From assembly GCF_031679605.1 (NCBI RefSeq), contig NZ_CP117522.1, forward strand, positions 8,990,001-9,054,000: a stretch of 64,000 nt of DNA, written 5' to 3'. A program made the translations under genes and the position numbers. Positions 1 through 64,000 of the stretch are shown in pieces (the first letter of the stretch is position 1; each line of letters begins with the position of its first letter). Under the pieces are notes generated by a model that did no database searches, had not been told where the DNA came from, and saw only the letters and a program-made list of their open reading frames with translations. This DNA comes from Streptomyces luomodiensis (GTDB lineage Bacteria > Actinomycetota > Actinomycetes > Streptomycetales > Streptomycetaceae).

Positions 1-739
1 GGAGACGACGCCGGGCTATCTGCAGAACTTCTGCTGGTACCCCTTCATGTGGGCCGGTGGCGCGGACGCCGTGGCACCGGACGGCACGTCGAGCGCCTTC
101 CGGGAACCGGGCGCGGTGGAGGCGCTGCGTTTTTGGCAGGAGACCATCCAGCGAGGCGTGGCACCGCGCAGATCGCTCGGCACCGGCTCCACCGACATCA
201 CCGCCAACCTCCTCGTCGACTACTGCGGCATCCAGCACTGCGGCCCTTACGGGGCGAGCACCTTGCGCAGCGCGGCGCCGCACTTCGCATTCGGCGTGTT
301 CAAACAGCCGGTCCCACCGGGCGGGACGTACACCACTGATGTGGGCGGCTGGGCGTTCGTGGTGAACCGGCGCGGCAGGAACCCGGAGGCGGCGGCCCGG
401 TTCGTGGTGTGGGCGCTCGGCTCCATGGAGGAGTCCTGTGTCAAGCGCATGGCGGACTGGTGCACGGTGGCGAACAGCGACATGCCGCCGCGGAAGAGTG
501 TGGCGCGCCTGGCGGAGCAGCGCGGCTACTTCGAGGACCCCATCATGAAGTACTTCCATGAGGAGGTCGTGCCCGGCGGACGGGGCGAGCCGCGCTATCC
601 GCCCAACGTCTACCAGCCCATCTCCGAGGCGATCCAGGCATGCCAGCTCAGCGGCGCCGATCCGCGGGCGCGGGCCGACCGCGCGGCGGACCTCATCGAG
701 GACGCGCTCGCCACCTACGAGGGAGCGAGGATCTTTTGA
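1..739 (+). CDS. Sugar ABC transporter substrate-binding protein, 5' truncated by window edge
   Basis: The open frame enters from the left edge (frame from base 2) and gives the last 245 residues of an extracellular solute-binding protein, family 1, which would capture a sugar or oligosaccharide outside the cell and hand it to the two permeases that follow. The C-terminal half shows the usual features: a DVGGWAFVVNRRG stretch that resembles the hinge strand, aromatic residues (WYPFMWAGG) suited to stacking on sugars, and a helical C-terminus. Its stop codon overlaps the ATG of the next gene (TGATG), so the three genes are translationally coupled. The signal peptide and lipobox lie outside the window, and the ligand cannot be read from sequence. 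Confidence 0.85.
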   Translation, partial: ETTPGYLQNFCWYPFMWAGGADAVAPDGTSSAFREPGAVEALRFWQETIQRGVAPRRSLGTGSTDITANLLVDYCGIQHCGPYGASTLRSAAPHFAFGVFKQPVPPGGTYTTDVGGWAFVVNRRGRNPEAAARFVVWALGSMEESCVKRMADWCTVANSDMPPRKSVARLAEQRGYFEDPIMKYFHEEVVPGGRGEPRYPPNVYQPISEAIQACQLSGADPRARADRAADLIEDALATYEGARIF

Positions 740-1689
740 TGGATGTCACCGTGGCGTCCTCCACGAGGCAACCCAGGCGGTCCGTGACGAGCGGCAGACG
801 CCCGCTGTCGCAGCGCGGCCGTGAGACGCTCGCCGGCTATCTGTTCGTCGCCCCCAGCGTCATCGGGATGTTCGTCTTCCTGGTGCTTCCGATGATCGCG
901 TCGCTCACCATCAGCTTCTTCCGGGTGTCCGGGTTCGGGGACTACGAGTTCATCGGCCTGGACAACTACCGGACACTGCTGTCCGACCCGGTCTTCGCCT
1001 CCTCGCTGAAGACCACCGGGCTGTTCACCCTGGCGTTCGTGCCGACGCTCTTCACGGTGAGCCTGTGTCTCGCCCTGCTGGTGAAGAAGCAGCGGCGCGG
1101 CATCGGGCTGCTGCGCAGCCTGTTCTTCGCCCCGAACGTCGTGAGCCTGGTCGTGGTGGGTCTGGTGTGGCAGTTCCTGCTGACCGACCATGTCGGCGCG
1201 GTCAACCGCTCGTTGGAGCGGATGGGCCTGTCCGGCGAGTCCTGGCTGGGCAATCCCCGGTACGCGCTGTTCGCGGTCGTGGTGATCAGCGTGTGGTTCT
1301 TCATGGGCTACTACATGATCATTTTCCTCAACGGGCTCCAGGACATCCCCTCCGCCTACTACGAGGCCGCCCGGCTCGACGGCGCGGGGCGCTGGCGGTC
1401 GTTCTGGAACGTGACCTGGCCGCTGCTCCGGCCCACCAGCCTGTTCGTGCTCGTCATGACCACCCTGACGGCGATCGGGGCCGCCGGGATCTTCGACCTC
1501 ATCTACGTCATGACCAAGGGCGGCCCCGACTACAGCACCCAGGTCGTCATGTTCTACATCTACCAACGGGCCTTCCAGCTGAACGACTTCGGCTACGCGG
1601 CGGCCATGGCGGCCGTGGTCTCGTTCGCCCTCATGATCATCATGTTCGTCATGCTGCGCATCACCAAGGGAGGGAAGGTCGATGCCTGA
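739..1689 (+). CDS. Carbohydrate ABC transporter permease, MalF/UgpA-type
   Basis: This 316-residue inner-membrane permease has about six hydrophobic segments, beginning near residue 33 (YLFVAPSVIGMFVFL), and a binding-protein-dependent transport signature with the EAA loop EAARLDGAG, where the ATPase docks. The frame stays open upstream to 640, but the ATG at 739 overlaps the stop of the binding-protein gene and is the natural coupled start. The next permease begins inside its last codons. No ATPase gene is present; Streptomyces sugar importers of this class commonly use a shared MsiK-type ATPase encoded elsewhere. Confidence 0.9.
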   Translation: MDVTVASSTRQPRRSVTSGRRPLSQRGRETLAGYLFVAPSVIGMFVFLVLPMIASLTISFFRVSGFGDYEFIGLDNYRTLLSDPVFASSLKTTGLFTLAFVPTLFTVSLCLALLVKKQRRGIGLLRSLFFAPNVVSLVVVGLVWQFLLTDHVGAVNRSLERMGLSGESWLGNPRYALFAVVVISVWFFMGYYMIIFLNGLQDIPSAYYEAARLDGAGRWRSFWNVTWPLLRPTSLFVLVMTTLTAIGAAGIFDLIYVMTKGGPDYSTQVVMFYIYQRAFQLNDFGYAAAMAAVVSFALMIIMFVMLRITKGGKVDA

Positions 1690-2524
1690 CACCGCCCGGC
1701 CGCCACGGCGACAGCCGTCCCGCCTCGGCCCGACGGCCGTCTGGGGGAGCATCGCCTTTCTCGCGCTGCTGACCGTCGCCCCGCTGCTCTACATGGTCTC
1801 CACGGCCTTCAAACAGGCCAAGGACGTCTACACGCCGGACCTCATACCCGGTTCCCCGACCCTGGACAACTTCCGCTACATCTTCTCCGAGATCCCCATC
1901 CTGCGGTATCTGTTCAACTCGTTCCTGGTCGCCGCCGTCGTCACCGTGCTGTCCCTGTTCTTCCACTCGATGGCCGGCTACGCCCTGGCCAGGCTGAAGT
2001 TCCGGGGCCGTGACACCATCTTCTCCGGCATCTACGCCACGCTGCTCATCTCGCTGCCGCTCATCATGGTGCCGCTGTTCCTCGTCGCGAAGACACTCGG
2101 CATCCTCGACTCCTACCTCGGGATGATCCTCCCGGCCGTCTTCAACGCCTTCGGCATCTTCTTCCTGCGGCAGTTCTATCTGAGCTTCCCGGACGATGTG
2201 GAGGAGGCCGCGCGACTCGACGGATGTGGCTACTGGCGCATCTACTGGCAGGTGATCCTGCCCATGAGCAGGCCCCTGCTGACCGCCCTGGCGGTCTTCT
2301 TCTTCCTGGGCACCTGGAACTCCTTCCTGTGGCCGCTGACGATCGTCCAGAACCCCGATCTCATTCCGGTCCAGGTCGGGATCTCCAACTTCCAGGGACA
2401 GTTCTCGGCCGCCTGGAACTACTCGATGGCGGCCTCGACGGTGGCGGCGCTGCCCACCCTGATCCTCTTCTTCGTCTTCCAGAAGCAGTTCACCGAGACC
2501 ATCAAGACCTCCGGCGGCCGCTGA
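1682..2524 (+). CDS. Carbohydrate ABC transporter permease, MalG/UgpE-type
   Basis: This is the second transmembrane half of the importer, 280 residues. It has an N-terminal membrane helix (FLALLTVAPLLYMVSTAFK), a long periplasmic-side loop after it and an EAA loop EAARLDGCG near two-thirds of the length, which is the CUT1 MalG layout. The ATG lies 8 bases inside the previous gene, so the two permeases are coupled. A 65-base spacer then leads to the glycosidase gene, which probably belongs to the same transcript and acts on the imported sugar. Confidence 0.9.
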   Translation: MPDTARPPRRQPSRLGPTAVWGSIAFLALLTVAPLLYMVSTAFKQAKDVYTPDLIPGSPTLDNFRYIFSEIPILRYLFNSFLVAAVVTVLSLFFHSMAGYALARLKFRGRDTIFSGIYATLLISLPLIMVPLFLVAKTLGILDSYLGMILPAVFNAFGIFFLRQFYLSFPDDVEEAARLDGCGYWRIYWQVILPMSRPLLTALAVFFFLGTWNSFLWPLTIVQNPDLIPVQVGISNFQGQFSAAWNYSMAASTVAALPTLILFFVFQKQFTETIKTSGGR

Positions 2525-2589
2525 CCGCCACCCGCCCCGGAACCACTCCAGCCACCGGACCGACCGAAACTCACACCGCGAAGGACACC

Positions 2590-3690
2590 ATGCAGACCCA
2601 GCCGTATCCGTTCCCCCTGACGCCCGCGCCGGGCATGTCGAGCCGCGCCATCACCGCGGAGAACCCGTCCGGGCAGAAGGGCGCCGGCGGCCGGGCGGCC
2701 TCCGCCCTGGGCCCCGGGCGCAAGGGACGCCCCTGCGTCGACCTGCCCAGCGGCGAGACCACGGTGATCGCGGACATCCCGGGGGCCGGTGTCATCACCC
2801 ACATCTGGATCACCTGCCCCGCGCACACCGACGCCGTGGGCTTCGTCCTGCGGGACCTCGTGGTGCGCGCCTACTGGGACGGGGACGACCAGCCCGCCGT
2901 CGAGGCGCCGCTGGGCGACTTCTTCTGCAACGGCAACGGCGCACGGGCGCTGCTGACCTCGCAGCCGGTCACCGTGGCCCCCACCGGCGGCATGAACGCC
3001 TACTTCCAGATGCCGTTCGCCGACGGGGCCCGCATCACCGTCACCAATGAGCACCCCGCGGACATCACGGGGTTCTTCTTCCAGATCGACTACGTCTCGG
3101 TGCCCGAACTGCCCGAGCACACCCCGCGCTTCCACGCGCAGTGGCGGCGGCAGCGGACCACGGTGCCCGGCCGCGACTACGTCGTCCTGGACGGGGTGAC
3201 CGGCGCCGGACGGTATCTCGGCACCTTCCTGTCCATCGTGGCGCTGGAACGCTACTGGTGGGGAGAGGGCGAGATGAAGTTCTTCATCGACGGCGACACC
3301 GACTTCCCCACCATCTGCGGCACCGGAACGGAGGACTACGCCGGAGGCGCCTGGGCGTTCCAGAACAAGCTCTCGGCCACCGAGGAGCCCGACGTCCTGA
3401 CCTTCTCCGCACCGTATTTCGGATACCCGCAGTACGAGACCCGCGATGTCTCCCAGGGCGCCCCCTACGCCACCGCCATGGCACCGCACCACGGCCTCTA
3501 CCGCTGGCACCTCGCGGACCCCGTCTACTTCGCCCAGGACCTCAAGGTGACGCTCCAGCAGATCGGCCAGGTCGGCACCGGCCTCTTCGAGCGGAGCGAC
3601 GACGTGTCGTCCGTCGCCTACTGGTACCAGCACGGCGGCGCCGTCGCCGCCCCCGCGTTCCCGTCCCGGGCCGAGCGCACCCCCCGCTGA
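2590..3690 (+). CDS. GH172 (DUF2961) glycoside hydrolase family protein
   Basis: This 366-residue protein belongs to the former DUF2961, now glycoside hydrolase family 172, whose characterised members act on alpha-D-fructofuranosides, difructose dianhydride I and D-arabinofuranosides. The diagnostic blocks are present: W-x-T-C-P after an early beta sheet, Y-W-D-G-D near residue 95, WWGEGEMKFFIDGD near 223-236 and GTGTEDY at 244-250. The acidic residues of the last two blocks (E226/E228 and E248) are the likely catalytic pair, an inference from family conservation. There is no signal peptide, so it should act in the cytosol on sugar delivered by the upstream importer. The frame is open far upstream, but the ATG at 2590 after GAAGGACACC is the first sensible start. 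It ends 1 base from the convergent binding-protein gene. Confidence 0.85.
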   Translation: MQTQPYPFPLTPAPGMSSRAITAENPSGQKGAGGRAASALGPGRKGRPCVDLPSGETTVIADIPGAGVITHIWITCPAHTDAVGFVLRDLVVRAYWDGDDQPAVEAPLGDFFCNGNGARALLTSQPVTVAPTGGMNAYFQMPFADGARITVTNEHPADITGFFFQIDYVSVPELPEHTPRFHAQWRRQRTTVPGRDYVVLDGVTGAGRYLGTFLSIVALERYWWGEGEMKFFIDGDTDFPTICGTGTEDYAGGAWAFQNKLSATEEPDVLTFSAPYFGYPQYETRDVSQGAPYATAMAPHHGLYRWHLADPVYFAQDLKVTLQQIGQVGTGLFERSDDVSSVAYWYQHGGAVAAPAFPSRAERTPR

Positions 3691-3691
3691 G

Positions 3692-5026
3692 TCAGCGCTG
3701 GTAGCGGTCGAGGATCCGCCGGCCGTCGCCGACGAGGCGGTCACGCAGTTCGCCGACGCCGAAGGCACCGTTGTAGAACTGCTGATAGGCCGGGGTGGCG
3801 ACCTTGTCCTTCCACTCGGCGTAGCCGCGGATCCCGAGCGCCGGGGACGGGCGCAGGGCGGCCGCGACGTCGACGCCCGTCTTCCAGCCGTACCGGCGGG
3901 CGTTGATGGCCGGGTCCTTCAGCGCCCGCGCGCTGGTGGGCAACAGCCAGTCGCCGCGGGCGAGGTCGGCCTGGTGGTCGGCCCGGTTGAGGAAGGCGAT
4001 GAAGTCCACGGCGGCCTGCTTGTGGCCGCTGTCCCGCGCGACCGAGAGCGTCTGCGGCGCGACGCCCTGGGCGAGGCCGTCCGCGCCGCCGCCGCTCGGC
4101 ATGGGCAGGACCGTCCAGTCGAAGCCGTCGGGCGCCTGCTGCCGCACTTGCTGCCGGTAGGAGAAGTTGAGCGGCAGCATGGCGTAGCGGCCGGCGAAGA
4201 AGCCGGGCAGGGTGTCCGCGCCCGCCATGCCCAGGCCCGTGGTGGGCGCGGTGCGGTCCTCGTTGACCTGCCGTTGGATGAGCCGCGGTACGGCCGATTC
4301 GGCCGGGCCGAAACGGAGCCGGTTCTTGCCGTCCGGGCCCTTGACGAAGACCTTGCCGCCGGTGGACAGGGACAGGTTCATGGACTGGGTGACCGGCTCC
4401 TTCAGGGACCAGGCCACCCCGTAGGTGTCGGTCCTGCCGTCGTGGTTCCGGTCGCGCGTCAGCTCCTTGCTCACCGTCTCGAACTCGGCCCACGTCCAGG
4501 GGTGCCGGGCCGTGGGGATGCGGACGTCCGCCTGCCGGAGCAGCGCGATGTTGGCGATCAGGACGCGGGGCTCCTGGAGGAACGGGACGCCGTAGACGCC
4601 CCCCTGGTACGTCGTGGTCTGCCAGGCGGTCCGGGGGATGTCGGCGCGCAGTTCCTCCGGCAGGTAGGGGGTCAGGTCGGTGAGGTAGCCGCCGGACGCG
4701 AAGTCGGTGAGGTCGGTGGCGTCGTCGTGGATGATGTCCGGCGCCTCACCGCCCTCGAAGGAGGTCAGCAGCTGGTCGTGGACGGTGGTCCAGCTGCCCT
4801 GGACGTACCGGACCCGGACATCGGGGTGGGCCTGGTTCCACTGCCGTACCAGTCGCTTGTTGGCGTCGACGGACTGCTTCTGCCAGGCCAGGCTGAGGAA
4901 TTCGAGCGTGACCTCGCCATCGGCGGTGTCCGGGGAGGGGCCCCCGCAGCCGGCCAGGAGGCTGAGCGAGACGATGGCGGCCACGCCCGGAAGGGCCGCC
5001 CGCGGCGCCCTCTTCGCACCTGTCAT
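3692..5026 (-). CDS. Sugar ABC transporter substrate-binding lipoprotein
   Basis: This is a 444-residue family 1 solute-binding lipoprotein. The N-terminus has a basic region, a hydrophobic stretch and the lipobox LLAGC with C27 as the lipidated residue. The body shows the typical binding-protein start (VTLEFLSLAWQ), the DIIHDDATDLTDFASGGYL stretch and the Asn-His-Asp-Gly-Arg-Thr-Asp loop common in actinobacterial sugar binders. The frame stays open upstream, but the ATG at 5026 overlaps the stop of the upstream permease (ATGA) and precedes the signal peptide. It is the last gene of a permease-permease-binding protein operon, an inverted order compared with the first importer. The ligand is unknown. 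Confidence 0.9.
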   Translation of the reverse strand: MTGAKRAPRAALPGVAAIVSLSLLAGCGGPSPDTADGEVTLEFLSLAWQKQSVDANKRLVRQWNQAHPDVRVRYVQGSWTTVHDQLLTSFEGGEAPDIIHDDATDLTDFASGGYLTDLTPYLPEELRADIPRTAWQTTTYQGGVYGVPFLQEPRVLIANIALLRQADVRIPTARHPWTWAEFETVSKELTRDRNHDGRTDTYGVAWSLKEPVTQSMNLSLSTGGKVFVKGPDGKNRLRFGPAESAVPRLIQRQVNEDRTAPTTGLGMAGADTLPGFFAGRYAMLPLNFSYRQQVRQQAPDGFDWTVLPMPSGGGADGLAQGVAPQTLSVARDSGHKQAAVDFIAFLNRADHQADLARGDWLLPTSARALKDPAINARRYGWKTGVDVAAALRPSPALGIRGYAEWKDKVATPAYQQFYNGAFGVGELRDRLVGDGRRILDRYQR

Positions 5027-5892
5027 GCCTTCACCGCCCCGGCGAGCATGCCACCCACCAGCCGGCGCTGGAGCAGTGCGAAGAACACCAGGCTGGGGAG
5101 GGTGGCGAGGACCGAGGCTGCGGCCAGGGGACCGAGGTCCGCGACTCCCTCGGTGCCCAGGAAGTGGGTGAGGATCACGGACATGGTCTGGTTCTCCGGT
5201 GACTTGAGGAGGACGAGGGCGAAGAAGAACTCGTTCCAGGCGGTGACGAAGGAGAACATGAGCGTGGCCACCAGACCGGGGGCGAGCAGGGGCAGCACCA
5301 CGCTGCCCAGCGTGCGCAGGCGGCCGGCCCCGTCCACCGCGGCCGCCTCCTCCAGCGAGCGCGGCACCGCCTTGATGTACCCCTGGAGCATCCAGAGGGA
5401 GAAGGGCAGGTTCCACACCACGTACACGGCGATGAGGCCGGCGATGCTGTCGATCAGGTGCAGGTTCTTCAGCACCAGGAACAGCGGGATGATCACCAGG
5501 ATGAACGGGAACATCTGGCTGACCAGGATCCAGACCGTGCCCACCCGGCCGGCCCACGACCGGTGGCGCGCCATGGCGTACGCGGCGGGCACCGCTGTCG
5601 CGACCGAGACCAGCGCGGCGGTGGCCGCCACCACCAGGCTGTTGAGCGCGGCGTGCAGCAGCGGCTGGGCCTCGAACGCGGCCCGGTAGTTGTCCCAACT
5701 GGGGTCCTCCGGCAGCCAGCTGGGGTGCAGGGAGCCCAGCTCCCGTGTCGATTTGAAGGACGTCGACAGCAGCCACAGCAACGGGAAGGCCAGGAAGACC
5801 AGATAGCAGCCGAGGGCCAGGTACTGACCGGTGCCGCCCGCGATGCGCAGCGCGCGCACCTTGGCGGGGGTGGGCGAGGAGGCACCGGTCAT
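5023..5892 (-). CDS. Carbohydrate ABC transporter permease, MalG-type
   Basis: A 289-residue integral membrane permease with about six membrane helices and the EAA loop EAAAVDGAG. It is the second permease of the reverse-strand importer: its ATG overlaps the stop of the upstream permease by four bases (ATGA), and its own stop overlaps the start of the binding lipoprotein in the same way. This strict coupling implies equal synthesis of the three components. No ATPase is encoded nearby, as with the other importer. Confidence 0.9.
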   Translation of the reverse strand: MTGASSPTPAKVRALRIAGGTGQYLALGCYLVFLAFPLLWLLSTSFKSTRELGSLHPSWLPEDPSWDNYRAAFEAQPLLHAALNSLVVAATAALVSVATAVPAAYAMARHRSWAGRVGTVWILVSQMFPFILVIIPLFLVLKNLHLIDSIAGLIAVYVVWNLPFSLWMLQGYIKAVPRSLEEAAAVDGAGRLRTLGSVVLPLLAPGLVATLMFSFVTAWNEFFFALVLLKSPENQTMSVILTHFLGTEGVADLGPLAAASVLATLPSLVFFALLQRRLVGGMLAGAVKA

Positions 5893-6848
5893 ACCGCGTC
5901 CTCCGTCAGCTTCTTGCGCAGGAACAGGGTGAGCAGGACCGCGATCACGGCGACCATGACCAGTCCCATGGCCGCGGCGTACCCGAACTGGCCGTAGGTG
6001 AACGCCTCTTCGTAGGCGAACAGCATCGGGAGCCGGGTCTGTCCGCCCGGCCCGCCCTGGGTGAGGACGTACACCAGGCCGAAGGAGTTGACGTTCCAGA
6101 TGAAGTTGAGCGCGGTGATCGACACCACCACGGGCCTGAGCGCCGGCCAGGTGACCGTGGTGAAGCGGCGCCAGATTCCCGCACCGTCCAGGTGCGCCGC
6201 CTCACGCAGTTCACGCGGGACGTTCTGGAGACCGGCCAGCAGCACCACGGTCGTCTGGGGCATGCCCGCCCACACACCGACCACGATGACCGCCGGCAGG
6301 GCGTAGGACAGATCGGCCAGCCAGTCGACGTTCTCGTGGAGGAGGCCGGTCCGGGTGAGCGTGTCGTTCAGGATGCCCGCGTCGGAGTGGTAGACCAGGC
6401 GCCACATGATGCCGACGACGACCTCGGGCATGGCCCACGGCACGAGCGCCAGGGTCCGGGCCAGCCAGCGCAGCCGGAGGTTCTGGTCGAGCAGCAGCGC
6501 CAGGCCGAGGGCCAGCGCGAACTGGAGCGCGGTCACGCAGACGGCCCAGGTCAGGCCGATGGTGAAGGAGTCCCAGAACAGGGAGTCGAACCGCAGGTCG
6601 GAAAGGTTGGCCAGGCCGATGAACCGGGTGGGGGTGGTGCGGCCGCTCTGCGCGTCGGTGAAGGCGAGCGCGACGCCGTACAGCAGGGGTCCCACGCTGA
6701 GCACCAGGACGGGGATCAGCGCGGGAAGCAACAGGAACCACGTGCCCCGGTCCAGGCCGAGCGCCCGCCTGCGCTGGGCGGCGGTGCGGGGCGGTGGGGT
6801 TCCGCGGCCACCCGGGACGTCGTCGGCCCGGGAAGCGGTGAGACTCAT
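5889..6848 (-). CDS. Carbohydrate ABC transporter permease, MalF-type
   Basis: First gene of the reverse-strand importer, 319 residues. A short polar N-terminal tail is followed by a membrane helix (TWFLLLPALIPVLVLSVGPL), a family-typical extracytoplasmic loop (FIGLANLSDLRFDSLFWDS) and the EAA loop EAAHLDGAG. The start has GAGG five bases upstream. Upstream lies an imperfect inverted repeat over a -10-like GATACT, listed separately, which could be the operator of an external sugar repressor. No regulator gene lies nearby. Confidence 0.9.
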   Translation of the reverse strand: MSLTASRADDVPGGRGTPPPRTAAQRRRALGLDRGTWFLLLPALIPVLVLSVGPLLYGVALAFTDAQSGRTTPTRFIGLANLSDLRFDSLFWDSFTIGLTWAVCVTALQFALALGLALLLDQNLRLRWLARTLALVPWAMPEVVVGIMWRLVYHSDAGILNDTLTRTGLLHENVDWLADLSYALPAVIVVGVWAGMPQTTVVLLAGLQNVPRELREAAHLDGAGIWRRFTTVTWPALRPVVVSITALNFIWNVNSFGLVYVLTQGGPGGQTRLPMLFAYEEAFTYGQFGYAAAMGLVMVAVIAVLLTLFLRKKLTEDAV

Positions 6849-6864
6849 GTGAACCTCGTGGTCG

Positions 6865-6891
6865 GTGATCGCCCAGTATCGTGGCGGTCAC
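6865..6891 (-). promoter_or_regulatory. Imperfect inverted repeat upstream of sugar importer operon
   Basis: Two 9-base arms, GTGATCGCC (6865-6873) and GGCGGTCAC (6883-6891), match at eight of nine positions and flank a sequence that reads GATACT on the reverse strand, a plausible -10 element. It lies 17-43 bases before the permease ATG, so a repressor bound here could block transcription. It is inferred only from symmetry and position. Confidence 0.4.
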
Positions 6892-6960
6892 CCGAGGCGC
6901 CGTCAACGGACCGGACACGTGACGCGGCTCACGGGCCGTGCGCCTTCCGGTGGGCGGCCC

Positions 6961-6991
6961 CGCGGACGGGGCCGTGCCCACCCCGTCCGCG
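6961..6991 (-). terminator. GC-rich hairpin downstream of ABM-domain gene
   Basis: Perfect 11-base arms (CGCGGACGGGG and its complement) flank a 9-base loop. It lies 49-79 bases past the 3' end of the reverse-strand gene at 7040-7372 and upstream of the importer operon, so it probably terminates the former. No T-run follows, as is usual in Streptomyces. Confidence 0.55.
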
Positions 6992-7039
6992 CGGTGACGC
7001 CGGCCACCCCGCGCCCGGGGGCGGTCCGGCCGGTCCGCC

Positions 7040-7372
7040 TCAGTCCTGCTGCGGTACGGCCATCTCCCCGAGGCGGGACCAGTCGTCCTGGTCCACGGTC
7101 ACATTGACGATCCGGGGCGTCTCCACGAGGTGGGGAGGCAGCGTCCGCCGTGCCGTGGTGAAGTGGTCGGACTGGACGTGCGCCGCCCCGGCCTCGTCGT
7201 CGCGGAACGCCTCGGTCAGCACGTACTCGGTGGGGTCGTCGATGCTGCGGGACCAGTCGAACCACAGGCACCCCGGCTCGTCGCGGGTCGCGTGGGTGAA
7301 CTCGCGGGTGATCTCGGGCCAGGCGTCCGCGTGCTCGGGCAGGACGCGGAACTTGGCGGTGATGAAGATCAT
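7040..7372 (-). CDS. Antibiotic biosynthesis monooxygenase (ABM) domain protein
   Basis: A 110-residue single ABM-fold protein of the YgiN/quinol-monooxygenase-like family. It starts with the family-typical strand MIFITAKFRV, has CLWFDWSRSIDDPTEYVLTE in the middle, where most relatives carry F-x-x-Y/W-E, and the AHVQSDHFT stretch that contributes histidine to the active site. Such proteins are small ferredoxin-like dimers that oxidise quinols or polyketide-like rings without a cofactor, or act as stress proteins; the substrate cannot be told. GGGAG lies four bases before the ATG. It stands alone between two hairpins, so it is probably monocistronic. Confidence 0.8.
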   Translation of the reverse strand: MIFITAKFRVLPEHADAWPEITREFTHATRDEPGCLWFDWSRSIDDPTEYVLTEAFRDDEAGAAHVQSDHFTTARRTLPPHLVETPRIVNVTVDQDDWSRLGEMAVPQQD

Positions 7373-7471
7373 GATGCTCCCGGTGGGTAGGTCTTGTCAG
7401 GTTCGTCGGTTCGGTTGTGCCCGGTCGGGCGGGTCGGTCGGCCGGGTGGGTCGCTTCGGGTGGACGGGCAG

Positions 7472-7517
7472 GCGGTCATCATGAGGCCGTCGCCCTCGCT
7501 CGGGCCATGATGACCGC
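7472..7517 (-). terminator. 12-bp inverted repeat after alcohol dehydrogenase operon
   Basis: Perfect 12-base arms GCGGTCATCATG and CATGATGACCGC flank a 22-base loop. It lies about 60 bases beyond the 3' end of the dehydrogenase operon and 100 bases before the ABM gene start, both on the reverse strand. It may stop the first transcript, or serve as an operator for the ABM gene; the long loop leaves both open. Confidence 0.45.
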
Positions 7518-7576
7518 GGCCGCTCCGCGACCCGGGCCACCCGCCGCTCCTCAGCGCGGCGGACCGCCGGGCCGGG

Positions 7577-8602
7577 TCAGGGAACGAGGATCGCGCGTCC
7601 GCGGACCCGGCCGGCGTCGAGGTCGTCCAGGGCGTCCTGGAACCGCTCGAGCGGGTACACGCTGGTGTGCAGCCGGACCCGTCCCTGGGCGGCGAGCACC
7701 ATCAGCTCGCACAGATCGTTGTAGGAGCCGACGAGGTTGCCGATGAAGTTGATCTCGGTGGAGATGATGTCGATCGTCGGTACGTCGATGTTCTCGCCGT
7801 ATCCGACCACGTGGTAGTCGCCCGCGCGGCGCAGCATCCGCACACCGTCCCGGGTCGCTCCGCCCTCGCCCACGAAGTCGATCACGACCTCGGCTCCCTG
7901 GCCGCCGGTCAGCTCGAGCACCTCGGGCACCTGCTGCCCAGCGGCGACGACACCATGGTCGGCGCCGAGGGAGGCGGCCAGCTTCACCGCGTCGGGGTTG
8001 CGGTCGACCACGATGATCTCGGCGGCCGTGATCGCCCTCAGCGCCTGCACCCCGATGTGCCCGAGCCCGCCCGCGCCGATGATCACGCAGCGGTCGCCCG
8101 GCCGCAGCTTCCGGGCGGCCTTGGCCACGGCGTGGTACGCGGTCAGCCCCGCGTCGGCCAGCGCCGCCACATCGGCCGGCTCCAGGGAGTCGTCGATGCG
8201 GACGACGCTGCGGGCGGAGGTCTTCAGATACTCGGCGTAGCCGCCGGCGGTGTCGATACCGGGGAAGAGGCTCTGCTCGCAGTGGACGTCGTCGCCGGAC
8301 CGGCACGCCCGGCACAGCCCACAGGTGACCAGCGGGTGGACGATGACCTTGTCGCCCTCGGCCACGTTGGTGACGGCGCTGCCGACCGCGTGCACCCAGC
8401 CGGCGTTCTCGTGCCCGATCGTGTAGGGCAGCGTCACCCCGGACTTCTCGGCCCACTGTCCCTCGAGGATGTGGAGGTCGGTGCGGCACACGCCCGCCCC
8501 GCCGATCTTGACGATCACGTCGTACGGGCCGGTGACCGAGGGGGCCGGTACGTCGGCCATCTCCAGGTTCCGGCCGTACCCCACAACCTGGACTGCTTTC
8601 AC
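7577..8602 (-). CDS. NAD(P)-dependent zinc alcohol dehydrogenase of propane-monooxygenase-cluster type
   Basis: A 341-residue medium-chain dehydrogenase. Catalytic zinc ligands are C39 in GGAGVCRTDLH and the His-Glu of IGHENAG; four structural-zinc cysteines lie in VTCGLCRACRSGDDVHC; the Rossmann motif is GAGGLGHIG. It should oxidise an alcohol to an aldehyde or ketone with NAD(P). The gene order with DUF59 and amidohydrolase genes matches the downstream part of actinobacterial prm/mim propane-type monooxygenase operons, where this enzyme oxidises the alcohol product; here no monooxygenase accompanies it. Its GTG overlaps the stop of the DUF59 gene (GTGA). Family is certain; the substrate is inferred from context. 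Confidence 0.88.
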   Translation of the reverse strand: MKAVQVVGYGRNLEMADVPAPSVTGPYDVIVKIGGAGVCRTDLHILEGQWAEKSGVTLPYTIGHENAGWVHAVGSAVTNVAEGDKVIVHPLVTCGLCRACRSGDDVHCEQSLFPGIDTAGGYAEYLKTSARSVVRIDDSLEPADVAALADAGLTAYHAVAKAARKLRPGDRCVIIGAGGLGHIGVQALRAITAAEIIVVDRNPDAVKLAASLGADHGVVAAGQQVPEVLELTGGQGAEVVIDFVGEGGATRDGVRMLRRAGDYHVVGYGENIDVPTIDIISTEINFIGNLVGSYNDLCELMVLAAQGRVRLHTSVYPLERFQDALDDLDAGRVRGRAILVP

Positions 8603-9393
8603 GAGACGCGCTCCTTCGAAGGGGAGGGGACACAGGTGGGATCGGTGGCGTCCACCGCCCGGGGGGACTGGTCGGCCGCGGACTCCGGATAGCGGGTGCG
8701 CAGCAGCCCGCGGCAGAAGTGCGCGTTGCCGTCGATCGAGACGCGGACCGAGCGGGCGAACCGCAGGCGCAGCGGGATCTCGTCCGGCGGCCAGGGGTGC
8801 CCGTGCTCGTCCACCAGGACCAGGTCGGACGGTGCCACACCGAGGCCGAGCGCCGCGCGCCGGCGCAGCAGCGCGTGCGTCGTCGCCATGTCGGGGAGGT
8901 CGCCGAGCACCACCTCGTGCAGCTTCTCCTCGGTCAGGGCGGGGTCCTGCCGCAGCAGCGAGGTGAGGACCCGCTCCATCGCCGCGGTATGGGCCTTGCG
9001 GCGGAAGATCAGCCGCAGCTCGTCCAGGCTCTCCTCGGCCTCCGCGCCGAACGTGCCCCGGTAGTCGGCGTCGGCGGCCAGCCCGCGGTTGATCAGGTCC
9101 GAGTCATGGTGGTCGTCGAGCAGCACCGTGACCGCCTCGACGCCCGGCAGGGCCGCCAGGGCGTCCTTGGCGTCGGACGCCATGAGGTAGGCGAAGTTCG
9201 GGGAGCAGAACGAGGTCGGCAGCCGCAGGCGCACCGTCAGCCGGCGGTCGGCGTCGACGTCGATGGACCGGACGAAACCGAGATCGGTGATCGGTTCGTC
9301 CAGCTCGGGATCGAAGACGGTGTCGAGCGCCTTCCTGGCCTGTTGGACCAGTGGCGGGGCGGACACCTCCTGGGTCAGTGGACGGGCGGCCAC
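8599..9393 (-). CDS. DUF59/MIP18-domain iron-sulfur assembly-like protein
   Basis: A 264-residue protein whose N-terminal 100 residues are a DUF59 (MIP18) domain: VFDPELDEPITDLGFVRSI, followed by LRLPTSFCSPNFAYLMASD, which holds the conserved cysteine associated with Fe-S or iron transfer. The C-terminal 160 residues are specific to the version found in propane-monooxygenase-type operons and I recognise no other domain in them. By context it may help load the diiron centre of a monooxygenase or the metal of the neighbouring amidohydrolase. It starts with GTG at 9393, one base after the amidohydrolase stop, so translation is coupled. Confidence 0.8.
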   Translation of the reverse strand: MAARPLTQEVSAPPLVQQARKALDTVFDPELDEPITDLGFVRSIDVDADRRLTVRLRLPTSFCSPNFAYLMASDAKDALAALPGVEAVTVLLDDHHDSDLINRGLAADADYRGTFGAEAEESLDELRLIFRRKAHTAAMERVLTSLLRQDPALTEEKLHEVVLGDLPDMATTHALLRRRAALGLGVAPSDLVLVDEHGHPWPPDEIPLRLRFARSVRVSIDGNAHFCRGLLRTRYPESAADQSPRAVDATDPTCVPSPSKERVS

Positions 9394-9394
9394 C

Positions 9395-10396
9395 TCAGAC
9401 CCCCGCCGGCTGGGCCACGGTGTACTCGGCGGGCACCTCGATGTCGTACATCGCCGCCGCGTTCAGCCCGAGGATCTTCTTCTTCTGGGCCACGGTGATC
9501 GGCGGGTACTCGCCCTGCATGTCCTCCGGTATCTGGAAGTCGACGAACCGCTCGATCAGCCACTTGGGCGTCCACAGCGCGTAGTCGCTGGAGAACTGGA
9601 TGCGGTTCTCGTCCAGCCAGTACAGCAGCTCGCCGATGATCTGCGCGAAATACCGCGGACGGGTGTGGATGAAGGGGATGGCGACCGCCAGGCCCGCGTG
9701 CACATTCGGCTCCTGGGTGGCGATCCAGCAGAAGTCCTCGAGCCGGGGCAGCCCGCAGTGCTCGACGACGAAATTCATGTCCGGGAATTGCGTGGCGACC
9801 TTGTCCACGTCCGCGACGTCGAACGCGTCCCGGTCCAGGGGCCGGATCGTCGGTCCCTTGTGGATGTGGATGTTCTTGATGCCCATCTCCTGGGCCGCCT
9901 CCAGGTACCGGTAGGACCACGGATCGTCCAGTTTGTACCCGCGCGAGTCGCCGTGCCATTCGGCCGTGTAGAGCTTGGCGCCCTTGAGCTGGAACCGCTC
10001 GGCGTCCCGCCGGAGCTGGTCCAGCCCCGCCTGCTCGAAGCGCGGGTCCCAGTAGTGGTTGTAGGTCAGCTTGTCGGGGTGGCGTTGGGCCAGTGCGAAG
10101 GCTTCCTCGGTCTGCCCGAAACCGTTGCGGTAGAACGCCCCGAGACGGGCCGGCTGGAAAATGGCGTGGTCGACGTATCCGTCGATGAAGAGGTCCTTCA
10201 TCAGCCGCTCGCCGCCCTGGTAGAGGTATTCCTCGTACGGCCACTTCTCCGAGGCCGGGCTGAGGTTCTGGTGGTAGTCGTAGAAGCAGTCGATGAACTG
10301 CTTGCCGTGAATGTTGAGCTGGTTCTCGGGGCGCGCGTCCCACAATGCGATATGCGCGTCCACGATGAAGTAGTTCTCGCCGTCCTTGCTGTACAT
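9395..10396 (-). CDS. Amidohydrolase-family (TIM-barrel) protein of prm/mim-type operons
   Basis: A 333-residue amidohydrolase_2 (PF04909) protein, first gene of the operon. It starts MYSKDGENYFIVDAHIALWD, continues with IHIHKGPTIRPLDRDAFD, FVVEHCGLPRLEDFCW and ends with SSDYALWTPKW, which supplies the metal-binding or catalytic Asp. The usual first metal motif H-x-H reads H-I-A here. Homologues sit directly behind propane and acetone monooxygenase genes, where they are thought to assist the enzyme rather than act as classical hydrolases. GGAG lies six bases before the ATG at 10396; the frame stays open to 10579, including a GTG at 10459, but these lack a binding site and run into the palindrome. 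Confidence 0.85.
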   Translation of the reverse strand: MYSKDGENYFIVDAHIALWDARPENQLNIHGKQFIDCFYDYHQNLSPASEKWPYEEYLYQGGERLMKDLFIDGYVDHAIFQPARLGAFYRNGFGQTEEAFALAQRHPDKLTYNHYWDPRFEQAGLDQLRRDAERFQLKGAKLYTAEWHGDSRGYKLDDPWSYRYLEAAQEMGIKNIHIHKGPTIRPLDRDAFDVADVDKVATQFPDMNFVVEHCGLPRLEDFCWIATQEPNVHAGLAVAIPFIHTRPRYFAQIIGELLYWLDENRIQFSSDYALWTPKWLIERFVDFQIPEDMQGEYPPITVAQKKKILGLNAAAMYDIEVPAEYTVAQPAGV

Positions 10397-10470
10397 ATCG
10401 GTCTCCGTCCCGGTGATGACCGTGTCTTGGAAGGTGACGTTAGGCAGGTCGGTGTTCACCGGGGAGCCGT

Positions 10471-10495
10471 CGGTTGTCTCACTTTGAGACAACCG
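10471..10495. promoter_or_regulatory. Perfect 11-bp palindrome between amidohydrolase operon and GAF-Fis activator
   Basis: CGGTTGTCTCA (10471-10481) and its exact complement TGAGACAACCG (10485-10495) are separated by CTT. It lies 75 bases before the amidohydrolase ATG and about 73 bases before the divergent regulator start. Fis-type C-terminal domains bind such dyads, so it is very probably the regulator's own site and serves both genes. Confidence 0.8.
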
Positions 10496-10567
10496 ACCGG
10501 GGGCACGTGGCGGTCCCCGCAGTAGCCTGACCGCCTGTTGACGCACGGGCTCTTCATGGAGGTCGCG

Positions 10568-12082
10568 GTGGACCATCACGGCAACCCGGCACCACTCCCG
10601 CCGTACGGGGCGACGGACGGCGAAGCAGCCGTCCTGGCACCCCGCCTGCGCGCCTCATGGCAGCGCAGCAGGCGGTACGGGGTGACGCCGGAGGAGATGC
10701 AGCCGGTGTTCACGGGCTCGGTGGACACCGAATCGCTGCTGTACGAATGCGGCCACGAGGTGCTGCAAGGGCTGCGCGCCACCCTCGCCGACGAACCGGT
10801 CAGCATGATGATCACCAGCAGTGACGGGCTGGTGCTGTGCAGACTGTGCGACGATCCCTCGATCAACCGGTCGCTGGACCGGGTCAATCTGGCACCCGGC
10901 TTCTACTTCGCCGAGAGCAACGCCGGCACCAACGGGCTCGGGCTCGCCCTGGCCGACCGGGCGCCGACGCTGGTACGGGCCGATGAGCACTACTGCACGA
11001 GCCTGCGCGGATACACCTGCGCCGCGGTACCGGTCCTCGACCCGATCACCGGCGACCTCGCCGGCAGCGTCAACCTCACCACCTGGTCCGACTCCTCCTC
11101 GGCGCTGCTGCTGGCCCTCGCGCAGGCCGCGGCCGGGAACACCACGGCCCTCATGCTGGCCCGCGGCAGCGGCAGAAGGGCCCGCCCGGCCCCGCGCGGC
11201 GAGGTGTTCCAGGTGTACCCGGGACGTGCCCGGCACGGCAGCGAGACGCCGCTGCTGTCCTCCCGCTGGATGGACGCGGTCGCGGAGGCGCGGGCGGCGA
11301 TGACCCAGGGGCAGCTCCTGGCCGTCGTCGGTGAGCCGGGCGCGGGCAAGGCGGCCCTCGCCTCGATCGCCCGGCGGGAGATCAAGCCACGGGAGCGCCT
11401 GCTGTGCGCCCGTCCGCCGGCCGCCACGGACGTCGACTTCTGGCTGACCCTCTGGGCCCCCGAACTGGCCAAGGACGACACCTGTGTGATCACCGCCGGC
11501 GTGGACACGCTCCCCGCGTGGGTGGCCGAGGAGCTGGCGCGGCTGCTCACCACCGCGCCCCGTACGCACACGGAGACCGGCCGACGGACTCTGCAGCCGT
11601 CCGTCATCACGGCCGAGGACTATTCGAGCATCCCCGAGCCCCTGCGTGTCCTGGTCGGCGCCGTGGTGGAGGCCCCTGCCCTGCGGTGGCGCCCCGACGA
11701 CGTCCTCCCGCTCGCCCACCACTTCGCACACCAGCACCGGAGCCGCCCGGTCACCTTCTCCGCGGCGGCGGCCCGCGCCCTGGCCGACTACCACTGGCCG
11801 GAGAACGTGAAGCAACTACAGCGCGTGGTGCGCGACGCGGCGTCGCGTACGGACGTGGTGGACCTCAGGCATCTCTCCAGCGAGATCTTCGCGAGTCCGG
11901 GACGGCGGCTGAGCCGCATCGAGGCCCTCGAACGGGAGGAGATCGTGCGCTGTCTGACCGAGCCCGGGACGACCATGGCACGTGCGGCGGACAAACTCGG
12001 CATGAGCCGCGCGACCATCTACCGCAAGATGGCGCGGTACGACATCAAGATGCCGGGCCGCACACCACGCACCCGCTCATGA
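10568..12082 (+). CDS. GAF-domain / Fis-type transcriptional activator (AcoR/MimR-like)
   Basis: A 504-residue regulator. An N-terminal region with RLRASWQRSRRYGV is followed by a GAF sensor (about 60-190) with the FAESNAGTNGLGLALADRAPTLV block typical of AcoR-like proteins, an AAA+-like middle region with a partial P-loop (VGEPGAGKAALAS) and a C-terminal Fis helix-turn-helix (AADKLGMSRATIYRKMARY). The GAFTGA sigma-54 contact motif is absent, fitting an organism that lacks sigma-54. It would sense a small substrate and activate the divergent dehydrogenase operon, as MimR does for propane monooxygenase genes. GTG at 10568 has GGAGG five bases upstream; an ATG at 10556 and a TTG at 10538 lack a good site. 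Confidence 0.85.
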   Translation: MDHHGNPAPLPPYGATDGEAAVLAPRLRASWQRSRRYGVTPEEMQPVFTGSVDTESLLYECGHEVLQGLRATLADEPVSMMITSSDGLVLCRLCDDPSINRSLDRVNLAPGFYFAESNAGTNGLGLALADRAPTLVRADEHYCTSLRGYTCAAVPVLDPITGDLAGSVNLTTWSDSSSALLLALAQAAAGNTTALMLARGSGRRARPAPRGEVFQVYPGRARHGSETPLLSSRWMDAVAEARAAMTQGQLLAVVGEPGAGKAALASIARREIKPRERLLCARPPAATDVDFWLTLWAPELAKDDTCVITAGVDTLPAWVAEELARLLTTAPRTHTETGRRTLQPSVITAEDYSSIPEPLRVLVGAVVEAPALRWRPDDVLPLAHHFAHQHRSRPVTFSAAAARALADYHWPENVKQLQRVVRDAASRTDVVDLRHLSSEIFASPGRRLSRIEALEREEIVRCLTEPGTTMARAADKLGMSRATIYRKMARYDIKMPGRTPRTRS

Positions 12083-12100
12083 GGACGGGACCGCCGCGGG

Positions 12101-12667
12101 TCAGTGGGGTGCCACGGCGGGTGTGCCCTTCTTACGGGCGCGGTAGGCGGCTGCCTTGATCTTGTTCCCGCAGGACTCCATACCGCACCACTGCCGGCGC
12201 ATGCCGCGCGAGCGGTCGATGTAGACGCGGGTGCACTCGGGGTTGCCGCACTCCTTGAGCAGCGGCACGTCCGGCCCGCTCAGCACCTCGACCGCATGGC
12301 GCGCCACCACCGACAGCGCTTCGACCGGCGTCGCTTCCGTCCGGCGCCCGGAGCGAGTGAGCCGGGGCACCGCCGAAGGCTCGCGGGCCGCGTCGTTCAC
12401 CACGGCCAGCGCCTCGTCGTCGAACTCCTCCCCGAGGCGGCGCGCGGTCACCAACTGGTAGATGGCCTCCCGCACGCTCGTCGCCAGCTCGACGTCGGCC
12501 CGCCGGCTGGGCGACGACACCACATCGACGATGCCCGATTCCACGTACCACGCGTCCAGCCTGTCCGGTGTCACGAACATCTCGAACCGCGCCGAGCGGC
12601 GCGCGCGCAGCGTCGCGGCGAAGTCGAGGGCCGGGTTTCCGCAGACGAAGACATGGTTCAGGTTCAC
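12101..12667 (-). CDS. CGNR zinc-finger / ABATE domain regulator
   Basis: A 188-residue protein with an N-terminal ABATE domain (FVCGNPALDFAATL at the start) and a C-terminal CGNR zinc finger. Zinc ligands are visible as ECGNPEC and WCGMESC, and the name motif reads C-G-N-K followed by a basic helix (AYRARKK). These are stress-linked DNA-binding regulators in actinomycetes. It converges on the GAF-Fis gene with an 18-base gap and lies 57 bases behind the second ABC-F gene, so it may be the last gene of that operon. Confidence 0.85.
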   Translation of the reverse strand: MNLNHVFVCGNPALDFAATLRARRSARFEMFVTPDRLDAWYVESGIVDVVSSPSRRADVELATSVREAIYQLVTARRLGEEFDDEALAVVNDAAREPSAVPRLTRSGRRTEATPVEALSVVARHAVEVLSGPDVPLLKECGNPECTRVYIDRSRGMRRQWCGMESCGNKIKAAAYRARKKGTPAVAPH

Positions 12668-12724
12668 GTCACCATACTGGCGGGTGACTGCTGTGCCGGC
12701 AAGGTCCGGCTGCCACGGCGGCGT

Positions 12725-14335
12725 TCACCGCAGCCGGAGCTCCCGGCCCTGCCAGCGCTTCCGCAGCCAGCGGTCGTGGCTGGCCAGGACGATCGCACCG
12801 GGGCCGGTGCCGAACGCGGCCTCCAGTTCGTCGCACAGCCGTGGCGACAGATGGTTCGTGGGCTCGTCGAGCAGCAGCAGTTCCGGAGGGCGCGCCACCA
12901 GGAGCGCCAGCGCGAGCCGACGGCGCTGGCCGACCGACAACCGCCCCACCCGCTTGTCCAGGTCCGCCTCGTGGAGCAGGCCCAGTGAGGTCAGCGGGAC
13001 CGCCTCCGCCCGCTCGGCGCCGAGGAAAAGCTCATAGGTGTCCCGGACGGTCCGGTCCGGTCGGTCGAAGGCGGTGTCCTGCGCCAGCAGCTCCACCGTC
13101 AGCCCCCGCCGTCGCCGTACCTCACCCTCCGCCGGGAGCCGCCCGGCGAGCACCGTCAGCAGGGTCGACTTGCCCACCCCGTTTCCTCCCGTGACCAGCA
13201 GGCGCTCGGTCGCCGACACATCGAGGCGGCCGATGGTGAGCCGGCCCGGCACCCGCACCTCGCGCAGCGAGACGACGGTGCCGGCCGCCGACCCTTCGGC
13301 GAGCGCGGTGCGCCGGAAGCGCAGCGGCCGCGGCGGCTCACCGATCTGGGCGCGTTGCAGTTCGTCCAGTCTGCGGGCGGCGTTGCGCACCCGCCGGGAG
13401 ATCTGGCTCTGCACCCGGCCGGCGCGGTGGCCGTAGCCCATCTTCTCGTTGTCCCGCCGCTCGCGGTCCGGGGCGACCAGCCGCGCGGTGACCTGGGCCG
13501 ACCGGCGCAGCGCCGCCAGTTCCTCCTGCTCCTCGGCGTACCGCTGCTCCCAGCGCGCTCGCTCCGCCTCCTTCTCGGCCAGATAGGCGCTGTAGTTGCC
13601 GCCGTACCGGACCGGACCGTCCATCGCCGGGTCGAGGTCGATCAGATCCGTACAGACGGCGTCGAGGAAGGCCCGGTCGTGGCTGGCCACCACCACGGCC
13701 CCGGGCAGGCCGCGCACCTGTTCCTCCAGGAAGGCGGCGGCGCTGTCGTCGAGGTGGTTGGTCGGCTCGTCCAGCAGCAGTGCCGAAGGCCGCCGGACCA
13801 GCAGCGCGGCCAGCGCCAGCCGGCCGCGCTGCCCGCCGGAGAGCGAGCCGAGCGACCGGTCGTGCCGGACCGTGCCGAGGCCCAGCCCGTCGAGCACGAT
13901 CGCGGCGCGCCGGTCGGCGTCCCACGCCTGTCGCTCCTGAGCGCCTTCGAGCCGCGCGCCGTAGGTGTCGAGCAGTTCGGCGTAGCCGGGGGAGTCCTGC
14001 GGGGTGCGGGCGAGCCGCTCGGTGAGGCGCTCGAGCTCCGCGAGGTCCTCGCGTGCCTCGCGCAGGGCGTCGTCCAGTACGTCGGCCATCGTCGCCGTGG
14101 CGTCGAACGGCATCTCCTGGTGCAGGAAGCCCAGGTCGGCCGGGCGCGTGACGCTCCCGGCGTCGGGCTCGTCCACCCCGGCGAGCAGACGCAGCAGGGT
14201 CGACTTGCCGGCACCGTTCTCCCCGATCAGGCCGATGCGGTGACCGGGGGACGCGGTGAGGGAGAGCCCGTCGATGACCCGGCGGGTGCCGAGCGTACGG
14301 ACGAGGTCGTGGGTGAGCAGGGCGGGCTGGGGCAT
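12725..14335 (-). CDS. ABC-F family ATP-binding protein (second of tandem pair)
   Basis: A 536-residue soluble protein with two ABC ATPase domains and no membrane helices. Domain 1: Walker A GENGAGKST, signature LSGGQRGRLALA, Walker B LLLDEPTNHLDD. A charged helical linker follows (EAERARWEQRYAEEQEE). Domain 2: GGNGVGKST, LSVGQRRRLALA, LLLLDEPTNHLSP. ABC-F proteins bind the ribosomal E-site and release antibiotics or stalled peptides; actinomycete members of this type (TlrC, SrmB, OleB) protect against macrolides and related drugs. The ATG at 14335 has GGAGG eight bases upstream; the TTG five codons earlier overlaps that site. The drug specificity is unknown. Confidence 0.88.
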   Translation of the reverse strand: MPQPALLTHDLVRTLGTRRVIDGLSLTASPGHRIGLIGENGAGKSTLLRLLAGVDEPDAGSVTRPADLGFLHQEMPFDATATMADVLDDALREAREDLAELERLTERLARTPQDSPGYAELLDTYGARLEGAQERQAWDADRRAAIVLDGLGLGTVRHDRSLGSLSGGQRGRLALAALLVRRPSALLLDEPTNHLDDSAAAFLEEQVRGLPGAVVVASHDRAFLDAVCTDLIDLDPAMDGPVRYGGNYSAYLAEKEAERARWEQRYAEEQEELAALRRSAQVTARLVAPDRERRDNEKMGYGHRAGRVQSQISRRVRNAARRLDELQRAQIGEPPRPLRFRRTALAEGSAAGTVVSLREVRVPGRLTIGRLDVSATERLLVTGGNGVGKSTLLTVLAGRLPAEGEVRRRRGLTVELLAQDTAFDRPDRTVRDTYELFLGAERAEAVPLTSLGLLHEADLDKRVGRLSVGQRRRLALALLVARPPELLLLDEPTNHLSPRLCDELEAAFGTGPGAIVLASHDRWLRKRWQGRELRLR

Positions 14336-14417
14336 GGTGGTGGCCTCCAACGTGATCGTTTTCTTGGCCCGCCGGGTGACCCACCTCGGGCGCGGGCCCG
14401 GTCGACACGTCAGCGGT

Positions 14418-16052
<1,635 letters not shown>

Positions 16053-16173
16053 GAAAGAGACCTCGAATGCGATACGGGCACACGGACAAGTGCCGCCCGG
16101 AACATGGAAAAGGGGAGACGACCGCATGGCCACGACGGCGATGCTCCTGGGCACCGGCCGGTGGCCTGTCAGA

Positions 16174-16190
16174 TCCGGGTATCACCCGGA
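16174..16190 (-). promoter_or_regulatory. Hairpin overlapping the upstream-ORF stop (possible attenuator)
   Basis: Seven-base perfect arms (TCCGGGT / ACCCGGA) with a 3-base loop that contains part of the TGA stop of the 9-codon ORF. A ribosome stalled on the ORF would prevent folding. The role is inferred by analogy with drug-induced attenuation of ABC-F genes. Confidence 0.4.
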
Positions 16191-16211
16191 GATGTCGTCG
16201 TCACCCACCAT
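16182..16211 (-). CDS. Candidate 9-codon leader ORF upstream of ABC-F operon
   Basis: ATG GTG GGT GAC GAC GAC ATC TCC GGG TGA encodes MVGDDDISG. It is preceded by GAGGAG at an ideal 7-base spacing, better than most genes here, and ends 129 bases before the ABC-F start. The three consecutive aspartate codons next to the stop-codon hairpin fit a ribosome-stalling leader. It is not in frame with any long ORF that begins at its ATG. It could be a chance ORF in the DNA left after loss of a TetR gene. Confidence 0.4.
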   Translation of the reverse strand: MVGDDDISG

Positions 16212-16239
16212 GTCTGGTCTCCTCGTCACACAGCGAAGG

Positions 16240-16440
16240 TCACTCGCCACTGTAGCGCAAGCGGAGGCCGTACGAGGTGCCGTGGCGCATCCGCGGCAGC
16301 GCTGCCGCACGGGTGTCGGCGTCCAGGTCGGCGTCCACCCCACCGATGTCCCGCATGCGCCGGATGCCCGCGGCCACCTGGCGCTGCCACTGCTCGAGCA
16401 GCTCCGTGGCCACCGCCCGCGTCGCGCCGGGGACGGGCCG
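16240..16440 (-). pseudogene. C-terminal remnant of a TetR-family regulator
   Basis: Directly after the hydrolase stop, in the same frame, the reverse strand encodes RPVPGATRAVATELLEQWQR and continues QVAAGIRRMRDIGGVDADLD, then ADTRAAAL before the match fades, with TGA at 16240. This is the characteristic helix 7-9 region of TetR-family regulators (x-LLE-W-Q-x-x-VAAGI-x-x-M-x-x-G-x-x-x-ADLD-AD). There is no start, no DNA-binding domain and no room for one. I read it as the tail of a deleted regulator, perhaps lost when the exported hydrolase gene or the ABC-F pair was placed here. Confidence 0.6.
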
Positions 16441-17502
16441 TCAGAAGTGGTCCACGTCCACGACGGCCTGGGCGAACGCCGTGGGCGCCTCCTGGGGCAG
16501 GTTGTGGCCGATGCCCGCCAGGGTGCGGTGGTCGTACGTGCCGGTGAACCTGTCCCGGTAGGAGCTGCCGTCGCCCGGCGCCGTGAAGGGGTCGCGCTCG
16601 GCGTCGAGGGTGATCGTCGGCACCTCGATGACCGGCCGTGCGGCGAGTCGCTTCTCGAGGCCGTCGTAGCGGCGCTCACCGTCGGCGAGGCTCAGCCGCC
16701 AGCGGTAGTTGTGGAGCACGATGGCGGCGTAGTCGGGGTTCTCGAAGGCCGCCGCCGTGCGGTCGAAGGTGGCGTCGTCGAAGTCCCATGTCGGCGAGAC
16801 GGTGTCCCAGACGAGCCGGGCCAGGTCGTGCCGCTTGGCCGTGTCCTCCATGGCGAGCCGGCCCCGCTCGGTGGCGAAGTAGTACTGGTACCACCAGGCG
16901 TATTCGGCCTTCGGCGGCAGCGGCTGCTTGTTGGCCTCGAGGTCGGTGATGAGGTAGCCGCTCACCGACACCAGGGCCTTGCAGCGCTCGGGCCAGAGGG
17001 CGGCGATGATGTCGGCGGTCCGCGACCCCCAGTCGAAACCGGCGAGCACGGCCTTCTCGATCTTCAGGGCGTCCATCAGGGCGACGATGTCGAGGGCGAT
17101 GGCCGACTGCTGCGCGTTGCGGAACGTGCGGGAGGAGAGGAAACGCGTCGTGCCGTGACCACGGAGGTAGGGAACGACGACCCGGTAGCCCTCCGCCGCC
17201 AGCAGGGGAGCGACGTCGACGAAGTTGTGGATGTCGTAAGGCCATCCGTGCAGGCAGATGACCACGGGGCCGTGGGCGGGACCCACCTCGGCGTAACCGA
17301 TGTCCAGCAGCCCGGCCCTGACCTGCTTCAGCGAGGCGAACGAGGTGTGTGTGCCGGGGGCGGCCGGGGGCACGTCCGGTGCCGTGGCCCCGCTGCTCCG
17401 CGCGGCGGAGACAGCCGACAGACCCTCCAGGCCGGCCAGCGCGACGGCCGCCGCGCCCGTACCCGCCCCCACGGCCCTGCCGAACCCACGCCTGCTGATC
17501 AT
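16441..17502 (-). CDS. Tat-exported alpha/beta hydrolase (epoxide hydrolase / dehalogenase-like)
   Basis: A 353-residue protein with a twin-arginine signal (ISRRGFGRAVGAG then an Ala-rich stretch), cleaved near ARSS. The mature part is an alpha/beta hydrolase: oxyanion motif CLHGWPYDIHNF, nucleophile elbow GFDWGSRT (an Asp nucleophile, as in epoxide hydrolases and haloalkane dehalogenases), and a final GIGHNLPQEAP supplying the catalytic His. An Asp nucleophile argues against a simple esterase. ATG at 17502 has GGAAGG six bases upstream; the frame stays open further up without a better start. The substrate is unknown; the enzyme should act outside the membrane. Confidence 0.82.
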   Translation of the reverse strand: MISRRGFGRAVGAGTGAAAVALAGLEGLSAVSAARSSGATAPDVPPAAPGTHTSFASLKQVRAGLLDIGYAEVGPAHGPVVICLHGWPYDIHNFVDVAPLLAAEGYRVVVPYLRGHGTTRFLSSRTFRNAQQSAIALDIVALMDALKIEKAVLAGFDWGSRTADIIAALWPERCKALVSVSGYLITDLEANKQPLPPKAEYAWWYQYYFATERGRLAMEDTAKRHDLARLVWDTVSPTWDFDDATFDRTAAAFENPDYAAIVLHNYRWRLSLADGERRYDGLEKRLAARPVIEVPTITLDAERDPFTAPGDGSSYRDRFTGTYDHRTLAGIGHNLPQEAPTAFAQAVVDVDHF

Positions 17503-17582
17503 GCGCAACCTTCCGTGTCCTTTCCCCGGACCGGCCTGCGGGCCGCGGGCGTCCGTGTGTGCCAGGACTGTCGCACAGGATT

Positions 17583-17605
17583 CGTCACCGGTCAAATAGG
17601 TGACG
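17583..17605. promoter_or_regulatory. Inverted repeat in the hydrolase/amidase intergenic region
   Basis: Seven-base perfect arms CGTCACC and GGTGACG flank nine bases (GGTCAAATA). It lies 81 bases before the hydrolase start and 190 before the divergent amidase. It could be the operator of the lost TetR regulator whose remnant lies past the hydrolase; that link is speculative. Confidence 0.35.
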
Positions 17606-17794
17606 CGATGCGGCGTGTGGTCGCCGTCGCGGCCAAGTGGAGTTGGGGGCGGGGGAGTTGTGGCCCCGTGGCGCGGACGCTGATGGTGCTGCGCGACGGA
17701 GCGATGATGAGCGGGTGCCTCGAGGACCACCGGGACATCGGGGATACGCTGCGGGAAACAGCGGAGAACCTGCTGGATGCGTGAGGGAGTGCCG

Positions 17795-19225
17795 ATGGCC
17801 GAGGACGAACTCCACTACCAGGACGCGACCGCGCTGGCGGGGCTGATCGCCAGACGGCAGGTGTCCGCGGTGGAGGTGATGCGGGCCCATCTGGACCGCA
17901 TCGAGGCGGTCGATCCGAAGGTCAACGCCATGGTGACGGTGCTGGCCGAGCAGGGACTCGCCGCGGCACGCGCCGCGGACGAGGCGGTGGCGGCCGGTGA
18001 CGCGGTGGGGCCGTTGCACGGTGTGCCGTTCACCGTGAAGGACGCGCTGGACGTGGCGGGAGTGGTGACCACACGCGGCTCAACGCTGTTCCGGGATCGG
18101 GTTCCCACCACCGACGCGACCGCGGTGGCACGGTTGCGGGCGGCCGGTGGGATTCCGCTGGCCAAGACGAACCTGCCGGAGTTCTCCTACTGGACCGAGA
18201 CCGACAATCCGCTGGTCGGCAGGGCCCGCAACCCCTGGGACGGCGAGCGGACACCGGGCGGCTCCAGCGGTGGCGAATCGGCCGCGATCGCCGCGGGGAT
18301 GTCGCCGCTGGGGCTGGGCAGCGACGTGGCCATCTCGGTGCGCGGCCCGGCTCACGACACGGGCATCGTCGCCCTGAAGGCGACCCGGGGGCGGATACCG
18401 ATCACCGGGCACTGGCCCGAAGTTCCCCGTCGCTACTGGCATGTCGGCCCGATGGCCCGCAGTGTGCGGGACATCGCGGCCGCCCTCCGGGTTCTCGCCG
18501 GGCCCGATGGCGCCGACGGGTACGTACGCCACTCGCCACCGTCGCCGCCGTCGCCGCCGTACGGGGACGGAGCGCGGGACCTGGCCGGGGTGCGGGTGGG
18601 CTGGGCGAGCGATCCCGCGTTCGGCCCGGTGGACCGCGAGGTGACCGCCACCGTCTCCGCCGCCGCGGACGCGTTGCGGGAGCTGGGCTGTGTGGTCGAA
18701 CCCGCCCCGCCGGCCGGGCTGGAGGCGATCGACTGCACCGCGTTGAGCGCGGTGCTGTACACCGCCGAAGTGGTGCCGTACTTCCGGCAGGTGGTGGCCG
18801 GCCGCGCATCCGATGTGCACCCGATCATCCAGCGGACGCTCACCGCACCCGAGGTGACCTCGGCCGACTACCTCGCCGCACAGCGGCAAGTGGAGGTGCT
18901 CAGCTCGCTGTTCGCCGGGTACTTCGAGCGCTACGACGCACTGCTGTGCCCGGTGTGCCCCATCCCCGCGCCGCCGCACGCCCAGTCGTCGTTCCAGGTC
19001 GGCGACGTGACCGTGGAAGCACGCGGGATCATGCGGGCGACCGTGCCGTTCAACCTCACCGGTCTGCCGGCGCTGTCGTTGCCGTTCGGGGCCACCGCCG
19101 CCGGCCACCTGCCGATCGGCGTCCAGCTCGTCTCCCGCTGGTACGACGAGGCCACCATCCTGCGCCTGGCCGCCGCGCTGGAAACCGTCAGCCCCGTCCG
19201 GCACCGCCACCCCGACCTGGTCTGA
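17795..19225 (+). CDS. Amidase-signature family hydrolase
   Basis: A 476-residue amidase-signature enzyme that would hydrolyse a carboxamide to acid and ammonia. The Ser-cisSer-Lys triad can be placed: Lys in [12 protein letters not shown], cis-Ser in [14 protein letters not shown], and the nucleophile Ser in [13 protein letters not shown]. In most relatives the last block reads GSDxGGSIRxPA; here the two glycines are replaced by Ala-Ile while the Ser is kept. ATG at 17795 has GAGGGAG upstream; the in-frame ATG at 17777 lies before that site. The substrate is unknown; relatives include indoleacetamide, aryl- and acylamidases and the GatA subunit, but no gatB/gatC is near. Confidence 0.87.
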
Positions 19226-19236
19226 CGCGCGCTCAG

Positions 19237-19261
19237 CCACCGACCGGCGGGGCGCCGGTGG
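19237..19261. terminator. Weak hairpin between convergent amidase and TetR genes
   Basis: CCACCG at 19237 pairs with CGGTGG near 19256, with a GC-rich loop that can extend the stem. It lies 12 bases past the amidase stop. The rest of the 183-base gap holds only four copies of a 9-base unit (CGGCGGACC / CAGCGGACT) near 19383-19418 that run into the TetR 3' end. Confidence 0.35.
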
Positions 19262-19408
19262 TCCCCGTACGTCCCCGCCGGCGCGGCCCCGGGCCGGCTC
19301 ACCGACCCGCAGCGCCCCGCCCGCAGCGGCGATCCGATCCCGAAACCGCACGGGAGTACCAGCTGGGCGCTGCTGCCGTGCACGGCGGACCCAGCGGACT
19401 CGGCGGAC

Positions 19409-19981
19409 TCAGCGGACCGTCGGGGCCGGCGGCGTGACCGCCTCGCCCAGCTCGGCAGCGGCTTGGGCGACGAGCTCGGAGAAGGTGGCGTCCGGGTCGG
19501 CCAGCCAGCGGGACGTGGCGCGCCGGGAGATCGCTATCGCCACGTCGATGATGAAGCGTGCCTGGCCGGGCTCGACGCTGCGGCGCTCGAGCGCCCGCGT
19601 CAGCGCGTCGGCGATGTCGGCGAGCTTGATCAGATCGCGTTCGGCCAGTGCCGGGTTGGCGGCGATCACCGTGGCGCGGCGCAGCAGGAACTCGCGCGGG
19701 CGGAAGATCTCGTCGGCGGTCCCCAGTGCGGCCAGCAGCGTCTCGAAGGGCGCGAGGTCCGGGTCGGCCGCCTCGACCTGGGCGACGAGGTGGGCCTCGA
19801 GCTCCCTGCCGGCGAAGAGGACTTCCCGCTTGTCGGGGAAGTAGCGGTAGAAGGAGCGCTCGGTCAGACCGGCGGCGCGCGCGATCTGCGCGACCGAGGT
19901 GCGTTCGAACCCCTGCTTCTCGAACAGCTCGAGCGCCGCGCGCTCAAGCCGACCCTGTGCGTCGGACTCCCATCGTGGCAT
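19409..19981 (-). CDS. TetR-family transcriptional repressor
   Basis: A 190-residue TetR regulator. The N-terminus (PRWESDAQGRLERAALELF) leads into the helix-turn-helix (TSVAQIARAAGLTERSFYRYF), followed by PDKREVLFAG and an all-alpha ligand domain. I chose the ATG at 19981 because close relatives start M-P-R-W and GGTGG precedes it; an ATG at 19993 is also possible. It is divergent from an oxidoreductase gene, with two 20-base dyads of one sequence type between them, so it should repress both itself and the oxidoreductase. Confidence 0.88.
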   Translation of the reverse strand: MPRWESDAQGRLERAALELFEKQGFERTSVAQIARAAGLTERSFYRYFPDKREVLFAGRELEAHLVAQVEAADPDLAPFETLLAALGTADEIFRPREFLLRRATVIAANPALAERDLIKLADIADALTRALERRSVEPGQARFIIDVAIAISRRATSRWLADPDATFSELVAQAAAELGEAVTPPAPTVR

Positions 19982-19993
19982 GTCCACCAGCAT

Positions 19994-20013
19994 ATGACAG
20001 CAGACGCTGTCAT
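19994..20013. promoter_or_regulatory. TetR operator copy 1
   Basis: ATGACAGC-AGAC-GCTGTCAT, a perfect 8-4-8 dyad that starts one base past the alternative TetR start. The same 20-base design recurs at 20031 with one mismatch, which supports its role as a repressor site. Confidence 0.75.
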
Positions 20014-20030
20014 CACGATGCTAGGGTGGG

Positions 20031-20050
20031 ATGACAACAGATGCTGTCAT
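20031..20050. promoter_or_regulatory. TetR operator copy 2
   Basis: ATGACAAC-AGAT-GCTGTCAT, the same dyad as copy 1 with one arm mismatch and a changed spacer base. Centre-to-centre distance is 37 bases. It ends 20 bases before the oxidoreductase start. Confidence 0.75.
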
Positions 20051-20070
20051 CATCAGAGCGGGAGATCGTC

Positions 20071-21024
20071 ATGAAGGCTCTTCAGTTCGACCGATTCGGA
20101 TCCCCGGACGTGATCGTGCTCCGCGACGTCCCGCAGCCGGAACCGGGACCCGGCCGGATCCGGATCGCCGTGCGGGCGTGCGGCCTGACCCCGGCCGACT
20201 GGGGGGTGGTCGACGGCCTCTTCGGCGACCAGCTGCCGCCGCTGCCGCGCGGGCTCGGCCTCGAGGTCGCGGGCACCGTCGACGCGCTCGGTGAGGGCGT
20301 CATCGGCGTCGAGATCGGCGACCGGGTGTTCGGCCCGGCGATCTTCGACGGCCCGACGGCCGGGGCCGCCGAGTATGCGCTGATGGAGGCCTGGGCCCAC
20401 ATTCCCGAGGGCGTCACCGCCGAGCAGGCCGCCGCGCTGCCGATGGCGGCCGAGACGGCGTGGCGCGCGCTCGACGACCTCGGCGTCCAGCCGGGCGAGT
20501 TGCTGCTCGTCCATGGCGCGGGCGCCACCGTGGGTGAGGCGGCGGTGCGCTTCGCGCTGCACCGGGGCATCCGGGTGATCGCCACCGCCGGGCCGACGCG
20601 GGCCGCCGCCCTGGAAGAGATCGGCGCCCAGGTGACCGGCTACGGTGACGGTATGGCCGAACGCGTCGCCGCACTGGCCGGAGGCCGCGTCGACCGCGCC
20701 CTGGACACGTCCCCGACCGGCGGCCGGATCGACCGCGCCGACCAGGCCAGCCCGGCCGGTGGTTCGCTGCCGACCCTGATCGAGCTGACCGGGGACCCCG
20801 ACCGCGTCCTCACCGTCTCCGACTTCGCCGCCGCGGCCGAACTGGGCACCCGGATCACCAGCATCGACATGCGCTACGACCTGATGGGTGAGTTCGCCCG
20901 GCTGGCCGGCGAAGGCGTCCTGGCCGTACCGGTCGCCCGCACCTACACGCTCGACCAGATCCAGGAGGCGGCCAAGCTCAGCCAGTCCCGCCGGCCCGGC
21001 GGCAAGCTCATGCTCGTCCTGTGA
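20071..21024 (+). CDS. NADPH-dependent quinone/enone oxidoreductase (MDR family)
   Basis: A 317-residue zinc-free medium-chain reductase. It has the family start MKALQFDRFGSPDVIVLRD, an Ala-rich nucleotide-binding segment LLVHGAGATVGEAAVRFAL (the AxxGxVG-type loop), and the C-terminal GKLMLVL. No zinc cysteines are present, which sets it apart from the alcohol dehydrogenase at 7577. It probably reduces quinones or reactive enones with NADPH and is induced when the divergent TetR is released. ATG at 20071 has GGGAG six bases upstream; an in-frame ATG at 20041 lies inside the second operator. Confidence 0.88.
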   Translation: MKALQFDRFGSPDVIVLRDVPQPEPGPGRIRIAVRACGLTPADWGVVDGLFGDQLPPLPRGLGLEVAGTVDALGEGVIGVEIGDRVFGPAIFDGPTAGAAEYALMEAWAHIPEGVTAEQAAALPMAAETAWRALDDLGVQPGELLLVHGAGATVGEAAVRFALHRGIRVIATAGPTRAAALEEIGAQVTGYGDGMAERVAALAGGRVDRALDTSPTGGRIDRADQASPAGGSLPTLIELTGDPDRVLTVSDFAAAAELGTRITSIDMRYDLMGEFARLAGEGVLAVPVARTYTLDQIQEAAKLSQSRRPGGKLMLVL

Positions 21025-21410
21025 CCGCGCCACCGGCCGGGTCAGGCGAGACGTACCTCGTCGCGGAGCAGGGCCAGGTCTCGCCTCCACGTCGTGGGCG
21101 CCACCTGCGTCAGACGGGCATCCGCGCCTCCGGCGGTCATGCCCTGGCCGCCGCCGCGGCCGACCGCCGTTCCCGGACACCGCCGAGGAGGCATGTGCAC
21201 TGGGCGGGCGGCACGGTGTCGAGGGCTACGAGTACTACCGCACCGACCTCGGTGCAGGGCGACGGCGACGGGAGTGTCGCGCAGCCGCCGGTGACTGCTG
21301 CGACGCGCGGTGTGGTGCTGTTTCAGGGCACCGGCCGCCGGCGCGCCGGTCACGCCCGGCCGACCCGGCCACGACCGGCCGGGTCGGTCACGGTCGCGAG
21401 CGCGGGTGGC
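21025..21410. other. Gene-poor gap with possible decayed coding sequence
   Basis: No intact gene is visible. On the reverse strand 21042 onward a short frame ends in RLTQVAPTTWRRDLALLRDE-VRLA, which looks like a real protein C-terminus but lacks any upstream domain. On the forward strand a short stretch around 21170-21270 (FPDTAEEACALGGRHGVEG) also looks protein-like. Both may be scraps of lost genes. A strong hairpin closes the region (listed separately). Confidence 0.35.
21360..21387. terminator. Bidirectional terminator hairpin between oxidoreductase and VOC genes
   Basis: Perfect 11-base arms CCGACCCGGCC and GGCCGGGTCGG with a 6-base loop, placed between convergent genes 24 bases before the VOC gene 3' end. 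Confidence 0.65.
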
Positions 21411-21821
21411 TCAGCGCAGTTCCTGGATGCGGATCTGGTTGCCGGCCGGATCGCGGAAGGCGCAGTCGCGGACGCCGTACGGCTGCTCGGTCGGCTCCTG
21501 GATCACCTCGGCGTTGGCGGCCTGCACCTTCTCGAAGGTGGCGTTGAGGTCCTTCGTGGCCAGGAGGATCCAGCCGTAGGTGCCCTTGGCCATCATCTCG
21601 GTGATGGTGCGGCGTTCGTCGTCGGTGATCCCCGGGTCGACGGCCGGCGGTGCCAGGAGGATGGAGGTGTCGGGCTGGCCGACGGGGCCGACCGTGATCC
21701 ACCGCATCGCGCCGCTTCCGACGTCGTTGCGGACCTCGAAGCCGAGGATGTCGCGGTAGAAGGCCAGGGCGGCGTCCGGGTCGTCGTGCGGGAGGACGCT
21801 GGTGTGAATGGTGATGTCCAT
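21411..21821 (-). CDS. VOC-family (glyoxalase-like) protein
   Basis: A 136-residue two-module vicinal-oxygen-chelate protein: ITIHTSVLPHDDPDAALAFY with the family DPDxALxFYRDxLGFE, and the closing FRDPAGNQIRIQE that normally supplies the metal Glu. Such proteins are lyases, dioxygenases or drug-binding proteins; the small single-chain form gives no specific prediction. It follows an AraC-type gene with a 10-base gap and is probably its target. ATG at 21821 is preferred over a GTG at 21830, without strong support for either. Confidence 0.8.
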   Translation of the reverse strand: MDITIHTSVLPHDDPDAALAFYRDILGFEVRNDVGSGAMRWITVGPVGQPDTSILLAPPAVDPGITDDERRTITEMMAKGTYGWILLATKDLNATFEKVQAANAEVIQEPTEQPYGVRDCAFRDPAGNQIRIQELR

Positions 21822-21831
21822 GGCCGTCACG

Positions 21832-22275
<444 letters not shown>

Positions 22276-22379
22276 CTGCGCGATCGTGCCACGTCGCGGC
22301 GGCGTTGCCCAGTGCCGGAGTTGTCCGGGATCCAGCGGAAAGAGTGCTGTACAGGCCATACATTTGTAAGCTTTACGTC

Positions 22380-25334
22380 ATGAGCGCGCGGTTGGCTTTG
22401 CTCGCCTCGGTGGCCCCTGGTGTCACGGAGAGTGAAGTCTTCCGGCTGGCCCTCCACCACGCCGCGGCAGAGCTGGGTGCCCTGGGCGGAACCGTCCATC
22501 TGCGTGGCCCCATGTCCGCGCTGCGGCTGGTCTCGTCGGTCGGTCTCCCCTCCGCCCTCACCCGTACCTGGGAGATCATCGACCAGGAGGGTCCGTCGGC
22601 TCCGGCCCGTGCCCTGCGCCGCGGCACGGGTGTGTGGGTGCCACCGGAGCCCGCCGAACCGCCACCGGAGTCCGCCGAATCGCCACCGGAGTCCACCGAA
22701 CCCGCCGAGGCCACCGGCTGCAGCGGTCCCGCCGCGGCCCGGTGGCCTGCGACCGGCCTGGCCGCCATGCCGTTCTTCAGCGGGGAACGCAGTATCGGCG
22801 TGCTCAGCCTGGTCATGGCCGAGCCCGGCCCCCAGCAGTGGGACTTCCTGCGGTCCGTGATCGCCTGGCTCGAGGAGCGCATGGGTCAGGCGCCGCCGCC
22901 CGCCCGGCCACCACAGGAGGAACAGGGTGGCGACCGTCTCCGGCAGGCGCTCAAGGCCGTCAAGGTCGGCTCCTGGGAATGGCACATCCAGACCGGCGAT
23001 CTGATCTATGACGAGGCCGCCATGGAACTCTACGGCATCCGGCCGGAGGACTTCACCGGCCGGATCGAGAACTGGATGGGCGTCGTTCACCCCGACGACC
23101 TGCCGCCCACCCTGGGCGCGGCGCAGCGGGCGATCAGGGATCACGGCGTGTACGAGGCCGAGTACCGGGTGCGCAAGCTGGACGGCACATGGGGCTGGAC
23201 CCGGGCCCGCGGCCGGGCGACGTACGACGACCACGGCGATCCGGTCCGGATGGTCGGCATGGGGTGGGACAGCAACGAATCCCGTTCGGCCCGTGACGCC
23301 CTCAGCAGGGCGCTGCGGCACATGAGTGACGGCTTCCTCGCCGTGGACGAGGAATGGAAGATCATCTTCGTCAACCTGGAAGCCGAGCGGACGCTGGGTT
23401 TCTCCGAGGAGGAGCTGTTCGGGCGGGTGCTGTGGGAGCTGCCCGCCGTGCGCCAGGTCCCCGACCTGGAGCAGCGTTTCCGGCAGGCCGCGGCCGCCGA
23501 CGAGTCCATGGGATTCGACGTGACGATGCCGGACACCGGGCGCTGCTACCACGTACGGCTCGTCCCGGGGCCCGACGGCCGCACCCTCTACCTCACCGAT
23601 GTCACCGAGCAGCGGCGGCACCAGGAGGACCGCCGGGCGGCCGAGCGCGCCGCGGCCCAGCGTGCGGCCCGTATCGCCGAGCTCACCGCGGGCCTGTCCA
23701 AGGCGATGACCTCGGGGGACGTGGTGGACGCGGTCGCCACGCGGGTGCTGCCGCCGTTCGGCGCCGGGGGCCTGCTGGTGCAGGTCATCGAGGAGAACCG
23801 GCTGCACGCCGTGGGATCCGTCGGCTACTCCGACGACTTCCTCGCCACGGTCGACGGCCGCCCGCGGACATCGCGTGATCCGGCCTGGGAGTCGGTTCTC
23901 AGCGGTGCGCCGATCTTCCTGTCCTCCGTCGAGGAGTACGTCACCCGCTACCCCGGCCTCGCCGACCTGCCGGGGCGGGGCGGCAAGCGCGCCTGGGCGT
24001 TCGTGCCGCTGATCGCCTCCGGGCACACCTTCGGGGTGTGCGTGGTCGCCTTCGACGAACCACGCCGTCTCACGGACGAGGAGCGCACCCTGCTGACGGC
24101 GATCTGTGCGCTCGTCGCCCAGGCCCTGGAACGCGCCCGGCTCTTCGACGCCGAACACACCCGGTCGCGTGAACTACAGCGCAGCCTGCTTCCGCATGCC
24201 CTGCCCCAGCTGTCCGTGTGCAGCTCCGCCGCCCGCTACCTCCCCGCCGGGCAGGGCACGGACGTGGGCGGGGACTGGTACGACGTCATCCCGCTCTCCG
24301 GCGGCCAGGTCGCGCTCGTCGTCGGCGACGTCATGGGCCACGGTCTGTCCGAGGCGACGACGATGGGCCGGCTGCGCACCGCGCTCCACACCCTGGCCGA
24401 CCTCGAACTGCCCCCCGACGAGATCATGGGCAACCTCAACGACATCGTCGGTGACATGCCCGAGGAGTCGTACGTGACCTGCCTGTACGCCCTCTACGAC
24501 GCCACCGCGAAGACCTGCTGCATCGCCTGCGCCGGGCATCCGCCACCCGCCGTGGTGCGTCCGGACGGCCAGGTGTACTTCCCGGACCTGGACATCAACC
24601 CGCCCCTGGGCGCCGCGGAGCCACCCTTCGAGACATCCGAGGTGGCCGTTCCCGAGGGCACCCTCATCGTGCTCTACACCGACGGCCTGGTCGAGTCGGA
24701 CAACCGTGACATCGACACGGGTATGGCCGACCTCGCCCGGCTCCTGCGCGCCGCGCACCAGGACGGCATCGTCCACGGCGGCGACCTGGAACGCCTCTGC
24801 GACGTCCTCACGGCCGAACTGCTCCCGGCCGTCACGCCGATGACCGACGACGCGGCGCTCCTCGTCACCCGGCCGCACGCCCTGCCGGACGACAAGGTGG
24901 TGTCCTGGCCGCTGCCCGAAACCCCGCAGGCCGCGGGGCAGGCCCGCCGGTGCGTACGGGAGCAGCTGTCGCTCTGGGGCCTGGACGAACTGACCCCGAC
25001 CACGGAGCTGCTGGCCAGTGAGCTGGTGGGCAATGTCGTACGCCACGCCAAGGGCCCGGTCCGGCTGCGCCTGCTGCACACCGCCGGACTGGTCTGCGAG
25101 GTCTTCGACGGCAGCCTGACCATGCCCCGCATCCGCCGCGCGACGGAGACCGACGAAGGCGGCCGGGGACTCCAACTCGTCACCGCCCTCTCCCAGCACT
25201 GGGGCACCCGCTACACGCCGATGGGGAAGTGCATCTGGACGGAGCAGGCACCGCTGGGCCCGGACAAACGGCCGGACCGGCGGGTCGACCCCTTGGAGTT
25301 CATGTTCCCGACCGTGGAGGACTTCGGCCTGTGA
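22380..25334 (+). CDS. Multi-sensor SpoIIE-type PP2C phosphatase with GAF, PAS and ATPase domains
   Basis: A 984-residue cytosolic signalling protein. Order: GAF-like region (5-160, interrupted by a Pro/Glu repeat at 88-108), PAS (190-300, VGSWEWHIQTGDLIYDEAAM), second PAS (305-400, MSDGFLAVDEEWKIIFVN), GAF (430-590), SpoIIE phosphatase (605-830, metal residues in VGGDWYDV and VGDVMGHG), and an RsbW-like HATPase (845-975, SELVGNVVRHA). Such proteins dephosphorylate anti-anti-sigma factors and may phosphorylate them through the ATPase domain, so they set the activity of stress sigma factors. The ATG at 22380 has no Shine-Dalgarno but TAAGCT lies 7 bases upstream, so the mRNA may be leaderless. 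It is divergent from the AraC gene. Confidence 0.88.
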   Translation: MSARLALLASVAPGVTESEVFRLALHHAAAELGALGGTVHLRGPMSALRLVSSVGLPSALTRTWEIIDQEGPSAPARALRRGTGVWVPPEPAEPPPESAESPPESTEPAEATGCSGPAAARWPATGLAAMPFFSGERSIGVLSLVMAEPGPQQWDFLRSVIAWLEERMGQAPPPARPPQEEQGGDRLRQALKAVKVGSWEWHIQTGDLIYDEAAMELYGIRPEDFTGRIENWMGVVHPDDLPPTLGAAQRAIRDHGVYEAEYRVRKLDGTWGWTRARGRATYDDHGDPVRMVGMGWDSNESRSARDALSRALRHMSDGFLAVDEEWKIIFVNLEAERTLGFSEEELFGRVLWELPAVRQVPDLEQRFRQAAAADESMGFDVTMPDTGRCYHVRLVPGPDGRTLYLTDVTEQRRHQEDRRAAERAAAQRAARIAELTAGLSKAMTSGDVVDAVATRVLPPFGAGGLLVQVIEENRLHAVGSVGYSDDFLATVDGRPRTSRDPAWESVLSGAPIFLSSVEEYVTRYPGLADLPGRGGKRAWAFVPLIASGHTFGVCVVAFDEPRRLTDEERTLLTAICALVAQALERARLFDAEHTRSRELQRSLLPHALPQLSVCSSAARYLPAGQGTDVGGDWYDVIPLSGGQVALVVGDVMGHGLSEATTMGRLRTALHTLADLELPPDEIMGNLNDIVGDMPEESYVTCLYALYDATAKTCCIACAGHPPPAVVRPDGQVYFPDLDINPPLGAAEPPFETSEVAVPEGTLIVLYTDGLVESDNRDIDTGMADLARLLRAAHQDGIVHGGDLERLCDVLTAELLPAVTPMTDDAALLVTRPHALPDDKVVSWPLPETPQAAGQARRCVREQLSLWGLDELTPTTELLASELVGNVVRHAKGPVRLRLLHTAGLVCEVFDGSLTMPRIRRATETDEGGRGLQLVTALSQHWGTRYTPMGKCIWTEQAPLGPDKRPDRRVDPLEFMFPTVEDFGL
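22641..22703 (+). repeat. Three tandem 21-bp repeats inside the SpoIIE gene
   Basis: Units begin at 22641, 22662 and 22683 and read CCACCGGAGNCCNCCGAANC with few mismatches. They encode PPE(P/S)(A/T)E(P/S) heptads in a linker within the first sensor region, so copy number could change without a frameshift. Confidence 0.75.
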
Positions 25335-25499
25335 GGCGGTGACCCGCCCCGGCCGGCCTGGCCGCCCCGGCCGCCCCGGTTGTCCCGGCCGGTCAGTCGG
25401 ATCGTTCATCCGCGCACACCGGGAACAGACCGCGATGCCCGGCTGTTGGGGCACTACGACGAGATGTGCGTACGGCGCGAGGGAACGGAGGTGCGGCAC

Positions 25500-25610
25500 A
25501 TGCGACGCCCGTGCCCCGCCCGCGTCGTGAACCCGCGCCGCCGGATCCGCCTCCACTCCCGGCCGCACATCGATCTCCAGCGGGTGGCCGGCGCGCTCTG
25601 TCGCGCCTGA
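25500..25610 (+). CDS. Leader peptide of the actinobacterial HIDLxRVxxALC type (sulfur attenuator)
   Basis: A 36-codon ORF with GGAGG eight bases before its ATG. It ends HIDLQRVAGALCRA, the hallmark of short leader peptides found before sulfur-acquisition genes in Streptomyces, with the key Cys two codons before the end. In related systems slow decoding of cysteine codons controls transcription or translation of the genes behind. Downstream, mutually exclusive hairpins can form: 25614-25619 with 25631-25636, or 25633-25637 with 25641-25645. A further stem at 25681-25702 lies just before the ribosome binding site of the monooxygenase gene. The rest of the 25335-25729 gap shows only GC-rich hairpins after the phosphatase stop. 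Confidence 0.75.
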   Translation: MRRPCPARVVNPRRRIRLHSRPHIDLQRVAGALCRA

Positions 25611-25613
25611 CCC

Positions 25614-25702
25614 TCCCCCAGCCGCCGGCCGGGGGACCGCGTCCCGCCGCGCTCGCCCGCCGCCGTGCCCTCCACGCTTCCCAGGAGGGCCGGCCCTCTT
25701 GG
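25614..25702 (+). promoter_or_regulatory. Putative cysteine-responsive attenuator between leader ORF and monooxygenase operon
   Basis: It contains the alternative stems TCCCCC/GGGGGA and GGGAC/GTCCC, which share bases 25633-25636 and so exclude each other, and the near-perfect stem CCAGGAGGGCC/GGCCCTCTTGG at 25681-25702. A ribosome position on the leader ORF could choose between them. The folding is by eye. Confidence 0.45.
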
Positions 25703-25729
25703 TACGGACCTTCAGGAAGGCACCCACCT

Positions 25730-26941
25730 GTGTCCACGACACCCTCTTCCCCGCTGCACCTCGCCGTCGCTCTCGACGGGACCGGCTGGCACCCCGCCTC
25801 CTGGCGCGATCCGGTGGCCCGGCCCCGGGACCTGTTCACCGCCGGATACTGGGCCGATCTGGTCGCCGAGGCCGAGCGCGGTCTGCTCGACTTCGTGACC
25901 TTCGAGGACGGCCTCGGCCTCCAGTCCACCCACCGCCTCCAGCCGGACGGCCGCACCGACCAGGTCCGCGGACGCCTGGACGCCGTCCTCCTCGCGGCCC
26001 GTATCGCCCCGCTGACCCGGCACATAGGACTGGTCCCGACCACGGTGGTCACCCACACCGAGCCGTTCCACATCTCCAAGGCCATCGCGACCCTCGACTA
26101 CGTCAGCACCGGACGGGCCGGTCTGCGGGTGCGGGTCACCGCGCGCCCGAACGAGGCCGCGCACTTCGGCCGCCGTACGATCCCCCGCCTCGACGACTAC
26201 GAGAGCCCGGCCGCGCGGGAGGTGCTGACCGGCCTCTTCGACGAGGCCGCCGACTACGTGGAGGTGGTGCGCAGGCTCTGGGACAGCTGGGAGGACGACG
26301 CGGAGATCCGGGACACCGCCACCGGCCGCTTCATCGACCGCGACAAGCTGCACTACATCGACTTCGAGGGCAGGCACTTCAACGTGAAGGGCCCCTCCAT
26401 CACCCCCCGCCCGCCGCAGGGCCAGCCCCTCGTCAGCGCCCTGGCGCACCGGACCGTCGCCTACCGGCTGGTGGCCCGCCAGGCCGACATCGGCTACGTC
26501 ACCCCGCACGATCCCGGCGAGGCCCACTCGATCGTCGCGGAGATCCGTGCCGAGCAGGAGGCGGCCGGCCGGGCCGGCCGGCCCCTGCACATCTTCGGTG
26601 ACCTCGTGGTCTTCCTCGACGACGACCCGGCCGCCGCGACGGCCCGACGTGAGCGGCTCGACGCCCTCGCCGGATACCCGTACGCCGGCGACGCCCGCGT
26701 CTTCACCGGCACGCCCGCCCAACTCGCTGACCTCCTCCAGGAGTTGCGGTCCGCGGGGCTGAGCGGCTTCCGGCTGCGTCCGGCCGTCCTCGGCCACGAC
26801 CTCCCGGCGATCACCCGGGAGCTGGTCCCCGAACTCCAGCGCCGGGGAGTCTTCCGCCGCGCCTACGAGGCCGACACCCTGCGCGGACTGCTGGGCCTGG
26901 CCCGCCCCGCCAACCGCTACGCCGCCACCGCGACCGCCTGA
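25730..26941 (+). CDS. LLM-class flavin-dependent monooxygenase (first of operon)
   Basis: A 403-residue bacterial-luciferase-fold monooxygenase that uses reduced FMN supplied by a separate reductase. It shows LLDFVTFEDGLGLQ, TRHIGLVPTTVVTHTEPFHI, TGRAGLRVRVTARPNEA and a DLVVFLDDDP block in the C-terminal half, as in the nitrilotriacetate/desulfurisation branch. With the leader peptide, this suggests it attacks a C-S or C-N bond to release sulfur as sulfite or a related product. GTG at 25730 has AGGAAGG nine bases upstream; the frame is open to 25466 without a sensible start. The next flavin enzyme follows after 22 bases. Confidence 0.85.
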   Translation: MSTTPSSPLHLAVALDGTGWHPASWRDPVARPRDLFTAGYWADLVAEAERGLLDFVTFEDGLGLQSTHRLQPDGRTDQVRGRLDAVLLAARIAPLTRHIGLVPTTVVTHTEPFHISKAIATLDYVSTGRAGLRVRVTARPNEAAHFGRRTIPRLDDYESPAAREVLTGLFDEAADYVEVVRRLWDSWEDDAEIRDTATGRFIDRDKLHYIDFEGRHFNVKGPSITPRPPQGQPLVSALAHRTVAYRLVARQADIGYVTPHDPGEAHSIVAEIRAEQEAAGRAGRPLHIFGDLVVFLDDDPAAATARRERLDALAGYPYAGDARVFTGTPAQLADLLQELRSAGLSGFRLRPAVLGHDLPAITRELVPELQRRGVFRRAYEADTLRGLLGLARPANRYAATATA

Positions 26942-26963
26942 GCCGGAGGGACACCGAACGACC

Positions 26964-28337
26964 ATGAGCAAGCCGCTGAAGCAGATCCACCTGGCAGCCC
27001 ACTTCCCCGGCGTCAACAACACCACCGTGTGGAGCGACCCGGAGGCCGGCAGCCACATCGAGTTCAGCTCCTTCGCCCACTTCGCGCGCACCGCCGAACG
27101 CGCCAAGTTCGACTTTCTCTTCCTCGCCGAGGGGCTGCGGCTGCGCGAACAGGGCGGGAAGATCTACGACTTGGATGTCGTGGGCCGCCCCGACACCTTC
27201 ACCGTGCTGGCCGCGCTCGCCGCCGTCACCGAACACCTCGGCCTGACCGGCACCATCAACTCCACGTTCAACGAGCCCTACGAAGTGGCACGGCAGTTCG
27301 CCAGCCTCGACCACCTCTCCGGCGGCCGCTCCGCGTGGAACGTCGTCACCTCATGGGACGCCTTCACCGGCGAGAACTTCCGCCGCGGCGGATTCCTCCC
27401 GCAGGAGGAGCGCTACTCGCGGGCGAAGGAGTTCCTGGCCACCGCGGGCGAACTCTTCGACTCCTGGCGCGGCGACGAGATCCTCGCCGACCAGGCCGAC
27501 GGCACCTTCCTGCGCGACGCGAAGGCCGGGTCGTTCGTCCACTCCGGCCGGCACTTCGACATCGAGGGCCAATTCGACGTGCCCCGCTCCCCGCAGGGCC
27601 GCCCGGTCATCTTCCAGGCCGGTGACTCGGACGAGGGCCGCGAGTTCGCCGCCTCCAGCGCCGACGCCATCTTCAGCCGGTACGCCACCTTGCAGGACGG
27701 CCAGGCCTTCTACACGGACGTCAAGAACCGGCTGGCCGCGTACGGCCGCCGCCACGACCAGCTGCTGATCCTGCCCGCCGCGACCTTCGTCCTCGGCGAC
27801 ACCGACGCCGAGGCCGAGGAACTGGCCAAGGAGGTGCGCCGCCAGCAGGTCAGCGGGGCCACGGCCATCAAGCACCTGGAGTTCGTCTGGAACCGGGACC
27901 TGTCCTCCTACGACCCGGACGGCTCGCTCCCCGACGTCGATCCGGACGTCGGCGAGGACCACATCGCCCGGGGCCGGGCCCAGGTGCGCATGTACCGCGA
28001 CCCGCTGGCCACCGCCCGCGAGTGGCGGGAGCTCGCCGCCGCCAACAACTGGTCCATCCGCGACCTCATCATCGAGACCGGCAACCGGCAGAGCTTCATC
28101 GGCTCCCCGGCCACCGTCGCGAAGACCATCAACGACTTCGTCCAGGCCGACGCGAGCGACGGTTTCATCCTCGTCCCGCACATCACCCCGGGCGGCCTCG
28201 ACGGCTTCGCCGACAAGGTCGTGCCGCTGCTCCAGGAACAGGGCGTCTTCCGCACGGAGTACGAGGGCCCGACCCTGCGCGACCACCTCGGCCTCGCCCA
28301 CCCGGACGACGCGCGGGACGAGCGGGTGGCGTCGTGA
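26964..28337 (+). CDS. NtaA/SnaA/DszA-family FMN-dependent monooxygenase
   Basis: A 457-residue LLM monooxygenase of the NtaA/SnaA/SoxA(DszA) group. Typical blocks: LAAHFPGVNNTTVW near the N-terminus, FDFLFLAEGLRLRE, TINSTFNEPYEVARQFASLD, LSGGRSAWNVVTSWD, and the late GSPATVAKTINDFVQADA. Members oxidise polyaminocarboxylates, sulfones or streptogramin precursors with FMNH2. The pairing of this type with another LLM protein behind a sulfur leader peptide suggests an organosulfur substrate such as an alkyl or aryl sulfone/sulfonate. No ABC transporter or flavin reductase is adjacent. A hairpin terminator lies 35 bases past the stop. Confidence 0.88.
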   Translation: MSKPLKQIHLAAHFPGVNNTTVWSDPEAGSHIEFSSFAHFARTAERAKFDFLFLAEGLRLREQGGKIYDLDVVGRPDTFTVLAALAAVTEHLGLTGTINSTFNEPYEVARQFASLDHLSGGRSAWNVVTSWDAFTGENFRRGGFLPQEERYSRAKEFLATAGELFDSWRGDEILADQADGTFLRDAKAGSFVHSGRHFDIEGQFDVPRSPQGRPVIFQAGDSDEGREFAASSADAIFSRYATLQDGQAFYTDVKNRLAAYGRRHDQLLILPAATFVLGDTDAEAEELAKEVRRQQVSGATAIKHLEFVWNRDLSSYDPDGSLPDVDPDVGEDHIARGRAQVRMYRDPLATAREWRELAAANNWSIRDLIIETGNRQSFIGSPATVAKTINDFVQADASDGFILVPHITPGGLDGFADKVVPLLQEQGVFRTEYEGPTLRDHLGLAHPDDARDERVAS

Positions 28338-28371
28338 CGCGGTGACACGTGGTTCCGGGTGGTGACCCGGA

Positions 28372-28401
28372 TGCCCCGCACCGTACCGCCGGTGCGGGGC
28401 A
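28372..28401. terminator. Bidirectional terminator after monooxygenase operon
   Basis: Perfect 12-base arms TGCCCCGCACCG and CGGTGCGGGGCA with a 6-base loop, between convergent genes. Confidence 0.8.
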
Positions 28402-28406
28402 CGGTG

Positions 28407-29132
28407 TCAGCCGAGCTTGAGCAGGAGTTCGGAGAGCTCGGCCGGCATGGTGATCATGCAGTCGTGGCCGGTCGCCAGTTCCCACACCTGTGCCGGGGTG
28501 CCGTTGGGCTGGATCGCGGGGACGGGGCGCCGGTCGAAGCCTTCCGGCTTGTTGGCGACGCAGTGGATGTGCGTCCGCGGGATCGCGCGCGCGGCCGGGT
28601 TGTCCAGCCGGACCGGCTGCTGGAGGCAGCGCACCGGCTGGTCCGACAGCATCGTGCGCAGCCAGGCGACGTCCGCCGGGTCGGTGACTCCGAACAGGCC
28701 GGCCGGCGGCGGCATTTCGGGCAGCGGCGGAACCCGCCAGCCGCTGTCGGACTTCATGGCGAGATCGATCAGGGACTGGGTCACGGGCATGACATCGGCC
28801 GCGGTCTCGCCGTCCTCCGGGACCATCGCGTCGAGGTAGACCAGCTGTGCGATCCGCTCCGGGACCTGGTTGGCCACGGACGAGATGACCAGCCCGGCGT
28901 AGCTGTGTCCCACGAGGACCACCTCGGTGAGGTCTTCCTCGGTGATCAGCCCGACGATGTCGTCGACGTGCGTGTTCAGCCCCACCTCGGGGCTGAGCAG
29001 ATGTGCCTTGTCGCCGTAGCCGGTCAGCGACGGGGCGAGCACCCGGTGCCCGGCCGACGTCAGCAACGGGACCACCCGGTCCCAGCACCGGCCGCTGTGC
29101 CAGGAACCGTGCACCAGCAGATACGTAGACAT
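28407..29132 (-). CDS. Alpha/beta hydrolase (plant methylesterase-like esterase)
   Basis: A 241-residue serine esterase. The oxyanion block LLVHGSWHSGRCWD, the nucleophile elbow VGHSYAGLV, the acid residue in YLDAMVPEDGE and the catalytic His in ATGHDCMITMP follow the pattern of the salicylate-binding protein/methylesterase group. It would hydrolyse small esters in the cytosol. It is divergent from an XRE regulator with a 170-base spacer, which often controls such a neighbour. Confidence 0.85.
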   Translation of the reverse strand: MSTYLLVHGSWHSGRCWDRVVPLLTSAGHRVLAPSLTGYGDKAHLLSPEVGLNTHVDDIVGLITEEDLTEVVLVGHSYAGLVISSVANQVPERIAQLVYLDAMVPEDGETAADVMPVTQSLIDLAMKSDSGWRVPPLPEMPPPAGLFGVTDPADVAWLRTMLSDQPVRCLQQPVRLDNPAARAIPRTHIHCVANKPEGFDRRPVPAIQPNGTPAQVWELATGHDCMITMPAELSELLLKLG

Positions 29133-29302
29133 GATCGCGCTCCTTGCCGTGGTCGTCGGCGCCGGGTCGTCCGCGCCGGGGACGTGGAAACCGTCCTCGG
29201 GCGACCACGTTGCCGCCCGGGTCCTGACCGAGCGAGGGTCCCCGCGATCCTGGGGGTGACAGGACCAGGCACGCGCGCGGTCGCGCGGATTACAGTGCCC
29301 AG

Positions 29303-30196
29303 ATGACCGACGAACCGAACCTGCTGGGCGATTACGTGCGCGCCCGCCGCGAGCTCGTCACCCCGGACCAGGCCGGCATCCCCGTCCTGGGGGTACGGCG
29401 CGTGCCGGGGCTGCGCCGGGAAGAGGTCGCGATGCTCGCCGGCATCAGCGCCGACTACTACCTGCGCCTGGAACAGGGCCGCGACCGCAACCCCTCGGTG
29501 CAGGTCCTGGAGTCGCTCGCCCGCGTGCTCCAGCTCGACGACGCCGCGACGGCACATCTGCTGCGCCTCGGCGCCGGCCGACCCCGACGGCGCCGGCGCC
29601 GCCCCCGCAAGGAGACCGTACCCGCCGGCATCGCCCAGCTCGTCGCCATGCTCCCGCTCCCCGCCTGGGTCGAGGGCCGCTACTTCGACGTCCTCGCCGC
29701 CAACGCCTTGGCGACCGCTCTGTCACCGCGCCTCGCGGTGGGGGCCAACCGGCTGCGGGACGTGTTCCTCGACCCCGCCGAGCAGGCCCTCTACCCGGAC
29801 TGGGAGAACGCCATCGCGAGCATGGTCGCCAGCTTCCGCGAGTCCGTCGGCACCGATACGGACGACCCCCGGTTCATCGAGCTGGTCGGCGAGCTCTCGC
29901 TCGCCAGTCCCCACTTCAGCCGGCTCTGGGCCCGCCACGATGTACGGGTGTGTGAAGGCGCATCCATACGGGTCGACCACCCCCAGGTCGGTGGCCTTCG
30001 GCTGCACCGGGAGCGGCTGGGCATCGACGGTGCCCCGGGCCAGCGGCTCGTCGTCAACCACCCGGCCCCCGGCAGCGACGACGCCGACAAACTGGCACTC
30101 CTCGCCTCCGCCACGCGGACACCGGCTTCCCACCAGGAGGCGACGACGCGGCCGTCCGCGCCGGATCAGCGGTGTGCGGGCAGGGTGATGCCGTAA
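29303..30196 (+). CDS. XRE-family regulator with MmyB-like ligand domain
   Basis: A 297-residue regulator. The N-terminal helix-turn-helix (GLRREEVAMLAGISADYYLR then LEQGRDRNPS) is followed by a basic linker RPRRRRRRPRK and the MmyB-like PAS-fold domain (LPLPAWVEGRYFDVLAANAL, DPRFIELVGELSLASPHF). In Streptomyces these genes lie divergent from a single enzyme gene, here the esterase at 28407. The ATG at 29303 has TACAGT ending 6 bases upstream and no Shine-Dalgarno, so the mRNA may be leaderless. Its last 31 bases overlap the convergent AcoR-like gene. Confidence 0.88.
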   Translation: MTDEPNLLGDYVRARRELVTPDQAGIPVLGVRRVPGLRREEVAMLAGISADYYLRLEQGRDRNPSVQVLESLARVLQLDDAATAHLLRLGAGRPRRRRRRPRKETVPAGIAQLVAMLPLPAWVEGRYFDVLAANALATALSPRLAVGANRLRDVFLDPAEQALYPDWENAIASMVASFRESVGTDTDDPRFIELVGELSLASPHFSRLWARHDVRVCEGASIRVDHPQVGGLRLHRERLGIDGAPGQRLVVNHPAPGSDDADKLALLASATRTPASHQEATTRPSAPDQRCAGRVMP

Positions 30197-32079
30197 GCCC
30201 GCATCTTGCGGTAGATCGTGGTGCGTGAGATGCCGAGCCGCTGGGCCGCGAGCAGCTTGTTGCCGTCGGCCTCCAGCAGCGCCGCCACCAGGGTGTCGCG
30301 CTCCGCGGTCTCCCAGGCGCTCAGCGACCGGTGGCCGGCGGCGTGCAGGGACGGCGGCAGGTCGCGGGATTCGACGCGGTAGGTGCGGCGCCCCGCGGCG
30401 GCCTTGCGCAGCACGGACTCCAACTGGCGGACGTTCCCCGGCCAGTCCTGCCGGCGCAGCAGCGGCAGTACGTCGGGAGCGCACTCCACTCCCGCGTCGA
30501 CGCGCCGCAGCAGGGTTTCGACCAGCGCCGGCAGATCGGCCAGACGGTGTCGCAGCGGCGGTATGGTGACCGCCTCCGCGAAGCAGCGCAGCAGAGCGTC
30601 CGGTTCCTCGGGAGTGTGGCCCAAGGTGGCCACGATCCACGTGCCCCGCGCCGCCGCGGCGGACAGCGCCTGGGCGACGGCCGGAGCCTGCGCGGTGGCC
30701 ACGGCGTCGAGGTGGCGCAGCACCAGGGTCCGGCCGGGGCCGGCGGGCGCGGAGCCCAGTGCGTGCGGCAGGCCGCCCGGGAGGGGTGCGTCACCCGGAC
30801 CGGTGGCCTCGTCCGCGTACCGGGAGTCCACGTGCTGCGGGTTCACGTACTGCGCGTCCGTGTACTGCGGGTTCGCGTACCGGGGGTCCGCGGCGTCGAT
30901 GACCACCGGTGCCCAGGCCGCCCCGGCGAACGCGTGTGCCGCGCGGGCCAGAGCGGACTTCCCCGTGCCGGCCTCGCCGTAGATGAGCAGCGGCACCCGG
31001 TCACGGGCGCAGCGCGCCGCCGTGCGGGACACGGTGTTCCACGCGGGATCGGTTCCGGCCAGTCCGGGCAGCGGGCACGGCCTGGTGGGTCCGCTGCCCG
31101 GTCCGCCCTGCTTACCCGGTCCGCCGGGGGAGCGGCTCCCTGCCGTCCGGTGCGGTTCCTCCGCCGCCGGCGAGTCGTCGAAGGTCAGGTCCAGGAGATA
31201 GCCGGCCTTGCCGGCCGGGCCGTCCACCCGGCGGCAGCGCACCAGCACGGACTGGCCACCGGTCAGCTGCACCCTCCGGCGGGTGCGTGGGGCGTGGTCC
31301 AGCTCGGCCGCGGCCTCGTGCAGCAGCCGGTGGTCGTCGCCGGTCAGCCGTCCCGCCGCGGCGGAGTTGGCGAGCAGCAGATCCTGGCCGAGGCAGAGTA
31401 CGGGCCGGCTGCCGTAGTGGGTCGCCTGCCGGAACGCCTCCAGCAGGGCGTGCTCACAGGTGGTGCCGAACTCGTACAGCATCCGCTCGACGTCGTCGGC
31501 GGCCTCCTGCGCCAGGGCGGCCATCAGCGAGCCCGCCGGGCCGTTCCAGCAGGTCAGGTTGATGGCGCCCTCGACCCGCCCGCTGATCGGATTGCGGATC
31601 GGGGAGGCCGCGCAGGAAACCTTCTGCAGGCGCTCGTTGAAGTGCTCGGTGCCCAGCACCACGGAGGAGCGGCGCTCCTCCAGTGCCATTCCGATGCCGT
31701 TCGTGCCGACGAACTGCTCCGCGTAGCTGAATCCGGGCGCCAGCTTCACCCGGTCCAGATGGGCGGACAGCCGCGCCTCCCCGACGCGGCGATCGCGCAC
31801 CCAGCCCTTCCGGTCGGTGACGATGACACACACGTCGGAACCGGCCAGCGTCTGCTCCAGCCGGTCCAGCACGGGTGCCGCCGCACGGATCAGGCGGCTC
31901 TCCCGGTCGTAGTCCGGCTGGTAGGGAACGGTCACCTCGTCGATGCCGATCCCCAGGTGTTTGCAACGCTGCCAGGAGTCGCGGATCTTCTCGGGCACGA
32001 CCGAAGCCGGTGGTTCCGCGCTCTGGAGGAAGTTCAGGCGTGCCCGTGCGATGTTCTGTTCCCGCGCTGTGATGTCCAT
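30166..32079 (-). CDS. AcoR-like GAF / AAA+ / Fis transcriptional activator
   Basis: A 637-residue regulator: N-terminal ARARLNFLQS and IRDSWQRCKHLGI, a GAF sensor (about 70-200, FSYAEQFVGTNGIGMALEER), a PAS-like segment, an AAA+ domain with P-loop YGEAGTGKSALAR, and a C-terminal Fis helix-turn-helix (AAQRLGISRTTIYRKMRAYG). The GAFTGA loop needed to contact sigma-54 is missing, and in its place lies a repetitive stretch RYANPQYTDAQYVNPQH. The Walker B region (TLVLRHLDAV) is degenerate. It is divergent from an acetoin/butanediol-type dehydrogenase, and AcoR-type proteins classically respond to acetoin. It probably works with the housekeeping polymerase. Confidence 0.87.
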   Translation of the reverse strand: MDITAREQNIARARLNFLQSAEPPASVVPEKIRDSWQRCKHLGIGIDEVTVPYQPDYDRESRLIRAAAPVLDRLEQTLAGSDVCVIVTDRKGWVRDRRVGEARLSAHLDRVKLAPGFSYAEQFVGTNGIGMALEERRSSVVLGTEHFNERLQKVSCAASPIRNPISGRVEGAINLTCWNGPAGSLMAALAQEAADDVERMLYEFGTTCEHALLEAFRQATHYGSRPVLCLGQDLLLANSAAAGRLTGDDHRLLHEAAAELDHAPRTRRRVQLTGGQSVLVRCRRVDGPAGKAGYLLDLTFDDSPAAEEPHRTAGSRSPGGPGKQGGPGSGPTRPCPLPGLAGTDPAWNTVSRTAARCARDRVPLLIYGEAGTGKSALARAAHAFAGAAWAPVVIDAADPRYANPQYTDAQYVNPQHVDSRYADEATGPGDAPLPGGLPHALGSAPAGPGRTLVLRHLDAVATAQAPAVAQALSAAAARGTWIVATLGHTPEEPDALLRCFAEAVTIPPLRHRLADLPALVETLLRRVDAGVECAPDVLPLLRRQDWPGNVRQLESVLRKAAAGRRTYRVESRDLPPSLHAAGHRSLSAWETAERDTLVAALLEADGNKLLAAQRLGISRTTIYRKMRAYGITLPAHR

Positions 32080-32256
32080 GTGGCGAGGTGTCTCCGGGGG
32101 AGTGTTTCAGCCATATTACGAACGCCCGGCTTGAACGCAAGATCTCTCGCAACAACAGCGGAATCGACATGCGGGGCCCGCTCCGGCGGCAGCACACCCC
32201 CGTGTTCCACATTGAAAAAGTCGACGGCGCCGGTCGCCCCCACGCTGATGGACAAG

Positions 32257-32282
32257 GCGGACCGCAGAGGGACGCGGTCCGC
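32257..32282. promoter_or_regulatory. Inverted repeat upstream of SDR gene
   Basis: Perfect 9-base arms GCGGACCGC and GCGGTCCGC with an 8-base spacer, 44 bases before the SDR start. An 11-base direct repeat AGCGGAATCGA occurs at 32157 and 32291. Either could be the site for the divergent activator. Confidence 0.4.
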
Positions 32283-32325
32283 TCCGCCCAAGCGGAATCG
32301 AGCGGAACAGACCGGAGGAGCGTTT

Positions 32326-33105
32326 ATGACTTCCCGTATCGCCATCGTCACCGGAGCGGCCCGCGGTATCGGCCGGGGCATCGCGGAGCGGCTGGCGCAG
32401 GACGGCCTCGATGTCGCCGTCGCCGATCTGCCCGCCATGCGCGGGGAGCTGGACGAGGTGGTGGCCGCCATCGAGAAGCAGGGCCGCCGGGCCCTCGCCG
32501 TGGAGACGGACGTGACGAGCAAGGAGCAGACCGACGCGCTCGTACGGGACGTGGCGGACCACTTCGGCAAGCTCGACGTCTTCGTCGCCAACGCCGGCAT
32601 CGCCCGTGTCACGCCCCTGCTGGAGACCGAACTCGAGGAGTTCGAGCAGGTCATGGCCGTGAACCTGCGCGGTGTCTTCCTCTCCTACCAGGCCGCCGCG
32701 CGGCAGATGATCGCCCAGGGCTCGGGTGGAAAGATCATCGGCGCCGCCTCGATCGTCGCCTACCGTCCCTTCGCGCTGCTCGGCCCGTACTCCGCCTCCA
32801 AGTGGGGCGTACGCGGTCTGACGCAGGCCGCCGCCATGGAGTGGGCGAAGCACGGCATCACCGTCAACGCCTACTGCCCCGGCATCGTCGGCACCGCCAT
32901 GTGGGACCTGATCGACGAGAAGCTGGCGGAGGCGGAGGGCATCGCCAAGGGCCGGGCGATCAAGAAGCATGCGGAGGCGATCGCCCTCGGCCGGGTCGAG
33001 GAGCCCGCGGACGTGGCGTCCTTCGTCTCCTACCTGGCCTCGCCGGACTCCGACTACATGACCGGCCAGTCGGTGATGATCGACGGCGGTATCCAGTTCT
33101 CCTGA
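32326..33105 (+). CDS. Short-chain dehydrogenase, acetoin reductase / 2,3-butanediol dehydrogenase type
   Basis: A 259-residue SDR. Cofactor motif TGAARGIGRGIA, structural NAGIA, catalytic Ser in GAASIVAY and Tyr-Lys in YSASKWGVRGLTQ. The stretch NAYCPGIVGTAMWDLIDEKL and the end YLASPDSDYMTGQSVMIDGG are the markers of the BudC / (S)-acetoin-forming diacetyl reductase branch. It should interconvert diacetyl, acetoin and 2,3-butanediol with NAD(H), which fits the divergent AcoR-like activator. GGAGGAG precedes the ATG; the frame is open upstream only because of base composition. Confidence 0.87.
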   Translation: MTSRIAIVTGAARGIGRGIAERLAQDGLDVAVADLPAMRGELDEVVAAIEKQGRRALAVETDVTSKEQTDALVRDVADHFGKLDVFVANAGIARVTPLLETELEEFEQVMAVNLRGVFLSYQAAARQMIAQGSGGKIIGAASIVAYRPFALLGPYSASKWGVRGLTQAAAMEWAKHGITVNAYCPGIVGTAMWDLIDEKLAEAEGIAKGRAIKKHAEAIALGRVEEPADVASFVSYLASPDSDYMTGQSVMIDGGIQFS

Positions 33106-33156
33106 TCCGCCTCCGGGCTTCGGCGCCGCTCGACAGCGCCCGCCGGCCGCGCGCCA

Positions 33157-33190
33157 CCGCCCTCCTCGGCCCCGTGCCCGAGGAGGGCGG
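33157..33190 (+). terminator. Terminator hairpin after SDR gene
   Basis: Perfect 13-base arms CCGCCCTCCTCGG and CCGAGGAGGGCGG with an 8-base loop, 52 bases past the SDR stop. Confidence 0.75.
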
Positions 33191-33286
33191 CGGCGCGACC
33201 GCGGAACGGGACGGTGACCAGCGTCGGACCGCGCTCTTCGAGGTGTCCGGGGCCGCGTGAAGGCGAGTGCGGCCGCCGCGGCGCGA

Positions 33287-33316
33287 TACAATCCGGGCAA
33301 ACGGAACGGCGTTCCG
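33287..33316 (+). promoter_or_regulatory. Promoter with operator-like dyad before TetR gene
   Basis: TACAAT (33287-33292) is a good -10. Nine bases later lies CGGAAC-GGC-GTTCCG (33302-33316), a perfect dyad placed to block transcription. It suits autoregulation by the TetR gene 46 bases downstream. No convincing -35 was found. Confidence 0.55.
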
Positions 33317-33361
33317 GCAGACGATACGGGGCACTGATCCGGTGAGCAAGGAGGAGCGCCC

Positions 33362-33979
33362 GTGAACGATGGTCCGACGACTGGACGACGGCCCCGGCAG
33401 GCTGTCCGCGCCGACGCGCAGCGCAGCATCGACGCCCTGCTCACCGCGGCCGCCGAGGTGTTCGCCGCCTCCGGTGTGGACGCCCCGGTGCGGCAGATCA
33501 CCGCCAAGGCGGGAGTCGGCGCGGGCACCCTCTACCGGCACTTCCCGCAGCGCTCGGACCTCATCGCCGCCGTCTTCCGCCACGAAGTCGACGCCTGCGC
33601 CGACGCCGCCCCCTCCCTCACGGCCCAGTACGAACCCGTCGAAGCGCTCGTGCGATGGCTCCAGCGCTTCGCGGGCTTCATCGCCACCAAACGCGGACTC
33701 AGCGCCGCCCTGCACTCGGGGGACCCGGCCTACGACAGCCTGCCCTCCTACTTCCAGCAGCGCTTCAACCCCGTCCTCGGCGCACTCCTCGACGCCGCGG
33801 CGAAGACCGGTGAGATCCGCTCCGACGCCGACCCGGAGGAACTGCTGTACGCCGTCGCCGGCCTGACCCTGCCGGCCCAGGAAAGCGGCGGCGGCTACAA
33901 CACCCAGCGCATGATCGCCCTGCTGGTCGACGGACTCCGCTACGGCGCCCGCACCGAGTCTTCCCGGCCGGCCTCCTGA
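33362..33979 (+). CDS. TetR-family transcriptional regulator
   Basis: A 205-residue TetR regulator of the large Streptomyces group with RRPRQAVRADAQRSIDALL at the front, helix-turn-helix VRQITAKAGVGAGTLYRHFP and C-terminal region SDADPEELLYAVAGL. It starts at GTG with AAGGAGGAG upstream and has its own promoter and dyad. These regulators often control a nearby SDR or reductase; here the SDR upstream is separated by a strong terminator, so the target is uncertain. Its 3' end overlaps the convergent DinB gene by 40 bases. Confidence 0.87.
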   Translation: MNDGPTTGRRPRQAVRADAQRSIDALLTAAAEVFAASGVDAPVRQITAKAGVGAGTLYRHFPQRSDLIAAVFRHEVDACADAAPSLTAQYEPVEALVRWLQRFAGFIATKRGLSAALHSGDPAYDSLPSYFQQRFNPVLGALLDAAAKTGEIRSDADPEELLYAVAGLTLPAQESGGGYNTQRMIALLVDGLRYGARTESSRPAS

Positions 33980-34548
33980 GCCGCACGCTCCACCCGGCTT
34001 CGGTACTCTTCCCACCACGCCGAGTCGCCCGGCACCACGCTGTCGTTGCCCGCGCTCATCCCGACGGCACCGTCCATGAGCTCCCGGATGATGTCGGCGT
34101 GCCCGGCGTGCCGGTGCGTATCGGCGATCACCCGCACGACGGCATGATGCAACGTCACCTCGTTCCGGTGGCTCGGCCACCACGGCACCGTGCCGATCGT
34201 GTCCAGGGGCAGCGCGTCGATCGTGGCGTCCGCGTGCGCCCACGCCCGGCGGTAGAGCCCCAGGACGTCCTCGCGTGACTCGTCGGCGGTGGCCCACATG
34301 TCCGCGTTGGGCTCGGCACCGTCCTCCAGCCAGGGCAGCGGCTCGCCGGACGGCCGTCCGAAGGTGTCGCCGAGGTAGCCCAGCTCCACACTGGCCACGT
34401 GTTTCACCATGCCCAGGAGATTGGTGCCGGTCGGCGTGTGCGGGCGGCGGATGTCGTACTCCGAGAGTCCTTCGAGCTTCCACAGCAGGGCATCACGCGC
34501 GGACTGGAGGTAGAAGTGAAGGTCGGCCTTGGCATCGGGTGCGTTCAT
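33940..34548 (-). CDS. DinB-family protein (DUF664-type)
   Basis: A 202-residue four-helix protein of the DinB superfamily (MSH/DUF664 branch). It shows LLWKLEGLSEYDIRRPHTPT, GTNLLGMVKHVASVELGYLG with a metal-site His, and HHAVVRVIADTHRHAGHADI with the remaining His ligands. Members are metal-binding proteins that include mycothiol-dependent S-transferases, so a thiol-transfer role is possible but unproven. It is 26 bases behind the UvrA-like gene on the same strand and may share its transcript. Confidence 0.85.
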   Translation of the reverse strand: MNAPDAKADLHFYLQSARDALLWKLEGLSEYDIRRPHTPTGTNLLGMVKHVASVELGYLGDTFGRPSGEPLPWLEDGAEPNADMWATADESREDVLGLYRRAWAHADATIDALPLDTIGTVPWWPSHRNEVTLHHAVVRVIADTHRHAGHADIIRELMDGAVGMSAGNDSVVPGDSAWWEEYRSRVERAAQEAGREDSVRAP

Positions 34549-34574
34549 GGGGCCAGTCTGCCGGGGAATCGTGG

Positions 34575-36962
<2,388 letters not shown>

Positions 36963-37124
36963 CGTCTCCCCATCGGTCGGGCGGTACGTCTGGTTCTTCT
37001 GGTTTCCGCGTCGGCGTCGGCGATCAGACTAGACGTGGCGCGGTGTCCGGTGCTTCTCCATTCCTGATCGATCCGGTCACCCGTGGTCTGTGTTCGGCCG
37101 GACAGAGCGGTTCGATGTGTGTCA

Positions 37125-38538
<1,414 letters not shown>

Positions 38539-38553
38539 AGCGACGCCGCGTTC

Positions 38554-38585
38554 GGGGTCCGGATGACAGAGGTCATGCGGACCCC
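38554..38585. terminator. Bidirectional terminator between aminotransferase and LLM genes
   Basis: GGGGTCCG pairs with CGGACCCC, and inside it ATGAC pairs with GTCAT around an AGAG loop. It lies 16 bases past the aminotransferase stop and at the 3' end of the convergent LLM gene. Confidence 0.75.
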
Positions 38586-38586
38586 G

Positions 38587-39582
38587 TCAGCGCCGCGGCG
38601 CCTTCGACGGCGGTGCGGCATGGTGGGCGACGAGTTCGTACGAGCGCACCCGGTCGGCCACCGCGTAGACGGGTGTGACCAGCATCAGTTCGTCCGCGCC
38701 GGTCGCGTCGGCCACGTCCGCAAGGCGCCGTACGACGGTCTCGGGTGTGCCGTACGCCTGGTGGGCCCCGAAAGCCGCCAGCGCCCGCCGCTCTTCCGGG
38801 GTGAACGGGTGCGCCGACGCCTGTGCGGGCGAGGGGAACGGGACCTCGCTGTGCCCCTTGAGGAGCCCGGCCTTGACGACGTTCATCGGACCGGCCAGCC
38901 GTATCGCTTCCTCCTGAGTCTCGGCGCACACGGTCTCCACGCACACCAGGACGCGGGGGCGTGCGCACCAGGGGGAGGGCGAGAAGTGCGCACGGTAATG
39001 GTCCAGCGCGGACAGGGTGTTGTCGGGGCGGATGTGATGGGCGAAGGCGATCGGCAGACCCAGTCGCGCGGCGAGCGCGGCACCGGCGGTACTGGAGGAG
39101 AGCAGCCACGGCTCCGGGAGCGGACCGAGCGCCACCTCCTCGACCAGGAACCGCAGCGTCGCCGCCACGTCGTCCCGGTACTCGTCGTCCGTCGTCGGGC
39201 CGGCGCCGCGCCGCAGCGCTCGGGCGGTGGACTCGTCGAAGGTGCCGGGACCACGGCCGATGCCCAGATCGATCCGGTCGGGATGCAGCGCGGCGAGGGT
39301 GCCGAACTGCTCCGCCAGCATGATGGGGGCGTGGTTGGGGGCGAGCACGCCTCCGGAGCCGAGCCGGATGTGCGAGGTCGACGCGGCCGCGTGGGCGGTC
39401 AGGACGACGGGTGGGAACGCGCCGATGGCGGGGGAGTGGTGGTGTTCGGCGTACCAGAGCCGCCGGTAGCCGAGGGCGTCCAGACGCCGGGCGAAGGTGG
39501 CGGTGTCGCGTAAGGTGTCCACGACCTGTGTGCCGGTCTGGACCATGGCGACTTCCAGCGCGGAGAGCGGCAGCTCGATCAT
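38587..39582 (-). CDS. LLM-class flavin-dependent oxidoreductase (luciferase-like group 1)
   Basis: A 331-residue LLM oxidoreductase of the MsnO8/YwcH-like group. Markers: LPLSALEVAMVQ at the start, RRLWYAEHHHSPAIG, IRLGSGGVLAPNHAPIMLAEQF and RIDLGIGRGPG. It uses FMN or F420; the group label alone does not give the substrate. The start has no Shine-Dalgarno but TATGCT lies six bases before the ATG on the reverse strand, again suggesting a leaderless mRNA. It is divergent from the SpoIIE gene at 39751. Confidence 0.87.
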   Translation of the reverse strand: MIELPLSALEVAMVQTGTQVVDTLRDTATFARRLDALGYRRLWYAEHHHSPAIGAFPPVVLTAHAAASTSHIRLGSGGVLAPNHAPIMLAEQFGTLAALHPDRIDLGIGRGPGTFDESTARALRRGAGPTTDDEYRDDVAATLRFLVEEVALGPLPEPWLLSSSTAGAALAARLGLPIAFAHHIRPDNTLSALDHYRAHFSPSPWCARPRVLVCVETVCAETQEEAIRLAGPMNVVKAGLLKGHSEVPFPSPAQASAHPFTPEERRALAAFGAHQAYGTPETVVRRLADVADATGADELMLVTPVYAVADRVRSYELVAHHAAPPSKAPRR

Positions 39583-39701
39583 GCGGTCAGCATAGGGAGG
39601 AGCGGTCGCCTCGGGCAGCTGGTCGCTCGGCGACCGCCGGTCGGATGTCCCAGGGGCACCCTGGCGGCCTGCGGAAACGTACGTCGGGATCTCCGCCCGA
39701 C

Positions 39702-39707
39702 TAAAAT
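39702..39707 (+). promoter_or_regulatory. -10-like TAAAAT before SpoIIE phosphatase gene
   Basis: TAAAAT stands out in GC-rich DNA 43 bases before the start codon. No convincing -35 was found at the usual distance. Confidence 0.35.
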
Positions 39708-39750
39708 TCGGAGCAGGGCGGCAGGTTGAGCTCAGCCATGTGGAGGTCCC

Positions 39751-41838
39751 ATGGATACCTGTCCGGATGGGGACCGTGACCTTCGTCCGTACGAGCTGGC
39801 GGTCGCGCGGGCGCTGCTGGGCGCGCGCAGCTGGGGCATGGTGATCACCGATCTGAGCTTGCGGGTTCTGCGCTCACACATGGCGTCGACCATGTTCGGC
39901 GACCGCGCTGTGCCCTGCGGGAGCCCGGTGCAGGAGTTCTTCCCGGCCCAGGACACGGCCGAGGTGGAACGCCACCTGCGGTGCGTGGCCGAGGAGGGCC
40001 GGGAGCTGGCGGACTGGCGGGTGCCCTCGCCGATGCCGGCGGCCGCGGGACGGCCCCGGATCATCGCGCTGAACGCCCTCCGGCTGGAGGACGAGCAAGG
40101 GCAGCCGGTGGGGCTGGTGGTCTTCCTGTCCGACGCCTCCGAACGGTGGTACGCCCGTCACCGTCTGGAGCTGTTGCACCGGGCGGCGAACCGGATCGGC
40201 GGCTCGCTGGACGTCTCGCGGACCGCTCAGGACCTGGCGGATCTCCTGGCGCCCTCGATGGGCGATCTGTGTGCGGTCTTCCTGGCCCAGTCGGTCCTCG
40301 TCGGCGAGGTGCCGCCCGGGGTCGCGGGGCTGGAACGCAACCCGTTGCTGTGCGCGGCGGTGAGCCCGCGGGACGCCTGGCCGGAGACGATGATCCCGCC
40401 GGGCGCACGGCTGCCGACGCTGCCCGGACTTCCGGAGGTCCTGATGGTCATGCGCCAGGGGGACGCGCGCATCCTCGACCGGCAGGAGCACGACCGCCTC
40501 TTCGCGGACCATCCCGCCCTGAGGGATGCCCTGATCGCGCCGACGGAGCGGGCGCAGCTGTCGACCGCCCTGTTCGCCCGTGGCAAGGCGCTGGGGAGCG
40601 TGTCTCTCTGGCGCACCGAGATGGAGTACCCGTTCGACGCGGAGGATGCCCGGCTCCTGCGGGAAATCGCCTCGCGGGCGGCGCTGAGCGTGGACAACGC
40701 CCGTCGGTTCACCCGTGAGCACCGCGCCGCGGTCACGTTGCAGTACAGTCTGCTGCCCCTCCAGTCCACGCGGGTCACCGGGGCGCGTACCTCCGGTGTC
40801 TACCTCCCCGCCAGCGGCGGTACCAGCCCCGGCGGTGACTGGTTCGACGTGATCCCCCTGTCGTCCATGCGTATCGCCCTGGTCACCGGGGACGCCGCCG
40901 GTCACGGTGTGCAGGCCGCCACCATGATGGGCAGGCTGCGTGCCGCGGTGCGCACGCTGGCCAACCTCGACCTGCCGCCCGACGAGCTGCTCATCAACCT
41001 CGACGACCTGGTCCAGCAGGTCGCCGCGGAAGCCACCGACACCACGCACGCCGCGGACGGCGTCGGCGCGAGCTGTCTGTACGCCATCTACGACCCCGTG
41101 GCCGGGCGGTGCGCGATGGCCAGCGCGGGGCACCCCTCGCCCGCCGTGGCACGGCCGGGCGGGCAGGTCGAGTTCCTCGATCTCGACCCCGGCCCCCCGC
41201 TGGGCGTGGGTGGCCATCCGTTCGAGGTCACCGAGGTCGAGATCGAGCCCGGCAGTGTTCTGGCCTTCTACACCGACGGCCTGGTGGAACAGGGCGGCGG
41301 CGATGCCGGAGCCGGTAGGGAGCGGTTGCGGACGGCACTCGTCCAGGCCTGCGGGAGCTCGGCCTTCGACGTGGACAAGGAGTGCCGCCGGATCGTCGCC
41401 GAGCTGACACCGGCGGCGGCCGACGACGACGCGACCCTGTTGCTCGCCCACACCCATGCGATACCCGCCGACCGCACCGCCTGCTGGGAGTTCCCGGCGG
41501 ATCCCGAGACGGTCACCCGGGCCCGCGCGCTGACCGTGCGGCAGCTGCACGATTGGGGGCTGGCGGAGCTGGCGTTCAGCACCGAGCTGGTCGTCAGCGA
41601 ACTGATCACCAACGCCATCCGCTACGCGGGCGGCCCCATCCAGCTGGGCCTCATCCGCGACCGTGTCCTGACCTGCGAGGTCTCCGACGCCGGCACCAAC
41701 CAGCCGCATCTGCGCCGGGCAGGGCTCCTGGACGAGGGAGGCCGCGGAATGTTTCTCGTCGCCCAGCTCACCACCCGATGGGGGAGCCGCTACCGCGTCG
41801 ACGGAAAGACGATCTGGACAGAGCAGTCCCTGGCGTGA
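39751..41838 (+). CDS. SpoIIE-type PP2C phosphatase with PAS, GAF and HATPase domains
   Basis: A 695-residue signalling phosphatase. Order: PAS-like region (15-130, WGMVITDLSLRVLRSHMAS), GAF (140-320), SpoIIE phosphatase (335-550, metal residues in PGGDWFDVIPLS and VTGDAAGHGVQ, and AFYTDGLVEQGGG), then a HATPase (570-690, ELVVSELITNAIRYAGG). It should control an anti-anti-sigma switch in the same way as the protein at 22380, but lacks the second PAS and the N-terminal GAF. GGAGG lies four bases before the ATG. The nearby SigB/SigF-class sigma factor is a conceivable downstream target. Confidence 0.88.
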   Translation: MDTCPDGDRDLRPYELAVARALLGARSWGMVITDLSLRVLRSHMASTMFGDRAVPCGSPVQEFFPAQDTAEVERHLRCVAEEGRELADWRVPSPMPAAAGRPRIIALNALRLEDEQGQPVGLVVFLSDASERWYARHRLELLHRAANRIGGSLDVSRTAQDLADLLAPSMGDLCAVFLAQSVLVGEVPPGVAGLERNPLLCAAVSPRDAWPETMIPPGARLPTLPGLPEVLMVMRQGDARILDRQEHDRLFADHPALRDALIAPTERAQLSTALFARGKALGSVSLWRTEMEYPFDAEDARLLREIASRAALSVDNARRFTREHRAAVTLQYSLLPLQSTRVTGARTSGVYLPASGGTSPGGDWFDVIPLSSMRIALVTGDAAGHGVQAATMMGRLRAAVRTLANLDLPPDELLINLDDLVQQVAAEATDTTHAADGVGASCLYAIYDPVAGRCAMASAGHPSPAVARPGGQVEFLDLDPGPPLGVGGHPFEVTEVEIEPGSVLAFYTDGLVEQGGGDAGAGRERLRTALVQACGSSAFDVDKECRRIVAELTPAAADDDATLLLAHTHAIPADRTACWEFPADPETVTRARALTVRQLHDWGLAELAFSTELVVSELITNAIRYAGGPIQLGLIRDRVLTCEVSDAGTNQPHLRRAGLLDEGGRGMFLVAQLTTRWGSRYRVDGKTIWTEQSLA

Positions 41839-41880
41839 CCAGTCGAACTCGTCGGATAGCGGCAGCGGGGTGCCCCAGCC

Positions 41881-43083
41881 CTACCGTTCGGCGGCCTGCG
41901 TCGGGTCGGACGACTCCTGGTCGCCGTGGGTGACGCTCAGCCCGTAGATCGTGACCTCGCCGTAGTTGCCGTCGTCGCACGGTGCGGAGTTGTCGCAGTT
42001 GGCCTGCGTGTACGCGCCTGCCTTGAAGTAGCCGCCGGAGAAGCTCTTCGACAGCGTGGTCTGCAGTACGCCGTTGTAGTAGGCCCTGATCTTCTTGTCG
42101 CTGACCACGAACTTCGCCTGGAACCTGGTGCCGAGTTCGTAGTCGTCCGTCACCAGCTTGTGGTGACTGTCGTCGCCGTCGGTGATGTAGAGCTTGCTGC
42201 CTTCCAGGCGGAACACCGAGACATCGTCGTCGGCGTCGTGGATCTGTCCGGCCACGACGTGGGGCTTGTCCTCGGGCAGCGCCGTGATGGCCTGGTCGAT
42301 CACCATCGTGTGCTCGCCCGACGTCGACGACCAACTGGCCTGCGTCCGGCCCGAGTCCGTCATCTCCCGCAGCTCGGAGCGGGGGTAGCTGGAGCCGCTG
42401 GTGGTGACCCCGTTGACAGCGGCACGGAACCGCACCGCGTCGCAGTCCGGCGTCGCGGTGAACCACGGGTCGTTCGCGTACGTGGCGAGTTCGGGTTGCT
42501 TGACGTTGGTCGGCTTCTCGGCCTCGCCGATGGGCAGCCCGACATACCAATTGGTCAGATCCAGCACCTCGGCCGGGTAGTCACAGCCGCCGTCGCCGTT
42601 TCCGCTGTCGGGTCCGTTGACGGTGGTTTCGGTGATGCTGGTCCAGTCGTTGGAGGTGTTGCCGTGGCCGACGATGCGCAGATATCGGGCGGAGGCGTCG
42701 GTGAAGTCGTAGTTCTGTGGCTGCTGGGTGGTGCCGCTGCTGGTCTTTCGTCGCAGGGCGGTGGTCCATGACGATCCGTCGTCGGACAGCTGGACGTCGA
42801 AGGTGGTCTTTCTGGTGTCGCCCTTGTGCCAGGCGATGGACACCGAGCCGATGGTCTGGCGCGATCCGAGGTCGTAGCGGATCCACACCCCGTCGCCTTC
42901 GGCGGACCAGCGGGTGTCCAGGTCGTTGTCGAGCGTGTTGGCGGGGACGTTTCCGTCGTCCTCGCTGGCCGAGACTCCCGTGACGGCCACCGGGGACCCC
43001 GCCGCCGAGGCCACCGGGTGGTACGCCCCCGAGACCCCGAGGGCCAGCACTCCCCCTAAGAGCGCACGATGTATTCGTCTCAT
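41881..43083 (-). CDS. Secreted alginate lyase (PL7) with N-terminal F5/8-type carbohydrate-binding domain
   Basis: A 400-residue secreted enzyme. Signal peptide RIHRALLGGVLALGVSG, cut after ASA; then a discoidin/CBM32-like domain (30-155, TLDNDLDTRWSAEGDGVWIR) and a PL7 lyase domain (175-390). The three PL7 signature regions are intact: SYPRSELREM, AGQIH and YFKAGAYTQ, which carry the catalytic Arg, Gln, His and Tyr. It should cleave alginate by beta-elimination; QIH in place of QVH is usually linked to polyguluronate preference. GAGG precedes the ATG at 43083. A broken second PL7 copy lies just upstream in the opposite direction. Confidence 0.9.
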   Translation of the reverse strand: MRRIHRALLGGVLALGVSGAYHPVASAAGSPVAVTGVSASEDDGNVPANTLDNDLDTRWSAEGDGVWIRYDLGSRQTIGSVSIAWHKGDTRKTTFDVQLSDDGSSWTTALRRKTSSGTTQQPQNYDFTDASARYLRIVGHGNTSNDWTSITETTVNGPDSGNGDGGCDYPAEVLDLTNWYVGLPIGEAEKPTNVKQPELATYANDPWFTATPDCDAVRFRAAVNGVTTSGSSYPRSELREMTDSGRTQASWSSTSGEHTMVIDQAITALPEDKPHVVAGQIHDADDDVSVFRLEGSKLYITDGDDSHHKLVTDDYELGTRFQAKFVVSDKKIRAYYNGVLQTTLSKSFSGGYFKAGAYTQANCDNSAPCDDGNYGEVTIYGLSVTHGDQESSDPTQAAER

Positions 43084-43228
43084 CAGACCTCACTTCGGTT
43101 GCGAAAGAACGCCCTGCCGGCTGTGCGGCGCCAGGTTGTCACGGGCGTGGCGGGACCCGTCCCGTGGACGGCGGCGCACCATGGGGACGGCCCACGCCCG
43201 AGCCGCGGCAGGCACAGGGGGAGATCAG

Positions 43229-43430
43229 GACTGGTCCGGTGTCGACGGTGTGACGACGGGAGGCTCCAGCTACCCGCGCGCCGAGCTGCGGGAGATGACC
43301 GACGGCGGGGAGGAGGAGGCCGACTGGTCGACCACCGAGGGCACCCACACCCTCGTGGTCACCGAGGCGTGCCGGCGGCATCACGGTGCCGGGCCTGCCC
43401 GTCGCGGGCGGCCCGGCACCGCCGCGAACG
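43229..43430 (+). pseudogene. Frameshifted remnant of a second PL7 alginate lyase
   Basis: Forward frame 43229-43372 encodes GVDGVTTGGSSYPRAELREM followed by TDGGEEEADWSTTEGTHTLV, closely matching VNGVTTSGSSYPRSELREM and ASWSSTSGEHTMV of the intact lyase. After this the match jumps to the +1 frame (GGITVPGLPVAGG against AITALPEDKPHVVAGQ) and then ends. No start, signal peptide, QIH or C-terminal strands remain. The rest of the 43084-43641 gap shows no gene. This is the middle of a second lyase gene, now dead, oriented away from the intact one. Confidence 0.75.
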
Positions 43431-43641
43431 CCGCGCAATCTCCATAAAGGTGAAGATTTCCGGAGTGGTGTGTGAATTCCCTTCTCAACGGCCAGGTCCG
43501 GCCGGTCCCCGGGCGCGTGCCGGGCCCGGTGCCGCCCTCGGAAGCGCCGTAACCGGTGTGGGGCGCTCCCCGTACGCAGTAAGTTCGGTCCGCGTGCCTG
43601 GTAACAGCAGGGGTTTGATCTCAGGCGAGGGGGGTGCCGTC

Positions 43642-45516
43642 GTGCGGCGGGGGGAGAAAGTGGGCAAGTACCGGCTCACCAGGGGGCCCGTCGAGGGGGG
43701 AAGAGGCGCGGTCTGGTTCGCCGTCGACACGGAGCTGGGCAGACCGGTCGTGCTCAAACGTGCCCTGCTCGAGGACAACAGCACGGCCGACTTCGACGAG
43801 CTGCTGGCCGAAGCGCGCGCGCTGGCGAAGTTCAGCCACCCGCACGTGGTCACCCTCTACGACGCCGTCCGCGCGGGCAAGGGCAGGAAGGCCACGTTCT
43901 GGCTGGTGATGGAGCATGTCACGGGCGGGAGCCTGGACGTCCCGGTGAAGCTGGCCCCGGAACTCGCGGCGCACATCGGCGCGCAGATCGCGGGCGCGTT
44001 ATCGGCCCTGCACGCCAAGGGCATCGTGCACTGCGACGTCAAGCCCGGCAATATCGTGATCACCCACGACAGAGTGGCCAAGCTGGCCGACTTCGGCGCC
44101 GCGTACCGGGTGGACGGCAGCGAGACCATCACGCCCAACGGGCCGATCAGCCTCACCCCGTTCTACGCCGCCCCCGAGGCGTTCCGGGGAGCACCCGAAC
44201 GAGCGTCTGATGTGTTCTCCCTCGGCGCCACCCTCTACTCGCTGGTGACGGGGACGCCGCCACTGCGCGGCGCCGGACGCGTGATCCGGATGGAGGCCAT
44301 GAGCCCCCTGGTCGGACCGCTCAGAGGGGTGCTCACCGCGATGCTCCAGCGTGACCCCGGGGCCCGGCCCACCGCCAAAGAGGCGCGCGACGCCCTCGTG
44401 GAGATCGCGGGATCGCCGGACCGGTTCCCGCCCCTCCCGCTGACCTCGGCGACCACCCCCTATACGGCCACCGTCGCGGCCGGCGAGGACCCGGTGGGAG
44501 GGCGGCGGCTGAGCCGGACGGCGAGCCTCGTCCGGCGCCGCCCGCTGCTGACGGCCGGTGCCGCCGCCGTCACGGCGCTGGCCGTCGCCGTCCCGTTGGC
44601 CGTGATGAGGCTGGGCGACGAAGCCGGGGACGACCAGGCCGCCCCGTCACCGCCCACGCCGACCAGCACCGACTTCATCGGCGACCCGCGGACGGCCGAT
44701 CCCTGCGCCTTGCTGAACGCCGGCCTGTTCGACCGGTACGAGCAAGCCCAACTGGTCCGGGACTACGGCAACTTCAACCGATGCGACATCGCCCTGAAGG
44801 AGCGCGGTGAGGAGGTCGTCGACGTCAGGGTGGAACTCGACGCCGACTCCCTGCCGGAGGGCGTGACGAGGAGGACCACGGGCCGGGTCACCGTCGTGCG
44901 GCGCGCCGCCGAGCACGACGAGTGCGAGCGCGCCCTGGCGGTGACCGGCGCCCGCGACAACAGCCTCCGGGTCACCGCGGCCGCGCGCCGGCCGGCCGAG
45001 GTCAAGGAGCCGCTGTGCGACACCGCCGACGTCGCCACGGGACGCGCGGTCACGGTGCTCAACCGCGGTGCGATCCCCCGGCGCTCCCCGGGCTTCGCGC
45101 CCGATTCACTGGCGCACCAGGACGCGTGCACCTTGCTCGACGTCAAGGCGCTGGAGAAGGTGCCCGGTGTCGACGCCCGGGAGCCGGACGTGGGATACGG
45201 CCGCTGGCAATGCCAGTGGAAGAGCACCACCAGCGATGTCGAGGTGGATCTGCGCTTCGACCAGGGCGGTCTGCCGAACGACAAGGACGCCCGGTCGACC
45301 AGGCTCAGCGGTCACCAGGCCATCGTCCTGCCGGCGAACGAGGGCCCGGGGACCTGCCGTGTCGAGGTGGTCCACCGTGAGTACACCGGTGTGGACCGGG
45401 TGACGGGGACCGAGCGGGTGGCCGTCGTCATCAAGGGGGCGGGCGCCAAGGGCCGGTCCTGCGAGCTGGCCACCGACCTCGCCGGGTCGGCCGCCGCCGC
45501 CCTGCCGCCGGTCTGA
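43642..45516 (+). CDS. Transmembrane non-RD Ser/Thr protein kinase with duplicated extracellular domain
   Basis: A 624-residue PknB-like kinase. Kinase domain 9-265: glycine loop PVEGGRGAV, Lys39 in VVLKRALL, catalytic loop HCDVKPGN with D132, DFG at 150-152 and APEAF. The Arg before the catalytic Asp is Cys (non-RD), so control by activation-loop phosphorylation may differ. One membrane helix lies near 300-320, followed by an extracytoplasmic part with two related units that start ADPCALLNAG and QDACTLLDVK and each contain paired cysteines, probably sensor modules. GTG at 43642 has AGGGGGG upstream; the frame is open back to 43069 across the PL7 remnant and is not coding there. Confidence 0.85.
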   Translation: MRRGEKVGKYRLTRGPVEGGRGAVWFAVDTELGRPVVLKRALLEDNSTADFDELLAEARALAKFSHPHVVTLYDAVRAGKGRKATFWLVMEHVTGGSLDVPVKLAPELAAHIGAQIAGALSALHAKGIVHCDVKPGNIVITHDRVAKLADFGAAYRVDGSETITPNGPISLTPFYAAPEAFRGAPERASDVFSLGATLYSLVTGTPPLRGAGRVIRMEAMSPLVGPLRGVLTAMLQRDPGARPTAKEARDALVEIAGSPDRFPPLPLTSATTPYTATVAAGEDPVGGRRLSRTASLVRRRPLLTAGAAAVTALAVAVPLAVMRLGDEAGDDQAAPSPPTPTSTDFIGDPRTADPCALLNAGLFDRYEQAQLVRDYGNFNRCDIALKERGEEVVDVRVELDADSLPEGVTRRTTGRVTVVRRAAEHDECERALAVTGARDNSLRVTAAARRPAEVKEPLCDTADVATGRAVTVLNRGAIPRRSPGFAPDSLAHQDACTLLDVKALEKVPGVDAREPDVGYGRWQCQWKSTTSDVEVDLRFDQGGLPNDKDARSTRLSGHQAIVLPANEGPGTCRVEVVHREYTGVDRVTGTERVAVVIKGAGAKGRSCELATDLAGSAAAALPPV

Positions 45517-45547
45517 CGGCCGGCCTCATCCGCTTCCCGCGCCGGGT

Positions 45548-45576
45548 GCGTGCCCCGGCCGACGGCCGGGGCACGC
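45548..45576. terminator. Bidirectional terminator between kinase and DUF5133 genes
   Basis: Perfect 13-base arms GCGTGCCCCGGCC and GGCCGGGGCACGC with a 3-base GAC loop between convergent genes. Confidence 0.8.
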
Positions 45577-45589
45577 GGCGGCGGCTGTC

Positions 45590-45820
45590 TCAGGCGTCGA
45601 GGACCAGGGAGTCGTCCTCGGTGCGGGCGCCGGGGAGCCGGTGCCGGGCGGCGATCAGGGCGGCGTCCACATCGCGGGTGCCGGTGACGACGCACAGCAT
45701 GTAGGCGACATCGGCAAGCCGCTGCCGCGCCTCCGGGCCACCGTCCGCGGCGTCCAGGGCGCGCAGGGTCTCGTAACTGCGGATGAGGTCGGTCAGCACC
45801 GCGGGATGGGCCATGAGCAT
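45590..45820 (-). CDS. DUF5133 domain protein
   Basis: A 76-residue protein that is all DUF5133: LMAHPAVLTDLIRSYETLRA and QRLADVAYMLCVVTGTRDVD then AALIAARHRLPG. It is small, helical and soluble, and is known mainly from Streptomyces near regulators; its function is unknown. GGGGAG precedes the ATG by six bases. It follows the sigma factor gene by 87 bases on the same strand and may be cotranscribed. Confidence 0.8.
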   Translation of the reverse strand: MLMAHPAVLTDLIRSYETLRALDAADGGPEARQRLADVAYMLCVVTGTRDVDAALIAARHRLPGARTEDDSLVLDA

Positions 45821-45907
45821 GGCAAGCTCCCCTTCTTCGTCAGGTGGCGTGGTACGTGAAGTGGCGTCGCATGTGCTGTGGCGGCGGTGTCGCCGCCCGC
45901 ACGGGGG

Positions 45908-46729
45908 TCAGGCGGGGACCGGGACCTGCTCGGTCTGCGGCTCGGCCTCGACCTGGTCGCGGATCGTGCGGCAGCTGCGGGAGATGAGGCGGGAGACGTG
46001 CATCTGGGAGATGCCCAGTTCCTCGGCGATACTGGATTGGGTCATATCGCGGAAGAAGCGCAGATACAGGATGTGCTGCTCCCGCTCCGGCAGCCGGTGC
46101 AGGCAGGGCTTGACCGCTTCGCGGGCGATGACCGTCTCGTAGCGGGCCTCGGGCCGGCCGAGGGTGTCGGCCAGGGAGTAGCCGTCGTCCGCGCCGGCGA
46201 GCTCGGCGTCCAGGGACAGGGAACGGAAGCTGTCGATGGCCTCCATGCCGGTGAGCACGTCCTCCTCGCTCATGCCGGCGGCTTCGGCGACCTGCGCCAC
46301 GGTGGGGGAGTGGCCGGCGCCTTCCGCCGTGGCCAGTTCCTTGATGGTGACGCGGACCTTGTTGCGCAGCTCCTGCACCCGCCGGGGAACGTGCAGGTCC
46401 CAGGCGCAGTCGCGGAAGTGCCGCTTGAGCTCCCCGACGATGGTGGGAATGGCGTACGGCTGGAACGCGCCGCCGCGCCGCGGGTCGTAGCGGTCGACGG
46501 CCTTGACCAGGCCCAGGGCGGCGACCTGCTCCAGGTCCTCCAGGTTCTCCCCGCGGTTGCGGTAGCGGCGGGCCAGGCGGTGGGCCATCGGCAGCCATGC
46601 TTCGACCAGCTTCTCGGCCAGAGCCTCCCGCTCGGGTCCGTCAGGCATGGCGGCCAGCCGCTCGAAGTCGGCCGCGGTGTCAGGGGAGTCGTCGTGACGG
46701 CGGCGGGCGTCTGCGCGCGTGGCGCTCAT
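45908..46729 (-). CDS. SigB/SigF/SigG-class RNA polymerase sigma factor
   Basis: A 273-residue group 3 sigma factor. Region 2: NLEDLEQVAALGLVKAVDRY then GAFQPYAIPTIVGELKRHFR, with the ..DCAWDLHVPRRVQEL motif typical of the SigB/SigF group; region 3 around EDVLTGMEAIDSFRSLSLD; region 4 REQHILYLRFFRDMTQSSIA then EELGISQMHVSRLISR. It would direct stress or developmental genes and be held by an RsbW-like anti-sigma factor, none of which is adjacent. Two SpoIIE phosphatases in the window belong to this kind of switch. A possible self-type promoter lies upstream. Confidence 0.9.
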   Translation of the reverse strand: MSATRADARRRHDDSPDTAADFERLAAMPDGPEREALAEKLVEAWLPMAHRLARRYRNRGENLEDLEQVAALGLVKAVDRYDPRRGGAFQPYAIPTIVGELKRHFRDCAWDLHVPRRVQELRNKVRVTIKELATAEGAGHSPTVAQVAEAAGMSEEDVLTGMEAIDSFRSLSLDAELAGADDGYSLADTLGRPEARYETVIAREAVKPCLHRLPEREQHILYLRFFRDMTQSSIAEELGISQMHVSRLISRSCRTIRDQVEAEPQTEQVPVPA

Positions 46730-46864
46730 CGAGGGTCCTCTCCTCCCTGCTCGTCGTGTAAGCGGAGCGGGAGGCCGGCACGGCGCGTCTGGGGCCCGCA
46801 GCGCGTGGCGCGCGGCTCCCGCCTGGTGTGCCTGCTTTCCGAAGCACCTCGGTCAGCCATCCTT

Positions 46865-46889
46865 CTAACCGGGCTCACCGGCCTCAAAC
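46865..46889 (-). promoter_or_regulatory. SigB/SigF-like promoter candidate upstream of sigma gene
   Basis: The reverse strand reads GTTTGA, 13 bases, GGTTAG, similar to the general-stress consensus GTTT-N13-15-GGGTA. It lies about 136 bases before the sigma factor start and would allow autoregulation. The -10 match is only partial. The remaining 280-base gap shows nothing else. Confidence 0.4.
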
Positions 46890-47009
46890 CCGCACGGTTC
46901 CCGCTCCTGGCAATCCCGTCCCGGCGGGTTTGCGGGAGCGTGTGCCCGGTAAGACGGGCCGTACCGGCAGGTTGAGCCAACAGCCTCCGGTGCCATGAGG
47001 AGACCTGCC

Positions 47010-47897
47010 TCAGCCGCGCACGCACTCTTCGATCACGGAGGCGACCTGCTCGGTCGCCGGCGAGTTGCGCTGTGCCCGGCGGGCCAGGGCGAGATCGACC
47101 AACTCCGTTTCGGCGAGGGGCATGTAGATCACACCGTCGAGCCGCAGGCTCTGCACCGACTGCGGCACCAGTGCCACGCCGTGCCCGGCGGCGACGAAGA
47201 CGACCAGCGTGGCCGTCTCGCCGACCTCGACGAGCGAGGCGGGCTGGAAGCCGGCCCGGCCGCACGCGGACAGGACGCGGTCGTACATGGAGGACCGGGG
47301 CTGTGCGGGGTGGATGACGAACGGCTCGTCGGCCAGGTCCCCCAGCGAGACGTGCCGGCCCGTGGCCAGCGGATGGCCGGCCGGCAGGACGGCCACCAGC
47401 CGCTCGGAGCGCAGCGGTGTGAGGTGCAGCCCCTCGATGCTCGCGGTGCCGGAGCGGAACACCGCCAGATCGTAGGAGCCGGTGAGCAGACCGTCGACGA
47501 GCTGCGGGGTGAGGAGCTCGCCGTGCAGGTCCAGTGTGATGTCGGGCAGCCGCGCCCGTACGGCTCGGGCGACGTGGGGGAGCACGTCGTAGGTGGCGGT
47601 GCCGATGAAGCCGACCGAGACCCGGCCCGCGCGGCCGGTGGCCAGCTCCGCCATATGGGTGCGCGCACGCTCGGCCTCGGCCACCAGGGCGCGCGCGTAC
47701 CCGGTCAGGTGCCGGCCGGCCTCGGTGAGCTCGACCTGCCGGGTGGACCGGTGGAACAGGGCGGTGCCCAGCTCCCGCTCCAGATGCTTGATCTGTTGCG
47801 AGAGAGCCGGCTGCGCGACGTGCAGGCGTGCCGCCGCCCGGCCGAAGTGGCACTCCTCGGCGAGTGCGAGGAAGTAGCGGACCTGGCGAAGTTCCAT
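47010..47897 (-). CDS. LysR-family transcriptional regulator of thiolase/CoA-transferase operon
   Basis: A 295-residue LysR regulator. The helix-turn-helix RAAARLHVAQPALSQQIKHL is followed by ERELGTALFHRSTRQVELTE and a periplasmic-binding-like effector domain (VSVGFIGTATYDVLPHV, VSLGDLADEPFVIHP, AAGHGVALVPQSV). Relatives such as CatR, CatM and BenM activate aromatic catabolism upon binding muconate-type intermediates. It is divergent from the pcaF-like gene with an 83-base gap that holds an ATAAG-N5-CTTAT box. The ATG has no Shine-Dalgarno, and TAGAAT lies six bases upstream, so its mRNA may be leaderless and autoregulated. Confidence 0.87.
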   Translation of the reverse strand: MELRQVRYFLALAEECHFGRAAARLHVAQPALSQQIKHLERELGTALFHRSTRQVELTEAGRHLTGYARALVAEAERARTHMAELATGRAGRVSVGFIGTATYDVLPHVARAVRARLPDITLDLHGELLTPQLVDGLLTGSYDLAVFRSGTASIEGLHLTPLRSERLVAVLPAGHPLATGRHVSLGDLADEPFVIHPAQPRSSMYDRVLSACGRAGFQPASLVEVGETATLVVFVAAGHGVALVPQSVQSLRLDGVIYMPLAETELVDLALARRAQRNSPATEQVASVIEECVRG

Positions 47898-47908
47898 ACC
47901 CGCATTCT

Positions 47909-47923
47909 ATAAGAGTCGCTTAT
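47909..47923. promoter_or_regulatory. LysR-type binding box ATAAG-N5-CTTAT
   Basis: ATAAG (47909-47913) and CTTAT (47919-47923) flank AGTCG, the T-N11-A type dyad of LysR regulators. It overlaps the promoter region of the regulator and lies 58 bases before the thiolase start. Confidence 0.7.
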
Positions 47924-47980
47924 CAATCAAGGTCGACTAGGTCTTGGACGTGATGGAGCGGGCGACTCTACCGTGGGAGC

Positions 47981-49186
47981 GTGACCGACAGTTACGTCTA
48001 CGCAGCGGCAAGAACACCCTTCGGACGGTTCTCGGGCGCCCTCGCCGGCGTCCGGCCCGACGACCTCGCGGCCCTGGCCATCAGCGGGACCCTGGCCAAG
48101 GTACCGGGGCTCGATCCGGGAGAGATCGGCGACGTCGTCTGGGGAAACGCCAACGGCGCCGGCGAGGACAACCGCAACGTCGGCCGGATGGCCGTGCTCC
48201 TGGCCGGACTGCCCACCTCGGTACCCGCCACGACCGTCAACCGGCTGTGCGGATCCTCCCTGGACGCGGCGATCATCGCGTCCCGCACCATCGAGACCGG
48301 CGACGCCGACATCGTGCTCACCGGCGGTGTGGAATCGATGACCCGGGCCCCCTGGGTCCTGCCCAAGCCCACCCGTGCCTTCCCCGCCGGGGATGTGACC
48401 GCCGTCTCCACCACGCTCGGCTGGCGGCTGGTCAACGAGCGCATGCCCAAGGAGTGGACGGTCTCCCTGGGCGAGGCCAATGAGCAGCTGGCCGACCGGT
48501 TCGGGATACCCCGGGAGCGCCAGGACGAGTTCGCGGCCCGCTCCCACAACCTCGCCGACGACGCCTGGAACGCCGGTTTCTACGACGACCTCGTGGTGCC
48601 GGTGGAGGTGGACGGCAAGGGCGGCACCCTCGACCGGGACGAGGGCATCCGGCCCGGATCGACTCCCCAGAAGCTGGCCGAACTCAAGCCGGTGTTCCGC
48701 CCCGACGGGGTGATCACGGCGGGCAACGCCTCACCGCTGAGCGACGGCGCTTCGGCCGTGCTGCTCGGCTCGGGGGCGGCCGCGGAGCGCATCGGGGCCG
48801 ATCCGCTGGCCCGTATCGCGGGCCGCGGGGTGTCCGCGCTGGATCCGCAGATGTTCGGCTTCGCCCCCGTGGAGGCGGCGAACCGGGCGCTGAGGAGCGC
48901 GGGCATCTCCTGGGCCGATGTCCAGGCGGTGGAGCTCAACGAGGCGTTCGCCGTGCAGTCACTGGCCTGTGTGGACGCCTGGAAGATCGACCCGGAGACG
49001 GTGAACGCCAAGGGCGGTGCCATCGCGCTCGGCCATCCGCTGGGCGCGTCCGGCGGCAGGATCCTGGGCACGCTGGCCCACCGGCTTCGGGAGTCCGGCG
49101 GGCGGTGGGGCGTCGCGGCCATCTGCATCGGCGTGGGCCAGGCCCTCGCCGTCGTCCTCGAGAACGTCACGGAGAAGAGCCGATGA
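47981..49186 (+). CDS. pcaF: Acetyl-CoA acyltransferase, beta-ketoadipyl-CoA thiolase type
   Basis: A 401-residue thiolase. The nucleophile Cys is in TTVNRLCGSSLDAAI, the catalytic His in AIALGHPLGASGGR and the second Cys in AAICIGVGQ, with the NEAFAVQSL block before it. The start YVYAAARTPFGRFSGALAGV and GWRLVNERMP are typical of the PcaF/PaaJ branch, which cleaves beta-ketoadipyl-CoA to succinyl-CoA and acetyl-CoA. The two CoA-transferase subunits follow with overlapping codons, as in pcaFIJ-type operons. It starts at GTG without a good ribosome binding site. The symbol rests on context and family. Confidence 0.82.
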   Translation: MTDSYVYAAARTPFGRFSGALAGVRPDDLAALAISGTLAKVPGLDPGEIGDVVWGNANGAGEDNRNVGRMAVLLAGLPTSVPATTVNRLCGSSLDAAIIASRTIETGDADIVLTGGVESMTRAPWVLPKPTRAFPAGDVTAVSTTLGWRLVNERMPKEWTVSLGEANEQLADRFGIPRERQDEFAARSHNLADDAWNAGFYDDLVVPVEVDGKGGTLDRDEGIRPGSTPQKLAELKPVFRPDGVITAGNASPLSDGASAVLLGSGAAAERIGADPLARIAGRGVSALDPQMFGFAPVEAANRALRSAGISWADVQAVELNEAFAVQSLACVDAWKIDPETVNAKGGAIALGHPLGASGGRILGTLAHRLRESGGRWGVAAICIGVGQALAVVLENVTEKSR

Positions 49187-49854
49187 CCACACAGCTGTGT
49201 GCCAACGCCGACGAGGCGGTGGCCGGGATCGAGGACGGCTCGACGGTGCTCGTCGGCGGCTTCGGGATGGCCGGGATGCCGGTCGACCTGATCGACGCGC
49301 TCATCCGTCAGGGAGCCAAGGACCTGACCGTCGTGTCCAACAACGCCGGCAACGGCGACACCGGGCTCGCCGCGCTGCTGGCGAAGGGACGGGTCCGCAA
49401 GGTGATCTGCTCCTTCCCCCGCCAGTCCGACTCCTGGGTCTTCGACGACCTGTACCGGTCCGGCAGGATCGAACTGGAAGTGGTGCCGCAGGGCAACCTC
49501 GCGGAGCGGATGCGGGCGGCCGGCGCCGGTATCGGAGCCTTCTTCTGCCCCACCGGCGTCGGCACGCTGCTGGCCGAGGGCAAGGAGACGCGCGAGATCG
49601 ACGGCCGCACCTATGTGCTGGAGTACCCGATCAAGGGCGATGTGGCGCTGATCGGCGCCCAGCGGGCCGACCGCATGGGCAACCTCGTCTACCGCAAGAC
49701 CGCGCGCAACTTCGGCCCGGTCATGGCCACCGCCGCGACCACCGTGATCGCGCAGGTCCGCGAGATCGTCGAGACCGGCACGATCGATCCCGAGACCGTC
49801 GTGACCCCGGGCATCTATGTCGACCGCGTGGTGAAGGAGGCGAAGACCGCATGA
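49183..49854 (+). CDS. pcaI: 3-oxoacid / 3-oxoadipate CoA-transferase subunit A
   Basis: A 223-residue alpha subunit of a type I CoA-transferase. It opens with the strand STVLVGGFGMAGMPVDLIDA, followed by LTVVSNNAGNGDTGLAALLA and the GAFFCPTGVGTLLAEGKE block. It would bind the CoA part while the beta subunit supplies the catalytic Glu, transferring CoA from succinyl-CoA to beta-ketoadipate. The ATG overlaps the thiolase stop (ATGA), and its stop overlaps the beta subunit start. An acetoacetate-specific enzyme (ScoA) cannot be excluded from sequence alone. Confidence 0.82.
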   Translation: MTTQLCANADEAVAGIEDGSTVLVGGFGMAGMPVDLIDALIRQGAKDLTVVSNNAGNGDTGLAALLAKGRVRKVICSFPRQSDSWVFDDLYRSGRIELEVVPQGNLAERMRAAGAGIGAFFCPTGVGTLLAEGKETREIDGRTYVLEYPIKGDVALIGAQRADRMGNLVYRKTARNFGPVMATAATTVIAQVREIVETGTIDPETVVTPGIYVDRVVKEAKTA

Positions 49855-50534
49855 ACCCGACCAGCCGGCCCGCGGACACCGAGCGTGGTCCTCTGGGCAA
49901 GCACGACATCGCCGCCCTCGTGGCACGCGACATCCCCCAGGGGGCGTTCGTCAACCTGGGCATCGGTCAGCCGACACTCGTCGCCGACCATCTGCCGGCC
50001 GACTCCGGTGTGGTGCTCCACACCGAGAACGGCATGCTCAACATGGGGCCCGCCGCCAAGGGCGACGAGATCGACCCCGACCTCATCAACGCGGGCAAGA
50101 TCCCGGTGACCGAACTGCCCGGAGCGGCCTACTTCCACCACGCCGACTCCTTCGCCATGATGCGCGGCGGCCACCTCGACGTCTGCGTACTGGGCGCCTT
50201 CCAGGTGTCCGCCGGCGGGGACCTGGCCAACTGGCACACCGGCGCACCCGACGCCATCCCCGCCGTCGGCGGGGCCATGGACCTGGCGGTCGGGGCCAAG
50301 AAGGTCTACGTGATGATGACGCTGTTCACCAAGACCGGCGAGCCGAAGCTGGTGCCTGCGTGCACCTACCCGCTGACCGGACTCGGCTGCGTCGACCGCG
50401 TCTACACCGACCTCGCGGTATTCGAGATCACCTCGCGGGGCGTCACCGTGCTGGAGACCTTCGGCACCACCTTCGAAGAGCTCGCGGACCGGCTGGAGGT
50501 ACCGCTCATCCGCGCCCAGGTGCCCGTGGAGTAG
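49851..50534 (+). CDS. pcaJ: 3-oxoacid / 3-oxoadipate CoA-transferase subunit B
   Basis: A 227-residue beta subunit of the CoA-transferase. FVNLGIGQPTLVADHLP and HTENGMLNMGP carry the family E-N-G motif whose Glu forms the acyl-CoA thioester intermediate. GAKKVYVMMTLFTKTGEPKL and PLTGLGCVDRVYTDLAVFEI are typical. The ATG overlaps the alpha subunit stop. Its 3' end overlaps the convergent FAA hydrolase gene by 29 bases, so the two operons run into each other. Confidence 0.83.
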   Translation: MNPTSRPADTERGPLGKHDIAALVARDIPQGAFVNLGIGQPTLVADHLPADSGVVLHTENGMLNMGPAAKGDEIDPDLINAGKIPVTELPGAAYFHHADSFAMMRGGHLDVCVLGAFQVSAGGDLANWHTGAPDAIPAVGGAMDLAVGAKKVYVMMTLFTKTGEPKLVPACTYPLTGLGCVDRVYTDLAVFEITSRGVTVLETFGTTFEELADRLEVPLIRAQVPVE

Positions 50535-51507
50535 GCCGGGGCCGCTCCCGCGAGCGGCGCCGGCCGGTCGGCAGGGGCACGGGTTCGGGGCCGGGCACGA
50601 CGGTGTTGGTGAGACTGCCGATGCCCTCGACGGTCAGGGTGACGGTGTCCCCGGGTTTCAGGGGCGGCGGGGTCCGTTCGCCGCGTACGCCCCACAGCTC
50701 GGCGAGGCAGCCGCCGTTGCCGCAGGTGCCGGAGCCGAGCACATCGCCGGGGACGACGCGGGTGCCGCGCGAGGCGTAGGCGGCCATCTCCTCGAAGGTC
50801 CAGCTCATATGGGACAGCAGATCCTCGCCGATGACCTCGCCGTTGACCTCCGCGGTCAGTGCCAGCCGCAGGAAGCCGTCGGCGTCCCGGTGGGCGTCCA
50901 GTTCGTCGGCGGTGACCAGCCAGGGGCCGAGGGTGGTGGCGGTGTCCTTGCCCTTGCAGGGGCCGAGCCCGACCGTCATCTCGGCGGACTGGAGGTCGCG
51001 GGCGGACCAGTCGTTGCAGACGGTGTAGCCGACGATGTGGTCACGGGCCCGCTCGGGCGTGAGGTCGCGCCCCTCGCGGCCGATGACGGCGGCCACTTCG
51101 AGTTCGAAGTCGAGGACGGCCGACCCGGGCGGTACGGGAATGCCGTCGCCGGGTCCGTAGACGGCGTGCGGGTTGCTGAAGTAGAAGGTGGGCGCCGCGT
51201 ACCACTGCCCGGGGACGCCGGCGGCGCCGTCCACCGAGCGCCGTACGCCCTCGACATGCTCCTCGAAGGTGACGAAGTCCCGCACGGAGCGGGGCTGGAG
51301 CGGCGGCAGGAGGCGCACCTGGGACACCCGCGGCCCGGCGGGGGCCTCCAGGGCGGCGGTGCCGAGGTCGAGGAGGGCCGGAAGTCCGCCCCCGGCGGCG
51401 ATGATCTGGGTGAGCGAACGGGCGCCGGGCACCGGGTACAGGGTGCCGTTCCGGTCCACGACGGCGGCCCGGGTCTGACGCTGGTGTGCGTAGGTGACGA
51501 AGCGCAT
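50506..51507 (-). CDS. Fumarylacetoacetate hydrolase family protein (last gene of aromatic operon)
   Basis: A 333-residue FAA hydrolase-fold enzyme. VLDFELEVAAVIGREGRDL carries the metal-binding Glu residues, CNDWSARDLQ the Asp region, and VLGSGTCGNGGCLAELWG the closing loop. The FVTFEEHVEG start resembles proteins that hydrolyse ring-fission products such as fumarylpyruvate or acetopyruvate-type diketo acids. It closes a six-gene operon for aromatic ring hydroxylation and cleavage. ATG at 51507 has AGGAG six bases upstream; the frame is open far upstream over the dioxygenase gene but is not coding there. Confidence 0.85.
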   Translation of the reverse strand: MRFVTYAHQRQTRAAVVDRNGTLYPVPGARSLTQIIAAGGGLPALLDLGTAALEAPAGPRVSQVRLLPPLQPRSVRDFVTFEEHVEGVRRSVDGAAGVPGQWYAAPTFYFSNPHAVYGPGDGIPVPPGSAVLDFELEVAAVIGREGRDLTPERARDHIVGYTVCNDWSARDLQSAEMTVGLGPCKGKDTATTLGPWLVTADELDAHRDADGFLRLALTAEVNGEVIGEDLLSHMSWTFEEMAAYASRGTRVVPGDVLGSGTCGNGGCLAELWGVRGERTPPPLKPGDTVTLTVEGIGSLTNTVVPGPEPVPLPTGRRRSRERPRPTPRAPGRG

Positions 51508-51533
51508 GAGGGGCTCCTGGCAGCGGGGAGGGA

Positions 51534-52472
51534 TCAGACCGGTGGGGCGATGAAGCAGCCTCGGTCGGGGTCGTTGAAGGACTCCTTGGCGATGAGTTCG
51601 TTCATCGGATTGGCCGTGCCCCACTGGTCGGTGACCTCGGGCCGGGAGAAGTCGTACACGTGGGGGTGCCAGGTGTCCTCGTCGAGGCATTCCAGCTCGG
51701 TGGTGTACTCCACGGTGTTGCCGTGCGGGTCGAGGAAGTAGGTGAACGTGTTGTCGCCGGCCAGGTGCCGGCCCGGACCCCAGACCTTCTTGAAGCCCGC
51801 GCGGATGACCCGGCCGGAGCCGCGCAGGTACTCGTCCAGGCCGCGCATTTCGAAGGAGATGTGGTGCAGGGCGGTGTGCGGGCCCTGCGCGATGGCCATC
51901 GAGTGGTGCTGGCTGGAGATCCGCATGAAGTGCATGACCTCGCCCAGGTGCGGCGAGCTGAGCGTGTCGGAGAGCCGGAAGCCGAGGTGGCGCTCGTACC
52001 ACTGGCGGGTGCGGTTCAGATCGGGCGAGTTCAGCACCACGTGGGACAGCTTGACCGGGATCGACTCCCGCTCCTCGATCTTCCGGTGCCGCCGTACCCC
52101 GACGTCGGCGGAGACCTCGATGGTGCGGCCGTCCACGTCGAAGAAGCGGAAGCCGTAGCCGCCGCCGGGGGTGTCGGCCTCGCCCGGCCGGCTGATCAGC
52201 CGTACGCCCTGGGCGAGCAGCCGTTCGGCCAGCGTATCGACGTCCTCGCGCGAGGCGGCGCCGTACGACACCAGGTCCAGGCGCTTCTCCTCGGCCTTGC
52301 GCAGCCGCACCACATAACTCTCCGGCGAGCCTTCGGCGGCCAGGAAGGCGATGCCGGAGTCCTCGGCGACCTTGGTCAGGCCCCACACCCCGGCGTAGAA
52401 GTCGAGCTGCTTGTCGTAGTCGGGCACGGCCAGGTCGACGTGCCTCAGATGGGTGAGCGGACGTGCGCTCAT
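51534..52472 (-). CDS. Two-domain extradiol ring-cleavage dioxygenase (VOC type I)
   Basis: A 312-residue type I extradiol dioxygenase. The iron ligands can be placed in the C-terminal module: H144 (KLSHVVLNSP), H204 (ALHHISFEM) and E255 (NTVEYTTEL). The N-terminal module (LRHVDLAVPDYDKQLDFY) is the usual non-catalytic repeat. It should open a catechol-like ring next to the two hydroxyls. It sits between a FAA hydrolase and an amidohydrolase gene, 26 bases from the former and overlapping the latter by four. GGAAGG precedes the ATG by eight bases. The ring substrate is unknown. Confidence 0.88.
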   Translation of the reverse strand: MSARPLTHLRHVDLAVPDYDKQLDFYAGVWGLTKVAEDSGIAFLAAEGSPESYVVRLRKAEEKRLDLVSYGAASREDVDTLAERLLAQGVRLISRPGEADTPGGGYGFRFFDVDGRTIEVSADVGVRRHRKIEERESIPVKLSHVVLNSPDLNRTRQWYERHLGFRLSDTLSSPHLGEVMHFMRISSQHHSMAIAQGPHTALHHISFEMRGLDEYLRGSGRVIRAGFKKVWGPGRHLAGDNTFTYFLDPHGNTVEYTTELECLDEDTWHPHVYDFSRPEVTDQWGTANPMNELIAKESFNDPDRGCFIAPPV

Positions 52473-53476
52473 GGTGTCGGTCCTTCCGTCAGGAGGGTGG
52501 TGGCGTTGCCGCCCCGTACGGCGTCGAAGTCGGCCTCGGGCAGCCGGGCGGCGCGCAGGGCGCCGACCGGGTCCTCGGTGCCCATGTCGAAGGGGAAGTC
52601 CGAGCCGAGCAGCACGCGGTCGGCCCCGGCCGCGCGCAGCAACTCCCGCAGCACATGCGGGTCGTGGACGAGGGAGTCGAAGTAGAGGCGCCCGAGGTAG
52701 CTGCTGGGCGGATGGGCACAGCCCGCGCCCGCGTCGGAGCGGGCGGACCAGGCGTGGTCCGAGCGGCCGATGTGGGTGGGCAGATAGCCGCCGCCGTGCG
52801 CGGCGATCAGCTTCAGGCCGGGGTGCCGGTCCAGGACCCCGGAGAAGATCAGGTGGGAGAGGGCGACGGCGTTCTCGGTGGGCTGGCCGACGGTGTTGGA
52901 CAGGTACCACCGGTCGAGGCGCTCGTCGAGGGTGCAGCCGAAGGGGTGCAGGAAGACGATCGCGCCGGTCCGCTCGGCCCGTGTCCACAGCGGCTCGTAG
53001 GCCGGGTCGGACAGGTCGCGGCCGGGCGCGTGGCTGGAGATCTCCACGCCCAGCAGGCCCTGCCCCAGGGCGTGGTCGAGGGCCGGTCCGCACAGGTCCG
53101 GGTGGTGGAGGGGGACCAGGCCCAGCCCGCGCAGCCGGTCGGGCGCGGTCGCACAGTGCGCGGCGGTGGCCTCGTTGGCGAGTCGGTACAGCTTCTCGGC
53201 CGTCACCTCGTCGGTCCAGTAGTGGTAGTGCGACGGGGAGGGGCTCACCAGTTGGACGTCCACGCCCTGGGCGTCCATCGTGGCCAGACGTACGGCCGGA
53301 TCGGTGAGCCTGGGGAGGCGTTTCCGTACCATCGGGCCGCTGACGGCGAGGGCGGCCGGGCCGTTGCGGCGGGCGTCCAGGGCCCTGGCCTCGGCGAGGC
53401 CGTCCAGGCCGGCCACCAGGGCCTCGACCTCGGGGAGCAGGACGTGCGCGTGCACATCGACGGTCGGCACGGTCAC
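52469..53476 (-). CDS. Amidohydrolase_2-family enzyme (ACMSD / resorcylate decarboxylase-like)
   Basis: A 335-residue metal-dependent TIM-barrel protein of PF04909. The metal site is complete: VDVHAHVLLP (H-x-H), IVFLHPFGCTLDE, IAAHGGGYLPTHIGR and GSDFPFDMGTED. Characterised members include aminocarboxymuconate-semialdehyde decarboxylase, gamma-resorcylate decarboxylase, 4-oxalomesaconate hydratase and pyrone-dicarboxylate hydrolase, all in ring-cleavage pathways. It probably decarboxylates or hydrates an intermediate here. It starts at GTG 53476 with AAGGAG five bases upstream and overlaps both neighbours by four bases. Confidence 0.86.
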   Translation of the reverse strand: MTVPTVDVHAHVLLPEVEALVAGLDGLAEARALDARRNGPAALAVSGPMVRKRLPRLTDPAVRLATMDAQGVDVQLVSPSPSHYHYWTDEVTAEKLYRLANEATAAHCATAPDRLRGLGLVPLHHPDLCGPALDHALGQGLLGVEISSHAPGRDLSDPAYEPLWTRAERTGAIVFLHPFGCTLDERLDRWYLSNTVGQPTENAVALSHLIFSGVLDRHPGLKLIAAHGGGYLPTHIGRSDHAWSARSDAGAGCAHPPSSYLGRLYFDSLVHDPHVLRELLRAAGADRVLLGSDFPFDMGTEDPVGALRAARLPEADFDAVRGGNATTLLTEGPTP

Positions 53477-54603
53477 GGCAGCTCCTTGAGCAGGGTCATG
53501 GTGCGGTTCATCAATCCGGTGACGTCGGCGTCGCGGACGCCGTCGAGCTGCCACTGGCCGATCCGCACCGACGCCTCCACCACGGCCCGCACCCGCGGGA
53601 TCCGCCGCTCGTAGTACGCCTGGAGCAGCGCGTCGTCCCAGTCGTCGGCGCCGGTCAGCAGCTGCGCCAGCACCCACGCGTCCTCCAGCGAGAGGGCCGC
53701 GCCCTGCGCCAGGGTCGGCGGGCAGCAGTGTGCCGCGTCGCCCACCAGGACCACGCGGCCGCGGTGCCAGGAGCCCTCGACCACCATGCGGTCGAACCAT
53801 GTGTAGTTGACCTGGGCCGGGTCGGTGATGTGCGGGGTGATCTCGCTCCAGTGGCCGCCGTAGCGCTGGGCGAGCCGGCGCATCTCGTCGGCGTACGACT
53901 TGGGCGGGATGGCCGCGCGGTCGCGGTTGGCCTCGACGACGTAGGCGTACAGGGTGGTGTCACTGGTGGGGCAGTAGCCGGCGATGAAGGCGGGGCCGCC
54001 GTAGCACAGGTCGGTGCGGACCACGCCGGCCGGGCGAGGTGCGGCGACGCGCCAGATGGCCATCCCGGTGGGCTCGGGCCTGTCGGTGACGCCGATCGCG
54101 GCGCGGGTGGCCGAGCCCAGCCCGTCGGCGGCCACCACGAGGCCGTAGCGGCCCTCGGCGCCGTCGTCGAACCGCACGCGCACGCCGTCGCCGTCCTGGG
54201 CGAAGGTCTCGGCCCGGGTGCCCAGGCGCACGGTCGCGCCGCTCGCCCGGACGGCGTCGCTCAGGATGCGCTGCAACCGCGGGCGCCGCATGCCGACCGT
54301 GGCGGGCAGGTCGTCACCGCCCGTACGCAGGTCGCGCGCGACATGCAGGACGGTGCCGTCCGGGGCGGTGATGCCGACCGAGCCGAAGCCGAAGCCGGAC
54401 TCCCGCACCCGTTCCCAGACGCCGAGTTCCCGCAGCACGCGCAGGGCGTTGCCCTGGAGGGTGATACCGGACCCGGCGGTGGCGTTCCAGTCGTCCTTGG
54501 CCTCGATCAGGTCCACGGTCAGACCGGCCCGGCGCAGCAGGATCGTCGCGGCGCAGCCGGCCGCGCCGCCGCCGACCACCAGGACCGTGCGGAGGGTGCT
54601 CAT
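53473..54603 (-). CDS. FAD-dependent aromatic hydroxylase (PHBH / salicylate hydroxylase-like)
   Basis: A 376-residue group A flavoprotein monooxygenase. The FAD ADP-binding motif VLVVGGGAAGCAATILLRRA, the DG motif LVVAADGLGSATRAAIG and the GD motif VVLVGDAAHCCPPTLAQGAA are all intact. With NAD(P)H and oxygen it would add a hydroxyl to an aromatic ring, giving the substrate for the dioxygenase two genes downstream. ATG at 54603 has AAGGAG eight bases upstream. Its stop overlaps the GTG of the amidohydrolase. Confidence 0.87.
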   Translation of the reverse strand: MSTLRTVLVVGGGAAGCAATILLRRAGLTVDLIEAKDDWNATAGSGITLQGNALRVLRELGVWERVRESGFGFGSVGITAPDGTVLHVARDLRTGGDDLPATVGMRRPRLQRILSDAVRASGATVRLGTRAETFAQDGDGVRVRFDDGAEGRYGLVVAADGLGSATRAAIGVTDRPEPTGMAIWRVAAPRPAGVVRTDLCYGGPAFIAGYCPTSDTTLYAYVVEANRDRAAIPPKSYADEMRRLAQRYGGHWSEITPHITDPAQVNYTWFDRMVVEGSWHRGRVVLVGDAAHCCPPTLAQGAALSLEDAWVLAQLLTGADDWDDALLQAYYERRIPRVRAVVEASVRIGQWQLDGVRDADVTGLMNRTMTLLKELP

Positions 54604-54646
54604 GGAGGGAACTCCTTCGTGCCGCCGATCACGTGACGGCGAGGGA

Positions 54647-55609
54647 TCACTTGACGGCGATCGGACTGACCGGCGAGCCGACGGCGCCGGTGATGGGCAG
54701 GGGAGCGGCGGTGAGCCAGAACTCGAACACACCGTCGTGCGCGCAGTCCTCGGCCAGGGCCTCCAGGTCCCACATCTCCCCGATGAGCAGCCCGATGTGG
54801 GGAATGGCCACCTGGTGCAGCGGCTGGAAGGCGTGCTCGAACTCATTGGGCCGGACCTCGAAACCCCAGGTGTCGGTGGCGAGCGCGGCGATCTCGGTGC
54901 GGTGCAGCCAGCCGGCGGTGGTGAACGACAGGCCGGGCGCGGGGCCGCCCGCGTAGTCGCCCCAGCCGTCGCGGCGGGCGCGGGCGAGCTGCCCGGTGCG
55001 TACGAGGACGAGGTCGCCGCGCCCGACGGCCACCCGGTGGCGGTCGGCGGTGGCCATGAGGTGCTCCTCGGCGATCGGGAAACCGTCGGGCAGCTCCCCG
55101 TCCTCGCCGACCACCCGGCCCACGTCCAGCAGCACACCACGCCCGGCGACGTACGGGGCCATGTGCTCGATGCCGGTGACGAGGTCGCCGTCGGCGGTGA
55201 CGACCTTTTCGGCCGCGCGTCCGTTCCACGCCTTGCCGTGGTCGAAGATGTGCCCGAGCCCGTCCCACTGCGTGGAACACTGCAACGGCATGGCGATCAC
55301 ATCGTCGGCACCGCCGATGCCGTGCGGAAAGCCCTGGTTGCCGAGGGCCGCGTCGGTCCCGGTGTCGAGCATGGTGTGCACCGGGTTGGTCCGGCGCCGC
55401 CAGCCCTTCTGCGGGCCGTCCATGTCGAAGCGCTGGGAGAGGGAGAAGCTGACCCCCCTCCGTACCAGGGCCGCGCCCTGGCGCCGTTTGGCCTCGTCGA
55501 GGAAGTTGAGGGTGCCGAGGACATCGTCGTCGCCCCAACGGCCCCAGTTGGAACACACCTCGGCGGCCTCGGCGATCGCGCCCTCGGGATGGTCGCGGTC
55601 CAGGGTCAC
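54647..55609 (-). CDS. Cyclase-family (kynurenine formamidase-like) hydrolase
   Basis: A 320-residue protein of the cyclase superfamily (PF04199), which includes kynurenine formamidase and isatin hydrolase. The start SNWGRWGDDDVLGTLNFLDE is typical of the longer branch. The metal motif normally written H-x-G-T-H-x-D reads STQWDGLGHIFDHGKAWNG, a known variant in which Gln and Asp-His contribute. It may open a lactone or cleave an amide formed in the pathway. GTG at 55609 has GGAGGG six bases upstream and overlaps the stop of the upstream FAA hydrolase; a 43-base gap separates it from the hydroxylase. Confidence 0.83.
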   Translation of the reverse strand: MTLDRDHPEGAIAEAAEVCSNWGRWGDDDVLGTLNFLDEAKRRQGAALVRRGVSFSLSQRFDMDGPQKGWRRRTNPVHTMLDTGTDAALGNQGFPHGIGGADDVIAMPLQCSTQWDGLGHIFDHGKAWNGRAAEKVVTADGDLVTGIEHMAPYVAGRGVLLDVGRVVGEDGELPDGFPIAEEHLMATADRHRVAVGRGDLVLVRTGQLARARRDGWGDYAGGPAPGLSFTTAGWLHRTEIAALATDTWGFEVRPNEFEHAFQPLHQVAIPHIGLLIGEMWDLEALAEDCAHDGVFEFWLTAAPLPITGAVGSPVSPIAVK

Positions 55610-56493
55610 GACGCGCCCTCCGCGACACAGCGGGTGCGCTGGACGCCGAGCCCGGTGACCGATCCCTCCATCACATCACCGTCGCGCAGCAGCCGGCCCC
55701 AGTGCATGCCGTTGCCGGCGGGCGATCCGGTGAGCACCAGATCGCCGGGGAGCAGGCGGGCGGTCTGCGAGGCGTAGGACACCATGCGGGCCACGTCGAA
55801 GATCATGTCCTTGGTGGACTCGTCCTGCATGGTCTGGCCGTTCAGCTTCAGCGTGACCCGCAGATCGCCGGGGGCCGCCACCGACTCGGCGGGCACGATC
55901 CACGGGCCGAGCGGTGTGAAACCGGGCGCGTTCTTGCTGCGCAGCCAGTCGGTGCCGATCTGCGGCAGGTCCCGGCGGAAGACGGTGGCACGGTCGGTGA
56001 GGTCGTTGGCGATCGTGTACCCGGCCACGTACGCCGGCGCCGCCTCGACCGGCACCCGGTGCGCGGCCCTGCCGATGACGACCGCCAGCTCCAGCTCCCA
56101 GTCCGGCTTCTCGGCCCACGCCGGCAGGACCACGTCGTCGTACGGCCCGGTGAGGGCGGTCGGCAGGCCGATGAACACATACGGCAGGTCCTCGGCCGCC
56201 CGCCGGTCCATGATCGCGGCGGCCTCCGCGCGGCGCTCTTCCTCGGGCCGGTCGTCGCCGGGGGCGCGGTGGGCCACATGCAGGTCGATCACGTGTTGCC
56301 GGTAGTTGGCCCCCGACTGGAACACCTGGCGCGGCTCGACCGGCGCATGCACCCGGAGGCCGCCCAGCGGCCGGCGCGCCGCGCTGCCGTCGGCGGCCAG
56401 CTCGCGCAGCCGGGGCAGGGCCGTCTCCCATCGCTCCAGCAGCCCCCGTACCGTCAGACCGCTGTCGTGGAAAGCATCCTGAAGGTCGATCAC
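55606..56493 (-). CDS. Fumarylacetoacetate hydrolase family protein, 5' end split by a frameshift
   Basis: The intact frame gives 295 residues of a FAA hydrolase: YVFIGLPTALTGPYDDVVLP, DWELELAVVIGRAAHRVP with metal-binding Glu residues, and LVLTGSPAGNGMHWGRLLRD. The enzyme would hydrolyse or decarboxylate a ring-fission product. The first in-frame start (GTG 56493) has no ribosome binding site and cuts into the normal N-terminus. The missing N-terminus lies upstream in another frame with AGGAGG and ATG at 56608 (separate entry). Removing one G from the run at 56503-56508 joins both halves as ALVTP-DEEVIDLQDAF. It is either a sequencing error or a recent loss of the full-length product. Confidence 0.8.
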   Translation of the reverse strand: MIDLQDAFHDSGLTVRGLLERWETALPRLRELAADGSAARRPLGGLRVHAPVEPRQVFQSGANYRQHVIDLHVAHRAPGDDRPEEERRAEAAAIMDRRAAEDLPYVFIGLPTALTGPYDDVVLPAWAEKPDWELELAVVIGRAAHRVPVEAAPAYVAGYTIANDLTDRATVFRRDLPQIGTDWLRSKNAPGFTPLGPWIVPAESVAAPGDLRVTLKLNGQTMQDESTKDMIFDVARMVSYASQTARLLPGDLVLTGSPAGNGMHWGRLLRDGDVMEGSVTGLGVQRTRCVAEGAS

Positions 56494-56502
56494 CTCTTCG
56501 TC

Positions 56503-56608
56503 GGGGGGTGACGAGGGCGGGGAAGGCGGGCCCGTCCGGGGCCGAGAGGGTGGCGAGGGCGAAGGGTCCGGCGAAGAGAGCGGACGCGGGTTCAGGTTTC
56601 ACGGACAT
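56503..56608 (-). other. Out-of-frame 5' portion of the FAA hydrolase gene
   Basis: ATG at 56608 follows AGGAGGAC and encodes MSVKPEPASALFAGPFALAT followed by LSAPDGPAFPALVTP, a normal FAA hydrolase N-terminus (strands that contact the catalytic domain). Then a six-G run (six C on the coding strand) shifts it out of frame relative to the downstream ORF. This is the true start region of the aromatic operon's first gene. Confidence 0.7.
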
Positions 56609-56670
56609 GTCCTCCTGATTGCGGTGTGACTAATCTGGACCCGCCACCCGTGATCAGGGAAATAGATTCT

Positions 56671-56689
56671 GTGGATGACCGCCATCCAC
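56671..56689. promoter_or_regulatory. Inverted repeat in LysR/aromatic-operon intergenic region
   Basis: Seven-base perfect arms GTGGATG and CATCCAC with a 5-base spacer. It lies 62 bases before the LysR start and 63 bases before the operon start. Next to it a 12-base direct repeat CGCGTTTATTCC occurs at 56690 and 56704. Both are candidate sites of the LysR regulator. Confidence 0.5.
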
Positions 56690-56750
56690 CGCGTTTATTC
56701 CATCGCGTTTATTCCTCTGGGTCGCGGCACCCTACCGCAACGGGAGTCCC

Positions 56751-57668
56751 GTGAACCTGGCCCGCCTCGATCTCAATCTCGTCGTCGCGCTGCGCGCGCT
56801 GCTCGAGGAACGCAACGTCACCCGCGCCGGACAGCGCGTCGGCCTCAGCCAGCCCGCCATGAGCGCGGCCCTGGCCCGGCTGCGCCGCCACTTCGGTGAC
56901 GACCTGCTCGCCCGGGTCGGCGGCCACTACGAACTGACCGCACTCGGACAGGTTCTCCTGGACCGCACATCCACCGCCTACGACGTCCTGGAACGCCTCT
57001 TCACCAGCCAGGCCGCGTTCGACCCGGCCAAGGAGAGCCGCGAGTTCGCGCTGATGGCGTCCGACTACGCCATCGCCGTCTTCGGCACCGAACTCGCCCG
57101 TGTCGTCCACGAGGAGGCGCCCGGCATCCGGCTCCGCTTCACCCAGACCCCGCCCAGCGTGGTCGACGACACCACCACGCTGCTGAGCGCCACCGACGGT
57201 CTGCTCATGCCGCACGGCGTCATCAGCGGCTTCCCCGTCACCGACCTCTACGAGGACCGCTGGGTCTTCCTCGTCGCGGACGACCACCCCAGCGTCGACG
57301 GCCGGATCACCCGGCAGGACCTGGCCCGGCTGCCCTGGGTGACCTATCAGCGGACCTACGACGCACCCGCCGTGCGCCAACTCGGCATGCTCGGCATCGA
57401 GCCGCGCGTGGAGGTCTCCGTCGACAGCTTCCAGCTGCTCCCCCTGCTGGTCGCGGGCACCCGCCGGATCGCCCTGGTGCAGGCGCGCATCGCCGCACTG
57501 ATGGCGCCGGTGGCCGCCGTGCGCGCACTGGAGCCGCCGTACGAGGCGGTGCCGCTGCGCGAGGGCCTGTGGTGGCACCCGGTCCACACACACGACGCGG
57601 CACACATCTGGCTGCGCGAGACGGCCGCGCGGGTCGGCAGACGACTGGCGGACGCGCCCGGCCCGTGA
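56751..57668 (+). CDS. LysR-family regulator of aromatic operon (NahR/NodD-like)
   Basis: A 305-residue LysR protein. The N-terminus [20 protein letters not shown] and helix-turn-helix [20 protein letters not shown] match the NahR/NodD/DntR branch, members of which respond to salicylate, flavonoids or nitroaromatics. The effector domain contains [20 protein letters not shown] and [20 protein letters not shown]. It is divergent from the six-gene aromatic operon across 142 bases with an inverted and a direct repeat, so it is very probably its activator. GTG start with GGGAG four bases upstream. Confidence 0.88.
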
Positions 57669-57718
57669 GGCGACACCCCGCCACCCCACCGCGTGACGCA
57701 CTTCCCCGCCGCTCCGGC

Positions 57719-57753
57719 GCCTGTGAGTCGCTCCGGCGCCTGTGCTCACAGGC
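57719..57753 (+). terminator. Hairpin and direct repeat after LysR gene
   Basis: GCCTGTGAG (57719) pairs with CTCACAGGC (57745) around a 17-base loop; a 16-base direct repeat CGCTCCGGCGCCTGTG occurs at 57710 and 57729. It probably terminates the LysR transcript before the nitrate reductase gene. Confidence 0.5.
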
Positions 57754-57877
57754 ACCCGCCAGGCCCTGTGCGGTGCGCGTAACCCCTGGTGATCGGCCGG
57801 GGAGACACCCGCGTAATGAGCGGTCCGTACGGTCACCAAGGGTGGGACCAGGCCGAGCACAGGAAAAGGAGGCGCCC

Positions 57878-60800
57878 GTGGTCGCGCCGGGCTCTCGGAG
57901 CGAGGACACGACGAAGGTCCGGACGGTCTGCTCGTACTGCGGAGTGGGCTGCGGGATGGTCCTCGACGTCGGCACGGGACCGGACGGGCGCCGGACCGTC
58001 CTGAAGGCGTCCGGGGACAAGGAGCACCCCGCGAACTTCGGCCGGCTGTGCACCAAGGGCGCCACCACCGCCGATATGCTCGCCGCCCCCGGGCGGCTGA
58101 CCACGGCGCTCCGGCGTCCACGGCGCGGGCAGGAGCCGGTGCCGGTGTCCAGGGACGAGGCGATCGCCGAGACGGCGCGCCGGCTGCGGGCGATCGTCGA
58201 CGAGCACGGGCCGGACGCGGTCGCGCTCTATGTGTCCGGCCAGCTGAGCCTGGAGGCGCAGTACCTGGCGAACAAGCTGGCCAAGGGCTTCCTCCGGACC
58301 AACCAGATCGAGTCCAACTCCCGGCTGTGCATGGCCGGCGCCGGCACCGGCTACAAGCTGTCGCTGGGCGCGGACGGGCCGCCCGGCTCGTACCAGGACT
58401 TCGAGGCGGCCGATGTCTTCTTCGTCATCGGCTCCAACATGGCCGACTGCCACCCCATCCTCTTCCTGCGGATGATGGACCGGGTGAGGTCCGCGGGCGC
58501 CAAGCTGATCGTCGTCGATCCGCGCCGCACCGCCACCGCCGCCAAGGCGGATCTGTTCCTCCAGATCAAGCCGGGTACGGACCTCGCGCTGCTCAACGGG
58601 CTGCTGCACCTGCTGCACGCACACGGCCACACCGACGCCGAGTTCATCGCCGAGCACACCGAGGGCTGGGAGGCGATGCCGGAGTTCCTCGCCGACTACC
58701 CGCCCGCCACCGTCGCCGAGATCACCGGCATCCCGGAGGACGACCTCCGCGAGGCCGCCCGGCTGATCGGCGAGGCGGGGGAGTGGATGAGCTGCTGGAC
58801 GATGGGGCTGAACCAGTCCACACACGGCACCTGGAACACCAACGCCCTGGTCAACCTGCACCTCGCCACCGGCGCGATCTGCCGCCCCGGCAGCGGGCCC
58901 TTCTCCCTCACCGGACAGCCCAACGCCATGGGGGGCCGGGAGATGGGCTACATGGGGCCGGGACTGCCCGGACAGCGGTCCGTGCTCGTCGACGCCGACC
59001 GGGCCTTCGTCGAGCAGCTGTGGGAGCTGGAGCCGGGCGCGCTGCGTGCCGAGGGCGTCGGCAAGGGCACGGTCGAGATGTTCCAGAAGATGGCCGCCGG
59101 GGACATCAAGGCGTGCTGGATCATCTGCACCAACCCGGTCGCCTCCGTCGCGAACCGCAAGACGGTCATCGAGGGCCTGGAGGCCGCCGAGTTCGTCGTC
59201 ACACAGGACGTGTTCGCCGATACGGAGACGAACGCGTACGCCGATGTCGTGCTGCCCGGCGCGCTGTGGACCGAGACCGAGGGCGTCCTGATCAACAGCG
59301 AGCGCAACCTCACCCTCGCCCAGCCGGCCGCCGATCCGCCCGGCGAGGCGACGGCGGACTGGCGGATCATCGCCGCCGTGGCCCGCGCGATGGGCTACGG
59401 GCAGGGTTTCGGGTACGACAGCGCCGAGGAGGTCTTCGAAGAGATCAAGCGCGCCTGGAACCCGGTGACCGGCTGGGACCTGCGCGGGGTGAGCTACGAG
59501 CGGCTGCGTACCACTCCGGTGCAGTGGCCGGCGGCGAGCGCCGAGGGGCCCGACCGCAATCCGATCCGGTACCTCACCGAGAACGGGTCGCCGGCCTTCC
59601 CGACCGCCGGCGGCCGCGCCGTCTTCTACGCCCGCCCGCACATCCCGGCGGCGGAGATGCCCGATGACGACTACCCGTACGTGCTCAACACCGGCCGCCT
59701 CCAGCACCAGTGGCACACCCTGACCAAGACGGGCAAGGTGCCCAAGCTGAACAAGCTCGACCCCCGTCCCTTCGTGGAGGTGCACCCGCGGGACGCGGCC
59801 GAGCTGGGCCTCGCCGAGGGGGACTCGGTGGAGATCGCCTCGCGGCGCGGGCGGGCCGTGCTGCCCGCGGTCGTCACCGACCGGGTGCGGCCGGGCTGCT
59901 GTTTCGCACCGTTCCACTGGAACGACCTGTTCGGGGAGTATCTGAGCATCAACGCGGTGACCAGCGACGCCGTCGATCCGCTGTCGTTCCAGCCCGAGTT
60001 CAAGGTGTGCGCGGTGGCGCTGACCAAGGTGGCCACCCCGGTGACGGTGCGGGCCCCGGCCCTGGTGAGCGCGCGGCCCACGGACTCGGCGCCCGCCGAG
60101 GGCCCGGCGGCCCTCCCGCAGCCCGCCGCCGCGGCCCCCACCCCGCTCGGGCTGGAGCCTGCCCCGTTCGGCCTGGAAGCCGCCCCGTTCGGCCTGGAGC
60201 CCGCCTCGTTCGGTCTGGAACCCACCCCGCCGCCGGTTCTGGCCGAATCCGAACGCCGGTACCTGACCGGCTTCCTCGCCGGCATCCCGTCCGGCGCCCC
60301 GGGCGTGCCGGTGCTGCCGCCGGACGCCCCGTTCAGCCCGGAGCACGCCCAGTGGGTGAACGGCGTGCTGGCCGGGATGTACTCCAGGGCCGAGGCGACG
60401 CCCGCCACCGCACACCGCGCCGGCGGCTCCCCGGGGGCATCCGCCCCGGCCGCGGACGCTCCGCGCCGCCAGGTCGTGATCCTCTGGGCGTCGCAGACCG
60501 GGAACGCCGAGGAGTTCGCGACCGCCACGGCCGAGCGGCTCACCGCGGACGGCCACGCCGCCTCCCGCGTGTCCATGGCGGAGGCCGACCCCGCCGCCCT
60601 GCCGTCCGGCGCCGACCTGCTGCTGATCACCAGCACCTTCGGCGACGGCGACGCCCCGGACAATGGGGCCGGCTTCTGGGACGCCCTCGCCTCGTCCGAC
60701 GCCCCCCGTCTGAAGGACCGGCGCTACTCCGTCCTGGCCTTCGGCGACTCCTCCTACGACGACTTCTGCGGCCACGGCCGCCGCCTCGACCGGCGCATGG

Positions 60801-62125
60801 CGGAACTGGGCGCCGTGCGGCTGGCCCCGCGCACCGACTGCGAACCGGATTACGAGACCGAGGCCGGGGCCTGGCTGGACCAGGTCCTCACCGCGCTGAG
60901 GAGCGCGGGACACACCGCCCTCGCCCCGGCCCCCGCGACCGACCTGGCCCCCGAAGCCGCAACGGCCCCGGCCCCCGCAACCGCCCCGGCTCCCCGGCCG
61001 GGCCGTCCCGCCCCTGCCACCGCCCGTCTGACCGGCAACCGCCGCTTGAGCCGGCCGGGCGCGGGCAAGGAGGTCCGCCGCTTCACCTTCGACGTCCGCG
61101 ACAGCGAGACACCGCTGGTCTACGAGGCCGGTGACGCCCTGGCGGTGCACCCGCTCAACTGGCCGGAGCTCGTGACGGAGTGGCTGGCCGTCACCGGCCT
61201 CGACGCGGACGCGACCGTACGGATCAAGAACGTCGGAGAGGTGTCCTTCGCCGAGGGCCTGCTGCGCCACCTGGACATCACCCGCATCACCCCCGGCCTG
61301 CTGCGGTTCGTCGCCGACCGCGCCCGCGACCCCCGCGAGCTGCGGAAGCTCCTGCGTCCGGACAACAAGGGCGAGCTGGCGCAGTGGTCCTGGGGACGCC
61401 AGGCCGTGGACGTGGCGGCCGAGTTCGGCGTCCGGGCCGGGGCGCAGGAGTGGGCCGATGTGCTGGGGCGCCTGACGCCCCGCCTGTACTCGATATCGTC
61501 CAGCCCACGGACCGACCCCCACCTGGTGTCGCTGACGGTCTCCGTCGTCCGCTACGAGAACCTCGGCGGCCGCCCGCGCCAGGGCGTGTGCTCCCCGTTC
61601 CTCGCCGACGCCGAGCCGGGGAGCCCGGTGCCGGTCCGCGTCCAGCGCGCGCCCCACTTCCGCCCGCCCGCCGACCCCGCCACGCCCATGGTGATGGTCG
61701 GGCCCGGCACCGGTATCGCGCCCTTCATCGGCTTCCTGGAGGAACGCCGGGCCCGCGGCCACCGCGCCCCGAACTGGCTGTTCTTCGGCGAGCAGCACCG
61801 CGCGACCGATTTCTACTACGAGGAGGAGCTGACCGAGTTCCTCGCCGAGGGCGTCCTCACCCGCCTGGACACCGCCTTCTCCCGCGACCAGCGCACCAAG
61901 ATCTACGTCCAGGACCGCATGCGCGAGCACGGCCCCCTGCTGTGGTCCTGGCTCCGGGACGGCGCCCACTTCTACGTCTGCGGCGACGCCTCCCGTATGG
62001 CCAGGGACGTCGACCAGGCCCTGCGGGACATCGCCACCGTCCACGGTGGCCTGGACGAGGCCGAGGCGGCGGCGTACGTCAAGCAGCTCGCCGCCGACAA
62101 ACGCTATCTGCGCGACGTCTACTGA
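57878..62125 (+). CDS. Bifunctional nitrate reductase / sulfite-reductase-type flavoprotein fusion
   Basis: A 1415-residue single-chain electron-transfer oxidoreductase. Residues 15-600: molybdopterin oxidoreductase with a 4Fe-4S site (C18, C21, C25, C58) as in assimilatory NasC/NarB; 610-740: molybdopterin dinucleotide-binding domain. A linker with four PFGLEPA-like heptads (756-783) leads to a CysJ-like part: flavodoxin (862-1005, [12 protein letters not shown]), FAD-binding domain (1045-1240, [10 protein letters not shown]) and NADPH domain (1265-1415, [13 protein letters not shown], end LRDVY). NADPH electrons could thus pass via FAD, FMN and Fe-S to molybdenum to reduce nitrate to nitrite in the cytosol. 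GTG at 57878 has AGGAGG five bases upstream. No nitrite reductase or transporter is adjacent. Confidence 0.92.
60143..60226 (+). repeat. Four 21-bp repeats in the interdomain linker of the nitrate reductase fusion
   Basis: Units at 60143, 60164, 60185 and 60206 encode [21 protein letters not shown] and SFGLEPT. They lie exactly between the molybdenum half and the flavoprotein half. Confidence 0.85.
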
Positions 62126-62187
62126 CCACGAGGGCCGCCCGCTACGTGCCGTGCGCCTGACCGGCCCCCGCCCGGCGCCGTCCGCCC

Positions 62188-62571
62188 CTACCGTGACGTC
62201 AGGCCGCGCTCCTCGAGTTCGTCCGCGCACTCCTTCGGCACCACTATCGCGGTCACGTGCAATCTGTCCTGGTGCCGAGGGGGCGCGGACGGGCTGAACG
62301 CTTCCTGCCGCTCGCGCTCGGCCTCGGCACGGGCTTGTTCGATGCGGTCGGCGATCTCCTGGCAGCCGGCGGTGCGGGTGCCCGCCGGCGTCGGCTCCTC
62401 GGCGGCGGACCCCGGGTGGTCCGGGTACGCCTCTGCGTCGAGGGCGGCGGTGGCGGCGACACCGGCCAGGCACAGCCCCGCCCAGGCGACGATGACCACA
62501 CGGCGGGCGCTCAAGAGTCGGCCAGGTCGAGTGCGGCGCGCACCAGTCGCTCCCGCGCGTTCGGTTCCCAT
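62188..62571 (-). CDS. Small single-span membrane or secreted hypothetical protein
   Basis: A 127-residue protein I do not recognise. It has a basic N-terminus (RRTRPGRLLSARR), one hydrophobic helix (VVIVAWAGLCLAGVAATAAL), then a polar, Glu/Arg-rich helix (IADRIEQARAEAERERQEAF) and a tail with the second of two cysteines (VPKECADELE). It could be an anchored or exported protein. ATG at 62571 is preferred, but no clear ribosome binding site is visible; the frame extends to 62634. It converges with the nitrate reductase gene. Confidence 0.6.
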   Translation of the reverse strand: MGTERAGATGARRTRPGRLLSARRVVIVAWAGLCLAGVAATAALDAEAYPDHPGSAAEEPTPAGTRTAGCQEIADRIEQARAEAERERQEAFSPSAPPRHQDRLHVTAIVVPKECADELEERGLTSR

Positions 62572-62793
62572 CGAGCCATGGGGACAGGGTAGATGAGGTG
62601 ACTTCGTACCGTCACTCGGGCGAGGTGCGGTCACCTGATCGCGGCGATGGCCGTGAGGTGTGGATACACCCGCAGAGCGGTGCGGGCCCGCGCATTCGGC
62701 CGATCACCGCCGTGTCGGAGCCGGAATTCCCGTGCTCATCGCGGCACGTGTGCGCACATTGGCCCTGTTGCCCGGCGAGGACTGAGGTGAACT

Positions 62794-63951
62794 GTGGCGA
62801 GTGTGTCGACGCTTCCTCCGGCCGAGGGGGCCGTGATCGACAAGGACGGGCTGGCCGTTCTGGTCGACCTTCTGCGGGCGCGCGGTCACACGGTGGTCGG
62901 CCCCACGGTCCGGGACGGTGCCATCGTCCTGGAGGAGCTCGAATCCGCGGCTCAGCTGCCGTACGGCTGGGGGGTGGAGCTCGAAGCGGGACAGTACCGG
63001 CTGCGGCCGCGTGACGATGGCGCGGCCTTCGCCAACGCGGCCGGTCCGCAGTCGTGGAAGACGTTCCTGCACCCGGCCCGGGTACGCCAGTGGAAGGCCG
63101 AACGCACCGGCGGAGAGCTGGTCATCGAGGCGGACGACACCGCGCCCCCGCGCTATGCGTTCCTCGGTGTCCGCTCCTGCGACCTGCGGGCCATCGGCGT
63201 CCAGGACCGGGTGCTCACCGCCGGGCCACACTCCGATCCGATCTACCGGGGCAGGAGGACCGGGGCGCTGGTGGTGGCGGTGGAGTGCACCGAACCCGGC
63301 GGAACCTGCTTCTGCGTCTCGATGGGCACCGGACCGGCGGCCGGACCCGGGTACGACCTGGTGCTGACCGAGTTGGCCGACGACGACGGCCACCGGTTCT
63401 GGATCCGTGCCGGCACCCCGGTGGGCGCCGAGATCCTGGCCGAACTGCCCGGCCGGCCGGCCCCCGAGGCCACCCGGACAGCCGCCGTGAACGCCGTCGC
63501 CTCCGCCGCCGGCCGGATGGGCCGCACGATGCCGGAGACCGACCTGCGGCGGCTGATGGCGGAAACGCTGGAGGCGCCCCGCTGGGACGACGTCGCCTCC
63601 CGGTGCCTGACCTGCGGCAACTGCACCATGGTGTGCCCCACCTGCTTCTGCACCACCACCGAGGACGTCACCGACCTGACCGGGGACCACGCCGAACGCT
63701 GGCGGGTCTGGGACGTCTGCTTCGACCTGGATTTCTCGTATCTGCCGGGCGGACCCGTACGCGCCTCGCCGCGCAGCCGCTACCGGCAGTGGCTCACCCA
63801 CAAACTGGGCACCTGGTACGACCAGTTCGGGTCGTCGGGGTGCGTGGGCTGCGGTCGGTGCATCGTCTGGTGCCCGGTCGCCATCGACATCACCGAGGAG
63901 GCCGCGGCCCTGCACGACTGGACCCGGCGTACCGAGGACGAGCCCCGATGA
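62794..63951 (+). CDS. 4Fe-4S dicluster protein, group 3b hydrogenase HyhB-like
   Basis: A 385-residue iron-sulfur protein. LGVRSCDLRAIGVQDRVL and GTCFCVSMGTGP are the N-terminal markers of the HyhB/sulfhydrogenase beta family, followed by two ferredoxin clusters: CLTCGNCTMVCPTCFC and CVGCGRCIVWCPVAID. In group 3b [NiFe] hydrogenases this subunit passes electrons between the FAD subunit and the hydrogenase small subunit. GTG at 62794 has GAGG six bases upstream. The next gene starts inside its stop (ATGA), so an operon continues past the window edge. Without the [NiFe] subunits in view, another ferredoxin-linked enzyme remains possible. Confidence 0.8.
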   Translation: MASVSTLPPAEGAVIDKDGLAVLVDLLRARGHTVVGPTVRDGAIVLEELESAAQLPYGWGVELEAGQYRLRPRDDGAAFANAAGPQSWKTFLHPARVRQWKAERTGGELVIEADDTAPPRYAFLGVRSCDLRAIGVQDRVLTAGPHSDPIYRGRRTGALVVAVECTEPGGTCFCVSMGTGPAAGPGYDLVLTELADDDGHRFWIRAGTPVGAEILAELPGRPAPEATRTAAVNAVASAAGRMGRTMPETDLRRLMAETLEAPRWDDVASRCLTCGNCTMVCPTCFCTTTEDVTDLTGDHAERWRVWDVCFDLDFSYLPGGPVRASPRSRYRQWLTHKLGTWYDQFGSSGCVGCGRCIVWCPVAIDITEEAAALHDWTRRTEDEPR

Positions 63952-64000
63952 CCGGGTGGCCACTGCTGCTGGACACACTCCCGGCCGTCCAGCGCGACCG
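63948..64000 (+). CDS. Truncated next gene of the iron-sulfur operon (possible Crp-like cNMP-binding protein)
   Basis: Only 17 codons are visible: MTGWPLLLDTLPAVQRD. The ATG overlaps the stop of the HyhB-like gene. The pattern L-L-x-x-L-P-x-x-x-R-D is how cyclic-nucleotide-binding (Crp/Fnr-type) domains often begin, and hydrogenase clusters of actinobacteria can carry such a gene between the Fe-S and FAD subunits. The assignment is tentative. Confidence 0.4.
   Translation, partial: MTGWPLLLDTLPAVQRD

Follow-up and report, generated by a model that had tools for sequence, protein, structure and literature searches.

The amidohydrolase–DUF59–alcohol dehydrogenase cassette in the window (the whole 64 kb stretch of DNA analysed) is kin to the accessory module of prm/mim clusters. 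It is probably no stripped-down monooxygenase cluster but a regulon in its own right, complete and independently inherited, for small diols, polyols or hydroxyketones; we infer its substrate and the amidohydrolase reaction. Genes of this kind are known chiefly as helpers of enzymes that oxidise propane and acetone; here and in many soil actinobacteria they form a free-standing, switchable unit. Because its on-switch is shared with genes for a glycerol-type dehydrogenase and an uptake channel, small alcohols or hydroxyketones are probably handled without such an oxidising enzyme.

The operon lies on the minus strand. Its promoter-proximal gene encodes a 333 aa Amidohydro_2-family protein (9395–10396; PF04909, 159 bits, cut-off 26.4), for which the ATG at 10396 is the probable start; the homologue P0001 begins with the same MYSKDG. 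It is followed by genes for a 264 aa DUF59/FeS_assembly_P protein with a helical C-terminal extension (8599–9393; PF01883, 57.8 bits, cut-off 23.5) and a 341 aa Zn-dependent medium-chain alcohol dehydrogenase (ADH; 7577–8602; PF08240 and PF00107 both above cut-off). The amidohydrolase and DUF59 genes are separated by 1 base and the DUF59 and ADH genes overlap by 4 bases, which supports coupling of the three. Divergent from them on the plus strand is a GAF-Fis regulator (GAF-Fis 1; 10538–12082, start codon uncertain) with GAF, AAA_lid_14 and HTH_8 domains. This confirmed the layout given in the initial annotation, a coupled operon led by the amidohydrolase and facing a GAF-Fis gene. The fourth cassette gene, also on the minus strand, encodes a 110 aa ABM-domain protein (7040–7372; PF03992, 80.7 bits). 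The initial annotation had overlooked this ABM gene and the palindrome at 10469–10497, as well as another GAF-Fis/SDR pair near 30166–33105.

Gene context was read from −9 to +6 kb in the best 80 of 577 loci by similarity to the window, some of them cut by contig ends. The DUF59 protein was present in all 80 loci and the ADH in 78, while an ABM homologue followed the ADH in 36. ABM genes are known from prm clusters, according to the accessible part of PMC4428276; in the prm cluster L028 the ABM homologue sits behind GroEL. Among solved sequences, the ADH matched 1h2b best (335 bits), followed by the Rhodococcus ruber ADH-A group (~200 bits).

Comparison shows that GAF-Fis 1 goes with a palindrome, its putative operator, which fronts both the cassette operon and a gldA-MIP operon elsewhere in the genome. 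In the divergent promoter its two arms of 13 bases form a perfect inverted repeat, GTCGGTTGTCTCA-CTT-TGAGACAACCGAC (10469–10497, either strand), around the core TGTCTCA-N3-TGAGACA (10475–10491). A regulator of the window type (52–99% identical) adjoined the cassette in 62/80 loci. Counting the operator as present at no more than 3 mismatches of 14, it was found in 62/62 loci with this regulator and 0/14 with another one (Fisher's test, p = 1.5e-15, the loci being related and not independent). Three loci with an absent or fragmentary regulator (L004, L005 and L006) retained a site with 3, 3 and 2 mismatches, respectively, and L024 had neither regulator nor site. A control stretch contained the operator in none of the 80 loci, and the reversed pattern occurred nowhere in 41 genomes. 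The exact core was also found outside cassettes, in front of mimA in 4 loci and of further GAF-Fis genes, of which three lie next to luciferase-like genes; specificity of the operator for the cassette was rejected, as 14 non-cassette exact sites show that it is shared with related GAF-Fis systems. The regulon claim therefore rests on linkage and on there being only two exact cores in the 10 Mb genome. The best NCBIfam match of GAF-Fis 1 was DhaR, the GAF-Fis regulator of dihydroxyacetone kinase operons, at 103 bits, well short of the 551 bits that the curated model requires (PRK11388); the Pfam scan gave no match to a sigma-54 activator domain in GAF-Fis 1.

The second exact core, 2.3 Mb away, fronts an operon for a glycerol dehydrogenase (gldA) and an aquaglyceroporin (MIP). 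The two promoters align over ~150 bp with a score of 126.5, compared with 57.5 for the best of 200 shuffles, and genes for glycerol dehydrogenase and aquaglyceroporin are joined to the cassette itself in two relatives. The encoded GldA scored 498 bits against the glycerol dehydrogenase subfamily PRK09423 (cut-off 336) and 412 of the 700 bits set for the bifunctional 1,2-propanediol/glycerol dehydrogenase GldA equivalog NF047954. Homologues of gldA at 75% or more were found in 6 genomes and were tied to the cassette in 6/6, by the operator in G000, G001, G024 and G025 (1 mismatch) and by contiguity in G015 and G273, these six cases representing at most four lineages. No operator was found within the 1.5 kb flanks of 10 weaker gldA genes examined (47–60%). 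Only 2 of 295 Streptomyces carry a close gldA, and both carry the cassette. The gene is an optional partner, since only 7/48 cassette genomes have it, 5 of these at 75% or more.

A further recurrent partner is an SDR of the acetoin-reductase subfamily (TIGR02415, cut-off 304.35), joined to the cassette in 19/80 loci and scoring 321, 313 and 316 bits in L020, L176 and L063, respectively. In the genome of L176 such an SDR stands behind the operator, away from the cassette; 16/48 cassette genomes encode one above the strict threshold. The window has its own at 32335–33105 on the plus strand (317.5 bits, exact start not settled), 69% identical to the SDR of L063. It is under the other regulator of the window, not GAF-Fis 1. 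This second GAF-Fis protein (30166–32079, minus strand, 637 aa; GAF, AAA_lid_14, HTH_8 and a partial sigma-54 activator domain) matches the first at 36%, and it is the orthologue of the regulator adjoining the cassette in 14/80 loci, with 66–77% identity to these L007-type regulators. Before the SDR gene lies the promoter element TGTTCCACATTGAAAAA (32203–32219, plus strand), which has 8-base words in common with 14/14 L007-type cassette promoters and no other match in the genome at up to 2 mismatches.

In the proposed scheme, GAF-Fis 1 would sense a small diol, polyol or hydroxyketone, and the MIP channel would admit it. Using NAD(H), GldA, the Zn-ADH and the acetoin-reductase-type SDR could then convert vicinal diols, hydroxyketones and dicarbonyls into one another, and the amidohydrolase, whose metal or Fe-S site the DUF59 protein would help to mature, may act on a carbonyl product. 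As a first guess by analogy, the substrate could be propane-1,2-diol/acetol, because acetol is the proposed product of a mim-type acetone monooxygenase encoded beside the same module (PMC7176365, in the portion available). A regulon of the same independence might instead serve another substrate class, either detoxification of reactive aldehydes and ketones or use of a monoalcohol, for instance 2-propanol. This alternative is favoured by the second-best solved group for the cassette ADH, that of the secondary alcohol dehydrogenase ADH-A, and by gldA and the SDR being optional; we consider it possible but rather unlikely, as polyols or hydroxyketones are what the recurrent partners (PRK09423, TIGR02415 and a MIP channel) suggest.

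The kinship with monooxygenase clusters is clear. The window holds the accessory amidohydrolase, DUF59 and ADH genes and the divergent GAF-Fis gene of the prm/mim type, in a gene order common to cassette and prm clusters and with clear homology, but neither the prmA/mimA gene nor the GroEL-like chaperonin gene of a group 5 soluble diiron monooxygenase cluster. The initial annotation had stated that hydroxylase, reductase, coupling and GroEL genes are absent here and that the set normally lies behind prmABCD/mimABCD, and both statements held. Searches for MimA, MimB, MimC and MimD (the last three also in the examined loci) and a tblastn search with the GroEL-like chaperonin of L028 (for MimG) gave no match in the 64 kb window, and amidohydrolase, DUF59 and ADH genes of the same families stand behind mimABCD in 14/17 mimA clusters. 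The available sections of PMC6849523 and PMC4428276 also describe these accessory genes, with a divergent Fis regulator and ABM in some clusters. The prm/mim accessory genes of Gordonia, Rhodococcus and mycobacteria (amidohydrolase, DUF59, ADH, GroEL, Fis regulator, ABM) belong to the same families as the cassette. Unlike them, the cassette comes without hydroxylase, reductase, coupling protein and GroEL, has a different regulator subtype and an amidohydrolase with HxA, and is joined to gldA, MIP or SDR genes in some relatives.

Whether a monooxygenase is encoded elsewhere was examined across the complete 10.04 Mb genome. A PF02332 profile search found nothing in it, and since the control genomes were silent as well, it was replaced by a MimA protein query. 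This query detected no MimA-like hydroxylase in the genome, while as a positive control it recovered relatives at 86–92% in other Streptomyces. In-trans service to a MimA-type enzyme, one of the explanations offered in the initial annotation, is thereby refuted for this genome. As a general account, a cassette assisting a monooxygenase encoded elsewhere would not be without parallel: the three genes also lie apart from the monooxygenase in Mycobacterium sp. AT1, although AT1, unlike the present genome, has a propane monooxygenase (PMC6849523, as far as its text was available). The operator core is likewise present in four prm promoters, and in genomes G042 and G046, which hold standalone cassettes (L071, L078), the prm clusters L167 and L166 have no DUF59 gene and neither a close ADH nor a close amidohydrolase. 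Against it stand the 14/17 prm clusters with their own amidohydrolase, DUF59 and ADH and the lack of a MimA match in this genome and 27 others of 49, many of them drafts, which makes the helper role extremely unlikely. The initial annotation had named, as evidence against its reading, a monooxygenase operon that has an accessory set of its own; none was found in this genome, but most of the examined monooxygenase-bearing genomes that also carry a standalone cassette have one.

Loss of the monooxygenase, also proposed in the initial annotation, found no support as a recent event, given a standalone form with its own regulator and operator in four families. A remnant, that is, a prm/mim cluster minus the four monooxygenase genes and GroEL whose other genes persist without a settled role, would fit the homology and common gene order. 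In the midpoint-rooted amidohydrolase tree, which has many weak forks within its standalone part and omits L166 and L167 (under the bit threshold) and duplicate L040/L162 copies, standalone sequences nest among prm-type ones, so an ancient prm origin is possible. The cassette is not a fresh remnant, since only 1/80 loci has mimA beside it, within −9 to +6 kb of the amidohydrolase, no SDIMO alpha was matched in 28/49 cassette genomes including this one, many of them drafts, and 14/17 mimA clusters have their own sets. Amidohydrolase identity of at least 80% over wide taxonomic distance among the matches listed, the joint occurrence of regulator and operator, and the joining of gldA, SDR and MIP genes to the cassette in relatives further argue against decay. 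Complete prm clusters also co-exist in the same genomes, as in L040, where a whole cluster (L162) with its own accessory set lies ~11 kb from a standalone cassette. We regard the remnant as improbable.

Since the 80 loci were chosen by similarity to the window, their ratio of standalone to prm-type forms is no census; the less biased count in 295 Streptomyces gave 13 close amidohydrolases and 4 MimA (86–88%). Among these 13 genomes, 11 gave no MimA match, one has MimA and one a distant SDIMO only. The independent job, the third option in the initial annotation, is supported, and it is sharpened by the operator, the gldA-MIP operon and the SDR.

No description of the standalone cassette was found in the open-access literature searched; in PMC9213486, amidohydrolase and iron-sulfur assembly genes are merely named in a figure legend. 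The accessible parts of papers on propane/acetone monooxygenase clusters assign no role to the amidohydrolase and DUF59 genes beyond their names. In the Mim cluster of DSM 45062, which degrades acetone and 2-hydroxyisobutyrate, the amidohydrolase-like protein and Adh1 were abundant on acetone and 2-HIBA, and acetol was proposed as the Adh1 substrate (PMC7176365, from the available excerpt); unlike the cassette, that cluster is tied to a MimABCD-type monooxygenase. A monooxygenase-free form with operator and partner genes separates amidohydrolase/DUF59 function from the monooxygenase and yields short lists of candidate inducers and substrates; it also suggests that maturing the monooxygenase reductase is not the only role of the DUF59 protein. 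The presence of amidohydrolase, DUF59 and ADH genes in a genome gives no grounds for assuming that alkanes or acetone are oxidised.

The amidohydrolases of the two forms differ in the first metal motif. The canonical form in Amidohydro_2 is HxH, located where the first strand ends. The window protein has DAHIALWD, an HxA variant; HxA occurs in 80/80 standalone rows and HxH in 14/17 prm-type rows. The predicted structure (pLDDT 88.7) has 3irs and ACMSD-type decarboxylases as nearest folds, a likeness that does not name the substrate. A single-sequence search of solved structures gave no match, and the profile search only 3irs below 0.001. An O2-activating metalloenzyme like the amidohydrolase-related dinuclear oxygenases (AROs; AibH2, PtmU3, SfbO), with a cofactor built by the DUF59 protein, is conceivable from the common family PF04909 but very unlikely: the cassette lacks a Rieske or reductase gene, and the nearest folds are other amidohydrolases. 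The dinuclear site that characterises AROs comprises three carboxylates and three His. A nearby Rieske partner gene is a search criterion for AROs (PMC10811679), and none was found among the six cassette and flanking proteins scanned. More speculatively, and doubtful in our view, the amidohydrolase–DUF59 pair might be the true enzyme of both standalone cassettes and prm/mim clusters, metal- or O2-dependent, C–C-cleaving or oxygenating, with a DUF59-built cofactor and acting on acetol- or dicarbonyl-type intermediates, the standalone lineage having passed from HxH to HxA. The DUF59 protein itself scored below the curated cut-offs of the SUF-associated TIGR02945 (36.9 of 143.4 bits) and SufT TIGR03406 (26.1 of 202.6 bits). 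In a whole-model search, the N-terminal part of its model (pLDDT 84.8) matched DUF59 folds, and C63 and C227 are invariant among 30 aligned sequences.

Gene calls and Pfam confirmed the arrangement described in the initial annotation, an amidohydrolase-DUF59-alcohol dehydrogenase cassette facing a GAF-Fis gene without a monooxygenase, and extended it by a fourth gene and a putative operator. The chromosome is complete (10.04 Mb), with the window located 9.0 Mb in. On the minus strand the amidohydrolase gene (Amidohydro_2, 9395-10396) comes first, then the gene for a DUF59/FeS_assembly_P protein (8599-9393) and last that for a Zn alcohol dehydrogenase (ADH, 7577-8602), all assigned from sequence and Pfam; the first two genes lie 1 base apart and the last two overlap by 4 bases. 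About 200 bases past ADH starts a gene for an ABM-domain protein (7040-7372), homologues of which follow ADH in 36 of the best 80 of 577 related loci; known prm clusters also contain an ABM gene, according to part of PMC4428276. The divergent regulator (10538-12082, plus strand) contains GAF, AAA_lid_14 and HTH_8 domains, and the Pfam scan gave no match to a sigma-54 activation domain in it. No relatives of MimA-D or MimG were found within the 64 kb window. The ABM gene is followed on its own strand by two ABC-transporter permease genes (PF00528; 5023-6848), and a putative ABATE/CGNR zinc-finger regulator (12101-12667) adjoins the GAF-Fis gene.

The proposal that the cassette assists a monooxygenase encoded elsewhere does not hold here for an enzyme of the MimA type. 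A PF02332 family search found no match in this genome, but its controls were silent as well. A Pfam-checked MimA (hydroxylase alpha) query, taken from the full cluster L028 of Nocardia australiensis, was searched against 49 genomes, namely this one, a single contig, and 48 with a related locus, many of them drafts. Close MimA (at least 76%) was present in 17 of the 49 (in G012 as pieces only) and distant relatives (24-27%) alone in 4; the remaining 28, many of them drafts, gave no match, the complete S. luomodiensis chromosome among them. Across 295 Streptomyces genomes, MimA at 86-88% occurred in four (G070, G217, G285, G302) and distant relatives alone in four more. Each of these four MimA-bearing genomes has an amidohydrolase of a 60-61% type beside MimA, and only G285 also has the close type. 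The close amidohydrolase (at least 83%) occurred in 13 of the 295, accompanied by MimA in G285, by a distant SDIMO in G311 and by neither in 11.

The standalone cassette forms a separate unit. The best 80 of 577 related loci in genome_contigs, a sample biased by similarity, retain DUF59 in 80 and ADH in 78 cases, and mimA was found in one (L028) when scanned from -9 to +6 kb. Standalone loci belong to Streptomycetaceae, Pseudonocardiaceae, Kineosporiaceae and Nocardiopsidaceae. Since DUF59 is kept in all 80 of these best-matching loci, of which 79 have no monooxygenase next to the cassette, its client would lie within the cassette, most simply the amidohydrolase; C63 and C227 of the DUF59 protein are invariant across 30 aligned sequences. 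The suggested kinship with prm/mim accessory sets stood, as 14 of 17 MimA clusters from cassette genomes carry their own amidohydrolase, DUF59 and ADH, while assistance in trans to a MimA-type enzyme was not supported in this genome. In Prauserella alba (L040/L162) a full prm cluster adjoins the standalone cassette. One MimA cluster lacks ADH (L159), and L166 and L167 lack close versions of all three genes. Because of these two and of Mycobacterium sp. AT1, where accessory genes are split from the monooxygenase (PMC6849523, in part), in-trans service is possible in some organisms, though not here. In L166 (7434-8483) and L167 (11423-12496), both Pseudonocardia prm clusters, a remote amidohydrolase-like protein (29-31%) was seen instead.

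Between the amidohydrolase and its regulator lies a putative operator, a perfect inverted repeat with 13-base arms, GTCGGTTGTCTCA-CTT-TGAGACAACCGAC (10469-10497). A site was counted when it fell in the 250 bases preceding the amidohydrolase with no more than 3 mismatches of 14. Among the best 80 of 577 loci, it accompanied all 62 with a neighbouring window-type GAF-Fis (52-99% identical; L005 was counted although its regulator matched as a fragment only) and none of 14 whose neighbour is an orthologue of the window's second GAF-Fis (66-77%); a control stretch farther upstream gave 0/80. The regulator match was absent from four of these 80 loci (L004, L006, L024, L028). In L028 the prm regulator lies farther away and the site is absent. 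Four Streptomyces cassettes without a full-length matching GAF-Fis neighbour have a mismatched operator (3 mismatches in L004 and L005, 2 in L006) or no site (L024), possibly through natural regulator loss.

The S. luomodiensis genome has two copies of the exact core. The second fronts a glycerol-dehydrogenase-subfamily gene, gldA (PRK09423, 498 bits, cut-off 336), followed by a MIP channel, and an alignment of the two promoters extends over some 150 bases (score 126.5 versus at best 57.5 in 200 shuffles). Of 41 cassette genomes, 31 contain the exact core and none a reversed control. The 42 sites counted comprise 28 at cassettes and 14 elsewhere, all fetched: four before mimA (L156, L163, L164, L165), one at a prm-type amidohydrolase-DUF59-ADH set (L173), one near a prm regulator end (L159), four beside other GAF-Fis genes (L169, L170, L171, L175), three before gldA (L113, L172, L174) and one before an acetoin-reductase-type SDR (L176). 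Given these 14 sites, the core is shared by related regulators and was not taken as specific to the cassette by itself. L061 also has an exact core at ~9790, some 6.3 kb downstream of where its amidohydrolase starts. L170 and L171, from two different genomes, contain apparently the same stretch, with agreeing protein starts, in which a GAF-Fis gene with this core stands beside luciferase-like monooxygenase and glyoxalase-like genes (Pfam); this looks like horizontal transfer or contamination, and L175 appears to be a close relative.

Linkage of gldA to the cassette is stronger evidence for a regulon than the bare core. At 75% identity or more, gldA was found in six genomes and is linked to the cassette in every one. 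In G000, G001, G024 and G025 (one mismatch) the link is the operator; in G015 (DUF59-ADH-gldA-SDR, MIP nearby) and G273 (DUF59-ADH-gldA-MIP, MIP at 51%) it is contiguity. These six represent at most four lineages, since G000/G001 are near-identical and G024/G025 are sister species in the tree. Ten weaker gldA genes (47-60%) had no operator in their flanks. At the threshold used, gldA occurs in 7 of 48 cassette genomes and is an optional partner. Upstream of the gldA operon, L113 carries a permease and a solute-binding protein (10008-12321). The prm/mim accessory module probably forms a free-standing regulon here, a form of which no description was found in the open-access literature searched.

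Of the best 80 of 577 loci, 19 have an SDR joined to the cassette. It is the first gene under the second GAF-Fis type in 14 of the 19, lies downstream in L020, L063, L066 and L070, and in L038 sits on the far side of the regulator. Three relatives and the window's own SDR passed the cut-off of the acetoin-reductase subfamily TIGR02415. Judging from the shared partner genes, namely the polyol dehydrogenase, aquaglyceroporin-family channel, acetoin-reductase-type SDR and Zn-ADH, the probable substrates are small diols, polyols and hydroxyketones. For strain DSM 45062, a role of the Mim-cluster Adh1 in oxidising acetone-derived acetol has been proposed (PMC7176365, in part). A module for acetol-like compounds would fit both behind a monooxygenase and alone.

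The window's own SDR, a 69% relative ending at 33105, lies 20 kb from the cassette behind the second GAF-Fis. Words of an SDR promoter element, TGTTCCACATTGAAAAA, are common to all 14 joined loci, and the element has one match in this genome. At 30166-33105 the second GAF-Fis diverges from the SDR, and the cassette operon of 14 other Streptomyces loci begins with a pair of this kind.
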